Source: a virus
Length of the DNA stretch: 36,885 nt
Strand: one strand, 5' to 3'
IMG/VR virus record: IMGVR_UViG_3300048834_001343
Span: 1 to 36,885 of that record
The number at the start of each line of letters is the position of its first letter. The stretch's first letter is position 1. A model generated the notes under the pieces. That model was not told the origin of the DNA. It made no database searches and worked only from the letters and a program-made list of their open reading frames with translations. Positions 1 through 36,885 of this stretch are shown one piece after another. Position numbers and translations under genes: made by a program.

Positions 1-636
1 TTACACATTAAGCGTGTATTTCGCCTCTTCGCCCTTCAGTTGCTTGTAGGTAGCAACCAGGTTGTTGTGGTAGATATGGACGTTCCCTAAGAAGATAGTA
101 ATACTCTTCAATGGTACATCTATCTGCCTACTGATCAAATAAAGATGGTATATATCACTTGGAAGTCCTAGACTGGCATCACTACTGCGTTGGTAGGCGC
201 TTACCACCAGCTTACCGCTATCTATCTGGAATTGTATCAAGGATAGGCAGGGCTGTTGGTTCGTCTCTACGTTAGTTGCTCCCAAAAACAGCACATAGTT
301 CTTACTACTGCGCTTTTCGGCGTTAATCTTAGCAATTAGTGGTGGAAGCTTCTTAAAGTAGGTAGGATAGGAGTTAATGAGTATAGGGCCGCAATAATCC
401 CACCATGTAACACCTACTTGACGATATACTTCCGTTAGGCGTTCACCTGCCATGAACAAATCAAGCTCTTGCTTGAGCTTGATTCTGGGCATATTCCTAC
501 CCTCAAAAATGTTTAGCAGATCTGCTGGCGTAAGTTGTATCTTTTGGTTTAATAGATAACGATTGCCACCTTTAGCGTTGTTTTGATTCTTTCCTCTTTT
601 TAAAATTTTGGTAAGAATTTGTTCATATTTATTCAA
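1..636 (-). CDS. Thymidylate synthase-like protein, predicted dCMP-type (hydroxy)methyltransferase
   Basis: A 211-aa protein that aligns by eye with thymidylate synthase (TS) along most of its length. Residues 4-20 match the TS N-terminal helix; 57-63 (ELDLFMAG) and 74-80 (GVTWWD) match conserved core segments. Cys130 in 'QPC' is the catalytic Cys, QRSSD 149-153 the phosphate-binding segment, GLP 157-159 the next motif, and H187/Y189 the nucleotide-contacting pair. The residue after GLPx is Asp161 where TS has Asn (E. coli N177). Asp there is known from T4 dCMP hydroxymethylase and from TS mutants that take dCMP. Canonical TS is about 264 aa; this protein stops soon after the H-x-Y segment, so the C-terminal lid is missing, and the usual His after the catalytic Cys is Leu. 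It is the last gene of the tail operon, the position of mom in Mu. Its start overlaps the upstream gene by 8 nt. Fold assignment is firm; the reaction is inference. Confidence 0.75.
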   Translation of the reverse strand: MNKYEQILTKILKRGKNQNNAKGGNRYLLNQKIQLTPADLLNIFEGRNMPRIKLKQELDLFMAGERLTEVYRQVGVTWWDYCGPILINSYPTYFKKLPPLIAKINAEKRSSKNYVLFLGATNVETNQQPCLSLIQFQIDSGKLVVSAYQRSSDASLGLPSDIYHLYLISRQIDVPLKSITIFLGNVHIYHNNLVATYKQLKGEEAKYTLNV

Positions 637-1426
637 TTATGGCCGCATTTAAGTGTGCTACCCATTCTGTGCCGGCAATTGCTCCACCACCATCTATATC
701 ATACTTTTGGCTAGTCAAATAAAGCTCACAAGTTTCACCATCACACGAGAACTTAACAGATCTATTTACATACTCTCCTGTGTTGACTTTATAATCCCTA
801 ACAGTTACATATTGAGTGTGGAATTGATAAGGAAGCGCAAAACTTACCAAATTGTCTGTATTTGCATCTGGTTTATTAAACTTGGTTTCAATTTCTATAG
901 TATTGGTAACCAAGTTAACTTTGTATTTAACTGAAAAATCAGTTACTCCAATTCCCCCAATAGTAATATCTTCTGAGGCAACTTCTTGCCAGCCACTAAA
1001 CAAATCTTCTAAAACTGCGGAAGGTTTAATACTGCTCAATAAAACATTTACGCCAATTGCTGTCTCATTAAGTGCTCCAATTCGTTCAAAGAAAACAGTA
1101 CTTGCCGGATCTGCACTTTCTGCATAATCTTGCTGAGGGTAATCAGTAGCATTTACTTCGCTAAAGTTGACATAAAAGTCTGCCACAACTCCTGTAAACG
1201 TTCCCCCGGTTAAGTGGTACAATTTACCGGATTTTGCAATTACAGCATCCGTAATTACAAAACTTGTTTCACCTGCAGTAATTAAACCGCCATTAACAAA
1301 TACTGTAGAACTACCGCACAATTTGGCCAAAATGGTTTCTAATTGTTTAATAGATTCAGAAGTAAAATTCAAGTACTCTCTGGTGATTCTAAAACCCTCT
1401 TCAGTTATGTTAATTAGTGCTTTCAT
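629..1426 (-). CDS. Putative distal tail / receptor-binding protein
   Basis: 265 aa, rich in Thr, Val, Asn and beta-prone segments, with no catalytic motif, signal peptide or membrane helix. It lies directly after the baseplate gpI/gp48-like gene, where Mu carries its tail fibre genes (S/U), so a distal tail or adhesin role is the best guess. Residues 35-60 hold a Gly/Thr-rich strand region ('FVNGGLITAGETSFVITDA') of the kind common in phage fibre heads. The ATG shares its A with the stop of the upstream gene region (adjacent ends at 1426), suggesting coupled translation. I do not recognise a named family. Confidence 0.5.
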   Translation of the reverse strand: MKALINITEEGFRITREYLNFTSESIKQLETILAKLCGSSTVFVNGGLITAGETSFVITDAVIAKSGKLYHLTGGTFTGVVADFYVNFSEVNATDYPQQDYAESADPASTVFFERIGALNETAIGVNVLLSSIKPSAVLEDLFSGWQEVASEDITIGGIGVTDFSVKYKVNLVTNTIEIETKFNKPDANTDNLVSFALPYQFHTQYVTVRDYKVNTGEYVNRSVKFSCDGETCELYLTSQKYDIDGGGAIAGTEWVAHLNAAIIE

Positions 1427-1914
1427 TATGGTATTATTTCAATTTTAAAGGATCTTCCAAGTATTTTCTTGTCCGTAATTTTTGTAGTCATTAGAATTTC
1501 ATCATAATCCAACCCATCCGGGACGTAAACAATAAAATCAACATCTTCACTCTGTCCCTGCACTGCGTAACTATATACCGGCGTTCCATCGCCTGTGGCA
1601 TAACTAAAGGCATTTGGTGAGCGATCTAAATAAAAGCTGTAGGCATTTGTGCCTTCATAGTACTCGCCATCATCAATGTATATTCGCCGTAACACCGGAT
1701 CAAAGTAATCATTGAGCATGCGCTCCAACTTTACTAACTGCCCATTTATTTTGGCATCGTATAGCGTATCTCCTGAAAATTGAATAAATGCATTGTAAAC
1801 CAATCTAATTGGCTTAAGTATTATATACAACCAATAGATATGCACTGCCCGGCGAATGTCTTGCGACATATTACCGGCAATTAATCTCAACCAGTCTATT
1901 GCATAATTAAACAT
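1426..1914 (-). CDS. Baseplate protein, P2 gpI / Mu gp48-like
   Basis: 162 aa. Assigned from position: in Mu the baseplate proteins gp46, gp47 and gp48 are followed by the fibre genes, and this gene follows the gp47/gpJ-like gene and precedes a fibre-like gene. The sequence has an amphipathic N-terminal half (residues 1-45, Trp/Ile/Tyr-rich) and a beta-rich C-terminal half. gpI family members help attach the fibres to the baseplate. Its start overlaps the end of the gp47-like gene by 8 nt. Sequence support for the family is weak; position support is good. Confidence 0.5.
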   Translation of the reverse strand: MFNYAIDWLRLIAGNMSQDIRRAVHIYWLYIILKPIRLVYNAFIQFSGDTLYDAKINGQLVKLERMLNDYFDPVLRRIYIDDGEYYEGTNAYSFYLDRSPNAFSYATGDGTPVYSYAVQGQSEDVDFIVYVPDGLDYDEILMTTKITDKKILGRSFKIEIIP

Positions 1915-2785
1915 TGATATAATTGATGGTGATGTCCTCTAATTTCATATACCCGGCATTCGGTTTGTAAAACCGAGTGAATTGTAAAAATTCGGTGGAA
2001 ATGCCTGCTTTAAAGCCTGCATAAGTTAACTCAACGTCCACCACGCCAATTGCCCTTTGTATGTGATCAATAGCTTTGGTTATAACGTAATTGCCATTAA
2101 AATCTAACGATCTTAAATAGATTTGTAGAGCATCATAATTGCCATCTGCGTTAGTAGTATCCCCCGGATTGTAAACAGGATAAACACCCGGCAATAATAT
2201 TAATTCGCCGTTGCTTTTCATTAACGTTGGATCGTAATAAACATCCATTACCAACTTCAATTCATCAGCATCTCTATTCACTATTTCTAACCTGGTGCCA
2301 GCATCCTTTACACGTCGCATGTACTCGGTAAATGCATCCATTACGTCTTCATCTTCAATCTTCACTAAATTACCACCATCCAATGTGGCTATTTTTACTC
2401 TCACTTTTCTGTCGCCCTCTTCCACTGCACATTGCTTAATCAATTTAGCGGCTTCATCAATTTCGGCATATTCATCATCGTTAATAATTTCATGGCCATA
2501 CTGAAAAGCCAACGCCTTTTGCTTATACCAATCGGTGCCATGCGGCCTATTCGCTTTAACGATTGCCGTAATTTCCGCTTTAAAAATTGCAAAAAAGCTA
2601 TGCAAGGTGAAGCTGGCAAATGAGACCACCCAAACCCAAAGCCGCCAATTGGCCACTTTGCTAGCTGAATCAACATCATCTAAAGATTGTATCTCTGAAT
2701 CTGTCAATACTTCCAAAGCGTCAAATTCAGCAACTTGTGCTTTAGCTTCTAAAATTTCGGTTTGGATCTCGTTAAAAGTTGGCAT
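1907..2785 (-). CDS. Baseplate wedge protein, P2 gpJ / Mu gp47-like
   Basis: 292 aa. The N-terminal part is helical ('FNEIQTEILEAKAQVAEFD') and is followed by a Trp-rich segment at 47-60. Around residues 150-175 is the baseplate-J-like pattern, an acidic helix 'AFTEYMRRVKDAGTRLEIV', and then 'LKLVMDVYYDPTL', a strand typical of the family's C-terminal half. Members form the baseplate wedge that rearranges when the sheath contracts. It begins next to two membrane-protein genes and overlaps the gpI-like gene by 8 nt. It is shorter than Mu gp47 (about 360 aa). Confidence 0.65.
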   Translation of the reverse strand: MPTFNEIQTEILEAKAQVAEFDALEVLTDSEIQSLDDVDSASKVANWRLWVWVVSFASFTLHSFFAIFKAEITAIVKANRPHGTDWYKQKALAFQYGHEIINDDEYAEIDEAAKLIKQCAVEEGDRKVRVKIATLDGGNLVKIEDEDVMDAFTEYMRRVKDAGTRLEIVNRDADELKLVMDVYYDPTLMKSNGELILLPGVYPVYNPGDTTNADGNYDALQIYLRSLDFNGNYVITKAIDHIQRAIGVVDVELTYAGFKAGISTEFLQFTRFYKPNAGYMKLEDITINYINV

Positions 2786-3264
2786 TAGGCAGTGATTATA
2801 TATACAATTAAACTAGCTATAAAAATGGCAAACTTGATAATGGCCATTGCAATCTCCGGACGCGGCAACCTTTGAAAAAAACTATCAATTGTCGCTGTTT
2901 TCCCAACATAGAAAAATGGTTTTTCGAGTGCAATTTTATTCAGCAATCCATCAAATACTATCCAAAAGAAAGCCATATACATTACCACATAAACCAAAGC
3001 ATTACCAATGGATGGATGCATCACTATTGCAGGGAAAACACTTGCGAAAAAAGCAAACTGCACCGCTCCTTGCCATGCATGCCACTTTTTATTGGCTTGT
3101 TTTGCCTTACCTCTAAGTATTGCCTGGTCGTATATATCCAGCGTTTTAAATCTACTGGTGCTAATCAGCATTTTTAAACGCGTTTCTTCAAATTGCCATT
3201 TATTCCTGAAGGCGAACGATACAGTAAAAAGTACTACCGTTAAAGCTACGAGTATATGTATCAT
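2785..3264 (-). CDS. Membrane protein of unknown function, 3-4 TM
   Basis: 159 aa. Hydrophobic segments sit at about 3-18 (ILVALTVVLFTVSFAF), 70-85, 88-107 (ALVYVVMYMAFFWIVF) and 137-158 (AIIKFAIFIASLIVYIITA), joined by a basic loop at 28-62. I do not recognise the family. It lies inside the baseplate gene cluster, between the collagen-like fibre and the gp47-like gene, and overlaps its upstream neighbour by 4 nt (ATGA). A membrane protein here is not part of the virion; lysis control or superinfection exclusion are possible roles, neither shown. Confidence 0.6.
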   Translation of the reverse strand: MIHILVALTVVLFTVSFAFRNKWQFEETRLKMLISTSRFKTLDIYDQAILRGKAKQANKKWHAWQGAVQFAFFASVFPAIVMHPSIGNALVYVVMYMAFFWIVFDGLLNKIALEKPFFYVGKTATIDSFFQRLPRPEIAMAIIKFAIFIASLIVYIITA

Positions 3265-3515
3265 CGGTTAGATCTTGTAACGAGTAAATAAACCATCAAC
3301 CCCATAATTGCCAAAGTAAGTGGCAACACCCAACCCGGATGGATCCAGTTAGGTTTGTTTTCCCAGCAGAAAACACCTCTTGAATTGTAATCACAAGTCA
3401 CTTGAAATACAAGCAAATTCACAACCAAAAAGGCAGCAAACGATAGGACAAAAATCACCAGTCCTTTTATTACCGGCTTATTTGTCCAAAACATATTAAC
3501 TTTTTTATTTCTCAT
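3261..3515 (-). CDS. Small two-TM membrane protein
   Basis: 84 aa with a basic N-terminus, one hydrophobic helix at about 17-38, a short loop with two Cys (C43 and C51 in 'VTCDYNSRGVFCWENK') and a second helix at about 61-79. Two TM segments, a Cys pair in the loop and a basic tail resemble small holin or antiholin proteins, but no family is recognised. It is translationally coupled (4-nt overlap) to the larger membrane protein downstream, so the pair probably works together. Its start is preceded by the TTTAAA/TTAAATG type leader seen before several late genes here. Confidence 0.55.
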   Translation of the reverse strand: MRNKKVNMFWTNKPVIKGLVIFVLSFAAFLVVNLLVFQVTCDYNSRGVFCWENKPNWIHPGWVLPLTLAIMGLMVYLLVTRSNR

Positions 3516-3557
3516 TTAATTTAGATTTAAACGCTATAAAATTTCAATTTAAACAGG

Positions 3558-4835
3558 TTATAACTTCATAGCCAAAACCCCATCGGTTCTAACATATAAT
3601 GTATTTGCAGCTACTCCGCCAACGCCTGCAGCAGTATCATCAGCATATTTGGTGGCACCAATATTGAATGGTATGATTGCAGCAGGTGCTGCATCTTTTA
3701 CCGGAATAATTTTAATTCCTTCATTTCCTTCAACAATTAACTGGTTGTTGTATTCATCTGCAGTATTTTCAACCTCGATAATAGCACGACTAATTTTGCC
3801 GGTCGTGTCGCTTTGTGCTTCAAACACTACTACAGCATCACCATGTTCGCTCACCGATTCTAATGCAGCAATTGCTAAACCAATTCCATCTGTGCTTTGG
3901 TTAACAGCCTGAATAACAGTTCTAGCTTCCCCATCGTTATTTCCTGAGTTAGTCGCTTTTACATTTATAATACATCCGGGGCTGGAAACAGTTTCAGTAT
4001 TACTTTCATTAATGGCTTCCAACAACAATTCTGCTTTTCCTTCTGCAGCAGCTGTTACTTTTGAAGCAATATTTACTTTTGCATTTAAAGTGTCTGAAAG
4101 TGATAGTAATTTAACCAAACTACTATTTTCAGAAGTTGGAGTATTAGAGCTGGTATTAACAGATTCTATATTAACAGCACTTTCCCCGCTAGAAGCTTCT
4201 GAAACAGTTGATCTAATTATTGTTTTAGCGCTCGAATTACCAGTGGTTTTACTCTCGTCTTTTATATAAATGACATAATCATCACCCAAATTGTCAAGAG
4301 AAATAGTGGCTCCTTCTAGTGAAGGCGACGTAGCTCTTGTTATAACTGCGGCAAGGGAGTTCTCTCCCATACCATAACCAGTAAGATCACCAACAACAAA
4401 AGCATTTAAAATGTCACTGTCGGTATCTTCTACATGAACAGCAAAAGCATTATTACCTTCACCTGCATAATCCGGAAACATTCCAAAGACACCATGATAT
4501 CCATCTACTTCAATATCATCATCAAAGGTAATATAAGTTGCACCATCGGCACCATCTGCGCCATCTGCGCCATCGGCACCATCGGCACCGGCAGCGCCGG
4601 TTGCACCATCAGCGCCTGCAGCTCCGGTTGGACCTGTGGGGCCTGCCGGTCCCTGTGGACCTTCAGGGCCTTCTGGTCCTTGCGGACCTGTTTCTCCTTG
4701 CGGTCCTGTATCTCCTTCCTCTACTGCCGCATCTGAGCGTCTTTTAGAATCTATTAAATCTGCGAATGCATCTTCATCGGGTTTTTGTCCATTTGCGAAG
4801 AGTGCTTTTAATTCTGCGTCGGTTTTTACTGCCAT
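3558..4835 (-). CDS. Collagen-like tail fibre / adhesin
   Basis: 425 aa. The N-terminal 40 residues ([20 protein letters not shown]) are the short attachment segment often found in phage collagen-like proteins. Residues about 42-101 are Gly-X-Y repeats: first GPQ/GPE/GPT units, then GADGAD units. A long beta-rich Ser/Asn/Thr domain follows (about 105-425), consistent with a trimeric fibre head. Collagen-like triple helices are known trimerising shafts in phage fibres. It lies between the LysM/gpX-like gene and the membrane-protein pair. The low-complexity repeat is a site where repeat number can change by slippage or recombination. This is the best candidate host-recognition protein in the window. 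Confidence 0.75.
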
Positions 4836-4836
4836 T

Positions 4837-5187
4837 TTATTCAGTTATTTTAAGTGTAAAATCAATCATAGCTTTTCCTATTACGTTATCGGTACATGGT
4901 GCGGCCACTATAAAATCCAAATCAACCACCATATAACCAATGCCGTTAAATAGGCATTCTGTACTATCTCCGGTGGCTGGCACATAGCCAATGGATTGGT
5001 AATAACCCACCACCGATTTGTCAATCATTTTTGCAGGATCTACTTTCAATTTTTGTCCTGGTATTAATTCTTGTGTTATGCTTAAACCATTGTCTTTTGC
5101 CAATTCAAAAACACCCAATTCGCTTCCATACGCTTGTATTGCGATATCGAACATGGTTTGGTTTTGTATGGCGACAATTTCCTGCAC
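4837..5187 (-). CDS. LysM-like protein, phage tail protein X type
   Basis: 116 aa. Residues 8-50 show a LysM-like pattern: '[11 protein letters not shown]' as the first helix, '[11 protein letters not shown]' as the second and 'LIPGQKLKV' as the last strand. In phage tails this fold is known from the P2 gpX family, which acts at the tube/hub junction, and from peptidoglycan-binding proteins. The C-terminal half (60-116) is beta-rich and unrecognised. The gene follows the holin-like gene directly (ends meet at 5187) and sits inside the baseplate cluster, favouring a tail role over a secreted one; no signal peptide is present. Confidence 0.6.
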
Positions 5188-5654
5188 TATATTTTAATTT
5201 TTTCTTTTAAGATGGACCACAAATCCAAACCGGTTGAATCTTTAATGTTTTCCAAATTAGATTTGAGTTCTACTGCTGCAATAGCAAATGCTATAATGTA
5301 GGTTACTGGGATGTATGTGGTAACTCGATGCGCTTCAATTGGAACCGACCAAACAAAAAATATAAGTCTGAATATTTCGGTTAGAATAATTGCCCACATA
5401 TACTCTTTTGCCTTACTTATAGAAGTTCTCATTTTTTTTGAGCGGATTTCTTCACCTCTTTTTTTCGCAGCTCTGGTACCTGTGTAAAAATCTGACCAAA
5501 CCAAAATGCCAACGCCAAGCAGAAACGCCCAAATTGGTGCAAAGAATGAGCATAAGCCACTTAAAGCAGCAGTTAAAATAATTTCAGGAATAGTTAGTTT
5601 TCCAAAAACATGGGCGAAAATGGCCGCCTTGTTGTAAATAAAATTTTGCATCAT
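5187..5654 (-). CDS. Phage holin family protein
   Basis: 155 aa with hydrophobic helices at about 24-52 (a pair: 'IILTAALSGLCSFFAPIWAFLLGVGILVW'), 88-104 and 112-130, a charged loop 'AAKKRGEEIRSKKMRTS' at 62-78 and a polar C-terminus. This layout fits the multi-TM phage holin family. Holins permeabilise the inner membrane and time the release of the endolysin. Here it is unusually placed in the baseplate block, about 8 kb away from the amidase gene, but on the same strand and probably in the same late transcript. Confidence 0.65.
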   Translation of the reverse strand: MMQNFIYNKAAIFAHVFGKLTIPEIILTAALSGLCSFFAPIWAFLLGVGILVWSDFYTGTRAAKKRGEEIRSKKMRTSISKAKEYMWAIILTEIFRLIFFVWSVPIEAHRVTTYIPVTYIIAFAIAAVELKSNLENIKDSTGLDLWSILKEKIKI

Positions 5655-5920
5655 TTGGTTTTTATATAGGGTTTAATTTTATCCCAATCCTTGCCGTCGC
5701 GCTCTACGTTTAATTTTATTGCTCTTTCAATTCCCTGCAGATCCTCTCTGCTTTTTATTTTGCTAATTAAATTCGGTCCTAAAATTGGATCCTCTTTTAA
5801 TCCACCTTTACTAAGCACAATAATTCGTGCTACTTCCTGCTCTGTGCTTTCGCCAATTACAAAATCACCGTTTTTAATCAGCAAATCATTGTTGCTATCT
5901 AGCATGATATCTTTACCCAT
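5651..5920 (-). CDS. Baseplate wedge protein, T4 gp25 / Mu gp46-like
   Basis: 89 aa. 'DIMLDSNNDLLIKNGDFVIGES' at 4-25 and the following helix 'QEVARIIVLSKGGLKEDPILGPNL' are the short form seen in Mu gp46/gp25-like baseplate proteins of transposable phages. The C-terminal part (55-80) is a basic helix plus strand. It overlaps the spike gene by 8 nt at its start and the holin-like gene by 4 nt at its end. Position between the spike and gp47-like genes agrees with Mu order, apart from the inserted holin, LysM, fibre and membrane genes. Confidence 0.65.
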   Translation of the reverse strand: MGKDIMLDSNNDLLIKNGDFVIGESTEQEVARIIVLSKGGLKEDPILGPNLISKIKSREDLQGIERAIKLNVERDGKDWDKIKPYIKTK

Positions 5921-6470
5921 TACCGTGCATTATAGTGGTGTTTTCAATATTGCTCAGATCTGCCGTTGGTAAGCCTGTAAACTGTGCACTTAATCCTTTT
6001 AAAGCCGCTCCGCCATCGTTTGGGATGACAGTCCAAGAGCTAAATGCTTGCTGAATTTTCTCCAGTACTTTTGTATTTTTATCTACCTGAAGCTTCAACT
6101 CTTTTGCATCTACTAAACCACCGAATTTGTCGCCGTTAATGGTCATTTTACCAGCTTTTAATTCGATAATGAAACCAAAAACATTTGCTATTCTAAAGCT
6201 TTCCATTTCTTCACACCAAATCATAAATCTATTGGCGTCCTGGCTTTCAATACAACCAACCAATACTTTGGTGTTTACTTTTGGCTCTACCACTGTAGAT
6301 CCTAATCCTAACGATACATCAAACCACTCCAAACTATCCTTAACGCTCTTACACGTCATGGTTTTGGCATCCAAATCCACTTCGGTTACAACTGCCCATG
6401 CAGTTGTAACCGGTGGAAGTTGGGTGCTGATAAACTCCTTTAGTTGTTTTATGTATTGCGCAATATCCAT
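5913..6470 (-). CDS. Baseplate spike protein, P2 gpV / Mu gp45-like
   Basis: 185 aa. An N-terminal helix (1-20) is followed by an OB-fold-like beta region (about 22-85: 'AWAVVTEVDLDAKTMTCKSV' and 'VNTKVLVGCIESQDANRFMIW'), then repeated short strands with 'GKMTINGDKFGG' at about 105-117. That order, OB domain then strand repeats, is typical of the central spike. The C-terminus (about 140-185) has 'LSAQFTGLPTADLSNIENT', common in Bacteroidota phage spikes. The start codon overlaps the stop of the hub gene (TAATG), which fixes the start. Confidence 0.7.
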   Translation of the reverse strand: MDIAQYIKQLKEFISTQLPPVTTAWAVVTEVDLDAKTMTCKSVKDSLEWFDVSLGLGSTVVEPKVNTKVLVGCIESQDANRFMIWCEEMESFRIANVFGFIIELKAGKMTINGDKFGGLVDAKELKLQVDKNTKVLEKIQQAFSSWTVIPNDGGAALKGLSAQFTGLPTADLSNIENTTIMHGNG

Positions 6471-7492
6471 TATGCCTTTAAGCCTAATTCAACGGTTTGG
6501 TGATACATTGGTGAATCATCAAATGTCTTTTTTACAGTATCTACATAATAGGTACCGTTCCTTTCGTTGTACTCCCGACTAAACAATTCTACCTTATTAC
6601 CATGTTGCAAACTGGGTGTGCCGAAGGTGGTCAATGATCCGGTGAATCCATCTCGTTTATATAGCTTGTAATTTTCATCGCCAATGACTTTCAGATCTTC
6701 TTTAGATGCGATGTCATACTTCACAATTTCCCTTACTTCGCCACCTTCATCGCCTACAGTAACTTCAATCTTATCTCCATTTTTCAAAGTGGATTTTACC
6801 GTAATAGATATAGCAATATCATCCGCTTGCCGATACTTCATATCGTTCGATATCACATCATTTTCCATGTGTAGTGGAATGGCCGCCAAATCTGTATCAT
6901 CTTCGTAGATCTTACCACATACTAAAGTCTTACCTTTCATATAGGAGTAAAAACCATAGTTGGTTTTGATGTCGTCGAGCACTTTCGCTAATGTCCAATT
7001 CGGATATCTAACCGTGCCTATATTGGCATCTAATGCATCTACAGTAAAACCTTCAGGTACAATTGCTTCCAGCAGCTTCTTTAGATTCGTTTGCTTCTGA
7101 CTAACGTTGACCATGGTTTGCTTTAGCTTCCACATTTCATCTTCCAAGGTAATTACAATAGGAATATCAGTAGAAACTGTGGTGATGTAACCGCTAAATT
7201 CATGCAATAAATCTCCATTATAACCTAAGTTAATGGTGACAGCATCGCCACGTCTAAAAGTGGTTTTGATTTTCTCCTTATCGAAGTCCTTTACGTTCTT
7301 TGGTAACTCGATGGTTGCTTTATCGGTTAAGTTTTTCCAGCTGCTTTCAATCGTTACCGAGTTGGGCTGCGTAATAATCAATTGCTCTCGCTGATCGGTT
7401 TTGGCGAACACGAGTTCTGCGCACATGAGTAGTGTCATAATCATAAAATTTAATCGTTTCATTTTTGGTTTGTTTAGTGAATAATAAATCAT
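6470..7492 (-). CDS. Baseplate hub protein, Mu gp44 / P2 gpD-like
   Basis: 340 aa. 'SVTIESSWKNLTDKATIELP' (about 45-64), 'FRRGDAVTINLGYNG' and 'EFSGYITTVSTDIPIVITLEDEMWKLKQT' are characteristic of the hub family that caps the tail tube and carries the spike. The annotated start gives a hydrophobic N-terminus (residues 12-30) that looks like a signal peptide but is unexpected in a virion protein; the true start may be one of the internal Met codons at about residues 11-23. Upstream ATGA overlap (7489-7492) favours the outer start. Neighbours are DUF6046 upstream and the spike downstream, matching Mu order 43-44-45. Confidence 0.7.
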   Translation of the reverse strand: MIYYSLNKPKMKRLNFMIMTLLMCAELVFAKTDQREQLIITQPNSVTIESSWKNLTDKATIELPKNVKDFDKEKIKTTFRRGDAVTINLGYNGDLLHEFSGYITTVSTDIPIVITLEDEMWKLKQTMVNVSQKQTNLKKLLEAIVPEGFTVDALDANIGTVRYPNWTLAKVLDDIKTNYGFYSYMKGKTLVCGKIYEDDTDLAAIPLHMENDVISNDMKYRQADDIAISITVKSTLKNGDKIEVTVGDEGGEVREIVKYDIASKEDLKVIGDENYKLYKRDGFTGSLTTFGTPSLQHGNKVELFSREYNERNGTYYVDTVKKTFDDSPMYHQTVELGLKA

Positions 7493-8121
7493 TTATATAA
7501 CTCAATTGGCGTGTCGCTGTATGCTGAAATCTCGTAAGGAATCAGATCCGGCTTGCCACTCAATTGGCTGAATTTTATTTCGTCAATATCAATTCTGTAA
7601 ATACCTTTATGTGTGAATAACTCACCACTCACTTCAACACTTTCGCCAACATTTTCCCATCTTAACAGTTCTCGCTTTTGTTCATGTGCGGTTTTGAAGG
7701 TGTGACTGAAATCATTGAATAAAACACCTCTAATGTTGATCTTCCAATCTTCCCAACCGTACATTTCTTTAACTGTGCCTCTACTGCCTGAAGTTTTAGT
7801 TCTTCTTCTAATTTTACCTCTACTAAAATCACAAATCGTCGCTCGTGGCATTTCAAAACTATTGGCAAATTCAAGTTCAATTACATTGCCTTTATCGTCG
7901 TAACTTTTGTATTTACCGGCAACTAAATGCCAGGGAAATACAATTGGAGTACCTACTGCACTCAATGTATTTATATCTTGATTACTGGTAATTACATCAA
8001 ATCCGGAATAGGTAATTTCTGCACCTGAATTACTAACCGGCTGAACATTATACAATGCCAATCCGGTGGTACCGTAAGCAAGCGTTAAAAGGGTTGGTAT
8101 GTCATAAACGATATTAGCCAT
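7489..8121 (-). CDS. Tail protein, DUF6046-like (Mu gp43 position)
   Basis: 210 aa, beta-rich, without catalytic motifs. The sequence (for example 'FANSFEMPRATICDFSRGKI' and 'TVKEMYGWEDWKINIRGVL') resembles the DUF6046 proteins I know from Bacteroidota Mu-like phages. It sits between the tape measure and the hub, where Mu has gp43 (N). The role is probably in linking the tube to the baseplate hub. It overlaps the tape measure by 8 nt and the hub gene by 4 nt (ATGA). Family name from memory, so moderately sure. Confidence 0.6.
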   Translation of the reverse strand: MANIVYDIPTLLTLAYGTTGLALYNVQPVSNSGAEITYSGFDVITSNQDINTLSAVGTPIVFPWHLVAGKYKSYDDKGNVIELEFANSFEMPRATICDFSRGKIRRRTKTSGSRGTVKEMYGWEDWKINIRGVLFNDFSHTFKTAHEQKRELLRWENVGESVEVSGELFTHKGIYRIDIDEIKFSQLSGKPDLIPYEISAYSDTPIELYK

Positions 8122-10051
8122 GTTGAATCAATACATCGTTTAAAGCATCTACTTGCGCTTTGGTTACTTTATCAGCCACTTCATTCATAAAGTTTTCCAT
8201 ACTATCCATGTTCGCATTAATTACATTGGTAATGTTCATGTTTACGGTAATGGTTTTACCACTGCCACCGGAACCGCTCCCGGAAGTTGCTGCAGATGGA
8301 TCGGTGATAGGTACTGTTGGATCCGTTTTAGTATTTGATTTAACAACTCCTTCAGGTGTAATAGTGCTGTTTTTAAAATCGAACTCCTTATTCTTTAAAT
8401 CTTTGGAAGCTGTTTTTCCATATTCACCCTGATAACCATCTTGGAATCCCTTTGCAGCAGATTTGCCTGCGGCTACGTATGCTTTTACGCCGCCTGTATA
8501 ACCTTCAGTAATGTTACCAATGCCTTCTTGCGCCGTTTTCCAAGCCTCGCCGGGCTTACCGGAAAACAATTGCATAAATGCTTTCCCTAATAATGCCACA
8601 CCTGAAACCACTTTTTTAATGGTTTCCCAAACATTGGTGATTAATGTTCTGCCAAACTCCTTAACTGCAGTAATGATTCCCATTATTGCAGCTCTGAATT
8701 CAACAGAACGCTTCCATAGCAACACCAATCCGGCAATTGCTAAAGCAATCCACACAGCAGGATTTACAGAGTTTAAGAACACCATCGCTGTGCTTAAAAG
8801 TCCTATTGCTCCTGTCATTGCATTGGTAGCAATAAACCACACCCCAAATGCAACTGCTGTTACGCCTGCACCAATAGCTATACTCTGTAAGAAATCTACT
8901 ACTAATGGACCGTTGATGGTAAACCAATCCACAATTCTAACCAGCCAATCACTCATTACTGTGAGCCCAATTATAGCAGCCGGCAAAACTTGTTCGCCAA
9001 GCATAATCAAGGCTGTATTCAATTGGTTTCTAAAAATGCTTGCCAAAACTACTGCATCGCCATTGGCGTTTTTAATCGCCTGCCCAACGTCAAATTTTAC
9101 ATTGTCAAAATCTATAAATGTTTGCAGTAAGCCATCTCCATTGGCTTTGGCTTGTTGTAAAAACATTTTTAATCCTTCAGGGCCGCCAACGCCACCCATA
9201 AACTGCGAGAATTGAATGTCATTCATGCCATTAACTGTATCTACTAATCCTTTAGCAACTTCATCAATAGCTAACATTTTACCATTTGTATCAAATAGCT
9301 GAACGCCGTATTTCTTTAAACCTTCCTGTACTTTTGGATCTGATAAGCCTTGGAATGCTGTTTTTGTTGCTGTTGAAGCTTCCGCAACTGATTTGGCAGA
9401 TTTACTAAATACTGCAAATAGTTTATTGGCAGAATCAAAGCTTTGTCCAACTGCTGCTGCAGAACCGGCATAATCTACCTGCACTTGTGCCAACTGATCA
9501 AAGGTAGTTACACCCACTTGAACGGTTTTTGCCATCGATGCCAGGTAGTTATCTATCTGCTCTTCACCAAACTGCCAAATACCCATACCTTTTGCGGTAC
9601 CATTTACCAAGGCATCCATATTGGTTTTAGTAGCAATACTAAACTTACCTAGTTTATTTACAATACCATCTACTTCTGCTCCATATTTGCCGGTGGCAGA
9701 TTGTATGTCAAAATAGGCTTTAGAAGTTATTGAAGCTGCCAAACCTGTGTCCATTGCCGTTCTTAAAACAGCATCGTTTAAAGCATTTATTTGGCTTTGG
9801 CTTTTATCCAGATTAAGATTCTGAAGCTCTAAGAATTGATTTTTATACTGAGCTGTGACGGTGCTTAAACCACCAATAATCCCGGTCAATGACAATGCGC
9901 CAATACCAATAACGCTCATTACTTTTGTAGCAGACACCTGCATATTAGCAAACCTTCTGGTGGTACCGGTAACCGTTTCGTTAATGGAGTTTAGCGGACC
10001 TCGTACTTTGTCCGTTAACTTTAAAATCCATTCGGTGGTAACTCGGCTCAT
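8114..10051 (-). CDS. Tail tape measure protein
   Basis: 645 aa, the longest tail gene. N-terminal 'TTEWILKLTDKVRGPLNSIN', then helices and a TP901-type tape-measure region: 'ALVNGTAKGMGIW', 'SAAAVGQSFDSANKLFAVFSKS' and 'GLSDPKVQEGLKKYGV'. Hydrophobic helices lie at about 350-450, as is usual, followed by a Gly/Ser-rich linker at about 590-600 and a short C-terminal domain. It sets tail length and is probably injected with the DNA. Its ATG overlaps the stop of the frameshifted tail-chaperone product (TAATG at 10049-10053), as expected for a chaperone that loads onto this protein. Confidence 0.85.
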   Translation of the reverse strand: MSRVTTEWILKLTDKVRGPLNSINETVTGTTRRFANMQVSATKVMSVIGIGALSLTGIIGGLSTVTAQYKNQFLELQNLNLDKSQSQINALNDAVLRTAMDTGLAASITSKAYFDIQSATGKYGAEVDGIVNKLGKFSIATKTNMDALVNGTAKGMGIWQFGEEQIDNYLASMAKTVQVGVTTFDQLAQVQVDYAGSAAAVGQSFDSANKLFAVFSKSAKSVAEASTATKTAFQGLSDPKVQEGLKKYGVQLFDTNGKMLAIDEVAKGLVDTVNGMNDIQFSQFMGGVGGPEGLKMFLQQAKANGDGLLQTFIDFDNVKFDVGQAIKNANGDAVVLASIFRNQLNTALIMLGEQVLPAAIIGLTVMSDWLVRIVDWFTINGPLVVDFLQSIAIGAGVTAVAFGVWFIATNAMTGAIGLLSTAMVFLNSVNPAVWIALAIAGLVLLWKRSVEFRAAIMGIITAVKEFGRTLITNVWETIKKVVSGVALLGKAFMQLFSGKPGEAWKTAQEGIGNITEGYTGGVKAYVAAGKSAAKGFQDGYQGEYGKTASKDLKNKEFDFKNSTITPEGVVKSNTKTDPTVPITDPSAATSGSGSGGSGKTITVNMNITNVINANMDSMENFMNEVADKVTKAQVDALNDVLIQHG

Positions 10052-10649
10052 TAGGTGTTTTGATTTCCAAAGGTTTTTGTAATCGCTTTAATCATTGCCG
10101 CCTCGGTTAAATCGGCGTAAATCTTTAATTCGTACAGGCAGTCATTGTATCGCTGTGCCCACTGTTTGTCCGTTAATCTATCCGGGTTTTTAATTCCGTT
10201 TAAGCGGAGTAATGCATTTCCTTTTGCAATAAAATTTCCATCTTCATCGCCATCTACATCAATTAATGATGTAGCGGCTAATGCTTTTTTACTACAACCC
10301 TTTTGCCTTTTACCAGCTTGCCAATTTCTTCGAGCAAGGAGTAGTAAATTTCATTGTCGGTACTGGCGGCATCGTTGCTGATCAGATCTAAATCGCCACC
10401 AACAACACAAGACTTAATTAAAATTTGATTGCCCTTTTCGTACTCTTTTTTATCAACGTTGGCCGAAGCTGCATTTAATACATTTCTGCTGGGTGGTACC
10501 ACATAAAAAGTAGCGTGTTCTGCATCTTCAGATATATCATCTTCATCAATGGGATATCTTAATTCAACTACCTTACCGTACTTTTGTTTCCACTCTTTAA
10601 TTTGTTCAGGAGTGACTGAATTTTTTGTTGCTGTTGCTTTAGTGCTCAT
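10051..10649 (-). CDS. Tail assembly chaperone, long form made by -1 frameshift
   Basis: The zero-frame gene stops at 10278. A -1 shift on A AAA AAG (10290-10284) continues into an open frame that reads through 77 further codons to TAA at 10053-10051, giving a product of about 199 aa. The extension frame has no ATG near its beginning and reads like protein ('LIDVDGDEDGNFIAKGNALL', 'KQWAQRYNDCLYELKIYADL'). This is the lambda G/GT arrangement, seen also between tube and tape-measure genes in P2-like and Mu-like phages; the long form bridges tube and tape measure. The tape-measure start overlaps the stop of this form. Confidence 0.8.
10278..10649 (-). CDS. Tail assembly chaperone, short form
   Basis: 123 aa, acidic middle ('YPIDEDDISEDAEHATFYVV' at 34-53) and a basic Lys-rich end (KGKRVVVKKH). 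It lies between tube and tape-measure genes, the fixed position of tail assembly chaperones. The start at 10649 is preceded by the AT-rich leader with TTTAAAC and TTAAATG. The Lys codons AAA AAG just before the stop are themselves part of the frameshift heptamer. Confidence 0.75.
   Translation of the reverse strand: MSTKATATKNSVTPEQIKEWKQKYGKVVELRYPIDEDDISEDAEHATFYVVPPSRNVLNAASANVDKKEYEKGNQILIKSCVVGGDLDLISNDAASTDNEIYYSLLEEIGKLVKGKRVVVKKH
10284..10290 (-). other. -1 ribosomal frameshift heptamer A AAA AAG (tail chaperone)
   Basis: On the minus strand the zero-frame codons are GTA AAA AAG CAT TAG. The last A of GTA plus AAA AAG forms the canonical X XXY YYZ heptamer A AAA AAG, two codons before the zero-frame stop. 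The -1 frame after it is open to the tape-measure start. Confidence 0.85.
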
Positions 10650-10671
10650 TTAATTTAAGTTTAAACGTGAT

Positions 10672-11100
10672 TTAATTTGTATTCCAATCAATATGCGTAA
10701 GTACTAATTCAAATTTGTGGGCGATTGATTTATCGCCTTGTTTTACTACTACGCCGTTATTCTTAATTCTACAATTGCGAATTTTGTCGGTATAAACCTT
10801 ATTGTTATACTCGTAAGTAGAAATGATTGAAAATTGAATGTCTTGCAATCTTGTACCTCTTGGTAAAGCCTCCAGCATGGCTAAACGCTCTTCGTTTAAT
10901 ACGGTAATAGAAGCTTTCGCAGCATAGTTGCCATCACCTTGCCCAATAGGCATTCTACCGGCACCCATAATGTTTTCAATTTCAAGACTATCGTCGTATT
11001 CCAATTCTGAAATACCTTCCAAATCTCTACCTAACATGTTTACGGTTACGGAATTCCATCCACCGATTTTGCCGAATTTATTTACTATTTCAGTTGCCAT
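10672..11100 (-). CDS. Tail tube protein
   Basis: 142 aa, beta-rich, no cysteine clusters or membrane segments. 'VNMLGRDLEGISELEYDDSL' and 'ATEIVNKFGKIGGWNSVTV' at the N-terminus resemble tube proteins of Mu-like phages of Bacteroidota. It directly follows the sheath gene (4-nt gap) and precedes the chaperone, the invariant sheath-tube-chaperone order of contractile tails. It polymerises into the inner tube through which DNA passes. Confidence 0.8.
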   Translation of the reverse strand: MATEIVNKFGKIGGWNSVTVNMLGRDLEGISELEYDDSLEIENIMGAGRMPIGQGDGNYAAKASITVLNEERLAMLEALPRGTRLQDIQFSIISTYEYNNKVYTDKIRNCRIKNNGVVVKQGDKSIAHKFELVLTHIDWNTN

Positions 11101-11104
11101 TTTC

Positions 11105-12340
11105 TTAGCTTAAGTTTAATTGGTAAGTCAATGCTAAATCAATTTCTAGCGTATAAAGGATTCTATCAAACAAGATTTCTGCTTTACACACTAAAGGTGT
11201 ATTTGCATCCGGTGCTTGTGCCGGATTAATGTATAAATTGAAAGCTCCAATTTCATCATCGGCAATCATGGTTTTTGCAATCGCATCTTCGCCAATAGAT
11301 TCCAAAGCTTTTACAGTACTGGTTTTCAAAAAGCCGGTTGTTCCATCTAACCGTAAAGTGGTTTTGATTTTAGGCATCATTTTTTGGCGCAAGATCCTTG
11401 CAGCTTTATTGAAGGTGGCATTTGCTCTGGTAGTGCTGTAATCGCTGGTAACGGTTACACAAGTTCTACCATCGTTTAAGAAAATTCCACCATACCCAAA
11501 ATACAATCCTGCAAAAATGTAGCCTTTATTGGTAATAGCAGTTTGCTCTGCTAACGATAACTGGACTAGTTTTTTGTGGTCGCTTAACTCTGCAGTTAAC
11601 CATTTGCCGGTGAGTGTGTCGGTTAAGGTGTAGTTTTCACTGCCTTTTTTAGCTGATGGTTTTCTGCGGATATCCACAGAGCCCAAAGATTCGTTCACCA
11701 TTCTAACCGCTCTACTGCCTAATACAGAACCTACACTAGCACGTTTTGTATCAGCAATAATGGTTTTGATGTATGGATCCTGTCCAATCACCACTGCGCA
11801 ATTTGGAGCCGTTAAAGCTGTATTGTCCGGGAAGGCAGAAATCGCTACCGGAGTGGCAGGTCCAACACCTTCAAAGAAAATACCATCGATGCGGATATGT
11901 TCAGCAACCAAGTTATTTACATAACCTTGCATGGTATTAATGAAAGTGGTAAAATCAGCATGGTTAAATGCAACGCCTCTGCCAATGATACCTACCCATT
12001 TAACCGTTGGGTTTTCTTTAATTTTTTGAGTAAACCAAAGGCCAGGACCATCAATGTTTTCCCAATCGGTTGGTACCACAATTAAAGTAGCATCGGGTGA
12101 TAATCTAAAGAACTCTTCAATTTCATAATGTACCAATTCATCATTACTGGCATCGTAAGCAGCCGTAAGGCCTAAATCTTCCGCTTGTTTAAGCGTTACA
12201 AATTCATAGGCATTACCATATTCAAAATCATCTGCAATCTCTACTGCAGAAGTGAATAAAATGGTTGTGCCATCTGTATTCGGTTGTCGATTGCCCAAAG
12301 AGCCATCAATCTTATTAATAATTACACCTTCGAATGCCAT
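11105..12340 (-). CDS. Tail sheath protein, DUF2586-like
   Basis: 411 aa. The sequence opens with 'MAFEGVIINKIDGSLGNRQP' and includes 'LIVVPTDWENIDGPGLWF' at about 95-112 and a C-terminal region 'LDGTTGFLKTSTVKALESIG' followed by 'TLEIDLALTYQLNLS', which I match to DUF2586 sheath proteins of Bacteroidota phages. The presence of a sheath makes this a contractile-tailed (myovirus morphology) phage like Mu. Length is somewhat below Mu gpL (495 aa). The tube gene follows at a 4-nt distance. Confidence 0.8.
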   Translation of the reverse strand: MAFEGVIINKIDGSLGNRQPNTDGTTILFTSAVEIADDFEYGNAYEFVTLKQAEDLGLTAAYDASNDELVHYEIEEFFRLSPDATLIVVPTDWENIDGPGLWFTQKIKENPTVKWVGIIGRGVAFNHADFTTFINTMQGYVNNLVAEHIRIDGIFFEGVGPATPVAISAFPDNTALTAPNCAVVIGQDPYIKTIIADTKRASVGSVLGSRAVRMVNESLGSVDIRRKPSAKKGSENYTLTDTLTGKWLTAELSDHKKLVQLSLAEQTAITNKGYIFAGLYFGYGGIFLNDGRTCVTVTSDYSTTRANATFNKAARILRQKMMPKIKTTLRLDGTTGFLKTSTVKALESIGEDAIAKTMIADDEIGAFNLYINPAQAPDANTPLVCKAEILFDRILYTLEIDLALTYQLNLS

Positions 12341-12373
12341 AACACTACGGTTGTTTAGTTTTTATAAATTGGT

Positions 12374-12736
12374 TTATTCTGCTGCAGGCGTTTCTACCTT
12401 TCCAGATTCTGCTGCAGGAATTTCTTCAGTAGCTCCTTTTGCCTTTGTTGCTGCCGTTTTTTTAGCAGCTTTGGCTTTAGAAGCCGTTTTGTTTTTTGAT
12501 GGCGTTAATGCATTTTTTACTGCATCAACAACTTTTGCCACCACACCGGGCTTTTCAAACTCAAATGATTTTAACTCTCTACCGGATTTTTTCACATGGA
12601 AATCCGCAGCGCTTTTTTTGTCGCCAGGAAAGCATTGTCCATCTTCCGTTACGATAAATGATTTTGCATCCGGGTATTGCGCAAATGCCTTATTCGCAAT
12701 TGCTTTTGCTTCTGATTCGTTTACTAACTTGCTCAT
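12374..12736 (-). CDS. Small Ala/Lys-rich protein of unknown function
   Basis: 120 aa. The N-terminal half (1-60: 'ANKAFAQYPDAKSFIVTEDG', 'DGQCFPGDKKSAADFHVKKS') could be a small folded domain. The C-terminal half is low complexity, Ala/Lys/Thr then Ala/Glu/Pro (about 75-120), with a 12-nt direct repeat encoding 'PAAE/AAES'. It is coupled by ATGA (12733-12736) to the spanin-like gene upstream and precedes the sheath gene, the place of Mu gp38. Such Lys/Ala tails are common in phage DNA- or head-associated accessory proteins. Function not recognised. Confidence 0.55.
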   Translation of the reverse strand: MSKLVNESEAKAIANKAFAQYPDAKSFIVTEDGQCFPGDKKSAADFHVKKSGRELKSFEFEKPGVVAKVVDAVKNALTPSKNKTASKAKAAKKTAATKAKGATEEIPAAESGKVETPAAE

Positions 12737-13275
12737 AGTATTGATTTAAGTTTAAGGAGTTTAAATAGTCCGAAAATGCCAATTGCGCCAATTAATATCC
12801 ATCCTAACTTTGCCATAAAGGCGGTGATTTTAGGGACGTATTTAACCGGTACCTGAATGGTTCTGTCGGTGGTTTCTTTTCTTTGATGCAGTTCTTTAAT
12901 TAACTGGTCCTGCAGTTTAATGATTAACTCTTCCTTGCTACATTCGCAGGTCGCAATAAGTTGATCATCTTTCACTTTTACTGTTACATTGCTTCTACCA
13001 TTGCTGCTTTTGTATTCCTTCACTACGCTCTCGTTAGAAAGCTTTAGTTTCTCTATCGAAGCGTACAAATCATCCAAGTTGATTATCACTTCCGAACTAT
13101 CTTTATTAATGATGACAATTGTATCTCTAGGAATAAACTCTTTAGAAACAGAAATTGAATCCTGAATAGTAGTAACTGTTGTGTTAGTGATCGGCTTGCG
13201 GCTACTGCTGCAAGCCGAAAACAATACAAAAAGCACAGCAGCAATAACAGGGGTTGTAATGTTTCTAGGCAGCAT
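12733..13275 (-). CDS. Putative unimolecular spanin (lipoprotein with C-terminal TM)
   Basis: 180 aa from the ATG at 13275. This start gives a lipoprotein signal: 'MLPRNITTP', a hydrophobic stretch at 10-19, and the lipobox LFSAC with C22; the next outer Met (13374) would bury it. The middle (about 45-140) is a charged helical/beta periplasmic stretch ('SIEKLKLSNESVVKEYKSS', 'QDQLIKELHQRKETT'). Residues about 150-175 form one TM helix ('LGWILIGAIGIFGLFKLLKL') ending in a basic tail. Outer-membrane lipid anchor plus inner-membrane C-terminal helix is the unimolecular spanin layout, which fuses inner and outer membranes in the last step of lysis. It follows the endolysin gene with an 11-nt overlap, as spanins often do. 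Confidence 0.65.
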   Translation of the reverse strand: MLPRNITTPVIAAVLFVLFSACSSSRKPITNTTVTTIQDSISVSKEFIPRDTIVIINKDSSEVIINLDDLYASIEKLKLSNESVVKEYKSSNGRSNVTVKVKDDQLIATCECSKEELIIKLQDQLIKELHQRKETTDRTIQVPVKYVPKITAFMAKLGWILIGAIGIFGLFKLLKLKSIL

Positions 13276-13741
13276 TTTTGAAAATGTTTTTTTCGTGAAT
13301 ACCAATCGATTTGCAATACGCCGGCACATCAAATGATGGGCAATCTCTGGCAGCAAAATTGTTATGACCTGCAATAATGATATTAGGCCATAACTTAACT
13401 GCCATTTTCAAGTAACAGGACATTGCCGCCAACTGAGCGGTATTCCTGGTATCTTTTGGGTTTAAGGTTTCTTTGTCCAATCCACCGGCATAAACGATAT
13501 GCCTGCTGATTGAATTTTTACCGGCTACACCGTTAGTAATTTCCCACGGATCTACTACATCGTCCGTGTCGTATTTTTGTAGCTCGATAAGATTTCCATT
13601 AAAATCAATCAGCTCACTGTACCCAACTTTACTCCATTTACGCTCCTGCAGATGCCACCGTTCAATATCTGACTTGGTAACGTTGCGACCATCCGGAGTG
13701 GCGGTACAATGGATAATTAAGTATGTGAGCTGATTGTTCAT
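13265..13741 (-). CDS. N-acetylmuramoyl-L-alanine amidase (endolysin)
   Basis: 158 aa, a single Amidase_2/PGRP domain. Zn ligands can be seen: H11 in 'LIIHCTATPDGR', H126 in 'IIIAGHNNFA' and C134 in 'ARDCPSFD'. The strand 'SISRHIVYAGGLDK' at 77-90 is typical of the family. It hydrolyses the amide bond between MurNAc and L-Ala of peptidoglycan. No signal peptide or TM is visible, so it needs the holin to leave the cytoplasm. The spanin-like gene overlaps its 3' end. It lies between capsid and tail genes, whereas Mu places its lysis genes before the head genes. Confidence 0.9.
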   Translation of the reverse strand: MNNQLTYLIIHCTATPDGRNVTKSDIERWHLQERKWSKVGYSELIDFNGNLIELQKYDTDDVVDPWEITNGVAGKNSISRHIVYAGGLDKETLNPKDTRNTAQLAAMSCYLKMAVKLWPNIIIAGHNNFAARDCPSFDVPAYCKSIGIHEKNIFKNAA

Positions 13742-13776
13742 TAAAAACCTCTTTCCTTTATTTTTAGCACTAACTA

Positions 13777-14802
13777 TTATGGTTCTTCTACTACAGGAAT
13801 CGCATCCAATAAAGCCACGAAGCCAATTGGTTCGATTTTATCAGCCACAAAGTAGCCGCCTAATCTGAACTCGGTACCAGGATCAGCCGATCTAGTATCG
13901 TCTTCTTTTGGTTTAAAGAATACCACCACATTTTCTCTATGGAAAACCGTTTCAGGAGCGTGGATGATTACTGAAGCTTGACGATCATCTTCCGCTACCA
14001 CAGCACCAAATGCTGTTTTTTCAGAATCAGTATCGTAGTAAGGCATAACGTTGTGTGTGTAAACACCACCAAATCCAGCGAATGCTTTTGGCGAACCATC
14101 TTTTTCACTTACCAAAACCTCTCTAATGGCAGAACCTGGTCCTTGCTGAATAGCAAGTGCTTCTACGTGCTTAGGAGATAAAATCAAAATACAATCAGAT
14201 GGATCCACATTGATTTCTCTCAATTTGGTACCGGCTTTCACGATTTCAGCATAACTCATGGTTGCTTCCATGTCGATAACAAACTCTTTTGCAGCGTTTG
14301 CGGCCGGAGCTAAAGCATGCACCAGGTAATCTCTGGTTTTGCGTTTTAACGCTCTCATGTGTCGCAAACGTAATTCAGCTTGCAAATCATACGTTAAACC
14401 TCTCACCTCAGCAATGGTTACTTTGCTTAAAGTAGTATCGATTTTGTCCCACTCAATAATCAAATTCTTTTTGGTGTGCGCCACCGGAGTGAAAGCAGAA
14501 GAGTTGCCAATAATCGCAGTAACGTTATCGATTAACTTATTCATTAAGATACCGCTTTCGCCTACTGCAGCAGCAGGTACTTTTGGTAACATTTGAATGA
14601 AGCCTTCGTTATCGTTTTGATACTCTCTGGTCAACATTGGCGCAACGTACTTATTCAAATACGCGGCATCTACCACAGTAGCATCAGCGGTAATTAAAAT
14701 ACCTCTTTTGGTTTTTTTCATCCTTAAAGTCGGATCGGCAGCAATGGCCAATTCAAGTGCTTTTAAGTTGATTTTTGCAGGCAATAAATGGGTTTTTCTC
14801 AT
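13777..14802 (-). CDS. Major capsid protein
   Basis: 341 aa. Directly downstream (5-nt gap) of the protease/scaffold gene, as in Mu and most phages. 'ILMNKLIDNVTAIIGNSSAF' (about 95-115), the long helical stretch around 'ELRLRHMRALKRKTRDYLVH' and 'PGTEFRLGGYFVADKIEPIG' near the C-terminus read as an HK97-type capsid fold of the kind seen in Bacteroidota Mu-like phages. There is no large N-terminal delta domain, consistent with a separate scaffold. Identified mainly by order and length. Confidence 0.8.
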   Translation of the reverse strand: MRKTHLLPAKINLKALELAIAADPTLRMKKTKRGILITADATVVDAAYLNKYVAPMLTREYQNDNEGFIQMLPKVPAAAVGESGILMNKLIDNVTAIIGNSSAFTPVAHTKKNLIIEWDKIDTTLSKVTIAEVRGLTYDLQAELRLRHMRALKRKTRDYLVHALAPAANAAKEFVIDMEATMSYAEIVKAGTKLREINVDPSDCILILSPKHVEALAIQQGPGSAIREVLVSEKDGSPKAFAGFGGVYTHNVMPYYDTDSEKTAFGAVVAEDDRQASVIIHAPETVFHRENVVVFFKPKEDDTRSADPGTEFRLGGYFVADKIEPIGFVALLDAIPVVEEP

Positions 14803-14807
14803 TTCTA

Positions 14808-15254
14808 TTAAGATTTTTGGGATTTTTCGAATAAGGCATTAAATTCTGCCGGTTTCTTTTCGTGCATTTCCTGCAATGCTTTAGGATCTTTCGCCTGGTA
14901 ATCTTCAAACGTCCAATTTGCACGCTCTCCGGCATCCGCTTTATGATCAGTAATCTCACCACTGATTTTTGGCACTCCGGTTAATCCGGCAATAATGGCT
15001 TTGCCATTTTCAAAATCACTTTCTAACATGCCTTTGAATTTATCGCGAAGGGTAGCTGTGAATTTCTTATCATCAATCGCCTGGTCCAGAATAGCGTTAA
15101 TTTCTTTTGCTTTATCAGCAGCTTCCTTATCAGCTTTTTCTTTCAACAATGCATCTGCAGAATCTGCCTTTGCTTTTAAATCTACAATACGTGCCTCAAT
15201 TTGCTCGTCGGTGGCATCGGCACTTAAGCCAATTTTAAGTGGATCAATTTTCAT
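14808..15254 (-). CDS. Possible nested scaffold protein from internal start (Mu Z-like)
   Basis: An in-frame ATG at 15254-15252 lies exactly at the boundary between the protease and the scaffold ('NREMKIDPLKIGLSAD') and would give a 148-aa free scaffold. Its upstream bases (TAGAGAAATG) nearly repeat those before the full-length start (TAGAGAAAAATG). In Mu the scaffold Z is made from an internal start inside gene I. Inference from the family plus this local match. Confidence 0.45.
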   Translation of the reverse strand: MKIDPLKIGLSADATDEQIEARIVDLKAKADSADALLKEKADKEAADKAKEINAILDQAIDDKKFTATLRDKFKGMLESDFENGKAIIAGLTGVPKISGEITDHKADAGERANWTFEDYQAKDPKALQEMHEKKPAEFNALFEKSQKS

Positions 15255-15983
15255 TTCTCTATTTTTTGATTTTTGGGGTTTAGCTTCACTGGTTACTTTT
15301 GGAATTACCGGAGCTCCGCAGGCTTCCAGAATCATTACGTCTGCGGCGGTTATTTTTGCAGGCTTAGCGATCATTGCATCAGCAAAGCCTTCATTTACGA
15401 TTTCTTGGCCCATCAACCACACATCACCTTTATCCCAATTGGCTTTAATAACCTCTTTGGTTTTTTTTGTTTTTGCCGAATAGGTTTCCAAGTAATCTTG
15501 CTCCGTATTAGATAAAAGTTTTAATTGCGATTGAATTTCATCATGTGTGCCTTCCACTACACCTCTTGGCTTGTGGTACATGAATTGAGTATTAGGTGCT
15601 ACTTCAAAGCTATCTAGTTTACTAGAAATGTATGTTCCTGCAGATGCTACAATTGCACCACCAATGCCATTTAATTTGCCCGGCATTATGCGTAAAATAT
15701 TTACAATTTCAGAAGCTTCTAATGTTTGACCGCCTTTAGTATTGATATAAACAGTAGCATCTTTATGTCCTGCTTCAACCAATGCCAATACTTGTCGCTC
15801 TAATTCTACGGCAGATGCATCTGCCCACTCATGTATATAACCAACGATGCTGATTACCGCTTTCCCTTTTTCTTCTTTAGCAGTAATCTCAAATGGACCG
15901 CCTGCTCCTGCTCCGGCTGCTGCCGTAATTAAGAAGTTATTGGATAACATCATTGCCAGTAATGGAAGTAGTCTTTTTTGCAT
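14808..15983 (-). CDS. Capsid maturation protease with C-terminal scaffold (Mu I-like)
   Basis: 391 aa. Residues about 32-215 are a ClpP-type serine protease: 'DATVYINTKGGQTLEASEIV', nucleophile S114 in VASAGTYIS, and H137 in 'FMYHKPRG'. Residues about 245-391 are a charged, helical scaffold ('EARIVDLKAKADSADALLKE', 'KEAADKAKEINAILDQAIDD'). The protease trims head proteins after assembly; the scaffold guides the prohead. It is the first gene of the leftward late operon, just downstream of the divergent control region. The first 28 residues are hydrophobic and Ala/Gly-rich, resembling a signal peptide, which is odd for a cytoplasmic assembly factor; a later start is possible. Confidence 0.85.
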   Translation of the reverse strand: MQKRLLPLLAMMLSNNFLITAAAGAGAGGPFEITAKEEKGKAVISIVGYIHEWADASAVELERQVLALVEAGHKDATVYINTKGGQTLEASEIVNILRIMPGKLNGIGGAIVASAGTYISSKLDSFEVAPNTQFMYHKPRGVVEGTHDEIQSQLKLLSNTEQDYLETYSAKTKKTKEVIKANWDKGDVWLMGQEIVNEGFADAMIAKPAKITAADVMILEACGAPVIPKVTSEAKPQKSKNREMKIDPLKIGLSADATDEQIEARIVDLKAKADSADALLKEKADKEAADKAKEINAILDQAIDDKKFTATLRDKFKGMLESDFENGKAIIAGLTGVPKISGEITDHKADAGERANWTFEDYQAKDPKALQEMHEKKPAEFNALFEKSQKS

Positions 15984-16143
15984 TTTTCTCTAGTGAGTCG
16001 CAACAAAATTGACTGATAAAAAAGGGCTTTCAAAATTGGATAAAAATAAATGCAGATTTTATATGTCATTCTGTCATGTTTTATCTTGCATTATTTTAAT
16101 TAATTCATTTTAGTTACGTCTATTCTAGCAATTTTGTAGCAAT
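15984..16143. promoter_or_regulatory. Divergent late control region
   Basis: 160 nt between the outward-facing first genes of both late operons, so it must hold both late promoters. It is AT-rich. A direct repeat TGTCAT occurs at 16064-16069 and 16072-16077 (8-nt period), a possible activator site. I could not find a clean Bacteroidota TAnnTTTG box on either strand; 'CAATTTTG'-like words occur twice on the minus strand. No SD sequence precedes either gene. Confidence 0.55.
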
Positions 16144-16641
16144 ATGGCAAAGGAAAAAGAACTTAAGTTAGCTCAGATGTACTACGTTGTACATGGCAAA
16201 ACAGCCAAAGAGTCTGCTAGATTGGCAGGAGTTACCGAGAAAACCATTGGCAAATGGATTGAACAGTATGGCTGGAAAACAAGCCGTGATACTGAAATTA
16301 ACTCCAAAAACAATCAGATTGATAACCTTAAGCAAATTCTTTCCCTTTGTGCTGAAGAGCGTTTGGAGTTAGGTAAGCAGTTGAACGATGCCGTTAAAAG
16401 TGGTGATTTGGATTTATCCAAAGCGCTTCGCGTACAAATGGCATCCATTGCCGATGAAGTGAGTAAGTGGAATAAAGCCTTAGAAAACCTAAATAAATCT
16501 TCCAAAATCAGCTTAGAAGTTTACATCAATGTTGCCGAATCCATTTGGCGAGCATTACAGGCTCATGATCAGAAGCTGTACAAAGATACTTTGGACTTTC
16601 AAGAAATGCACATACAGCAAAAAGCAGTTGAAATCGGGTAA
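16144..16641 (+). CDS. Terminase small subunit (HTH)
   Basis: 165 aa. Residues 14-40 form a helix-turn-helix: 'GKTAKESARLAGVTEKTIGK' then 'WIEQYGWK', the usual N-terminal DNA-binding domain of small terminases. The rest (45-150) is helical with heptad-like spacing, as expected for the ring-forming oligomerisation domain. It recognises phage DNA and loads the large subunit. Its stop overlaps the start of the large subunit gene (TAATG at 16639-16643). It is the first gene of the rightward late operon. Confidence 0.8.
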   Translation: MAKEKELKLAQMYYVVHGKTAKESARLAGVTEKTIGKWIEQYGWKTSRDTEINSKNNQIDNLKQILSLCAEERLELGKQLNDAVKSGDLDLSKALRVQMASIADEVSKWNKALENLNKSSKISLEVYINVAESIWRALQAHDQKLYKDTLDFQEMHIQQKAVEIG

Positions 16642-18158
16642 TGAAACAGCAGGACAAAATAGCACTTGAACGGTATCTGCGTAAGATTTCTATTGCTCGT
16701 AAATCGGGCGAAATAAACGTATATGAAACAACTGTAGAACAGCAAGAACGAATTGCCAGAGCCAAAGCAGATATTAAGTATATGGTGGAATATTACTTTC
16801 CACATTATGGCAAAGCTGAATCTGCTGATTTCCATATTTATTGGGCACACAAGGTTAAGAAAGATAAGAAGTTTACCGGGTTTGCAAAGTGGGCACGCGG
16901 ACATGCAAAATCGGTTTGGAATAACATTTTTGTTCCATTTTGGCTGTGGCTAAATGGCGAATGCAGCTACTTTGTAATTATTGGTCAGAACGAAAATAGA
17001 GCCAAGCAATTACTGGAAGATATAAGAGTAGAATTTGAAGCGAATCCACGAATTATTCATGATTTTGGACCGCAGAAAAAAATAGGATCCTGGGATGAAG
17101 GTTTCTTTACTACCAAATCCGGGTTTATTGGTCAGGCGGTTGGATTAGGTCAAAGCTGCAGAGGTTTAAGAGTGCAAGATAAACGACCGGACTTAATGAA
17201 TGGCGATGATTTAGAAACTCGTAAAACCTTAAAGAATCCGGTCATTCAAGCCGAGTTAGTTGAATGGTTTGAACAAGAGCTCTTGCCTTGTATGGATGGT
17301 GAGAATGAGCGAATGATGATAAGTAACAACTGGTTCGCTCCGAAAATGTTCCTAAAAACGTTGGCTGAAAAGCACCCCGATTGGTTCGTTCACGAAGTTA
17401 AAGCGTACAATCCTACCACTTACGAACCTACTTGGAAATCTAAATATACCGCTGCTTATTTCCGGGAGAAGGAAAAGAAAATGGGCATTACCAGTGCGCA
17501 TGCCGAGTACTTACATGTTGCCAAAGTAATCGGTAAAATTTTCAAAGAAGATTTAACGCAATGGGCGAAGCTGCCGGCGATGAATCACTTTAAAGTAATT
17601 GTAGGTTTCTGGGATATTGCTTATGCCGGCAATCCAACGAGCGATTACAATGCTGTTAGATTGTGGGGGCTGTACAACAACAAATTCTATTACATCGATT
17701 CATTTGTTCGACAAAGCAAAATTAAACCTGCCGTAGAATGGATTGCAGAAGTAATTAGAAACTCCGGGAAAAGCTATGCCATTCACTGGCGTGCTGAAAG
17801 CCAGTTCTGGAATGGTGAAGTAACCGGCAAAATTAAGGAAGTGGAAAAGGAGCAGGGCATTCAATTACCAATTACGATTGTGCATACGCCAAAAATGAAT
17901 AAAGAGCAAAGGATTATTGCCGGATTGGAAGCCACTTGGCAAAATGGCAATATGATTTATAATGCCGCCAAAAAGAACCACAACGATACCGTAATTGGCT
18001 TACAGCAGCTTTATGGAATTGAACCGGGTTACAAAACGAATGATGACGCGCCGGATGCCGACCAGCAAGCGATTGAATACCTGAGCAAATACATTGTATA
18101 TGGCAATAGTTCAACGAAACCAAAGGTGGGCAAAGTGGAGCGTAAAAACATGGTTTAA
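16641..18158 (+). CDS. Terminase large subunit (Mu gp28-like)
   Basis: 505 aa. ATPase part: Walker A-like RGHAKS at 86-91 within 'FAKWARGHAKSVWNNIFVPF', and Walker B-like 'RPDLMNGDDLE' around 181-191. Nuclease part: RNase H-like fold starting with D325 in 'VGFWDIAYAGN', a second acid D335 and a C-terminal acid cluster 'NDDAPDADQQAIEYL' near 475. It pumps DNA into the prohead and makes the headful cuts. Mu-like phages package from integrated copies including flanking host DNA; whether this phage does so cannot be seen here. Confidence 0.9.
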   Translation: MKQQDKIALERYLRKISIARKSGEINVYETTVEQQERIARAKADIKYMVEYYFPHYGKAESADFHIYWAHKVKKDKKFTGFAKWARGHAKSVWNNIFVPFWLWLNGECSYFVIIGQNENRAKQLLEDIRVEFEANPRIIHDFGPQKKIGSWDEGFFTTKSGFIGQAVGLGQSCRGLRVQDKRPDLMNGDDLETRKTLKNPVIQAELVEWFEQELLPCMDGENERMMISNNWFAPKMFLKTLAEKHPDWFVHEVKAYNPTTYEPTWKSKYTAAYFREKEKKMGITSAHAEYLHVAKVIGKIFKEDLTQWAKLPAMNHFKVIVGFWDIAYAGNPTSDYNAVRLWGLYNNKFYYIDSFVRQSKIKPAVEWIAEVIRNSGKSYAIHWRAESQFWNGEVTGKIKEVEKEQGIQLPITIVHTPKMNKEQRIIAGLEATWQNGNMIYNAAKKNHNDTVIGLQQLYGIEPGYKTNDDAPDADQQAIEYLSKYIVYGNSSTKPKVGKVERKNMV

Positions 18159-18180
18159 ATTAAAATTAAACTCGATTTAA

Positions 18181-18633
18181 ATGATATACTTAACTCAAGA
18201 TGATTTAAAAAGCAAAGTATTTGAGATTCTTCTTGAAGAAAGCATTGCTGAAGATCCTGAAATTTTAGACAAAATTGAAGGTGAATTTATCGCCCTTATT
18301 CAAAGTAAATTAAATGGCCGTTACGATGTGATTGCAATTTTTGAGGGTATCGGCGATATGGAAGTGGAAAATGAGTTTATCGTTAATGGCCGCCACTTAC
18401 TAATTGTAAAAGTGCTAAAAAATTTAGTGGTTTATGAAGCCATTCGCAGGAATGCAGCCAGAAAAGTACCAACCGACATTAAAGAAGATTACAAATGGGC
18501 GATGGATTGGCTTGATGATGTCAAAAACAATAAGGAACATCCGGTTGGATTGCCGCCGAAAACTGATGAAAATGGCGATCCGGTGAGTTTTGCCAAATGG
18601 GGCAATAACAGAAATGAAAACTTTTACCTATGA
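18181..18633 (+). CDS. Head-tail adaptor, DUF1320 (Mu gp36-like)
   Basis: 150 aa. Opens with 'MIYLTQDDLKSKVFEILLEE', the usual N-terminal helix of this family. 'YEAIRRNAARKVPTDIKEDY' and 'WAMDWLDDVKNNKEHPVGLP' are the conserved helical core, and 'FAKWGNNRNENFYL' ends the protein. DUF1320 proteins form the connector ring below the portal. In Mu this gene follows the capsid gene; here it sits between terminase and portal. The ATG is preceded by an AT-rich leader ending TTTAAATG, and its end overlaps the portal start by 4 nt (ATGA). Confidence 0.8.
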   Translation: MIYLTQDDLKSKVFEILLEESIAEDPEILDKIEGEFIALIQSKLNGRYDVIAIFEGIGDMEVENEFIVNGRHLLIVKVLKNLVVYEAIRRNAARKVPTDIKEDYKWAMDWLDDVKNNKEHPVGLPPKTDENGDPVSFAKWGNNRNENFYL

Positions 18634-19892
18634 GTTGGAGAGAAAGATTAACCAAAGCCATTGTGGCTAGAATACCGCTTAGTGTTTTGAAATTAGAAGC
18701 TGCAGAACGCGGCACGTTTAAACCAAAAGGTGGCGGTAGCAAAGTAAGTGGTGAACTAAAATTGGATAGCAAAATTCCAATGGTTTTTGATTTAGGTAAT
18801 TGGAGATTAGCCGTAATGATGGCCACCAATGCAGAGAATCCGAGCCGGATTGAATTAACTAAAATTTACGAAAGCTGCAGTTTGGACGACCACGCCAGTA
18901 CGGTTATCGAAAATAGAATTATTAAACCTTTAGCCACTCCATTTAAGTTAGTGGACGATAAAGGCGAGATTTCAGAATTAACCAGCTTGATTAAAAAGCC
19001 TTGGTTTTTGGAATTTATGCGCTATGCTTTAATGCCTCAATTTACCGGAACTAAGATAATTGAGTTGTATGATTTGAACGAAAAGGGTGAATTAAAGGAA
19101 ATTACATTAATACCGGACACGCACATTTTTCCATCTAAGAAAATGATTCTGAAGGAAGCCGGCAACCCTGACAATGGATGGCATTACGACAAACCACCAT
19201 TGAGCAATTATTACCTTCAGTTAGGCAAGGATAAGGAGTTGGGCGTAATGGAAAAACTCGCAGTGGCTATTTTGTTCAAAAAAATGGCGGTTGGTTCCTG
19301 GTTGGATTATATCGATAAATACGGTGTGCCACCGCGATGGGTGCTCACCGATCGTGAAGATGATGAACGACTGGATCAGTTATACGACATGATGAAGGAA
19401 ATGATGGGTTCTCACTTTGCCGTTTTACGTGGCCAGGAGAAAATAGAAATCATGCCTTCGCCCGGAACCGATGCCCACGAAGTGTTTAACAAGTTTATAG
19501 ACCGAATGGATGCCGGTATTTCTAAACGAATTATGGGCGCAACCGGTACTGTAGATGAAAAAGCTTATGTAGGTTCTGCCAAAGTACATCAGGATGTGGC
19601 AGAAGCGCGCCATTGGAGTGATAAGTTTTATTTGGAGTTCCTAATCAACGAGGAACTTTTACCTCGTTTAATCACACTCTCTCCGGCTTACAGCGGACTT
19701 GCTAATTTGCGTTTTGAATTTGACGAAACCGACGACCTCGAAAAAGGCACTTTGATTGATAAGATCATCAGCATGGCCAGCCAATTTAACATGGATATTG
19801 AAGCTGTTAAGGAAATGACCGGATTGCCTATTTTATCTCAAAAAGGAGCAACTGAAGAAACTGCTCCTGAAGAAAAAAAAAAGTCCCGGTAA
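18630..19892 (+). CDS. Portal protein, DUF935 (Mu gp29-like)
   Basis: 420 aa in zero frame. 'IYESCSLDDHASTVIENRII', 'PWFLEFMRYALMPQFTGTKI', 'KMAVGSWLDYIDKYGVPPRW' and 'VHQDVAEARHWSDKFYLEFL' are typical DUF935 segments. The portal is the dodecameric ring through which DNA enters and leaves the head. The zero-frame product ends in a hydrophilic tail 'EETAPEEKKKSR'. That tail is encoded by a run of ten A that contains A AAA AAG, and the -1 frame from there runs without any start codon into the MuF gene. Shorter than Mu gp29 (about 510 aa). Confidence 0.85.
   Translation: MSWRERLTKAIVARIPLSVLKLEAAERGTFKPKGGGSKVSGELKLDSKIPMVFDLGNWRLAVMMATNAENPSRIELTKIYESCSLDDHASTVIENRIIKPLATPFKLVDDKGEISELTSLIKKPWFLEFMRYALMPQFTGTKIIELYDLNEKGELKEITLIPDTHIFPSKKMILKEAGNPDNGWHYDKPPLSNYYLQLGKDKELGVMEKLAVAILFKKMAVGSWLDYIDKYGVPPRWVLTDREDDERLDQLYDMMKEMMGSHFAVLRGQEKIEIMPSPGTDAHEVFNKFIDRMDAGISKRIMGATGTVDEKAYVGSAKVHQDVAEARHWSDKFYLEFLINEELLPRLITLSPAYSGLANLRFEFDETDDLEKGTLIDKIISMASQFNMDIEAVKEMTGLPILSQKGATEETAPEEKKKSR
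19877..19883 (+). other. Candidate -1 frameshift heptamer A AAA AAG (portal to MuF)
   Basis: Zero-frame codons are GAA GAA AAA AAA AAG TCC CGG TAA. The heptamer A AAA AAG at 19877-19883 lies three codons before the portal stop. The -1 frame continues GTC CCG GTA and stays open to 21151. The site lies in a run of ten A, so a homopolymer sequencing error must also be considered. Confidence 0.6.
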
Positions 19893-21151
19893 AAAATAAT
19901 ATTGCCGCTTTTTATGCTGATTACTTCGAAGCACACAGCTCTTGCTGTGGTGGTATAAACGCCGTTGAAGCTGTTGATTTAAGCGATTGGGAGAAAATCA
20001 TTAACAAGATTGCTAAACAGCTCTACGATGGCAAGATTAAGCCTACCGACTTAAATAAGGATTACATTACTAAAACTGCAGGGGAACTGAACAAAGCAGT
20101 TGACCTCGGTTTTGGGACATCTTACAAAGATGATAGCGATGTACAATTGGCAATGGCAATGAAGCGAAATGCCTGGTTGTTTTCAAGTGCCAAAAACATT
20201 CAGATTCAAACAGATATTAGCCAACTCATTACCGATGGTAAAGGCAATGTTCGACCGTTTGCAGCATTCAAAAAAGATGTTTTAAAAACCAATAAGGATT
20301 ATAACCAAACCTATCTACAGGCAGAATATCAAACCGCTTTAGCGAGTAGTCAATCGGCAGCCAAGTGGCAGGATATTCAGCGGCGAAAAGAACGGTACCC
20401 GAATTTGATTTACAAAACGGTTGGCGACAATAATGTGCGTGAGGCACATGTTGCTTTGGATGGTATTTGCAGGCCTGTTGATCATGATTTTTGGAAGTCG
20501 TTTTATCCGCCCAACGGATGGCGCTGCCGATGTTATGTGCAGCAAACTAACCGCCCAACCAATGGCGACACTGTACCAACGGTTGACGATAAGAATGTAC
20601 CGCCAATGTTCAGGGATAACTTGGCTTTGAAAGGCGATATACTTCCGGCAGGGCATCCGTATTTTAAGAATTTGGAGAAATCATTACCACAACGTGCCGT
20701 GATTACAGACGAAGTAATTAAGGAAGTGCCTTATGAGTTAGTATATAGTTTAGAAAATGGGAGTAGAATTTTAGTTCATCCTTTTACACATGATGGAGAT
20801 TTTAAAGTGAATATATTCACGGCATTAAGATTAGCAAAAGAAAAGAAAAGAGAGGTGAAATTAAGGCATCACTTAAATTCTGGAAAAAACCCAGAATTTG
20901 AAATTGATGGACTTATTGCTGATTTAAAAACTCCAAAGACAAAGGTAAATAATGTAATTGCTAAAGCCTTTGAGCAAGGTTGTAAATTTATAATTTTTGA
21001 AGCTGGGGATTATATATTTGAACGAAAAACTTTAGTTTCTCACATATATGGAAATTTTATTTCTCGATTGAAAAACAAATCAATGCCTAAGGATTTTAAG
21101 GGATTTGTTGTGCTTTACAGAACAGAGGAGAAAGAATATTTATGGAAATAA
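19883..21151 (+). CDS. MuF head morphogenesis protein with C-terminal nuclease-like toxin domain; reached by -1 frameshift from portal
   Basis: Open from 19871 with no ATG, GTG or TTG until TTG at 20147, yet the part before 20147 reads as genuine MuF N-terminus ('LSDWEKIINKIAKQLYDGKI', 'TAGELNKAVDLGFG'). So translation probably enters from the portal by a -1 shift, giving a fusion of about 840 aa. The MuF core is seen at about 20440-20545 ('NNVREAHVALDGICRP', 'FYPPNGWRCRCYVQQT'). From about 20720 a different domain follows: 'NPEFEIDGLIADLKTP' then 'VIAKAFEQGCKFIIFE', an E/D...DLK pattern like the nuclease domains at the C-termini of CDI toxins and MuF polymorphic toxins. This part is far more AT-rich (28% GC in 20761-20820 against 55% in 20521-20580). 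MuF core is firm; nuclease function and fusion are inference. Confidence 0.7.
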   Translation, partial: VPVKNNIAAFYADYFEAHSSCCGGINAVEAVDLSDWEKIINKIAKQLYDGKIKPTDLNKDYITKTAGELNKAVDLGFGTSYKDDSDVQLAMAMKRNAWLFSSAKNIQIQTDISQLITDGKGNVRPFAAFKKDVLKTNKDYNQTYLQAEYQTALASSQSAAKWQDIQRRKERYPNLIYKTVGDNNVREAHVALDGICRPVDHDFWKSFYPPNGWRCRCYVQQTNRPTNGDTVPTVDDKNVPPMFRDNLALKGDILPAGHPYFKNLEKSLPQRAVITDEVIKEVPYELVYSLENGSRILVHPFTHDGDFKVNIFTALRLAKEKKREVKLRHHLNSGKNPEFEIDGLIADLKTPKTKVNNVIAKAFEQGCKFIIFEAGDYIFERKTLVSHIYGNFISRLKNKSMPKDFKGFVVLYRTEEKEYLWK

Positions 21152-21231
21152 AAATGGGCACTTAACGTGTGCCCAATCGATTTCGACACTTGGCATTACC
21201 GCGTGTCCAAACACAAATATAACTCAAACAA
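21152..21231 (+). repeat. Two small hairpins between MuF and gpG genes
   Basis: The 80-nt gap holds GGGCAC...GTGCCC (about 21154-21172) and GACAC...GTGTC (about 21185-21207). No T-run follows, so these are unlikely terminators; they may be RNA-processing or translation-control elements, or the scar of a domain swap at the end of the MuF gene. No immunity gene fits in the gap. Confidence 0.4.
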
Positions 21232-21753
21232 ATGGAAAATCAAAACAAGGCACCGGATTTTGTAGGCATGGGCAAAAAGCTAATGCAGGACCTTCTAATT
21301 GATGCTGAGGTGGAAGGTTTGAAATTTATACAAACCAACTTTGAAAAGGAAGGCTTTATGGATGCCAGCTTTCAAGGTTGGGAGAAAAGGAAAACGCCCA
21401 TTAGTTATAAATTACTTAGAGTAACTAACAGCTTATTTAATTCCATTCGCGCCAAAAACAACAATAAAGATACGGTTACCTTCAGCACCAATCAACCTTA
21501 TGCCGAGATACACAATAACGGCGGTGTGGTGAAGATTCCGAGAACACCGGCCATGCGTAAGTTTTTTTGGGCCATGTTTAAGAAAACAGGCGATGAAAAA
21601 TGGAAATGGATGGCCATGAGCAAAAAGCCTAATGTGGTTTTTAGAATGCCTAAACGCCAATTTATTGGGCACAGCAAAAACTTTCAAGAGCGATTTGATA
21701 GACATATTGTCAAAGAAATTTTAACCAGATTTACAAACATTAAACAGATATAA
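21232..21753 (+). CDS. Virion morphogenesis protein, Mu gpG-like
   Basis: 173 aa. 'FIQTNFEKEGFMDASFQGWE', 'LLRVTNSLFNSIRAKNNNKD', 'TNQPYAEIHNNGGVVKIPRT' and 'MPKRQFIGHSKNFQERFDRH' match the phage virion morphogenesis (gpG/tail completion) family step by step. In Mu, G follows F. Such proteins act at the head-tail joining step. The stop codon overlaps the next start (TAATG at 21751-21755). Confidence 0.85.
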   Translation: MENQNKAPDFVGMGKKLMQDLLIDAEVEGLKFIQTNFEKEGFMDASFQGWEKRKTPISYKLLRVTNSLFNSIRAKNNNKDTVTFSTNQPYAEIHNNGGVVKIPRTPAMRKFFWAMFKKTGDEKWKWMAMSKKPNVVFRMPKRQFIGHSKNFQERFDRHIVKEILTRFTNIKQI

Positions 21754-22292
21754 TGGAAAATTTAAAAGACTTATACAAAGAGCTAGCCGAAAAGATTAAA
21801 ACCGAAATTAACACCATTAAATGGGTGGATTTATGGCACAACCAAGTAAATTTTTTAGAAGAAGAACATCCTTTCCCGGCACCTGCAGTATTTATAAGTA
21901 TGATTGCCAATGGCATGGAAGATATTGGCAATAATATACAGCAGTTTGATATGCAGATGGATTTCTTTTTGTTTTACGAAACCTTTTTAGATTCGTTTGA
22001 AGGCGCCTATAACCAAGCCGGAGCACTTTCTTTTTTAGATAACTTAACGAAGCTGCACCAGTTATTGCATGGCAGTAGTGGCGATAACTACAGCGAAATG
22101 CGAAGAATTGCATTTACTGCAGTAGATACCGGCAGTGCTCAGAACCTATATAAAATGAGTTATATGTGTTTGGTTACTGATAGCTCTGCGCAAGGAGAAA
22201 CCGAAGCTGTGCATGAAGATACGGACATGGTGATTGAAGATGCCCCACAGCCGGAACCGGTTGAAGATGATGGCGCTTTGTTTGTGATTTAG
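21753..22292 (+). CDS. Putative tail terminator / head completion protein (Mu gp37 position)
   Basis: 179 aa. An N-terminal helix ('LYKELAEKIKTEINTIKWVD') precedes 'EEEHPFPAPAVFISMIANGM', the loop-strand typical of tail terminator proteins that cap the tube. The middle has 'QQFDMQMDFFLFYET' and 'DNLTKLHQLLHGSSGDNYSE'. The C-terminus (150-179) is very acidic and probably disordered. Placed right after gpG with coupled translation. Family inferred from pattern and context. Confidence 0.6.
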   Translation: MENLKDLYKELAEKIKTEINTIKWVDLWHNQVNFLEEEHPFPAPAVFISMIANGMEDIGNNIQQFDMQMDFFLFYETFLDSFEGAYNQAGALSFLDNLTKLHQLLHGSSGDNYSEMRRIAFTAVDTGSAQNLYKMSYMCLVTDSSAQGETEAVHEDTDMVIEDAPQPEPVEDDGALFVI

Positions 22293-22327
22293 ATTGTGTT
22301 TACTATATTAGATGCTAAATAATAATT

Positions 22328-23095
22328 ATGGACACAATTATTGGGTTGCTTGGTTTGGCTGCTTTTGGGTTTTTAATCTATGGATTAATTAAGCCTGCAA
22401 TACTTAAATGGCATGAAAAGCCTAATAGATTGTATGTGGTTGGCTATTTTATAGCTGCATTTACCGTTATTGGTTTGCTTACTACTTTTGTAGTTGAAGA
22501 TGATGATGATATTAAATTGAATATTGCTCCTGTTGCTCCTGCAGATAGCGCTGCCATCGCTGAAGATAAAAAACAGCGCTTAATGGATGATAGTATTCAA
22601 TTGAGAACTTCACTTAAAAATGAATTAAATAAAGCAATTACAGATATCAATACTCCCGGTTATTTTGATGAATATAAAGCTGATTTAAATTTGATTTCAG
22701 TACAGGTATTGTCTTTTGAAACTTATGGCAAGATGGCCAATAGAGCTCTATCTAACAACGATGCTGAAATTAAACAGTTAGGTGAAAAATTAAAATCCAA
22801 CTTAATTTCTGTGCAATTAAAAGAGTTTCCAATATTAAGAAAAAAGTCTGCTGCGTTTATGGCAGAAAAGCTTTGGAAAGATGATTGTGAGGTTACTTTA
22901 CAAGGATCGGGTAATAATGTAATTAATTTTATAGCCGGTACTTTTGCGGCAAATGCCAATAAATTAGAGGCACATGAAAGCATTAGAGAATTGCTTACTA
23001 CTTTAAGGTTTAAAAAAGATTGCTATTTGTGGTATAAATATGATGATAGCGGCAGTTGTTGGATTTTGAATGGTAAGAAGGATAGTGATTTGTAG
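22328..23095 (+). CDS. Two-TM membrane protein, probable cargo gene
   Basis: 255 aa. TM helices at about 4-22 ('IIGLLGLAAFGFLIYGLI') and 37-56 ('VVGYFIAAFTVIGLLTTFVV'), an acidic stretch EDDDD at 57-61 and a soluble domain of about 190 aa with 'KSAAFMAEKLWKDDCEVTLQ' and a C-terminal 'CWILNGKKDSDL'. It is the last gene of the rightward late operon, separated by 35 nt from the tail terminator gene, and its DNA is more AT-rich than the structural genes. That position and composition suggest a moron: a gene for lysogenic conversion or exclusion. Family not recognised. Confidence 0.6.
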   Translation: MDTIIGLLGLAAFGFLIYGLIKPAILKWHEKPNRLYVVGYFIAAFTVIGLLTTFVVEDDDDIKLNIAPVAPADSAAIAEDKKQRLMDDSIQLRTSLKNELNKAITDINTPGYFDEYKADLNLISVQVLSFETYGKMANRALSNNDAEIKQLGEKLKSNLISVQLKEFPILRKKSAAFMAEKLWKDDCEVTLQGSGNNVINFIAGTFAANANKLEAHESIRELLTTLRFKKDCYLWYKYDDSGSCWILNGKKDSDL

Positions 23096-23105
23096 AAGCA
23101 TTAAG

Positions 23106-23180
23106 AACCTTAGAGAGGATTCGAACCTCTATCTTACCGCTTAGTTGCATTGTATGCTCTATCCATTGAGCTACTAAGGT
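23106..23180 (-). tRNA. tRNA-like element lacking a normal anticodon stem
   Basis: 75 nt. Acceptor stem ACCTTAG/CTAAGGT pairs fully; D arm GCTC...GAGC with GG in the loop; T arm AGAGG/CCTCT with loop TTCGAAT. The 24 nt where the anticodon arm should be do not give a 5-bp stem in any register I tried, and position 33 is not U in the expected register. CCA is not encoded. It lies antisense to the 3' end of the rightward late transcript and downstream of the early-operon terminator. Either a decayed tRNA or a tRNA mimic. Confidence 0.5.
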
Positions 23181-23327
23181 ATTTAATCAACGGTTTAAAG
23201 GTATTGAAACATGTAACTACTAGAAAGGACAAGTTTTTTAAGTGGTTGCAGTTTATAAATCGCTATATATAAGATATAGCTGAAAAGTTGATAAAAATTA
23301 GCGGACAAGCCAATTTTGGGCTATTGG
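23181..23327. other. Gene-free segment with a small palindrome
   Basis: Part of the 380-nt gap between the converging operons. No convincing gene. It holds the inverted repeat GCTATAT-ATAAG-ATATAGC at 23262-23280, a possible protein-binding site or hairpin. Confidence 0.4.
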
Positions 23328-23366
23328 GCTACAAGCCTTTAACACAAAGGGTTGTAGCTGTTTTTT
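23328..23366 (+). terminator. Intrinsic terminator of the rightward late operon
   Basis: Stem GCTACAAgCCTTT / AAAGGgTTGTAGC (23328-23358, 13-bp stem with one G-G mismatch, loop AACAC) followed by TG and six T at 23361-23366. Confidence 0.8.
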
Positions 23367-23431
23367 CATGTCATCTAAAAAATATTTATCCTTTTATTTA
23401 GGGGACATTTGATGTAAAATAAATTTATACG

Positions 23432-23458
23432 AAAAAAGCCCTGCAATTGCAGGGCTTT
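23432..23458 (-). terminator. Intrinsic terminator of the early/middle operon
   Basis: Perfect inverted repeat GCCCTGC-AATT-GCAGGGC inside a 24-nt palindrome (23435-23458). On the minus strand the stem is followed by six T. It lies 19 nt beyond the last gene of the leftward early operon. Confidence 0.85.
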
Positions 23459-23476
23459 GTAATTAATAATTGCCAT

Positions 23477-23749
23477 CTAAAAAATAAGTCCCAACCGTTC
23501 CATTTCTTTTATTGCTGCATAATGATTGAATGCCTTACGCCCAACATCAAATTGAATAAACTTATTGTCTCCAATTTCAATAGATAAATAACATTCCTTT
23601 GGTATTATTAGTACAAATGGCACGTCTTTATCGATAAGTCTATAAATCCCTGAGTGGTGAAAGATTTCTGCATTTTCAAAGTTTATAAATTGCTTTACTC
23701 TTTCTGGAAATGCAACTTTAGCAATTTGTATTAGTTGTTCTTTTGTCAT
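23477..23749 (-). CDS. Small protein of unknown function
   Basis: 90 aa. N-terminal helix 'KEQLIQIAKVAFPERVKQFI' then beta-strands ('HHSGIYRLIDKDVPFVLIIP', 'DNKFIQFDVGRKAF') and a C-terminal helix 'HYAAIKEMERLGLIF'. A compact alpha/beta protein. Last gene of the early/middle operon, just before its terminator. Not recognised. Confidence 0.6.
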   Translation of the reverse strand: MTKEQLIQIAKVAFPERVKQFINFENAEIFHHSGIYRLIDKDVPFVLIIPKECYLSIEIGDNKFIQFDVGRKAFNHYAAIKEMERLGLIF

Positions 23750-23759
23750 CGGTGTAAAG

Positions 23760-24080
23760 TTAATAATGTTTTCGTTTATCAGGTTCCGGCAATTGGCTAA
23801 ACAACTCTAGTTGATTTACATTCTTTTTGTCGTTTCTAAAGCCAAATGTTTCGATATGGCTAATTTCCATTCTTTCAGCTTCTTTATCTAATACAAAAAC
23901 ACCAATGGCAAATCGGGTGCAGTCTTTGTCTTTAATGCATTCCTGAGCATATTCTTTGGCGTCTTGTAAATTGCAGTAAATATTACCATCGTGTGTATCT
24001 ATTCGCCTGCCATCGGAAAGGAATTGGGCAACATCCGGGTTGAGCAGAAATACAATGTATCTTAAGTTTTGTGATTCCAT
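23760..24080 (-). CDS. Hypothetical protein
   Basis: 106 aa, alpha/beta ('ESQNLRYIVFLLNPDVAQFL', 'GNIYCNLQDAKEYAQECI', 'FAIGVFVLDKEAERMEISH') with a polar C-terminus ending PEPDKRKHY. The central 'YCNLQDAKEYAQEC...F.IGVF' pattern recalls small phage proteins with a single antiparallel sheet. No motif or family recognised. Separated from its neighbours by short gaps of 8-10 nt in the same operon. Confidence 0.55.
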   Translation of the reverse strand: MESQNLRYIVFLLNPDVAQFLSDGRRIDTHDGNIYCNLQDAKEYAQECIKDKDCTRFAIGVFVLDKEAERMEISHIETFGFRNDKKNVNQLELFSQLPEPDKRKHY

Positions 24081-24088
24081 TTAAATAG

Positions 24089-24328
24089 TTATAAATATTG
24101 TCGGATTTCATGCAATTGATTTACATCTTCAAAATTTTCACTTTCAATTATTGTTTGAAGCAATTTATCCATTGCTGAATAATAATTAGAAATGCGAGAT
24201 TCAGCTCTTTCTATTTTTTCTTTCAAAGAATAATTCTCGTTTTTTAAACTTTCTACTTGTCTTTTCAATTCATCTAATTGCCAAGCATCTGCTTTTCTTT
24301 CTAATGCTTGTTGAACTTCGTAATTCAT
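24089..24328 (-). CDS. Small coiled-coil protein
   Basis: 79 aa, nearly all helical; residues about 12-50 show a heptad pattern ('KADAWQLDELKRQVESLKNE', 'YSLKEKIERAESRISNYYSA'). Coupled to the upstream gene by an ATGA overlap (24325-24328). Function unknown. Confidence 0.6.
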   Translation of the reverse strand: MNYEVQQALERKADAWQLDELKRQVESLKNENYSLKEKIERAESRISNYYSAMDKLLQTIIESENFEDVNQLHEIRQYL

Positions 24329-24660
24329 CTCTTATTTTTTCTTCGTTCATTTTTTCGCCTTTCGGCACGTTTTGAAATTCCACCACTTTCAAATGCGTAA
24401 GTTGATTGAATCAGGATAGGTTCAATTGCTAATGGTCGGTTTTCAATTTTAAATGTTTTGGTTAATCCACGTTCTTTTGCTTCATCAATGATGATTACTT
24501 CAACATTTGGGTTTGCTGCCCTTATTTCTGCAATTCTAGCAGCTAGAAATTCGGCATCACGTCCGGCTCCAATAGCGATTATTTGAATATCTTCTTCATC
24601 AATGTGAGCCACTTTATTTAATTCCGGCGGTATCAGTAATATTGGATTGGTGTTTTTCAT
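24325..24660 (-). CDS. Hypothetical protein with basic C-terminal tail
   Basis: 111 aa. Residues 1-85 alternate strands and helices: 'DIQIIAIGAGRDAEFLAARI', 'ANPNVEVIIIDEAKERGLTK'. The beta-alpha-beta look is like a small Rossmann-type domain. The last 20 residues are highly basic (KRAERRKNERRKNKR), possibly nucleic-acid binding. Not recognised. Its start touches the stop of the DUF551-like gene. Confidence 0.55.
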   Translation of the reverse strand: MKNTNPILLIPPELNKVAHIDEEDIQIIAIGAGRDAEFLAARIAEIRAANPNVEVIIIDEAKERGLTKTFKIENRPLAIEPILIQSTYAFESGGISKRAERRKNERRKNKR

Positions 24661-24980
24661 TAATATCTATCTAATGGTCGCCAATGTGTAATATCTATTA
24701 TATAAACATTTGACAAATGAATTGTATTACAAATAGGATTAAACCTTTTTAATGAATCATTCCAGCAACACAATGATATTTGCGAATTGTCATTATGTGA
24801 CTTCGACAAAAAAGGTTTGTCTTTGGGTGGCTTTTCTTCTTTAACTGAAATCCACCGTTGAGCCTCAATAGCTCCTAAATTCGCCCAATCTATATAATTA
24901 GATGGATTCAGCCTTTTGGGTTCGGGTAAGCTTCTATCGGCTAAATAGCGATTAACAATAACTGATTCAATTGATTTCAT
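24660..24980 (-). CDS. DUF551-like phage protein
   Basis: 106 aa. 'RWISVKEEKPPKDKPFLSKS' at 42-61 and 'THWRPLDRY' at the C-terminus are the two conserved ends of DUF551, a short beta domain common in phage early regions and of unknown function. The first 40 residues are an extra N-terminal piece. The fit of W-I-x-V...P and HWRPL is good. Confidence 0.75.
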   Translation of the reverse strand: MKSIESVIVNRYLADRSLPEPKRLNPSNYIDWANLGAIEAQRWISVKEEKPPKDKPFLSKSHNDNSQISLCCWNDSLKRFNPICNTIHLSNVYIIDITHWRPLDRY

Positions 24981-25001
24981 AAAATTTCTATATAAATGTT
25001 G

Positions 25002-25196
25002 TTAAAAATTAGACTCCAAAGACTTTCTTCGTGAAGTAATGCCTTTTGCCCACTCAGGTAAATCCCATTCGCCACCAGTTGATATTGTTTCTGACCGAAC
25101 GGTTTCCTTGCGTTCGGTTGAGTGTGTTTCAAACCAATAGGTAACTTCTTTGTACGTCCAGTAGTTTCTACCACTTGCGTAATAGTATCGGTCCAC
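25002..25196 (-). CDS. Small hypothetical protein, start uncertain
   Basis: 64 aa if it starts at GTG 25196-25194; the frame is open further upstream, into the 3' end of the ASCH gene, but no ATG lies between that region and here except one deep inside the ASCH gene (25355). The protein is aromatic and charged ('DRYYYASGRNYWTYKEVTYW', 'GGEWDLPEWAKGI') and reads like a real small phage protein. Another frame over the same DNA (24977-25174) is less protein-like. Not recognised. Confidence 0.4.
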   Translation of the reverse strand: MDRYYYASGRNYWTYKEVTYWFETHSTERKETVRSETISTGGEWDLPEWAKGITSRRKSLESNF

Positions 25197-25215
25197 TCGT
25201 TCTATTTGCCAGTTT

Positions 25216-25836
25216 TCAGCAGGGTTGTTTAAAGAATTGCTTCGGTTTATCAACTTGTTCAAATTCGTACACCCAAACGTATGGGTTGGCGTTCCAGCTT
25301 TGCGGTCCGTTAATTTTTTGCCAAAGACTATTAAATGATTCCCTTGCTGTTCCAAATAAATAGTCGTCAGTTAAGTAGTTTTTCCAGCCGCCAAGACTTT
25401 CATTATATTCCACCCCTTCCCATTCGGCATCGTGCTCACTAATTTCACCAACTTGCTGTATGCCTACTCGAACCACTTTATAAAACAACCTTGCTGCTTT
25501 ATAAGGCATGTGGATGGATGGTTTCCATTTAATATTCTTGAAATTGAAATTTTCATGATAGTCTGCTTTAAAAGCAAATTGGGGTAAAACTGAATCTTCA
25601 ATGTGATAAAATGCTTCCCTAACCCAAAGTACATCATACACATGTACCGGAGCGTGGCGGAATATGTCACTCTTCCAAGTATGTATGTCAAATATGTATT
25701 TATGGCCCTTAAAATAGGTATATCCTGAATTTGGATCCACAACCGGTTGCGGATTAACTATACGCCGGGTTTGGGTTTTATTGCCTGCCAATAATGCTTT
25801 TACCATTGGCGTACTGAAAATTATTGGCTTAAGCAT
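25216..25836 (-). CDS. ASCH-domain phage protein
   Basis: 206 aa. 'MVKALLAGNKTQTRRIV' (10-26) is the hallmark start of phage ASCH proteins, followed by 'VLWVREAFYHIEDS', 'KWKPSIHMPYKAARLFYKVV' and 'FNSLWQKING' with 'NPYVWVYEFEQV' at the end. ASCH domains have a PUA-like beta-barrel that binds RNA or modified bases; some family members act on N4-acetylcytidine. In phages the role is unsettled. It sits one gene away from the cytosine methyltransferase, which makes a link with base modification worth considering. Confidence 0.85.
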   Translation of the reverse strand: MLKPIIFSTPMVKALLAGNKTQTRRIVNPQPVVDPNSGYTYFKGHKYIFDIHTWKSDIFRHAPVHVYDVLWVREAFYHIEDSVLPQFAFKADYHENFNFKNIKWKPSIHMPYKAARLFYKVVRVGIQQVGEISEHDAEWEGVEYNESLGGWKNYLTDDYLFGTARESFNSLWQKINGPQSWNANPYVWVYEFEQVDKPKQFFKQPC

Positions 25837-26233
25837 GATTTAGCTGTTTGATATGAACACTATATCTAATCATTGTAGCTAAATATGTTGGTTTCTCTTC
25901 AAAAATTATTGAGATTTCCTTTAGGATTTCTGACATCTGCCCGAAATTGGCTTGTTGCTTTTTACCATCTAATATGCACAACTTTTGAATGATTGGAATG
26001 ATTCGTTTTTTGTAATAGTTTTCAGTTACTAGCGTTCGGTTCATCATGTATTTTGATACCATGAGCGTGCCAATGAATTGCACATCTTCAGCAATTAATG
26101 TGGCTAATGCTTTGCCAACTTCTTTTATCTGTCCAAAGTTTGCTTCGACTTTTAAATTGTCTCTTTCGCACACCAATTGGTAAAATGGGTACATCTCGGA
26201 TTCGTAATTAAATGGTGGTGTTTGAATTTTCAT
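25829..26233 (-). CDS. Hypothetical protein
   Basis: 134 aa, helical, with a repeated phrase: 'NFGQIKEVGKALATLIAEDV' (about 34-53) and 'NFGQMSEILKEISIIFEEKP' (about 96-115), which suggests a duplicated helical unit of about 62 residues. Overlaps the ASCH start by 8 nt. Family not recognised. Confidence 0.6.
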   Translation of the reverse strand: MKIQTPPFNYESEMYPFYQLVCERDNLKVEANFGQIKEVGKALATLIAEDVQFIGTLMVSKYMMNRTLVTENYYKKRIIPIIQKLCILDGKKQQANFGQMSEILKEISIIFEEKPTYLATMIRYSVHIKQLNHA

Positions 26234-26308
26234 TTTTAGTGGATTTAATTGTTAATAAGATATTTAGTTTTTTGGTGGTTTGGTTTTTTGGTGGATTGGA
26301 TTGTGGTT

Positions 26309-27799
26309 TTAAGCAGCATTTTCAATTTTAGATTTCAATTTGTGATTTCGGATACTTTCTAAATTAGGCTTCATTATAATTTTAGCCCAATCCGGAGGCA
26401 CTGCATTACCAATCATCTTAACAGCATTTTTCCCTGAAACCTTAAGTCCTGGCCTATTAAAATAATCTCGTGGGAAAGTGCTGCATCCAGCCAATTCATC
26501 CGGTCTAAGAAATCTAGCCTTAATATCAAATCCATCAAGAATAGTTATTAGCTGATGTTTAAATTCTGTCATTATAGGCGAAATCGGATCATCAATGGAT
26601 TCTATATTCCTCTCCGGAGTGCCATTTGAATTCATATACTTTGCAATGAATTGCATTTTTTCTAGTCTAATAAGTTGATGTCGATCTTTGCAGTTAATTC
26701 CATTTAATGGAGTATTTAAATCTTGAGCTTGCATTGTACCATAATATTGGCAGATTATATGGTCCAATGATATTAATTGCTTAGTTTGTCGGGCGAGTTG
26801 TGTTCTTAAAGGTTCTTCTGGCTTTTGGTAATTATTGGATCTACAGTAGTCCGCAATAAACTGCATTTTTTCCATCGTAACCAATTGATGCCTGTTGCAA
26901 GTGGTAATGGTATAAATTGGTTCGTCTATTGATTGAAATCTATTTGGATCGCCACCATAAAATTGAGCTACAAAATTTTTAAACGTAGGTGAATATTTTA
27001 CTGCTCCAAAACCTATTCTTCTTAGAGAATTTATTGATAGTTTTTTACGAAGATGTTTCGGTAATTGCTCGTTAAATTCTCTACCAAAAATGCTAACACC
27101 TTCATCTTCTAGATTTAAAAAACTTTTACAAGCAACCCATTTTTTCTTTCCATCTAATCCGCTTTTAGAATGGGTAAATGGTGGAAATTCAAATTGAATA
27201 TCCGGATGATAAAAAACACCAAAATATCTTTTGCGACGAGTTGGCATTCCATCGTCTGCAGCATTTCTTATTGACTCTTTATATTTATAACCCAAATCAA
27301 TAAATGCTTGCTTCCATCGCTCAAATTCTTCTCCTTGTCTACTTTTAATTCGCTTTCTATTTTCATCTAGAGGTGCCCATTTTTTAAATTCGGGAACGTT
27401 TTCAACAGTAAGCACTAAAGGCATTAGAAATTTGATATATCGATACAACTCCCAACCCATTGTATAAGAACCAATTCTTTTTTCTTCACCTGCTTTAGCT
27501 GTACTATGATCCTGACATTCTACGGAAGCGTGAATGCAATCAACATATTCAAGATCGTGCTCATCTTGGGCGTAAATATCTGCCCAATAAACTTTTGCTT
27601 CAGGATGATGAAATGCATTGGTGCTAATGGCTACTTTATCATGATTAAGAATCCATTTGGTTTTCATGCCCGGTACTTTATGAATACCGTGTGTCCAACC
27701 ACCGCCGCCGGCAAAGAATTCTCCACAACTAAGTACATCGCTTAATGGCAATTTTTGAACTGGAAAATTGATTTCCTTTTGAATTGTATTGTATCTCAT
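26309..27799 (-). CDS. DNA cytosine-C5 methyltransferase
   Basis: 496 aa. Motif I FAGGGGWTHGI (29-39); motif IV 'ASVECQDHSTAK' with the nucleophile C95; motif VI 'TVENVPEF' (131-138); motif VIII 'PTRRKRYFGVFY' near 175-190; motif X 'GNAVPPDWAKIIM' near the C-terminus. The Pro before the Cys (PCQ in typical enzymes) is Glu, as in phage-type members with an ExC motif. Between VIII and X are three related units containing 'SIDEPI/SIDDPI', 'EKMQFIA' and 'HQL' (about 270-430), a repeat array in or near the target-recognition region. Probably protects phage DNA from restriction. Solitary: no restriction enzyme gene is adjacent. Its leader, 26234-26308, follows the gene and has two copies of TTTTTTGGTGG. 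Confidence 0.9.
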   Translation of the reverse strand: MRYNTIQKEINFPVQKLPLSDVLSCGEFFAGGGGWTHGIHKVPGMKTKWILNHDKVAISTNAFHHPEAKVYWADIYAQDEHDLEYVDCIHASVECQDHSTAKAGEEKRIGSYTMGWELYRYIKFLMPLVLTVENVPEFKKWAPLDENRKRIKSRQGEEFERWKQAFIDLGYKYKESIRNAADDGMPTRRKRYFGVFYHPDIQFEFPPFTHSKSGLDGKKKWVACKSFLNLEDEGVSIFGREFNEQLPKHLRKKLSINSLRRIGFGAVKYSPTFKNFVAQFYGGDPNRFQSIDEPIYTITTCNRHQLVTMEKMQFIADYCRSNNYQKPEEPLRTQLARQTKQLISLDHIICQYYGTMQAQDLNTPLNGINCKDRHQLIRLEKMQFIAKYMNSNGTPERNIESIDDPISPIMTEFKHQLITILDGFDIKARFLRPDELAGCSTFPRDYFNRPGLKVSGKNAVKMIGNAVPPDWAKIIMKPNLESIRNHKLKSKIENAA

Positions 27800-27829
27800 T
27801 TGATTTTTGAATTTTCCATTTTTGATATT

Positions 27830-27970
27830 TTAATGTATAATATCACCATCATTAACCACCTTATCTGCCTTTAATGCTAGCTTTTGCAAGCATGTACACA
27901 ACTCATTCAAGTAAATGATTTTGCCACATTTGGGGCAGTTGTGTGTTGGTGGTATTGGCTTATTTTGCAT
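27830..27970 (-). CDS. Small zinc-ribbon-like protein
   Basis: 46 aa, starting MQNKPIPPTHNCPKCGK and with a second Cys pair CTC at about 26-28. CPxCG plus CxC is a small zinc-binding motif. Overlaps the upstream gene's end (27960-27970). Possibly an RNA- or DNA-binding regulator; not recognised. Confidence 0.55.
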   Translation of the reverse strand: MQNKPIPPTHNCPKCGKIIYLNELCTCLQKLALKADKVVNDGDIIH

Positions 27971-28145
27971 TGGTTTTTGGTTTGGTGTAAATAATTTTTT
28001 GTAGGGTTTCTTTGCTTAAAAAAAATTCAGGCTCCAGTATGTTTTTAAAGATGTATTCAATGGAATATTTGCGTTGCGATTTTAGCTCTTCGTATCTTTT
28101 TCTGATTGCCTGTTCTTTAAGGCTCTGCAGGTTTTTATTTCTCAT
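27960..28145 (-). CDS. Small basic protein with possible HTH
   Basis: 61 aa, strongly basic. A helical N-terminus ('LKEQAIRKRYEELKSQRKYS') is followed by 'IEYIFKNILEPEFFLSKETL' and 'QKII', which could be a helix-turn-helix with 'LSKETLQKII' as the recognition helix. Similar short proteins are frequent in the middle region of Bacteroidota Mu-like phages. In Mu this region encodes the activator Mor, so a regulatory role is possible. Abuts its upstream gene with no gap. Confidence 0.5.
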   Translation of the reverse strand: MRNKNLQSLKEQAIRKRYEELKSQRKYSIEYIFKNILEPEFFLSKETLQKIIYTKPKTNAK

Positions 28146-28457
28146 TTACCCTATGGTTTTAATCATTTCTTTATCGGTTTGCTGTACCAATATGTTGCAT
28201 AAATTATTTCTATATCTATCGTCGCTTCTGTCCCACAAAGCATATAGCTGAACTACTGCGACTTGGTAAGTTTTAAGGGTAATTTTATTTTCATCCTTGC
28301 GTTTTATTACTTTTTGTAGCAATTGCTCTTCAAGTTCTGTGGTAATCATTTTGCTGATTTCTCTTTCAAATGCGCTATCCCACAGCACGTGTGCCGGTGC
28401 TTCCTGAATGATAAGTACCAGGTACTTTAGCTGCTGATGTGTTAGCTTTAATTTCAT
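28146..28457 (-). CDS. Hypothetical protein
   Basis: 103 aa, fully helical: 'KLTHQQLKYLVLIIQEAP', 'REISKMITTELEEQLLQKVI', 'LKTYQVAVVQLYALWDRSDD', 'NNLCNILVQQTDKEM'. No motif recognised. Coupled to the GemA-like gene by ATGA (28454-28457). Equivalent position in Mu lies among gp14-Mor. Confidence 0.5.
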   Translation of the reverse strand: MKLKLTHQQLKYLVLIIQEAPAHVLWDSAFEREISKMITTELEEQLLQKVIKRKDENKITLKTYQVAVVQLYALWDRSDDRYRNNLCNILVQQTDKEMIKTIG

Positions 28458-28894
28458 TTTTTGGACAGTTCTTTTTGTACTACAATTTCGAGCTGACTTA
28501 CCAGCTTTACTAAATCTGTTTTTGAGTATGCCATTAGTGGTTTATGTAGGAATGATTTTTCTTTCATCCACTCGCCAAGCTGGTTAAGATCTACCACTAC
28601 CCGGTGAAGTTTATTGCTGTAGCACGTCCAGTTGATTTGGCGGCAAAGGCTAAGCATATACATGTGGCTTTTGTTGTTCTTATCAAAAGTGGCATAGGCC
28701 TCGAATGTGGGCATTTTGCCGGTACTTAATAAGTAGATTAACTCATTGGCTTGGATAAAGGTTAAATCCTTTGTACTGGCCTTATTTTCATCGCCGGTAA
28801 ATTGGCAGATAAGTTGCTGCTTTAGCTCCTTATCTGCCTTCACTCTATCGCTCAATAGGGTGTGGATGTGCTTTATTTGTTCGGTGGTTACCAT
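28454..28894 (-). CDS. GemA / Mu gp16-like regulator (DUF1018-type)
   Basis: 146 aa. N-terminal 'TTEQIKHIHTLLSDRVK' and 'ASTKDLTFIQANELIYLLST', then 'SHMYMLSLCRQINWTCYSNK' and 'VVDLNQLGEWMKEKSFLHKP', ending 'TDLVKLVSQLEIVVQKEL'. This order (dense helices, 'DLT...A..LI..L', 'lCRqinW', 'L..WM', 'L...E...LVSQLE') resembles the gp16/GemA family of transposable phages, which affects host gyrase and early gene expression in Mu. The identification is by pattern only. Confidence 0.45.
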   Translation of the reverse strand: MVTTEQIKHIHTLLSDRVKADKELKQQLICQFTGDENKASTKDLTFIQANELIYLLSTGKMPTFEAYATFDKNNKSHMYMLSLCRQINWTCYSNKLHRVVVDLNQLGEWMKEKSFLHKPLMAYSKTDLVKLVSQLEIVVQKELSKK

Positions 28895-29617
28895 TTAAGC
28901 AATGATTTTTCGTTCTTTATTGTTGTGGTTATACACCTGCTCAATTTTAAGAATGTAGTTTTTGGGAGATAAGCATTTACTCATTAGCATTGGATTGTTG
29001 TTGATTTTACGCTCTAATACATTCCAATCAATTAACCCTTTTTGGTAGATGGTCAATAATGCTGATACTAAATCACGATGGCGGCCGAATTCATACATAT
29101 CGAACATTTCCATCTTAGATAAAACAGCGATGGTTAATTCGTAATGTTTAATTACAAATCCGCCATTTTTAAAATCATCTCCACCTCTACCGCCTGAACC
29201 TACACTACCATAAGCCAATAATTGTATTGCTACAGAAATGGCAATTTTGTATGTTTTAACAACATTTTTCAACGTTGAATAATCATCATTTCCTAATTGT
29301 ATGTAGCATTCTAAAAAGTCGGTTGATTTCCATTTATCCGTATTGCTATTCATGGATGCAATACTTTGTAAGCTGGCTTGGCCATACTCTACATAGTAAA
29401 CCGGTAGTTCTAATTTTACTGAGCAATTATAACGGTGCTGACTATCAATAATTAAATACTTTCCATTGTTCTTTTGCACGATGATCGGCGCGTAAGGCAA
29501 TAAGTTATGTCCGTTTTTTATCTCGGTACAAATACGCTCCACCTTCTTTTGGTTGATGGAGCGATTACCGATAATTGTGGCAAACTTTTCGTAGTCGGTT
29601 GATTCTTTAATTTGCAT
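28895..29617 (-). CDS. ParB/Srx-fold protein
   Basis: 240 aa. Residues about 15-75 form a ParB-like nuclease/CTPase domain: 'NQKKVERICTEIKNGHNLLP', 'YAPIIVQKNNGKYLIIDSQH' with the DxQHR signature at 57-61, then 'LPVYYVEYGQASLQSIASMN'. The rest is helical. Phage proteins of this fold include nucleases and phosphotransferases, some tied to DNA base modification or transcription control; which applies here is open. It lies 10 nt downstream of the 95-aa gene and directly before the GemA-like gene. Confidence 0.75.
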   Translation of the reverse strand: MQIKESTDYEKFATIIGNRSINQKKVERICTEIKNGHNLLPYAPIIVQKNNGKYLIIDSQHRYNCSVKLELPVYYVEYGQASLQSIASMNSNTDKWKSTDFLECYIQLGNDDYSTLKNVVKTYKIAISVAIQLLAYGSVGSGGRGGDDFKNGGFVIKHYELTIAVLSKMEMFDMYEFGRHRDLVSALLTIYQKGLIDWNVLERKINNNPMLMSKCLSPKNYILKIEQVYNHNNKERKIIA

Positions 29618-29626
29618 AACTAATTT

Positions 29627-29914
29627 TTAAATTGCTTTTACTAATATTCCTGCTCCGGATCTAAGTATCTCCAAATTGGCAAAACCTCTTTTTTTGACCA
29701 CGTTAATTAAGTTGTTGATCTGAGTGCTGTTGATGGAGTTGTCAAAATTCAATTTGATGTATTTGAATTTTCCATCTTCGTCGTAATCGCATCTCAATCT
29801 AAAATCATTGTTGCCCATGGCTTCTTTGGCTTCCAAATTGAGTTGGTTAAAAGGGTTGGTTTCTTTTGTCTCCACCACTGGAGCGCCTGTAATTGGTGCT
29901 GTTAATGTTGTCAT
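29627..29914 (-). CDS. Small protein of unknown function
   Basis: 95 aa. A flexible N-terminus ('TLTAPITGAPVVETKETNPF') precedes an alpha/beta domain ('FRLRCDYDEDGKFKYIKLNF', 'QINNLINVVKKRGFANLEIL'). It is the first gene after the 372-nt non-coding segment with the tRNA, so it may head a middle transcript. Not recognised. Confidence 0.6.
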   Translation of the reverse strand: MTTLTAPITGAPVVETKETNPFNQLNLEAKEAMGNNDFRLRCDYDEDGKFKYIKLNFDNSINSTQINNLINVVKKRGFANLEILRSGAGILVKAI

Positions 29915-30158
29915 TTTTGTTGTTTTTGTGATTAATGAATATTTAATTGTTTTAAAAATTACCGGTCTTTCCCGGCTGTCAGCCCTTTTGTTTTGCTCTT
30001 GCGGAAGGGTTGAGCCACATTCTTAGAGAAAAGCTGGCAACTTTTCAATTTGTCCGGTTATCTCAACTGTAGCGGACGAAACACCTCACTTCCTGACTAT
30101 ATATTTTATCCAAAGCCTTTGGTATATAGTAGAGCGCTCTCTGCGTAATGATGGTATG
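29915..30158 (-). other. Structured non-coding segment downstream of the tRNA
   Basis: No gene is visible. It contains several inverted repeats: GAAAAG-ctggcaa-CTTTTC (about 30028-30046), GTCCG...CGGAC (about 30052-30078) and, nearest the tRNA, ACTATATA...CCAAAG-C-CTTTGG-TATATAGT (30096-30130). A transcribed leader, a processed RNA or a middle promoter region are all possible. Confidence 0.45.
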
Positions 30159-30231
30159 TAGCGATGACACGATTCGAACGTGCGCCTTCCCCAGTATGAG
30201 AGGGACGAGTTAACCTTTTCTCGACATCGCC
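30159..30231 (-). tRNA. tRNA with CAU anticodon (Met or Ile2 type)
   Basis: 73 nt. Acceptor stem GGCGATG/CATCGCT (one G-U at 1-72), T8, D arm GAG/CTC with GG in the loop, anticodon loop CTCATAC with U33 and anticodon CAU, T arm GCACG/CGTGT with loop TTCGAAT, discriminator A73; CCA not encoded. The anticodon stem TCCCT/TGGGG has a U-U at 31-39 and a U-G pair. Co-oriented with the early operon, 55 nt after the 182-aa gene. Confidence 0.75.
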
Positions 30232-30286
30232 GACAATGGAAGCTTTGAGCATATTAACCCTAATATTTCTAGTAGCTCCCATTATC

Positions 30287-30835
30287 TTAATCTTTCAATT
30301 GTTCCTTCACCGCATTCGCATGATCCAACTGTAAACTCTCCTCGGTAAGTGTCGTATGTAGATGTACTGAATTGGTGATGGTGTTTTTTTTTGATTCTTC
30401 CACTTCCAATAAATGCTTAGCCACCGCAATAAGCTTATTGTAATTGTGCTGAAATGATGAAATCATCATACACGTTTGAAGCTGTTTGCGAGCATTGTGG
30501 TATGCGCCATGTGCTCTTTGTAAATGATTTTCTAAAGCCACCTGAGATACTTCCAAAACATCATATCCGATTACTAAAAATGCAAATCTAGCATCAACGA
30601 CTTCTCTCTTTTTGCTTTTACTTAGTAGCTTTGGAACACTTGTTCCAAACACTGATGCTACCTCAATTAAAAATCTATCTAAAATTGCCAAACTATGTTG
30701 TTCTATAGGGATGAAAGAAATTGGATTTTGGTAGTCTTTCATTAGAGGTATGCAAGTTGTATAAACTTCTTGCAAGCTTTTAGTGTTGTGGTAAACTTCA
30801 AGCGCTCTGTCTAATATCTGCTGTTCTCTTTGCAT
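30287..30835 (-). CDS. Hypothetical helical protein
   Basis: 182 aa, helical throughout. 'QQILDRALEVYHNTKSLQEV' opens the protein; 'SKSKKREVVDARFAFLVIGY' (about 78-97) with 'VVDARF' recalls the domain III of DnaA-like 'R..vv.aR....yl', and 'GAYHNARKQLQTCMMISSF' follows. A DnaA-C/Trp-repressor-like DNA-binding helix bundle ('KR..VDARF') is possible. Just upstream of the tRNA. Weakly supported. Confidence 0.55.
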   Translation of the reverse strand: MQREQQILDRALEVYHNTKSLQEVYTTCIPLMKDYQNPISFIPIEQHSLAILDRFLIEVASVFGTSVPKLLSKSKKREVVDARFAFLVIGYDVLEVSQVALENHLQRAHGAYHNARKQLQTCMMISSFQHNYNKLIAVAKHLLEVEESKKNTITNSVHLHTTLTEESLQLDHANAVKEQLKD

Positions 30836-30913
30836 TTAAATGGCATTTAATTCTTGGTTAAATGGATTTATTACATAAACATTTCCGGTTTCTACGTCTT
30901 CGATATAATACAT
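30836..30913 (-). CDS. Very small ORF, 25 aa
   Basis: Begins with ATG 30913, ends with TAA exactly before the start of the next gene, and starts 2 nt after the stop of the DUF3164 gene. Product starts MYYIEDVETGNVYVI. Perfect packing between neighbours and ordinary codon use suggest a real gene; function unknown. Confidence 0.45.
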   Translation of the reverse strand: MYYIEDVETGNVYVINPFNQELNAI

Positions 30914-30915
30914 GG

Positions 30916-31509
30916 CTAAATGTTTGAAAAGTTTAAATCAATGGATTGGTATTGGCCGGCATCGTCTTTCTGCCAGATGCGGACGTAACGCTTAGAATTG
31001 TTGCGTTGGATGGATTGCTTAATCAGTTCCATTGCTTCTAACCAAATTGGGTGTTTGATTTTGTAGGCGAACAAAGACAATACTCTTTTGTGATCCAGTT
31101 GACCTTTTGAAGATTGAAAAGCATTGTTAACTATTTCAGCCAAATCAGCATCAGCATCTTTGGTTTTGGTAGATAAAAACTCATTGATTTTTTCCTGAGC
31201 AAAAATGATTTTATCGTCAAACTCAATCCGTTCACTTACGTTTACTTCAATTTTTAGCGACTTATCGAAGCTGGTAATGGTATAATTGCCTTTGCTTCCG
31301 GTGGTAACTGATGCATCTGCTTTCATTTCTTCGTACAGATCATCGCATTTTTCAAGTAAATCGTACTTGTATTGCGCCAGTTTTAAGCTTAATTCGGTCG
31401 CTTTTTTAACAAGTGACTGTGCAATTCTGTCCTTTTTTTTGTCGATTGGCGGAACATAACTAAAGGGAACTTCCTGTCCTAAGTGATTTTTCCAAATTGT
31501 TTTACTCAT
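30916..31509 (-). CDS. DUF3164 family protein
   Basis: 197 aa. 'SKTIWKNHLGQEVPFSYVPP' at the start, 'LLEKCDDLYEEMKADASVTT' in the middle and 'GNYTITSFDKSLKIEVNVSE' at about 93-112 are characteristic of DUF3164, a family found in the early region of transposable phages. The C-terminus ('HPIWLEAMELIKQSIQRNNS', 'RYVRIWQKDDAGQYQSIDLN') completes the match. Function unknown; sometimes listed among proteins acting on DNA in Mu-like early operons. Confidence 0.8.
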   Translation of the reverse strand: MSKTIWKNHLGQEVPFSYVPPIDKKKDRIAQSLVKKATELSLKLAQYKYDLLEKCDDLYEEMKADASVTTGSKGNYTITSFDKSLKIEVNVSERIEFDDKIIFAQEKINEFLSTKTKDADADLAEIVNNAFQSSKGQLDHKRVLSLFAYKIKHPIWLEAMELIKQSIQRNNSKRYVRIWQKDDAGQYQSIDLNFSNI

Positions 31510-31539
31510 TTTAAGTTGTTTTTAAGATTGATAAATTGG

Positions 31540-31959
31540 TTAATTAATTTTATTGTGGTGCTCAATTACAACCGCCGTCATTAAGCTGCCGGATGGGTAT
31601 AAGTGATGTATGCCTTCTTCGTGTTTTTCGTCATAAAGCTGCACCATGTATTGGCGATCTGTTTTGGTTAATAAGGAACTATCGTTTATGTCGAACTGGT
31701 TTTGTTTTAGCAATTCGAGATTGCGCACGTACCACTGAATTTTCCACCATTTCCAAAAAGCATTGGAGTTTAACCATTGTGGAATTCGTTCCCTATTAAT
31801 GCGATATCGATGTTCTACCCATTCGATACCGGCTTCATAAATAAGCTGTGTTTGTTTGGTTTTACCCATGCCTAATAAGCGCTCTACCGTTCTATTGGCT
31901 TGCACCAATTGCGTTTGGGTAATTGGCTGGTCGCCGTTGTATTGATTAGTTGCTATCAT
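31540..31959 (-). CDS. Hypothetical Trp-rich protein
   Basis: 139 aa from the ATG at 31959; a longer reading starts at 32034 but would lie deeply in the preceding ATPase gene. 'AGIEWVEHRYRINRERIPQW' and 'NAFWKWWKIQWYVRNLELLK' form a basic, Trp-rich helical region, followed by 'TKTDRQYMVQLYDEKHEEGI'. It overlaps the ATPase by 14 nt. Basic-aromatic composition would suit DNA binding. Not recognised. Confidence 0.55.
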   Translation of the reverse strand: MIATNQYNGDQPITQTQLVQANRTVERLLGMGKTKQTQLIYEAGIEWVEHRYRINRERIPQWLNSNAFWKWWKIQWYVRNLELLKQNQFDINDSSLLTKTDRQYMVQLYDEKHEEGIHHLYPSGSLMTAVVIEHHNKIN

Positions 31960-32584
31960 TGCTGTCGTTTTGATTTTCTGCCCAATATTGATTTGCACCT
32001 TCCAACCAAATAATGTATGGCTCACCGCCACCATATCTACTTTGGCACAATGCTTTAAAACCTTCTACTCTTATTTTAACATCGGCATCGTAGCGAACAA
32101 ATTTGGCTACTCTGCCTTCCGGGTGTTGACCTTCGGCATGGCTGATGAAGATGAATAGTACGGTAGGGAACTCTTCTTTTAATTTGATGTAATCCTTTTT
32201 GCTTAATGCAGCATACTGGAACGAATCGATAAATACGATTTTTGGCGCTGCCTTTTTGTTCAGCCTATCTCGTAAATCTTCCATTGATTCTCTATTCAGT
32301 AAAATGAATTTCGATTTAGCTTGAAGCATATTGCTTTCTTCAATGGCTAATCGCATGGACTTGCGCGCACCCTCTTCTAATGAGTTGTAGAGCACTTTAC
32401 CAAATTGAGTGAGGTATTTAGCTAACTGCATAGAGAAACGAGTTTTACCGTTGCCGGAATGGCCCCATACAATCCACACGCCGCTTAACTCCGGTGTGCC
32501 TATTGCTCTTTGCCAATTACCTGTAAATTCCATTTCTTTAAAATTCATCTTTAGAATTTGTTCTACCGTTACTGCTCTGCTCAT
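31946..32584 (-). CDS. P-loop ATPase (RecA-like)
   Basis: 212 aa. Walker A GHSGNGKTR at about 42-50 after the strand 'SGVWIVW', and Walker B-like 'KIVFIDSFQ' near 117. 'LFIFISHAEGQHPEGRVAKF' gives the sensor strand, as in RecA/DnaB-type recombinase or helicase-loader folds. The C-terminus is Asn/Asp-rich. It directly follows the MuB-like gene with 4-nt overlap. Two ATPases in a row after MuA is not the standard Mu arrangement but is found in Bacteroidota relatives, as far as I recall. Likely a role in replication by transposition. Confidence 0.75.
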   Translation of the reverse strand: MSRAVTVEQILKMNFKEMEFTGNWQRAIGTPELSGVWIVWGHSGNGKTRFSMQLAKYLTQFGKVLYNSLEEGARKSMRLAIEESNMLQAKSKFILLNRESMEDLRDRLNKKAAPKIVFIDSFQYAALSKKDYIKLKEEFPTVLFIFISHAEGQHPEGRVAKFVRYDADVKIRVEGFKALCQSRYGGGEPYIIWLEGANQYWAENQNDSNDSN

Positions 32585-33459
32585 ACAGCTATGCTCTGCT
32601 TCTGTAGTTCAATAAAAATTCTTCTTAGTGATCCTTGTGTTTTCGCAACGATTTCGTTCACGTCGGCATCCGGTTTATTTGCTGCCACAATTTGCGCCGC
32701 TTGTCTATCGCGGAACTCCTGCAACTCTTGCCCACCGTTTGGCGAAACCTTTTGGTATTTATTTCCGAAGCGGTCGAAGATCTCAGCATAACCTACTTTT
32801 TGATTATTTCGGTTGCGCTCCATTAGTGATTTCAAACCATCGGCACCCATAATGTACCAGCCGCAAGTTTTGTCGCAAGCATTCCAAAGTGCTTTTAATT
32901 CCAGGAATGCACCGTACTCTAAATCACCAGCTTCATCAATAATGATTAATGGATTTTGAAGCGAGTTGATGTAGTAGATTAAATCGCCGTACATGGCATC
33001 GTATTTCGCGCCGGTATTGATACCAAATTTGTGTGCGATTTCTTGAATCAATTTACGTTTGGTTTTAACCTGACTACAATCGATGTAGGCTACATAGTAA
33101 TTGTTTCTGGCATATTGTTTGGCCGTGTAGGTTTTACCAATACCACAGTAATCTACCAATATTGCCGACATACTCATTTTTTGGCAAGCCTGCAACTGCT
33201 TATATATGTACTTGTAGGTTTCAGTTTCAACGGTTTTCCACGGTTTCTCGTCGCGAATATTTACTTCTAACATTCGAGCTAGTGTGATCCATTTACCATC
33301 GCTCAAAAACTCGTATCTGCCATTTCTAAGTTGACTGATATTAGAAGGTGCCAAATCAAAAGCAATGGATAATGCTTTATCGGTATCGTAAACTTTCCTT
33401 CTATCAAATAAGGCGAAGGCTATTTTTTCTTTGGTTCTGTATGCTATTGCTCCTTGCAT
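32581..33459 (-). CDS. MuB-like transposition ATPase
   Basis: 292 aa. An N-terminal HTH (about 25-65: 'TDKALSIAFDLAPSNISQLR') as in MuB, then an AAA core: Walker A region 'VDYCGIGKTYTAK' (about 108-120), Walker B 'PLIIIDEAGDLE' (about 170-181) and a C-terminal helical domain ('LRRIFIELQKQS'). MuB binds target DNA as an ATP filament, activates the transposase and gives target immunity. In the Walker A box the first Gly of GxxxxGKT is Asp. It lies between a small gene and the second ATPase. Confidence 0.85.
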   Translation of the reverse strand: MQGAIAYRTKEKIAFALFDRRKVYDTDKALSIAFDLAPSNISQLRNGRYEFLSDGKWITLARMLEVNIRDEKPWKTVETETYKYIYKQLQACQKMSMSAILVDYCGIGKTYTAKQYARNNYYVAYIDCSQVKTKRKLIQEIAHKFGINTGAKYDAMYGDLIYYINSLQNPLIIIDEAGDLEYGAFLELKALWNACDKTCGWYIMGADGLKSLMERNRNNQKVGYAEIFDRFGNKYQKVSPNGGQELQEFRDRQAAQIVAANKPDADVNEIVAKTQGSLRRIFIELQKQSIAV

Positions 33460-33468
33460 GGTTTTGTT

Positions 33469-33675
33469 TTAATAAATGTGAACTGTTTGTTTTTTATCGT
33501 CGAATACTACGTTGGTGGCCTTTACAGATTCCCAACCGCTGGCACCTTCCAATAAAATAACTGCAGTTGGCTGGCCGCCTTGCGCTTTTATTTGTGTTAG
33601 GGCTGCTTCTAGTTCTTCAATTGTAATTTGTGGTTTAGGGTTTTTTAAGCTGTTGATAATTTTTGTGGTGGCCAT
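33469..33675 (-). CDS. Small protein between transposase and MuB genes
   Basis: 68 aa: a helix ('ITIEELEAALTQIKAQGG') and two or three strands ('AVILLEGASGWESVKATNVV', 'KKQTVHIY'). Present between A and B, where Mu has no gene. Function unknown. Confidence 0.6.
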   Translation of the reverse strand: MATTKIINSLKNPKPQITIEELEAALTQIKAQGGQPTAVILLEGASGWESVKATNVVFDDKKQTVHIY

Positions 33676-33702
33676 GTGGTTTGTTTCGATTTTTTAAAGT
33701 GA

Positions 33703-35721
33703 TTAAATATCATTCAGGGCATCTCTTTCGATGTCCATTTTAATTTCATTTAGTAATTGTGCCGGGCTTTTAGTAAGGGTGTAAGTATCTTCGATGATTA
33801 CAAGTTCTTCCGGTGTCGGTCGTTGAATTTCTGCTTGCATTAATTTGGTTCTGCCTAACTCTTCACGTCCGGTTTTTACCATTTCATCGAACTTGCGCAC
33901 GTAAGTAGATTGATTTTGATAGGCTTGTTTATCCAGCTTGGTTTGCTCTGCAGACGATGTGTTGTACGTGGCGATACTATCGCATTTACAAATAAAGGTT
34001 ACGCCCTGGTAAATGTAAATTTCAGGAACACTGCCGTTTGCTTTCGGCAACCAATAAGCAGTAACCTCGTAATTGTTAGGCAGCAGCTGTTGCATTACTT
34101 CCGGTGCCGGTAACTGATACTTGGTGTAGTTAACGGTAACGTATTGAGATCTGCGAATGCTGGTATCAACTGAATTGCCTATGTAGCGCGCTAATAAGTA
34201 TGGTTTAAGTGTGGCTAAATCGGGGTTTAAATTTGCTTTGAGTACTTCTAACCGGCTAAGGCCTTTGTATTTCTTTTGGTTAGGGTGTAAGCCATTGTTG
34301 TAAGCTTCAATTGATTCCAGATCATCAGCAATTAATTGGTCAAATTCGTAGGTTTTTGATTTGTAATTGTCGTTATCTTCATCAAATACCTTGTTTTGAA
34401 TGGTTCTATTTGCCTCTAATTTGGCATACCATCTACCAATACCATCCTGATACCTTTTTTCGTACCCATATTTTTTAGCTTTATTGAAATGCTCGGCGTG
34501 TTTCTCCTGCGAATTACCCGGATTACACCATCTAACGAAAGGGAAAACTACTTCAGCTTTCATTAAATCATCTTTGTAGCTATTTACTAAGTGATGTTCT
34601 ACTTCCACTTCCAGCGGCATACCCATGTCATTTTGGTGAAGGAACTGGAACATGTTTCGCATACAGTTAATGAATAGCTGCTTGTCTTTTTTGCGGGCGT
34701 AAGCGATGCCGATTACTGCACCTGAAAGAACCTCGTAGCTTAAGTAAGATTTTACTCTGCCACCATCGTGCAGCTTGCGTGGTAAATCTCTATCATCCAT
34801 AGATATTTTGGATAGTGAGAAATTAGGCGCGTGGCGGTGATGGTGTGGCCGATGAATGTTATTGAACTCCAAACCACCGGATCTGTATTTGTCAACCAGG
34901 ATCCTGTTTTTAGGATCGTTGATGTAATTCCAAACGGTTGCTTCGCTGATCATGATGGGTGTGCCATCTTCATTGTAGAAATCTAACCGGTTATACAGCT
35001 CTCCGGTTTTGGTATTTACTACCTGAATAGCTCCGCCCAGGAAGGCAAGGTACAACTCGTGTACGGTGGAAGTGTATGGCTTATTCGGTAGGGTGTATAA
35101 GGATAGGATTAAATTTTCGAGTTGACTATCTACTTTTCGGCTGTTGTCGTTGCAGTAACCTTTGTGGATTAATGCGGTGTAACCTTCTTTAATGTATTGT
35201 TGGTACCGTTCTTTTAATCTGCGTAGGTTGGTAGGTAGTGTGTGTGCGTATTCGCGTTGGTCCAGGCAGTTTACTTGGCTAGATATGCTTTCCCAAATGC
35301 CTTTGGTTTTACCACCTAATGCACGGCGTTTTGAAATGCTTGCATTATACACCTGGTGAATGGCATTGAGTACTTGTACATTGGTGCGGTATTCGTTTTG
35401 CACTTCCGATGGTAGGTTTCGGTTATCTTGTAATTTAAATTCGGAGTAGAATTGTGCAGCGGCTGCATCTGTTTTAATAAGTCCTTCGAGTGTGGACTTG
35501 TTGATCGTTTTCCTGATGTCGGGAAAATGATTATTGATGATGGTTTTGAATCTATCCGGAAGGGAATCGAATTCGATTAGGGATGGTGTGTTTTTGCAGG
35601 CGCGAGTAAGGACGTTGATGTGGCCTCTGAATTTTAGTTGCTTTAAATGGTTAACTGAAAGAATATTATTTTCTTCCAACCAGCTTGCCGAAACACATAA
35701 TATGTTATTGTGGTAGATCAT
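33703..35721 (-). CDS. MuA-type DDE transposase
   Basis: 672 aa, close to MuA (663 aa). The N-terminal part (1-60) is a winged-helix-like DNA-binding region ('NNILSVNHLKQLKFRGHINV'). Next comes a helical end-binding region at about 110-200. The RNase H-like catalytic core starts near 300: 'SLSKISMDDRDLPRKLHDGG' gives D309/D310. The second position falls in 'PLEVEVEHHLVNSYKDDLMK', where the expected D-N-G is replaced by E-H-H (E375), with D384/D385 nearby. The third acid is E406 in 'NPGNSQEKHAEHFN'. After about 530 is the beta-barrel and a C-terminal tail for MuB contact. It cuts the phage ends and joins them to target DNA. Confidence 0.9.
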   Translation of the reverse strand: MIYHNNILCVSASWLEENNILSVNHLKQLKFRGHINVLTRACKNTPSLIEFDSLPDRFKTIINNHFPDIRKTINKSTLEGLIKTDAAAAQFYSEFKLQDNRNLPSEVQNEYRTNVQVLNAIHQVYNASISKRRALGGKTKGIWESISSQVNCLDQREYAHTLPTNLRRLKERYQQYIKEGYTALIHKGYCNDNSRKVDSQLENLILSLYTLPNKPYTSTVHELYLAFLGGAIQVVNTKTGELYNRLDFYNEDGTPIMISEATVWNYINDPKNRILVDKYRSGGLEFNNIHRPHHHRHAPNFSLSKISMDDRDLPRKLHDGGRVKSYLSYEVLSGAVIGIAYARKKDKQLFINCMRNMFQFLHQNDMGMPLEVEVEHHLVNSYKDDLMKAEVVFPFVRWCNPGNSQEKHAEHFNKAKKYGYEKRYQDGIGRWYAKLEANRTIQNKVFDEDNDNYKSKTYEFDQLIADDLESIEAYNNGLHPNQKKYKGLSRLEVLKANLNPDLATLKPYLLARYIGNSVDTSIRRSQYVTVNYTKYQLPAPEVMQQLLPNNYEVTAYWLPKANGSVPEIYIYQGVTFICKCDSIATYNTSSAEQTKLDKQAYQNQSTYVRKFDEMVKTGREELGRTKLMQAEIQRPTPEELVIIEDTYTLTKSPAQLLNEIKMDIERDALNDI

Positions 35722-35951
35722 TATAAGCTTTCGACTTTTTTAAGCATTTTACTTTCTACCTCTTGATTTTTATTAGCTATCTCAATAGCTGCATCCACTA
35801 CTTTCGTATCGAAAGATTTATTATTACTATTAAGACAAGTTGATACCCATGATTTAGTACAGCCTACAGTTTTGGCAATCTTCGCTTTGTCTCCTGGTCG
35901 CAACCAAGGAGTGATTTTATCTATTATTTCTTGTTGGGCGTTGCTTTTCAT
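35721..35951 (-). CDS. Ner/Cro-like small DNA-binding protein
   Basis: 76 aa. 'PGDKAKIAKTVGCTKSWVSTCLN' at about 19-41 is a helix-turn-helix ('AKIAKTVGCTKSWVS'). It is the first gene of the leftward early operon, facing the repressor gene, as Ner is in Mu. Ner turns down early and repressor transcription. Its stop overlaps the transposase start. The leader is short and AT-rich; no SD sequence. Confidence 0.8.
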   Translation of the reverse strand: MKSNAQQEIIDKITPWLRPGDKAKIAKTVGCTKSWVSTCLNSNNKSFDTKVVDAAIEIANKNQEVESKMLKKVESL

Positions 35952-35987
35952 TTACTTTTGATTTACATTTAATAATTATTGAGTACA

Positions 35988-35993
35988 ATTATA
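35988..35993 (-). promoter_or_regulatory. Candidate -10 box of the early promoter
   Basis: TATAAT on the minus strand, 37 nt before the ner-like ATG. The -35 zone (TTTTTA-like) would fall inside the palindrome at 36003-36027, so a protein bound there could block it. The Bacteroidota TAnnTTTG form is only partly matched (TATAATTG). Confidence 0.45.
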
Positions 35994-36002
35994 CGCACTT
36001 TC

Positions 36003-36027
36003 TGCATATTTAAAAATTAAATATGCA
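36003..36027. promoter_or_regulatory. Palindromic operator candidate
   Basis: 25-bp inverted repeat: arms TGCATATTTAA and TTAAATATGCA (11 bp each, perfect) with a 3-nt AAA centre, between the repressor and ner-like genes. Confidence 0.7.
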
Positions 36028-36030
36028 TTT

Positions 36031-36051
36031 TTTTCATAAAAAATATGAAAA
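36031..36051. promoter_or_regulatory. Second inverted repeat next to the repressor start
   Basis: Arms TTTTCATA and TATGAAAA around AAAAA, 7 nt before the repressor ATG; a further TGCATGCA palindrome covers the start codon (36055-36062). Suits binding of Ner or autoregulation. Confidence 0.5.
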
Positions 36052-36057
36052 TACTGC

Positions 36058-36885
36058 ATGCAAGGGGATGTATTAAAAAAATACCGGAAGGAGCAGAAGA
36101 TGAATCAGTCTGAAATGGCTGATGAATTGGGCGTTTCGTTAAGGACTTATAGTGATTATGAGAATAATCATACAGATATTCCTTTATCTATTGTTAAGCT
36201 CTTTGATTTTTTATCCAAAAACAAAAATGCAGATTCTGCATATCCACCAAAAGTTATTGCAAATCAATTCAACGAAGCGCCTAGTAACTACGCCAATATG
36301 AAGCCACCTAAAGTGGTGGTTGTCGATTCTGAAGGTAATAACACAATAGTTAGGATTGATCACAAAGCTGCTGCCGGACTGCCAGCTCATATAGATGATG
36401 CGGATTTTTATAAACAACTACCGGCATTTACATTGCCATTTCAACAATTTAATAGTGGCGATTGGATTTGTTTACAAGTGACCGGTGAAAGTATGCATCC
36501 AACTGTAATTAATATGGATTGGATTATTTGTAAAAGGATTTATAATCTGAATGATATTAGAGATGGTTATGTTCATATATTGGTTACTTCAGATGGCGTA
36601 GTGTGCAAACGGTTATTGAATAGATCAGTAGAAAGAAATACAATAGTTTGCCAGAGCGACAATTGGACCTATCCAACTTATGAAGTTGATCTACCGGAAG
36701 TGATTGCCATTTACTCTGCTTCCTTAAAAATGTCTAGCAACTTTACTGACTATGGAAAAGCGGACCGGTTGTTTTCAAAATTAGAAAAATTAGAAGAGGC
36801 ATATCAAAATCTTGAAAGCAAGATTAATAAAATGGAGAAAACCAACCTTTTATCTCAAAACAAACTCGCTTCCACACACAAATAA
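36058..36885 (+). CDS. Phage repressor with HTH and S24 peptidase domain
   Basis: 275 aa. Residues 12-48 are an HTH of the XRE type ('MNQSEMADELGVSLRTYSDY'). The S24 (LexA/CI) domain covers about 95-220: cleavage site A-A-G at 105-107 in 'DHKAAAGLP', nucleophile S145 in 'TGESMHP' and general base K184 in 'VVCKRLL'. The C-terminus (about 235-265) is a coiled-coil helix. It keeps the phage in lysogeny and should self-cleave on RecA activation after DNA damage, unlike the Mu c repressor, which is not of the S24 type. Divergent from the early operon across the palindromic operators. Confidence 0.9.
   Translation: MQGDVLKKYRKEQKMNQSEMADELGVSLRTYSDYENNHTDIPLSIVKLFDFLSKNKNADSAYPPKVIANQFNEAPSNYANMKPPKVVVVDSEGNNTIVRIDHKAAAGLPAHIDDADFYKQLPAFTLPFQQFNSGDWICLQVTGESMHPTVINMDWIICKRIYNLNDIRDGYVHILVTSDGVVCKRLLNRSVERNTIVCQSDNWTYPTYEVDLPEVIAIYSASLKMSSNFTDYGKADRLFSKLEKLEEAYQNLESKINKMEKTNLLSQNKLASTHK

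Follow-up and report, generated by a model that had tools for sequence, protein, structure and literature searches.

The thymidylate synthase (TS) superfamily is already known, as is the meaning of an Asp at its specificity position. Asp at position 177 (Asn in E. coli TS) shifts substrate use towards dCMP, and the phage TS homologues on contigs with modified cytosine are marked by it; position 147 was the second residue that separated cytosine-modifying phage TS homologues in a metagenome association study (PMC8670742). An acidic residue (Asp or Glu) at the third position ahead of the catalytic Cys has been proposed as a signature of hydroxymethylation, and T4 dCMP hydroxymethylase is killed even by D145N (PMC6400193).

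The phage records nearest to the protein studied here belong to Hankyphage p00 and its kin (about 67% identity), in which the gene is annotated simply as thymidylate synthase or ThyA. In the human gut, few Bacteroides phages are as widespread as the Hankyphages. In Hankyphage p00 (BK010646), the protein (DAC76694) is of the same family as ours, being 67.5% identical over all 211 residues, and its gene likewise lies close to the right end of the genome, in a Mu-like phage of Bacteroidota. The first-pass annotation had likened the location of our gene to that of Mu mom, and Hankyphage p00 is consistent with this: its genome closes with the TS gene followed by one for a D12 methyltransferase. Mu mom shares with our gene the right-end position in a transposable phage and a proposed role in DNA protection, but the protein and its chemistry are unrelated; Mom modifies adenine. 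Our protein has no homology to Mom and matched only PF00303 in Pfam, so that location alone is shared. The published Hankyphage descriptions that we examined make no mention of the TS-like gene. Hankyphage lysogens are inducible, and silencing of the phage repressor lifts virion yield almost 1000-fold (PMC12135933).

The stretch of DNA analysed here, called the window, comprises 36,885 nucleotides of one IMG/VR virus record (IMGVR_UViG_3300048834_001343). The TS-like gene occupies positions 1 to 636 on the minus strand and encodes 211 amino acids, with the stop codon at 1-3 and a TTG start at 634-636 that aligns with the ATG of relatives (conserved MNKYH). The gene directly upstream in the operon (629 to 1426, minus strand; 265 aa) has no Pfam family and is not a methyltransferase. 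It shares 8 bases (629-636) with the TS-like gene, so that translation of the two genes may be coupled.

Fold, active site and C-terminus of the TS-like protein

The product had been read at first pass as a TS homologue, and both profile searches and structure prediction agreed. The protein matched PF00303 (E 1.4e-17; 64.2 bits against a cut-off of 24.3, Pfam) and PHROG 160, 'thymidylate synthase' (E 3e-25). Its AF2 model, built with 25 aligned relatives, had a mean pLDDT of 81.8 and a pTM of 0.80, with low confidence at residues 82-89 (pLDDT under 50), in a few other loops and at the protein end. The best PDB matches of the model were TS structures (VIA-align Z 18.9, 201 of 211 residues, rmsd 2.7), and the matches listed in a PDB fold search were all TS chains, a listing that speaks neither for nor against a resemblance to dCMP hydroxymethylase. 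In profile-profile comparison with HHalign, the family matched canonical TS with E 6.6e-18 over 201 columns and T4-type dCMP hydroxymethylase with E 2.5e-7 over 69 columns, which makes canonical TS the nearer of the two. The NCBIfam TS equivalog cut-off was missed by the window protein (53 versus 327 bits). An archaeal-type short TS was considered and set aside; the corresponding NCBIfam model is similar in length and, in a comparison of models only, matched more weakly than the bacterial TS models (38.5 versus 53 bits).

All of the residues that the earlier reading had listed as kept are present, namely C130, Q149-R150-S151-S152-D153, G157-L158-P159 and H187-x-Y189. On the minus strand, the codons lie at 466-468 (E57), 400-402 (W79), 301-303 (K112), 256-258 (Q127), 247-249 (C130, TGC), 187-189 (R150), 178-180 (D153), 154-156 (D161, GAT), 76-78 (H187) and 70-72 (Y189). 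The equivalents of the TS superfamily catalytic set (Cys, Glu58, Arg166, Ser167, Asp169, His207 and Tyr209) were invariant in 151 sequences. The proposed change from Asn to Asp at the specificity position proved sound, since D161 fell on E. coli N177 (D179 in T4 dCMP hydroxymethylase) in three alignments, made with phmmer to the PDB, MAFFT and profile-profile HHalign. At position 147, the family has Leu, not His.

Canonical ThyA shares with the window protein the fold, the nearest profile and the PC, QRS and GLP motifs. The two differ in that N177 is replaced by Asp and H147 by Leu, about 40 C-terminal residues are gone, the loops are shorter, and the phosphate-clamp pair contributed by the second subunit (E. 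coli R126 and R127) is replaced by S111-K112 according to both MAFFT and HHalign. T4 gp42 and its phage relatives have in common with the family the Asp at the specificity position, the lack of H147 and the active-site Cys, Glu, Arg, Ser, Asp, His and Tyr. However, the T4-type enzymes carry MRS and GxR where the window family has QRS and a TS-like GLP together with PC, and Arg-Arg where it has Ser-Lys. Three positions ahead of the Cys, they have either Asp or Glu (T4 Asp145; D145 was invariant in six dCMP hydroxymethylase-like sequences), whereas Gln127 was invariant there in the 151 sequences and in 47 further relatives. In addition, the profile match to the T4 type was weak and covered 69 columns only, and the T4-type pathway genes were not found in the gene sets described below. 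N88-S89-Y90 is near-invariant; its register against T4 Ser94-x-Tyr96 is uncertain, as MAFFT places L86 on Y94 and pLDDT is under 50 at 82-89. MilA CMP hydroxymethylase resembles the family in its Asp at the specificity position and in a phosphate-clamp Lys (K133 in MilA, K112 here), but the MilA Lys replaces R126 while K112 falls on R127, MilA has Ala where the family has invariant S151 (the equivalent of Ser167), and MilA carries an extra C-terminal helical domain (PMC5175136). As judged from these residues, the window protein is not a T4-type dCMP hydroxymethylase. Since the hydroxymethylation signature fails, a product other than 5-hydroxymethyl-dCMP is possible. The family likely descends from a TS that switched to cytosine independently.

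The C-terminus had been described as lacking about 50 residues, for which a partner might be needed. This did not hold: the shortfall against E. coli TS is about 40 residues, and all 151 relatives end at FxLNV or at most 2 aa further, indicating that the window protein is an intact short form. T4 dCMP hydroxymethylase is likewise without the TS tail and is functional and folate-binding regardless (PMC6400193), and the window protein ends near the same place as T4 gp42. The gp42 of Aeromonas phage 25 (225 codons including the stop) also lacks the tail. Known dCMP hydroxymethylases thus do without it, and no partner is required to account for the length of the protein.

Conservation of the family and its methyltransferase neighbour

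Relatives were collected from viral contigs with patterns taken from the window (the best 80 of 141) and with profile patterns (the best 80 of 279), and from bacterial genomes (the best 80 of 253); nearly all of their hosts were Bacteroidota. E57, W79, C130, Q149, R150, S151, D153, G157, D161, H187 and Y189 were invariant in the 151 non-redundant sequences. Because one of the genome-scan patterns included the D161 residue, this position was rechecked on independently found relatives, namely the viral loci obtained with patterns lacking D161 and 47 relatives found only via the neighbouring methyltransferase. Asp was present in 151/151 sequences of the non-redundant alignment and in 47/47 of the methyltransferase-found set, whose key catalytic residues were equally unvaried at the positions checked, and a selection artefact was thereby ruled out. 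The median dN/dS was 0.035 (65 pairs of family members). Together with the invariant catalytic residues, this indicates a working enzyme and not a decayed TS, and the identical end point across the family and the low dN/dS likewise rule out a truncated pseudogene. Among 395 Bacteroidota genomes, scores dropped from about 390 bits (family) to under 57 bits (canonical TS), and no intermediates were seen; by sequence score, the family stands isolated.

The neighbour of the TS-like gene is usually a DNA amino-methyltransferase. We counted 120 of 150 non-redundant loci, in which either a partner was visible or the flanks on both sides were long enough to exclude one. A methyltransferase adjoined the gene in 93 of these (48 upstream and 45 downstream), a linkage of 78% that is slightly too high, since a short flank on one side did not remove a locus from the count if its partner was in view; in the other 27, about a fifth, no adjacent methyltransferase was present. 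A single D12 family accounted for most of the neighbours, other D12 families for some, and the N6_N4 class for one. The order of the two genes has switched at least 10 times on the tree, and the commonest spacings were overlaps of 4 or 8 bases. When the search was reversed and started from the methyltransferase with TS ignored, a TS-like gene lay alongside in 68/80 viral loci, whereas 7 methyltransferase loci with full flanks had none. These results point to a strong family-wide link to DNA modification, and the partnerless loci on both sides show that the TS relative and the methyltransferase do not strictly need each other. Identity among the methyltransferases falls to about 36%, whereas the TS relatives hold 66-75%. 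Such a difference would be expected from a methyltransferase whose target site shifts, paired with a TS relative whose small-molecule substrate stays the same.

The window's own downstream methyltransferase, if present, is not visible, as the contig ends at the TS-like stop codon, unlike Hankyphage p00, which continues into the D12 gene. Just one other contig shares this end and it breaks off at the identical base, and no phage record close to the window exists that would supply the downstream side. Many IMG/VR viral contigs (for example L014-L016, L018 and L021) end, like the window, exactly at the stop codon of the TS-like gene or the methyltransferase; such ends are a trimming effect of prophage callers, which hides the right end of the phage.

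In many relatives, the gene directly 5' of the TS-like gene encodes a small HTH protein that weakly matches the Mor activator (for example L082:40709-40951), and an 82-aa family, assumed to be the same as the Hankyphage HTH protein, lies upstream in 15/67 genome loci. By analogy with C, Mor and Com in Mu, this protein may act on the cassette as a late activator. A link to the diversity-generating retroelement, which lies just upstream in Hankyphage, was dropped because this element occurs in only part of the loci. At two loci (L026:6212-7819 and L119:8314-9867), the TS-like gene adjoins an SPP1-type portal gene, and the family may therefore also be present in phages that are not Mu-like. One Flavobacterium chromosome (CP051546) carries three separate TS-like copies, each with a methyltransferase (L099, L112 and L146), as expected for several transposable prophages. 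A broken copy in two overlapping frames, on contig C1 of genome G010 (89733-90366), is probably part of a decayed prophage.

Possible roles of the enzyme

To determine whether the hosts depend on the phage gene for TS, 18 host genomes were sampled; all 18 contained a canonical full-length ThyA besides the TS-like gene, which rules out a substitute for a missing host TS. Pfam searches of the window, in which many genes have no family match, revealed no nucleotide kinase, dCTPase, DNA polymerase or glycosyltransferase, and there was no kinase or glycosyltransferase among ten Hankyphage genes checked. A C5-cytosine DNA methyltransferase is encoded at 26309-27799 (minus strand; PF00145, E 9e-28), in the early region and apart from the TS-like gene. 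Its presence argues against complete replacement of cytosine, since such an enzyme would be pointless if every C5 were already substituted.

The reading that we prefer, to which we give an even chance of being right, is that of an active phage-specific C5 one-carbon transferase of the TS superfamily, which acts on a cytosine nucleotide and belongs to an anti-restriction cassette at the right end. The enzyme would pass a one-carbon unit from methylene-tetrahydrofolate to C5 of the nucleotide, most likely dCMP, and the product would most likely be 5-hydroxymethyl-dCMP or another 5-substituted dCMP, not dTMP. Its gene would belong to a cassette at the right end, probably expressed late, in which a DNA amino-methyltransferase gene is usually present as well. 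The phage DNA would be altered against restriction, with the methyltransferase marking adenines and the TS relative marking cytosines through the nucleotide pool. This reading builds on directly observed features, namely the fold, the invariant catalytic residues and Asp, the loss of the tail, purifying selection, the host ThyA and the methyltransferase linkage of the family. We infer cytosine specificity from known N177D chemistry; the chemistry, timing, entry into DNA and anti-restriction purpose are also inferences. This reading is weakened in that the hydroxymethylation signature fails, the phosphate clamp is altered, and a kinase, dCTPase or sugar transferase went undetected in the genes searched. 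The right-end position also tells against it: late expression is more usual there, whereas T4 makes its dCMP hydroxymethylase early. The first-pass suggestion that the phage alters a cytosine nucleotide, or modifies its DNA in a way not described for Mu-like phages, is favoured by the TS fold, the invariant Asp, the right-end location and the family-wide methyltransferase link, whereas Gln127 and Ser-Lys speak against a plain T4-like form of it.

Other roles have to be weighed against this one. The enzyme could act on a cytosine nucleotide and leave DNA unmodified, altering the nucleotide or folate pool against superinfecting phages or host replication, for example by removing dCMP or by making a toxic or signalling nucleotide. 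The genes searched yielded no kinase or dCTPase through which a modified dCMP could reach DNA, such phages replicate with the host replisome, and the far greater conservation of the TS relative than of the methyltransferase is as for a small-molecule enzyme; the persistent neighbour, however, is a DNA-modifying enzyme and points to DNA, and we consider this role unlikely. More broadly, the TS-fold folate enzyme and the DNA amino-methyltransferase could form a post-replicative DNA modification module of Mu-like Bacteroidota phages, with cytosine changed either within the DNA or by way of an as yet unknown product, which seems to us rather improbable. The narrower proposal of a folate-dependent enzyme that works with the neighbouring methyltransferase on cytosine within DNA is favoured by the changed phosphate clamp (S111-K112 for Arg-Arg), a methyltransferase adjoining in either order and a right-end position like that of Mu mom, which acts after replication. 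Against it, H187 and Y189, which hold the free 3'-OH of a mononucleotide, are always kept along with R150 and S151, a DNA-binding extension is absent and, to our knowledge, no member of the TS superfamily acts on a polynucleotide; we regard it as very unlikely.

The Hankyphage records annotate an ordinary thymidylate synthase, which would supply dTMP in lytic growth, and the profile is indeed closer to canonical TS than to the T4 type. This is highly improbable in view of the invariant Asp at the dUMP-selecting position, the Leu for H147, the ThyA in every sampled host, the NCBIfam equivalog cut-off missed so widely and the absence of the C-terminal tail that is needed for hydride transfer (PMC6400193). 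It would be equally surprising if the protein had a TS fold and no enzymatic role, as a subunit or regulator of the methyltransferase or as a part of the virion or baseplate: every catalytic residue is invariant, and each of the two genes also occurs without the other. The tight methyltransferase linkage would suit such a role, and T4 TS was reportedly once found in the baseplate.

If the preferred reading, a cytosine-directed C5 one-carbon transferase, is true, Hankyphages, along with hundreds of phages related to them, produce a modified cytosine that nobody has looked for, by means of an enzyme that keeps TS motifs and has an active site unlike that of T4. The linked methyltransferase provides a clear hypothesis, the paired protection of adenine and cytosine. 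We found no description of this clade, its tail loss, the Gln signature or the methyltransferase pairing in the open-licence literature, and no report there of a phage TS homologue linked to an adjacent adenine methyltransferase; prior mention elsewhere is possible.

Other genes of the window

A Mu F-like head protein is encoded at 20147-21151 (plus strand), and its C-terminal part matches PF18451 (CdiA_C, a contact-dependent inhibition domain); by these matches, the product is a MuF protein with a fused toxin-like domain. The gene at 3558-4835 (minus strand) encodes a tail-fibre-like protein with a collagen-type Gly-x-y stretch (PF01391).
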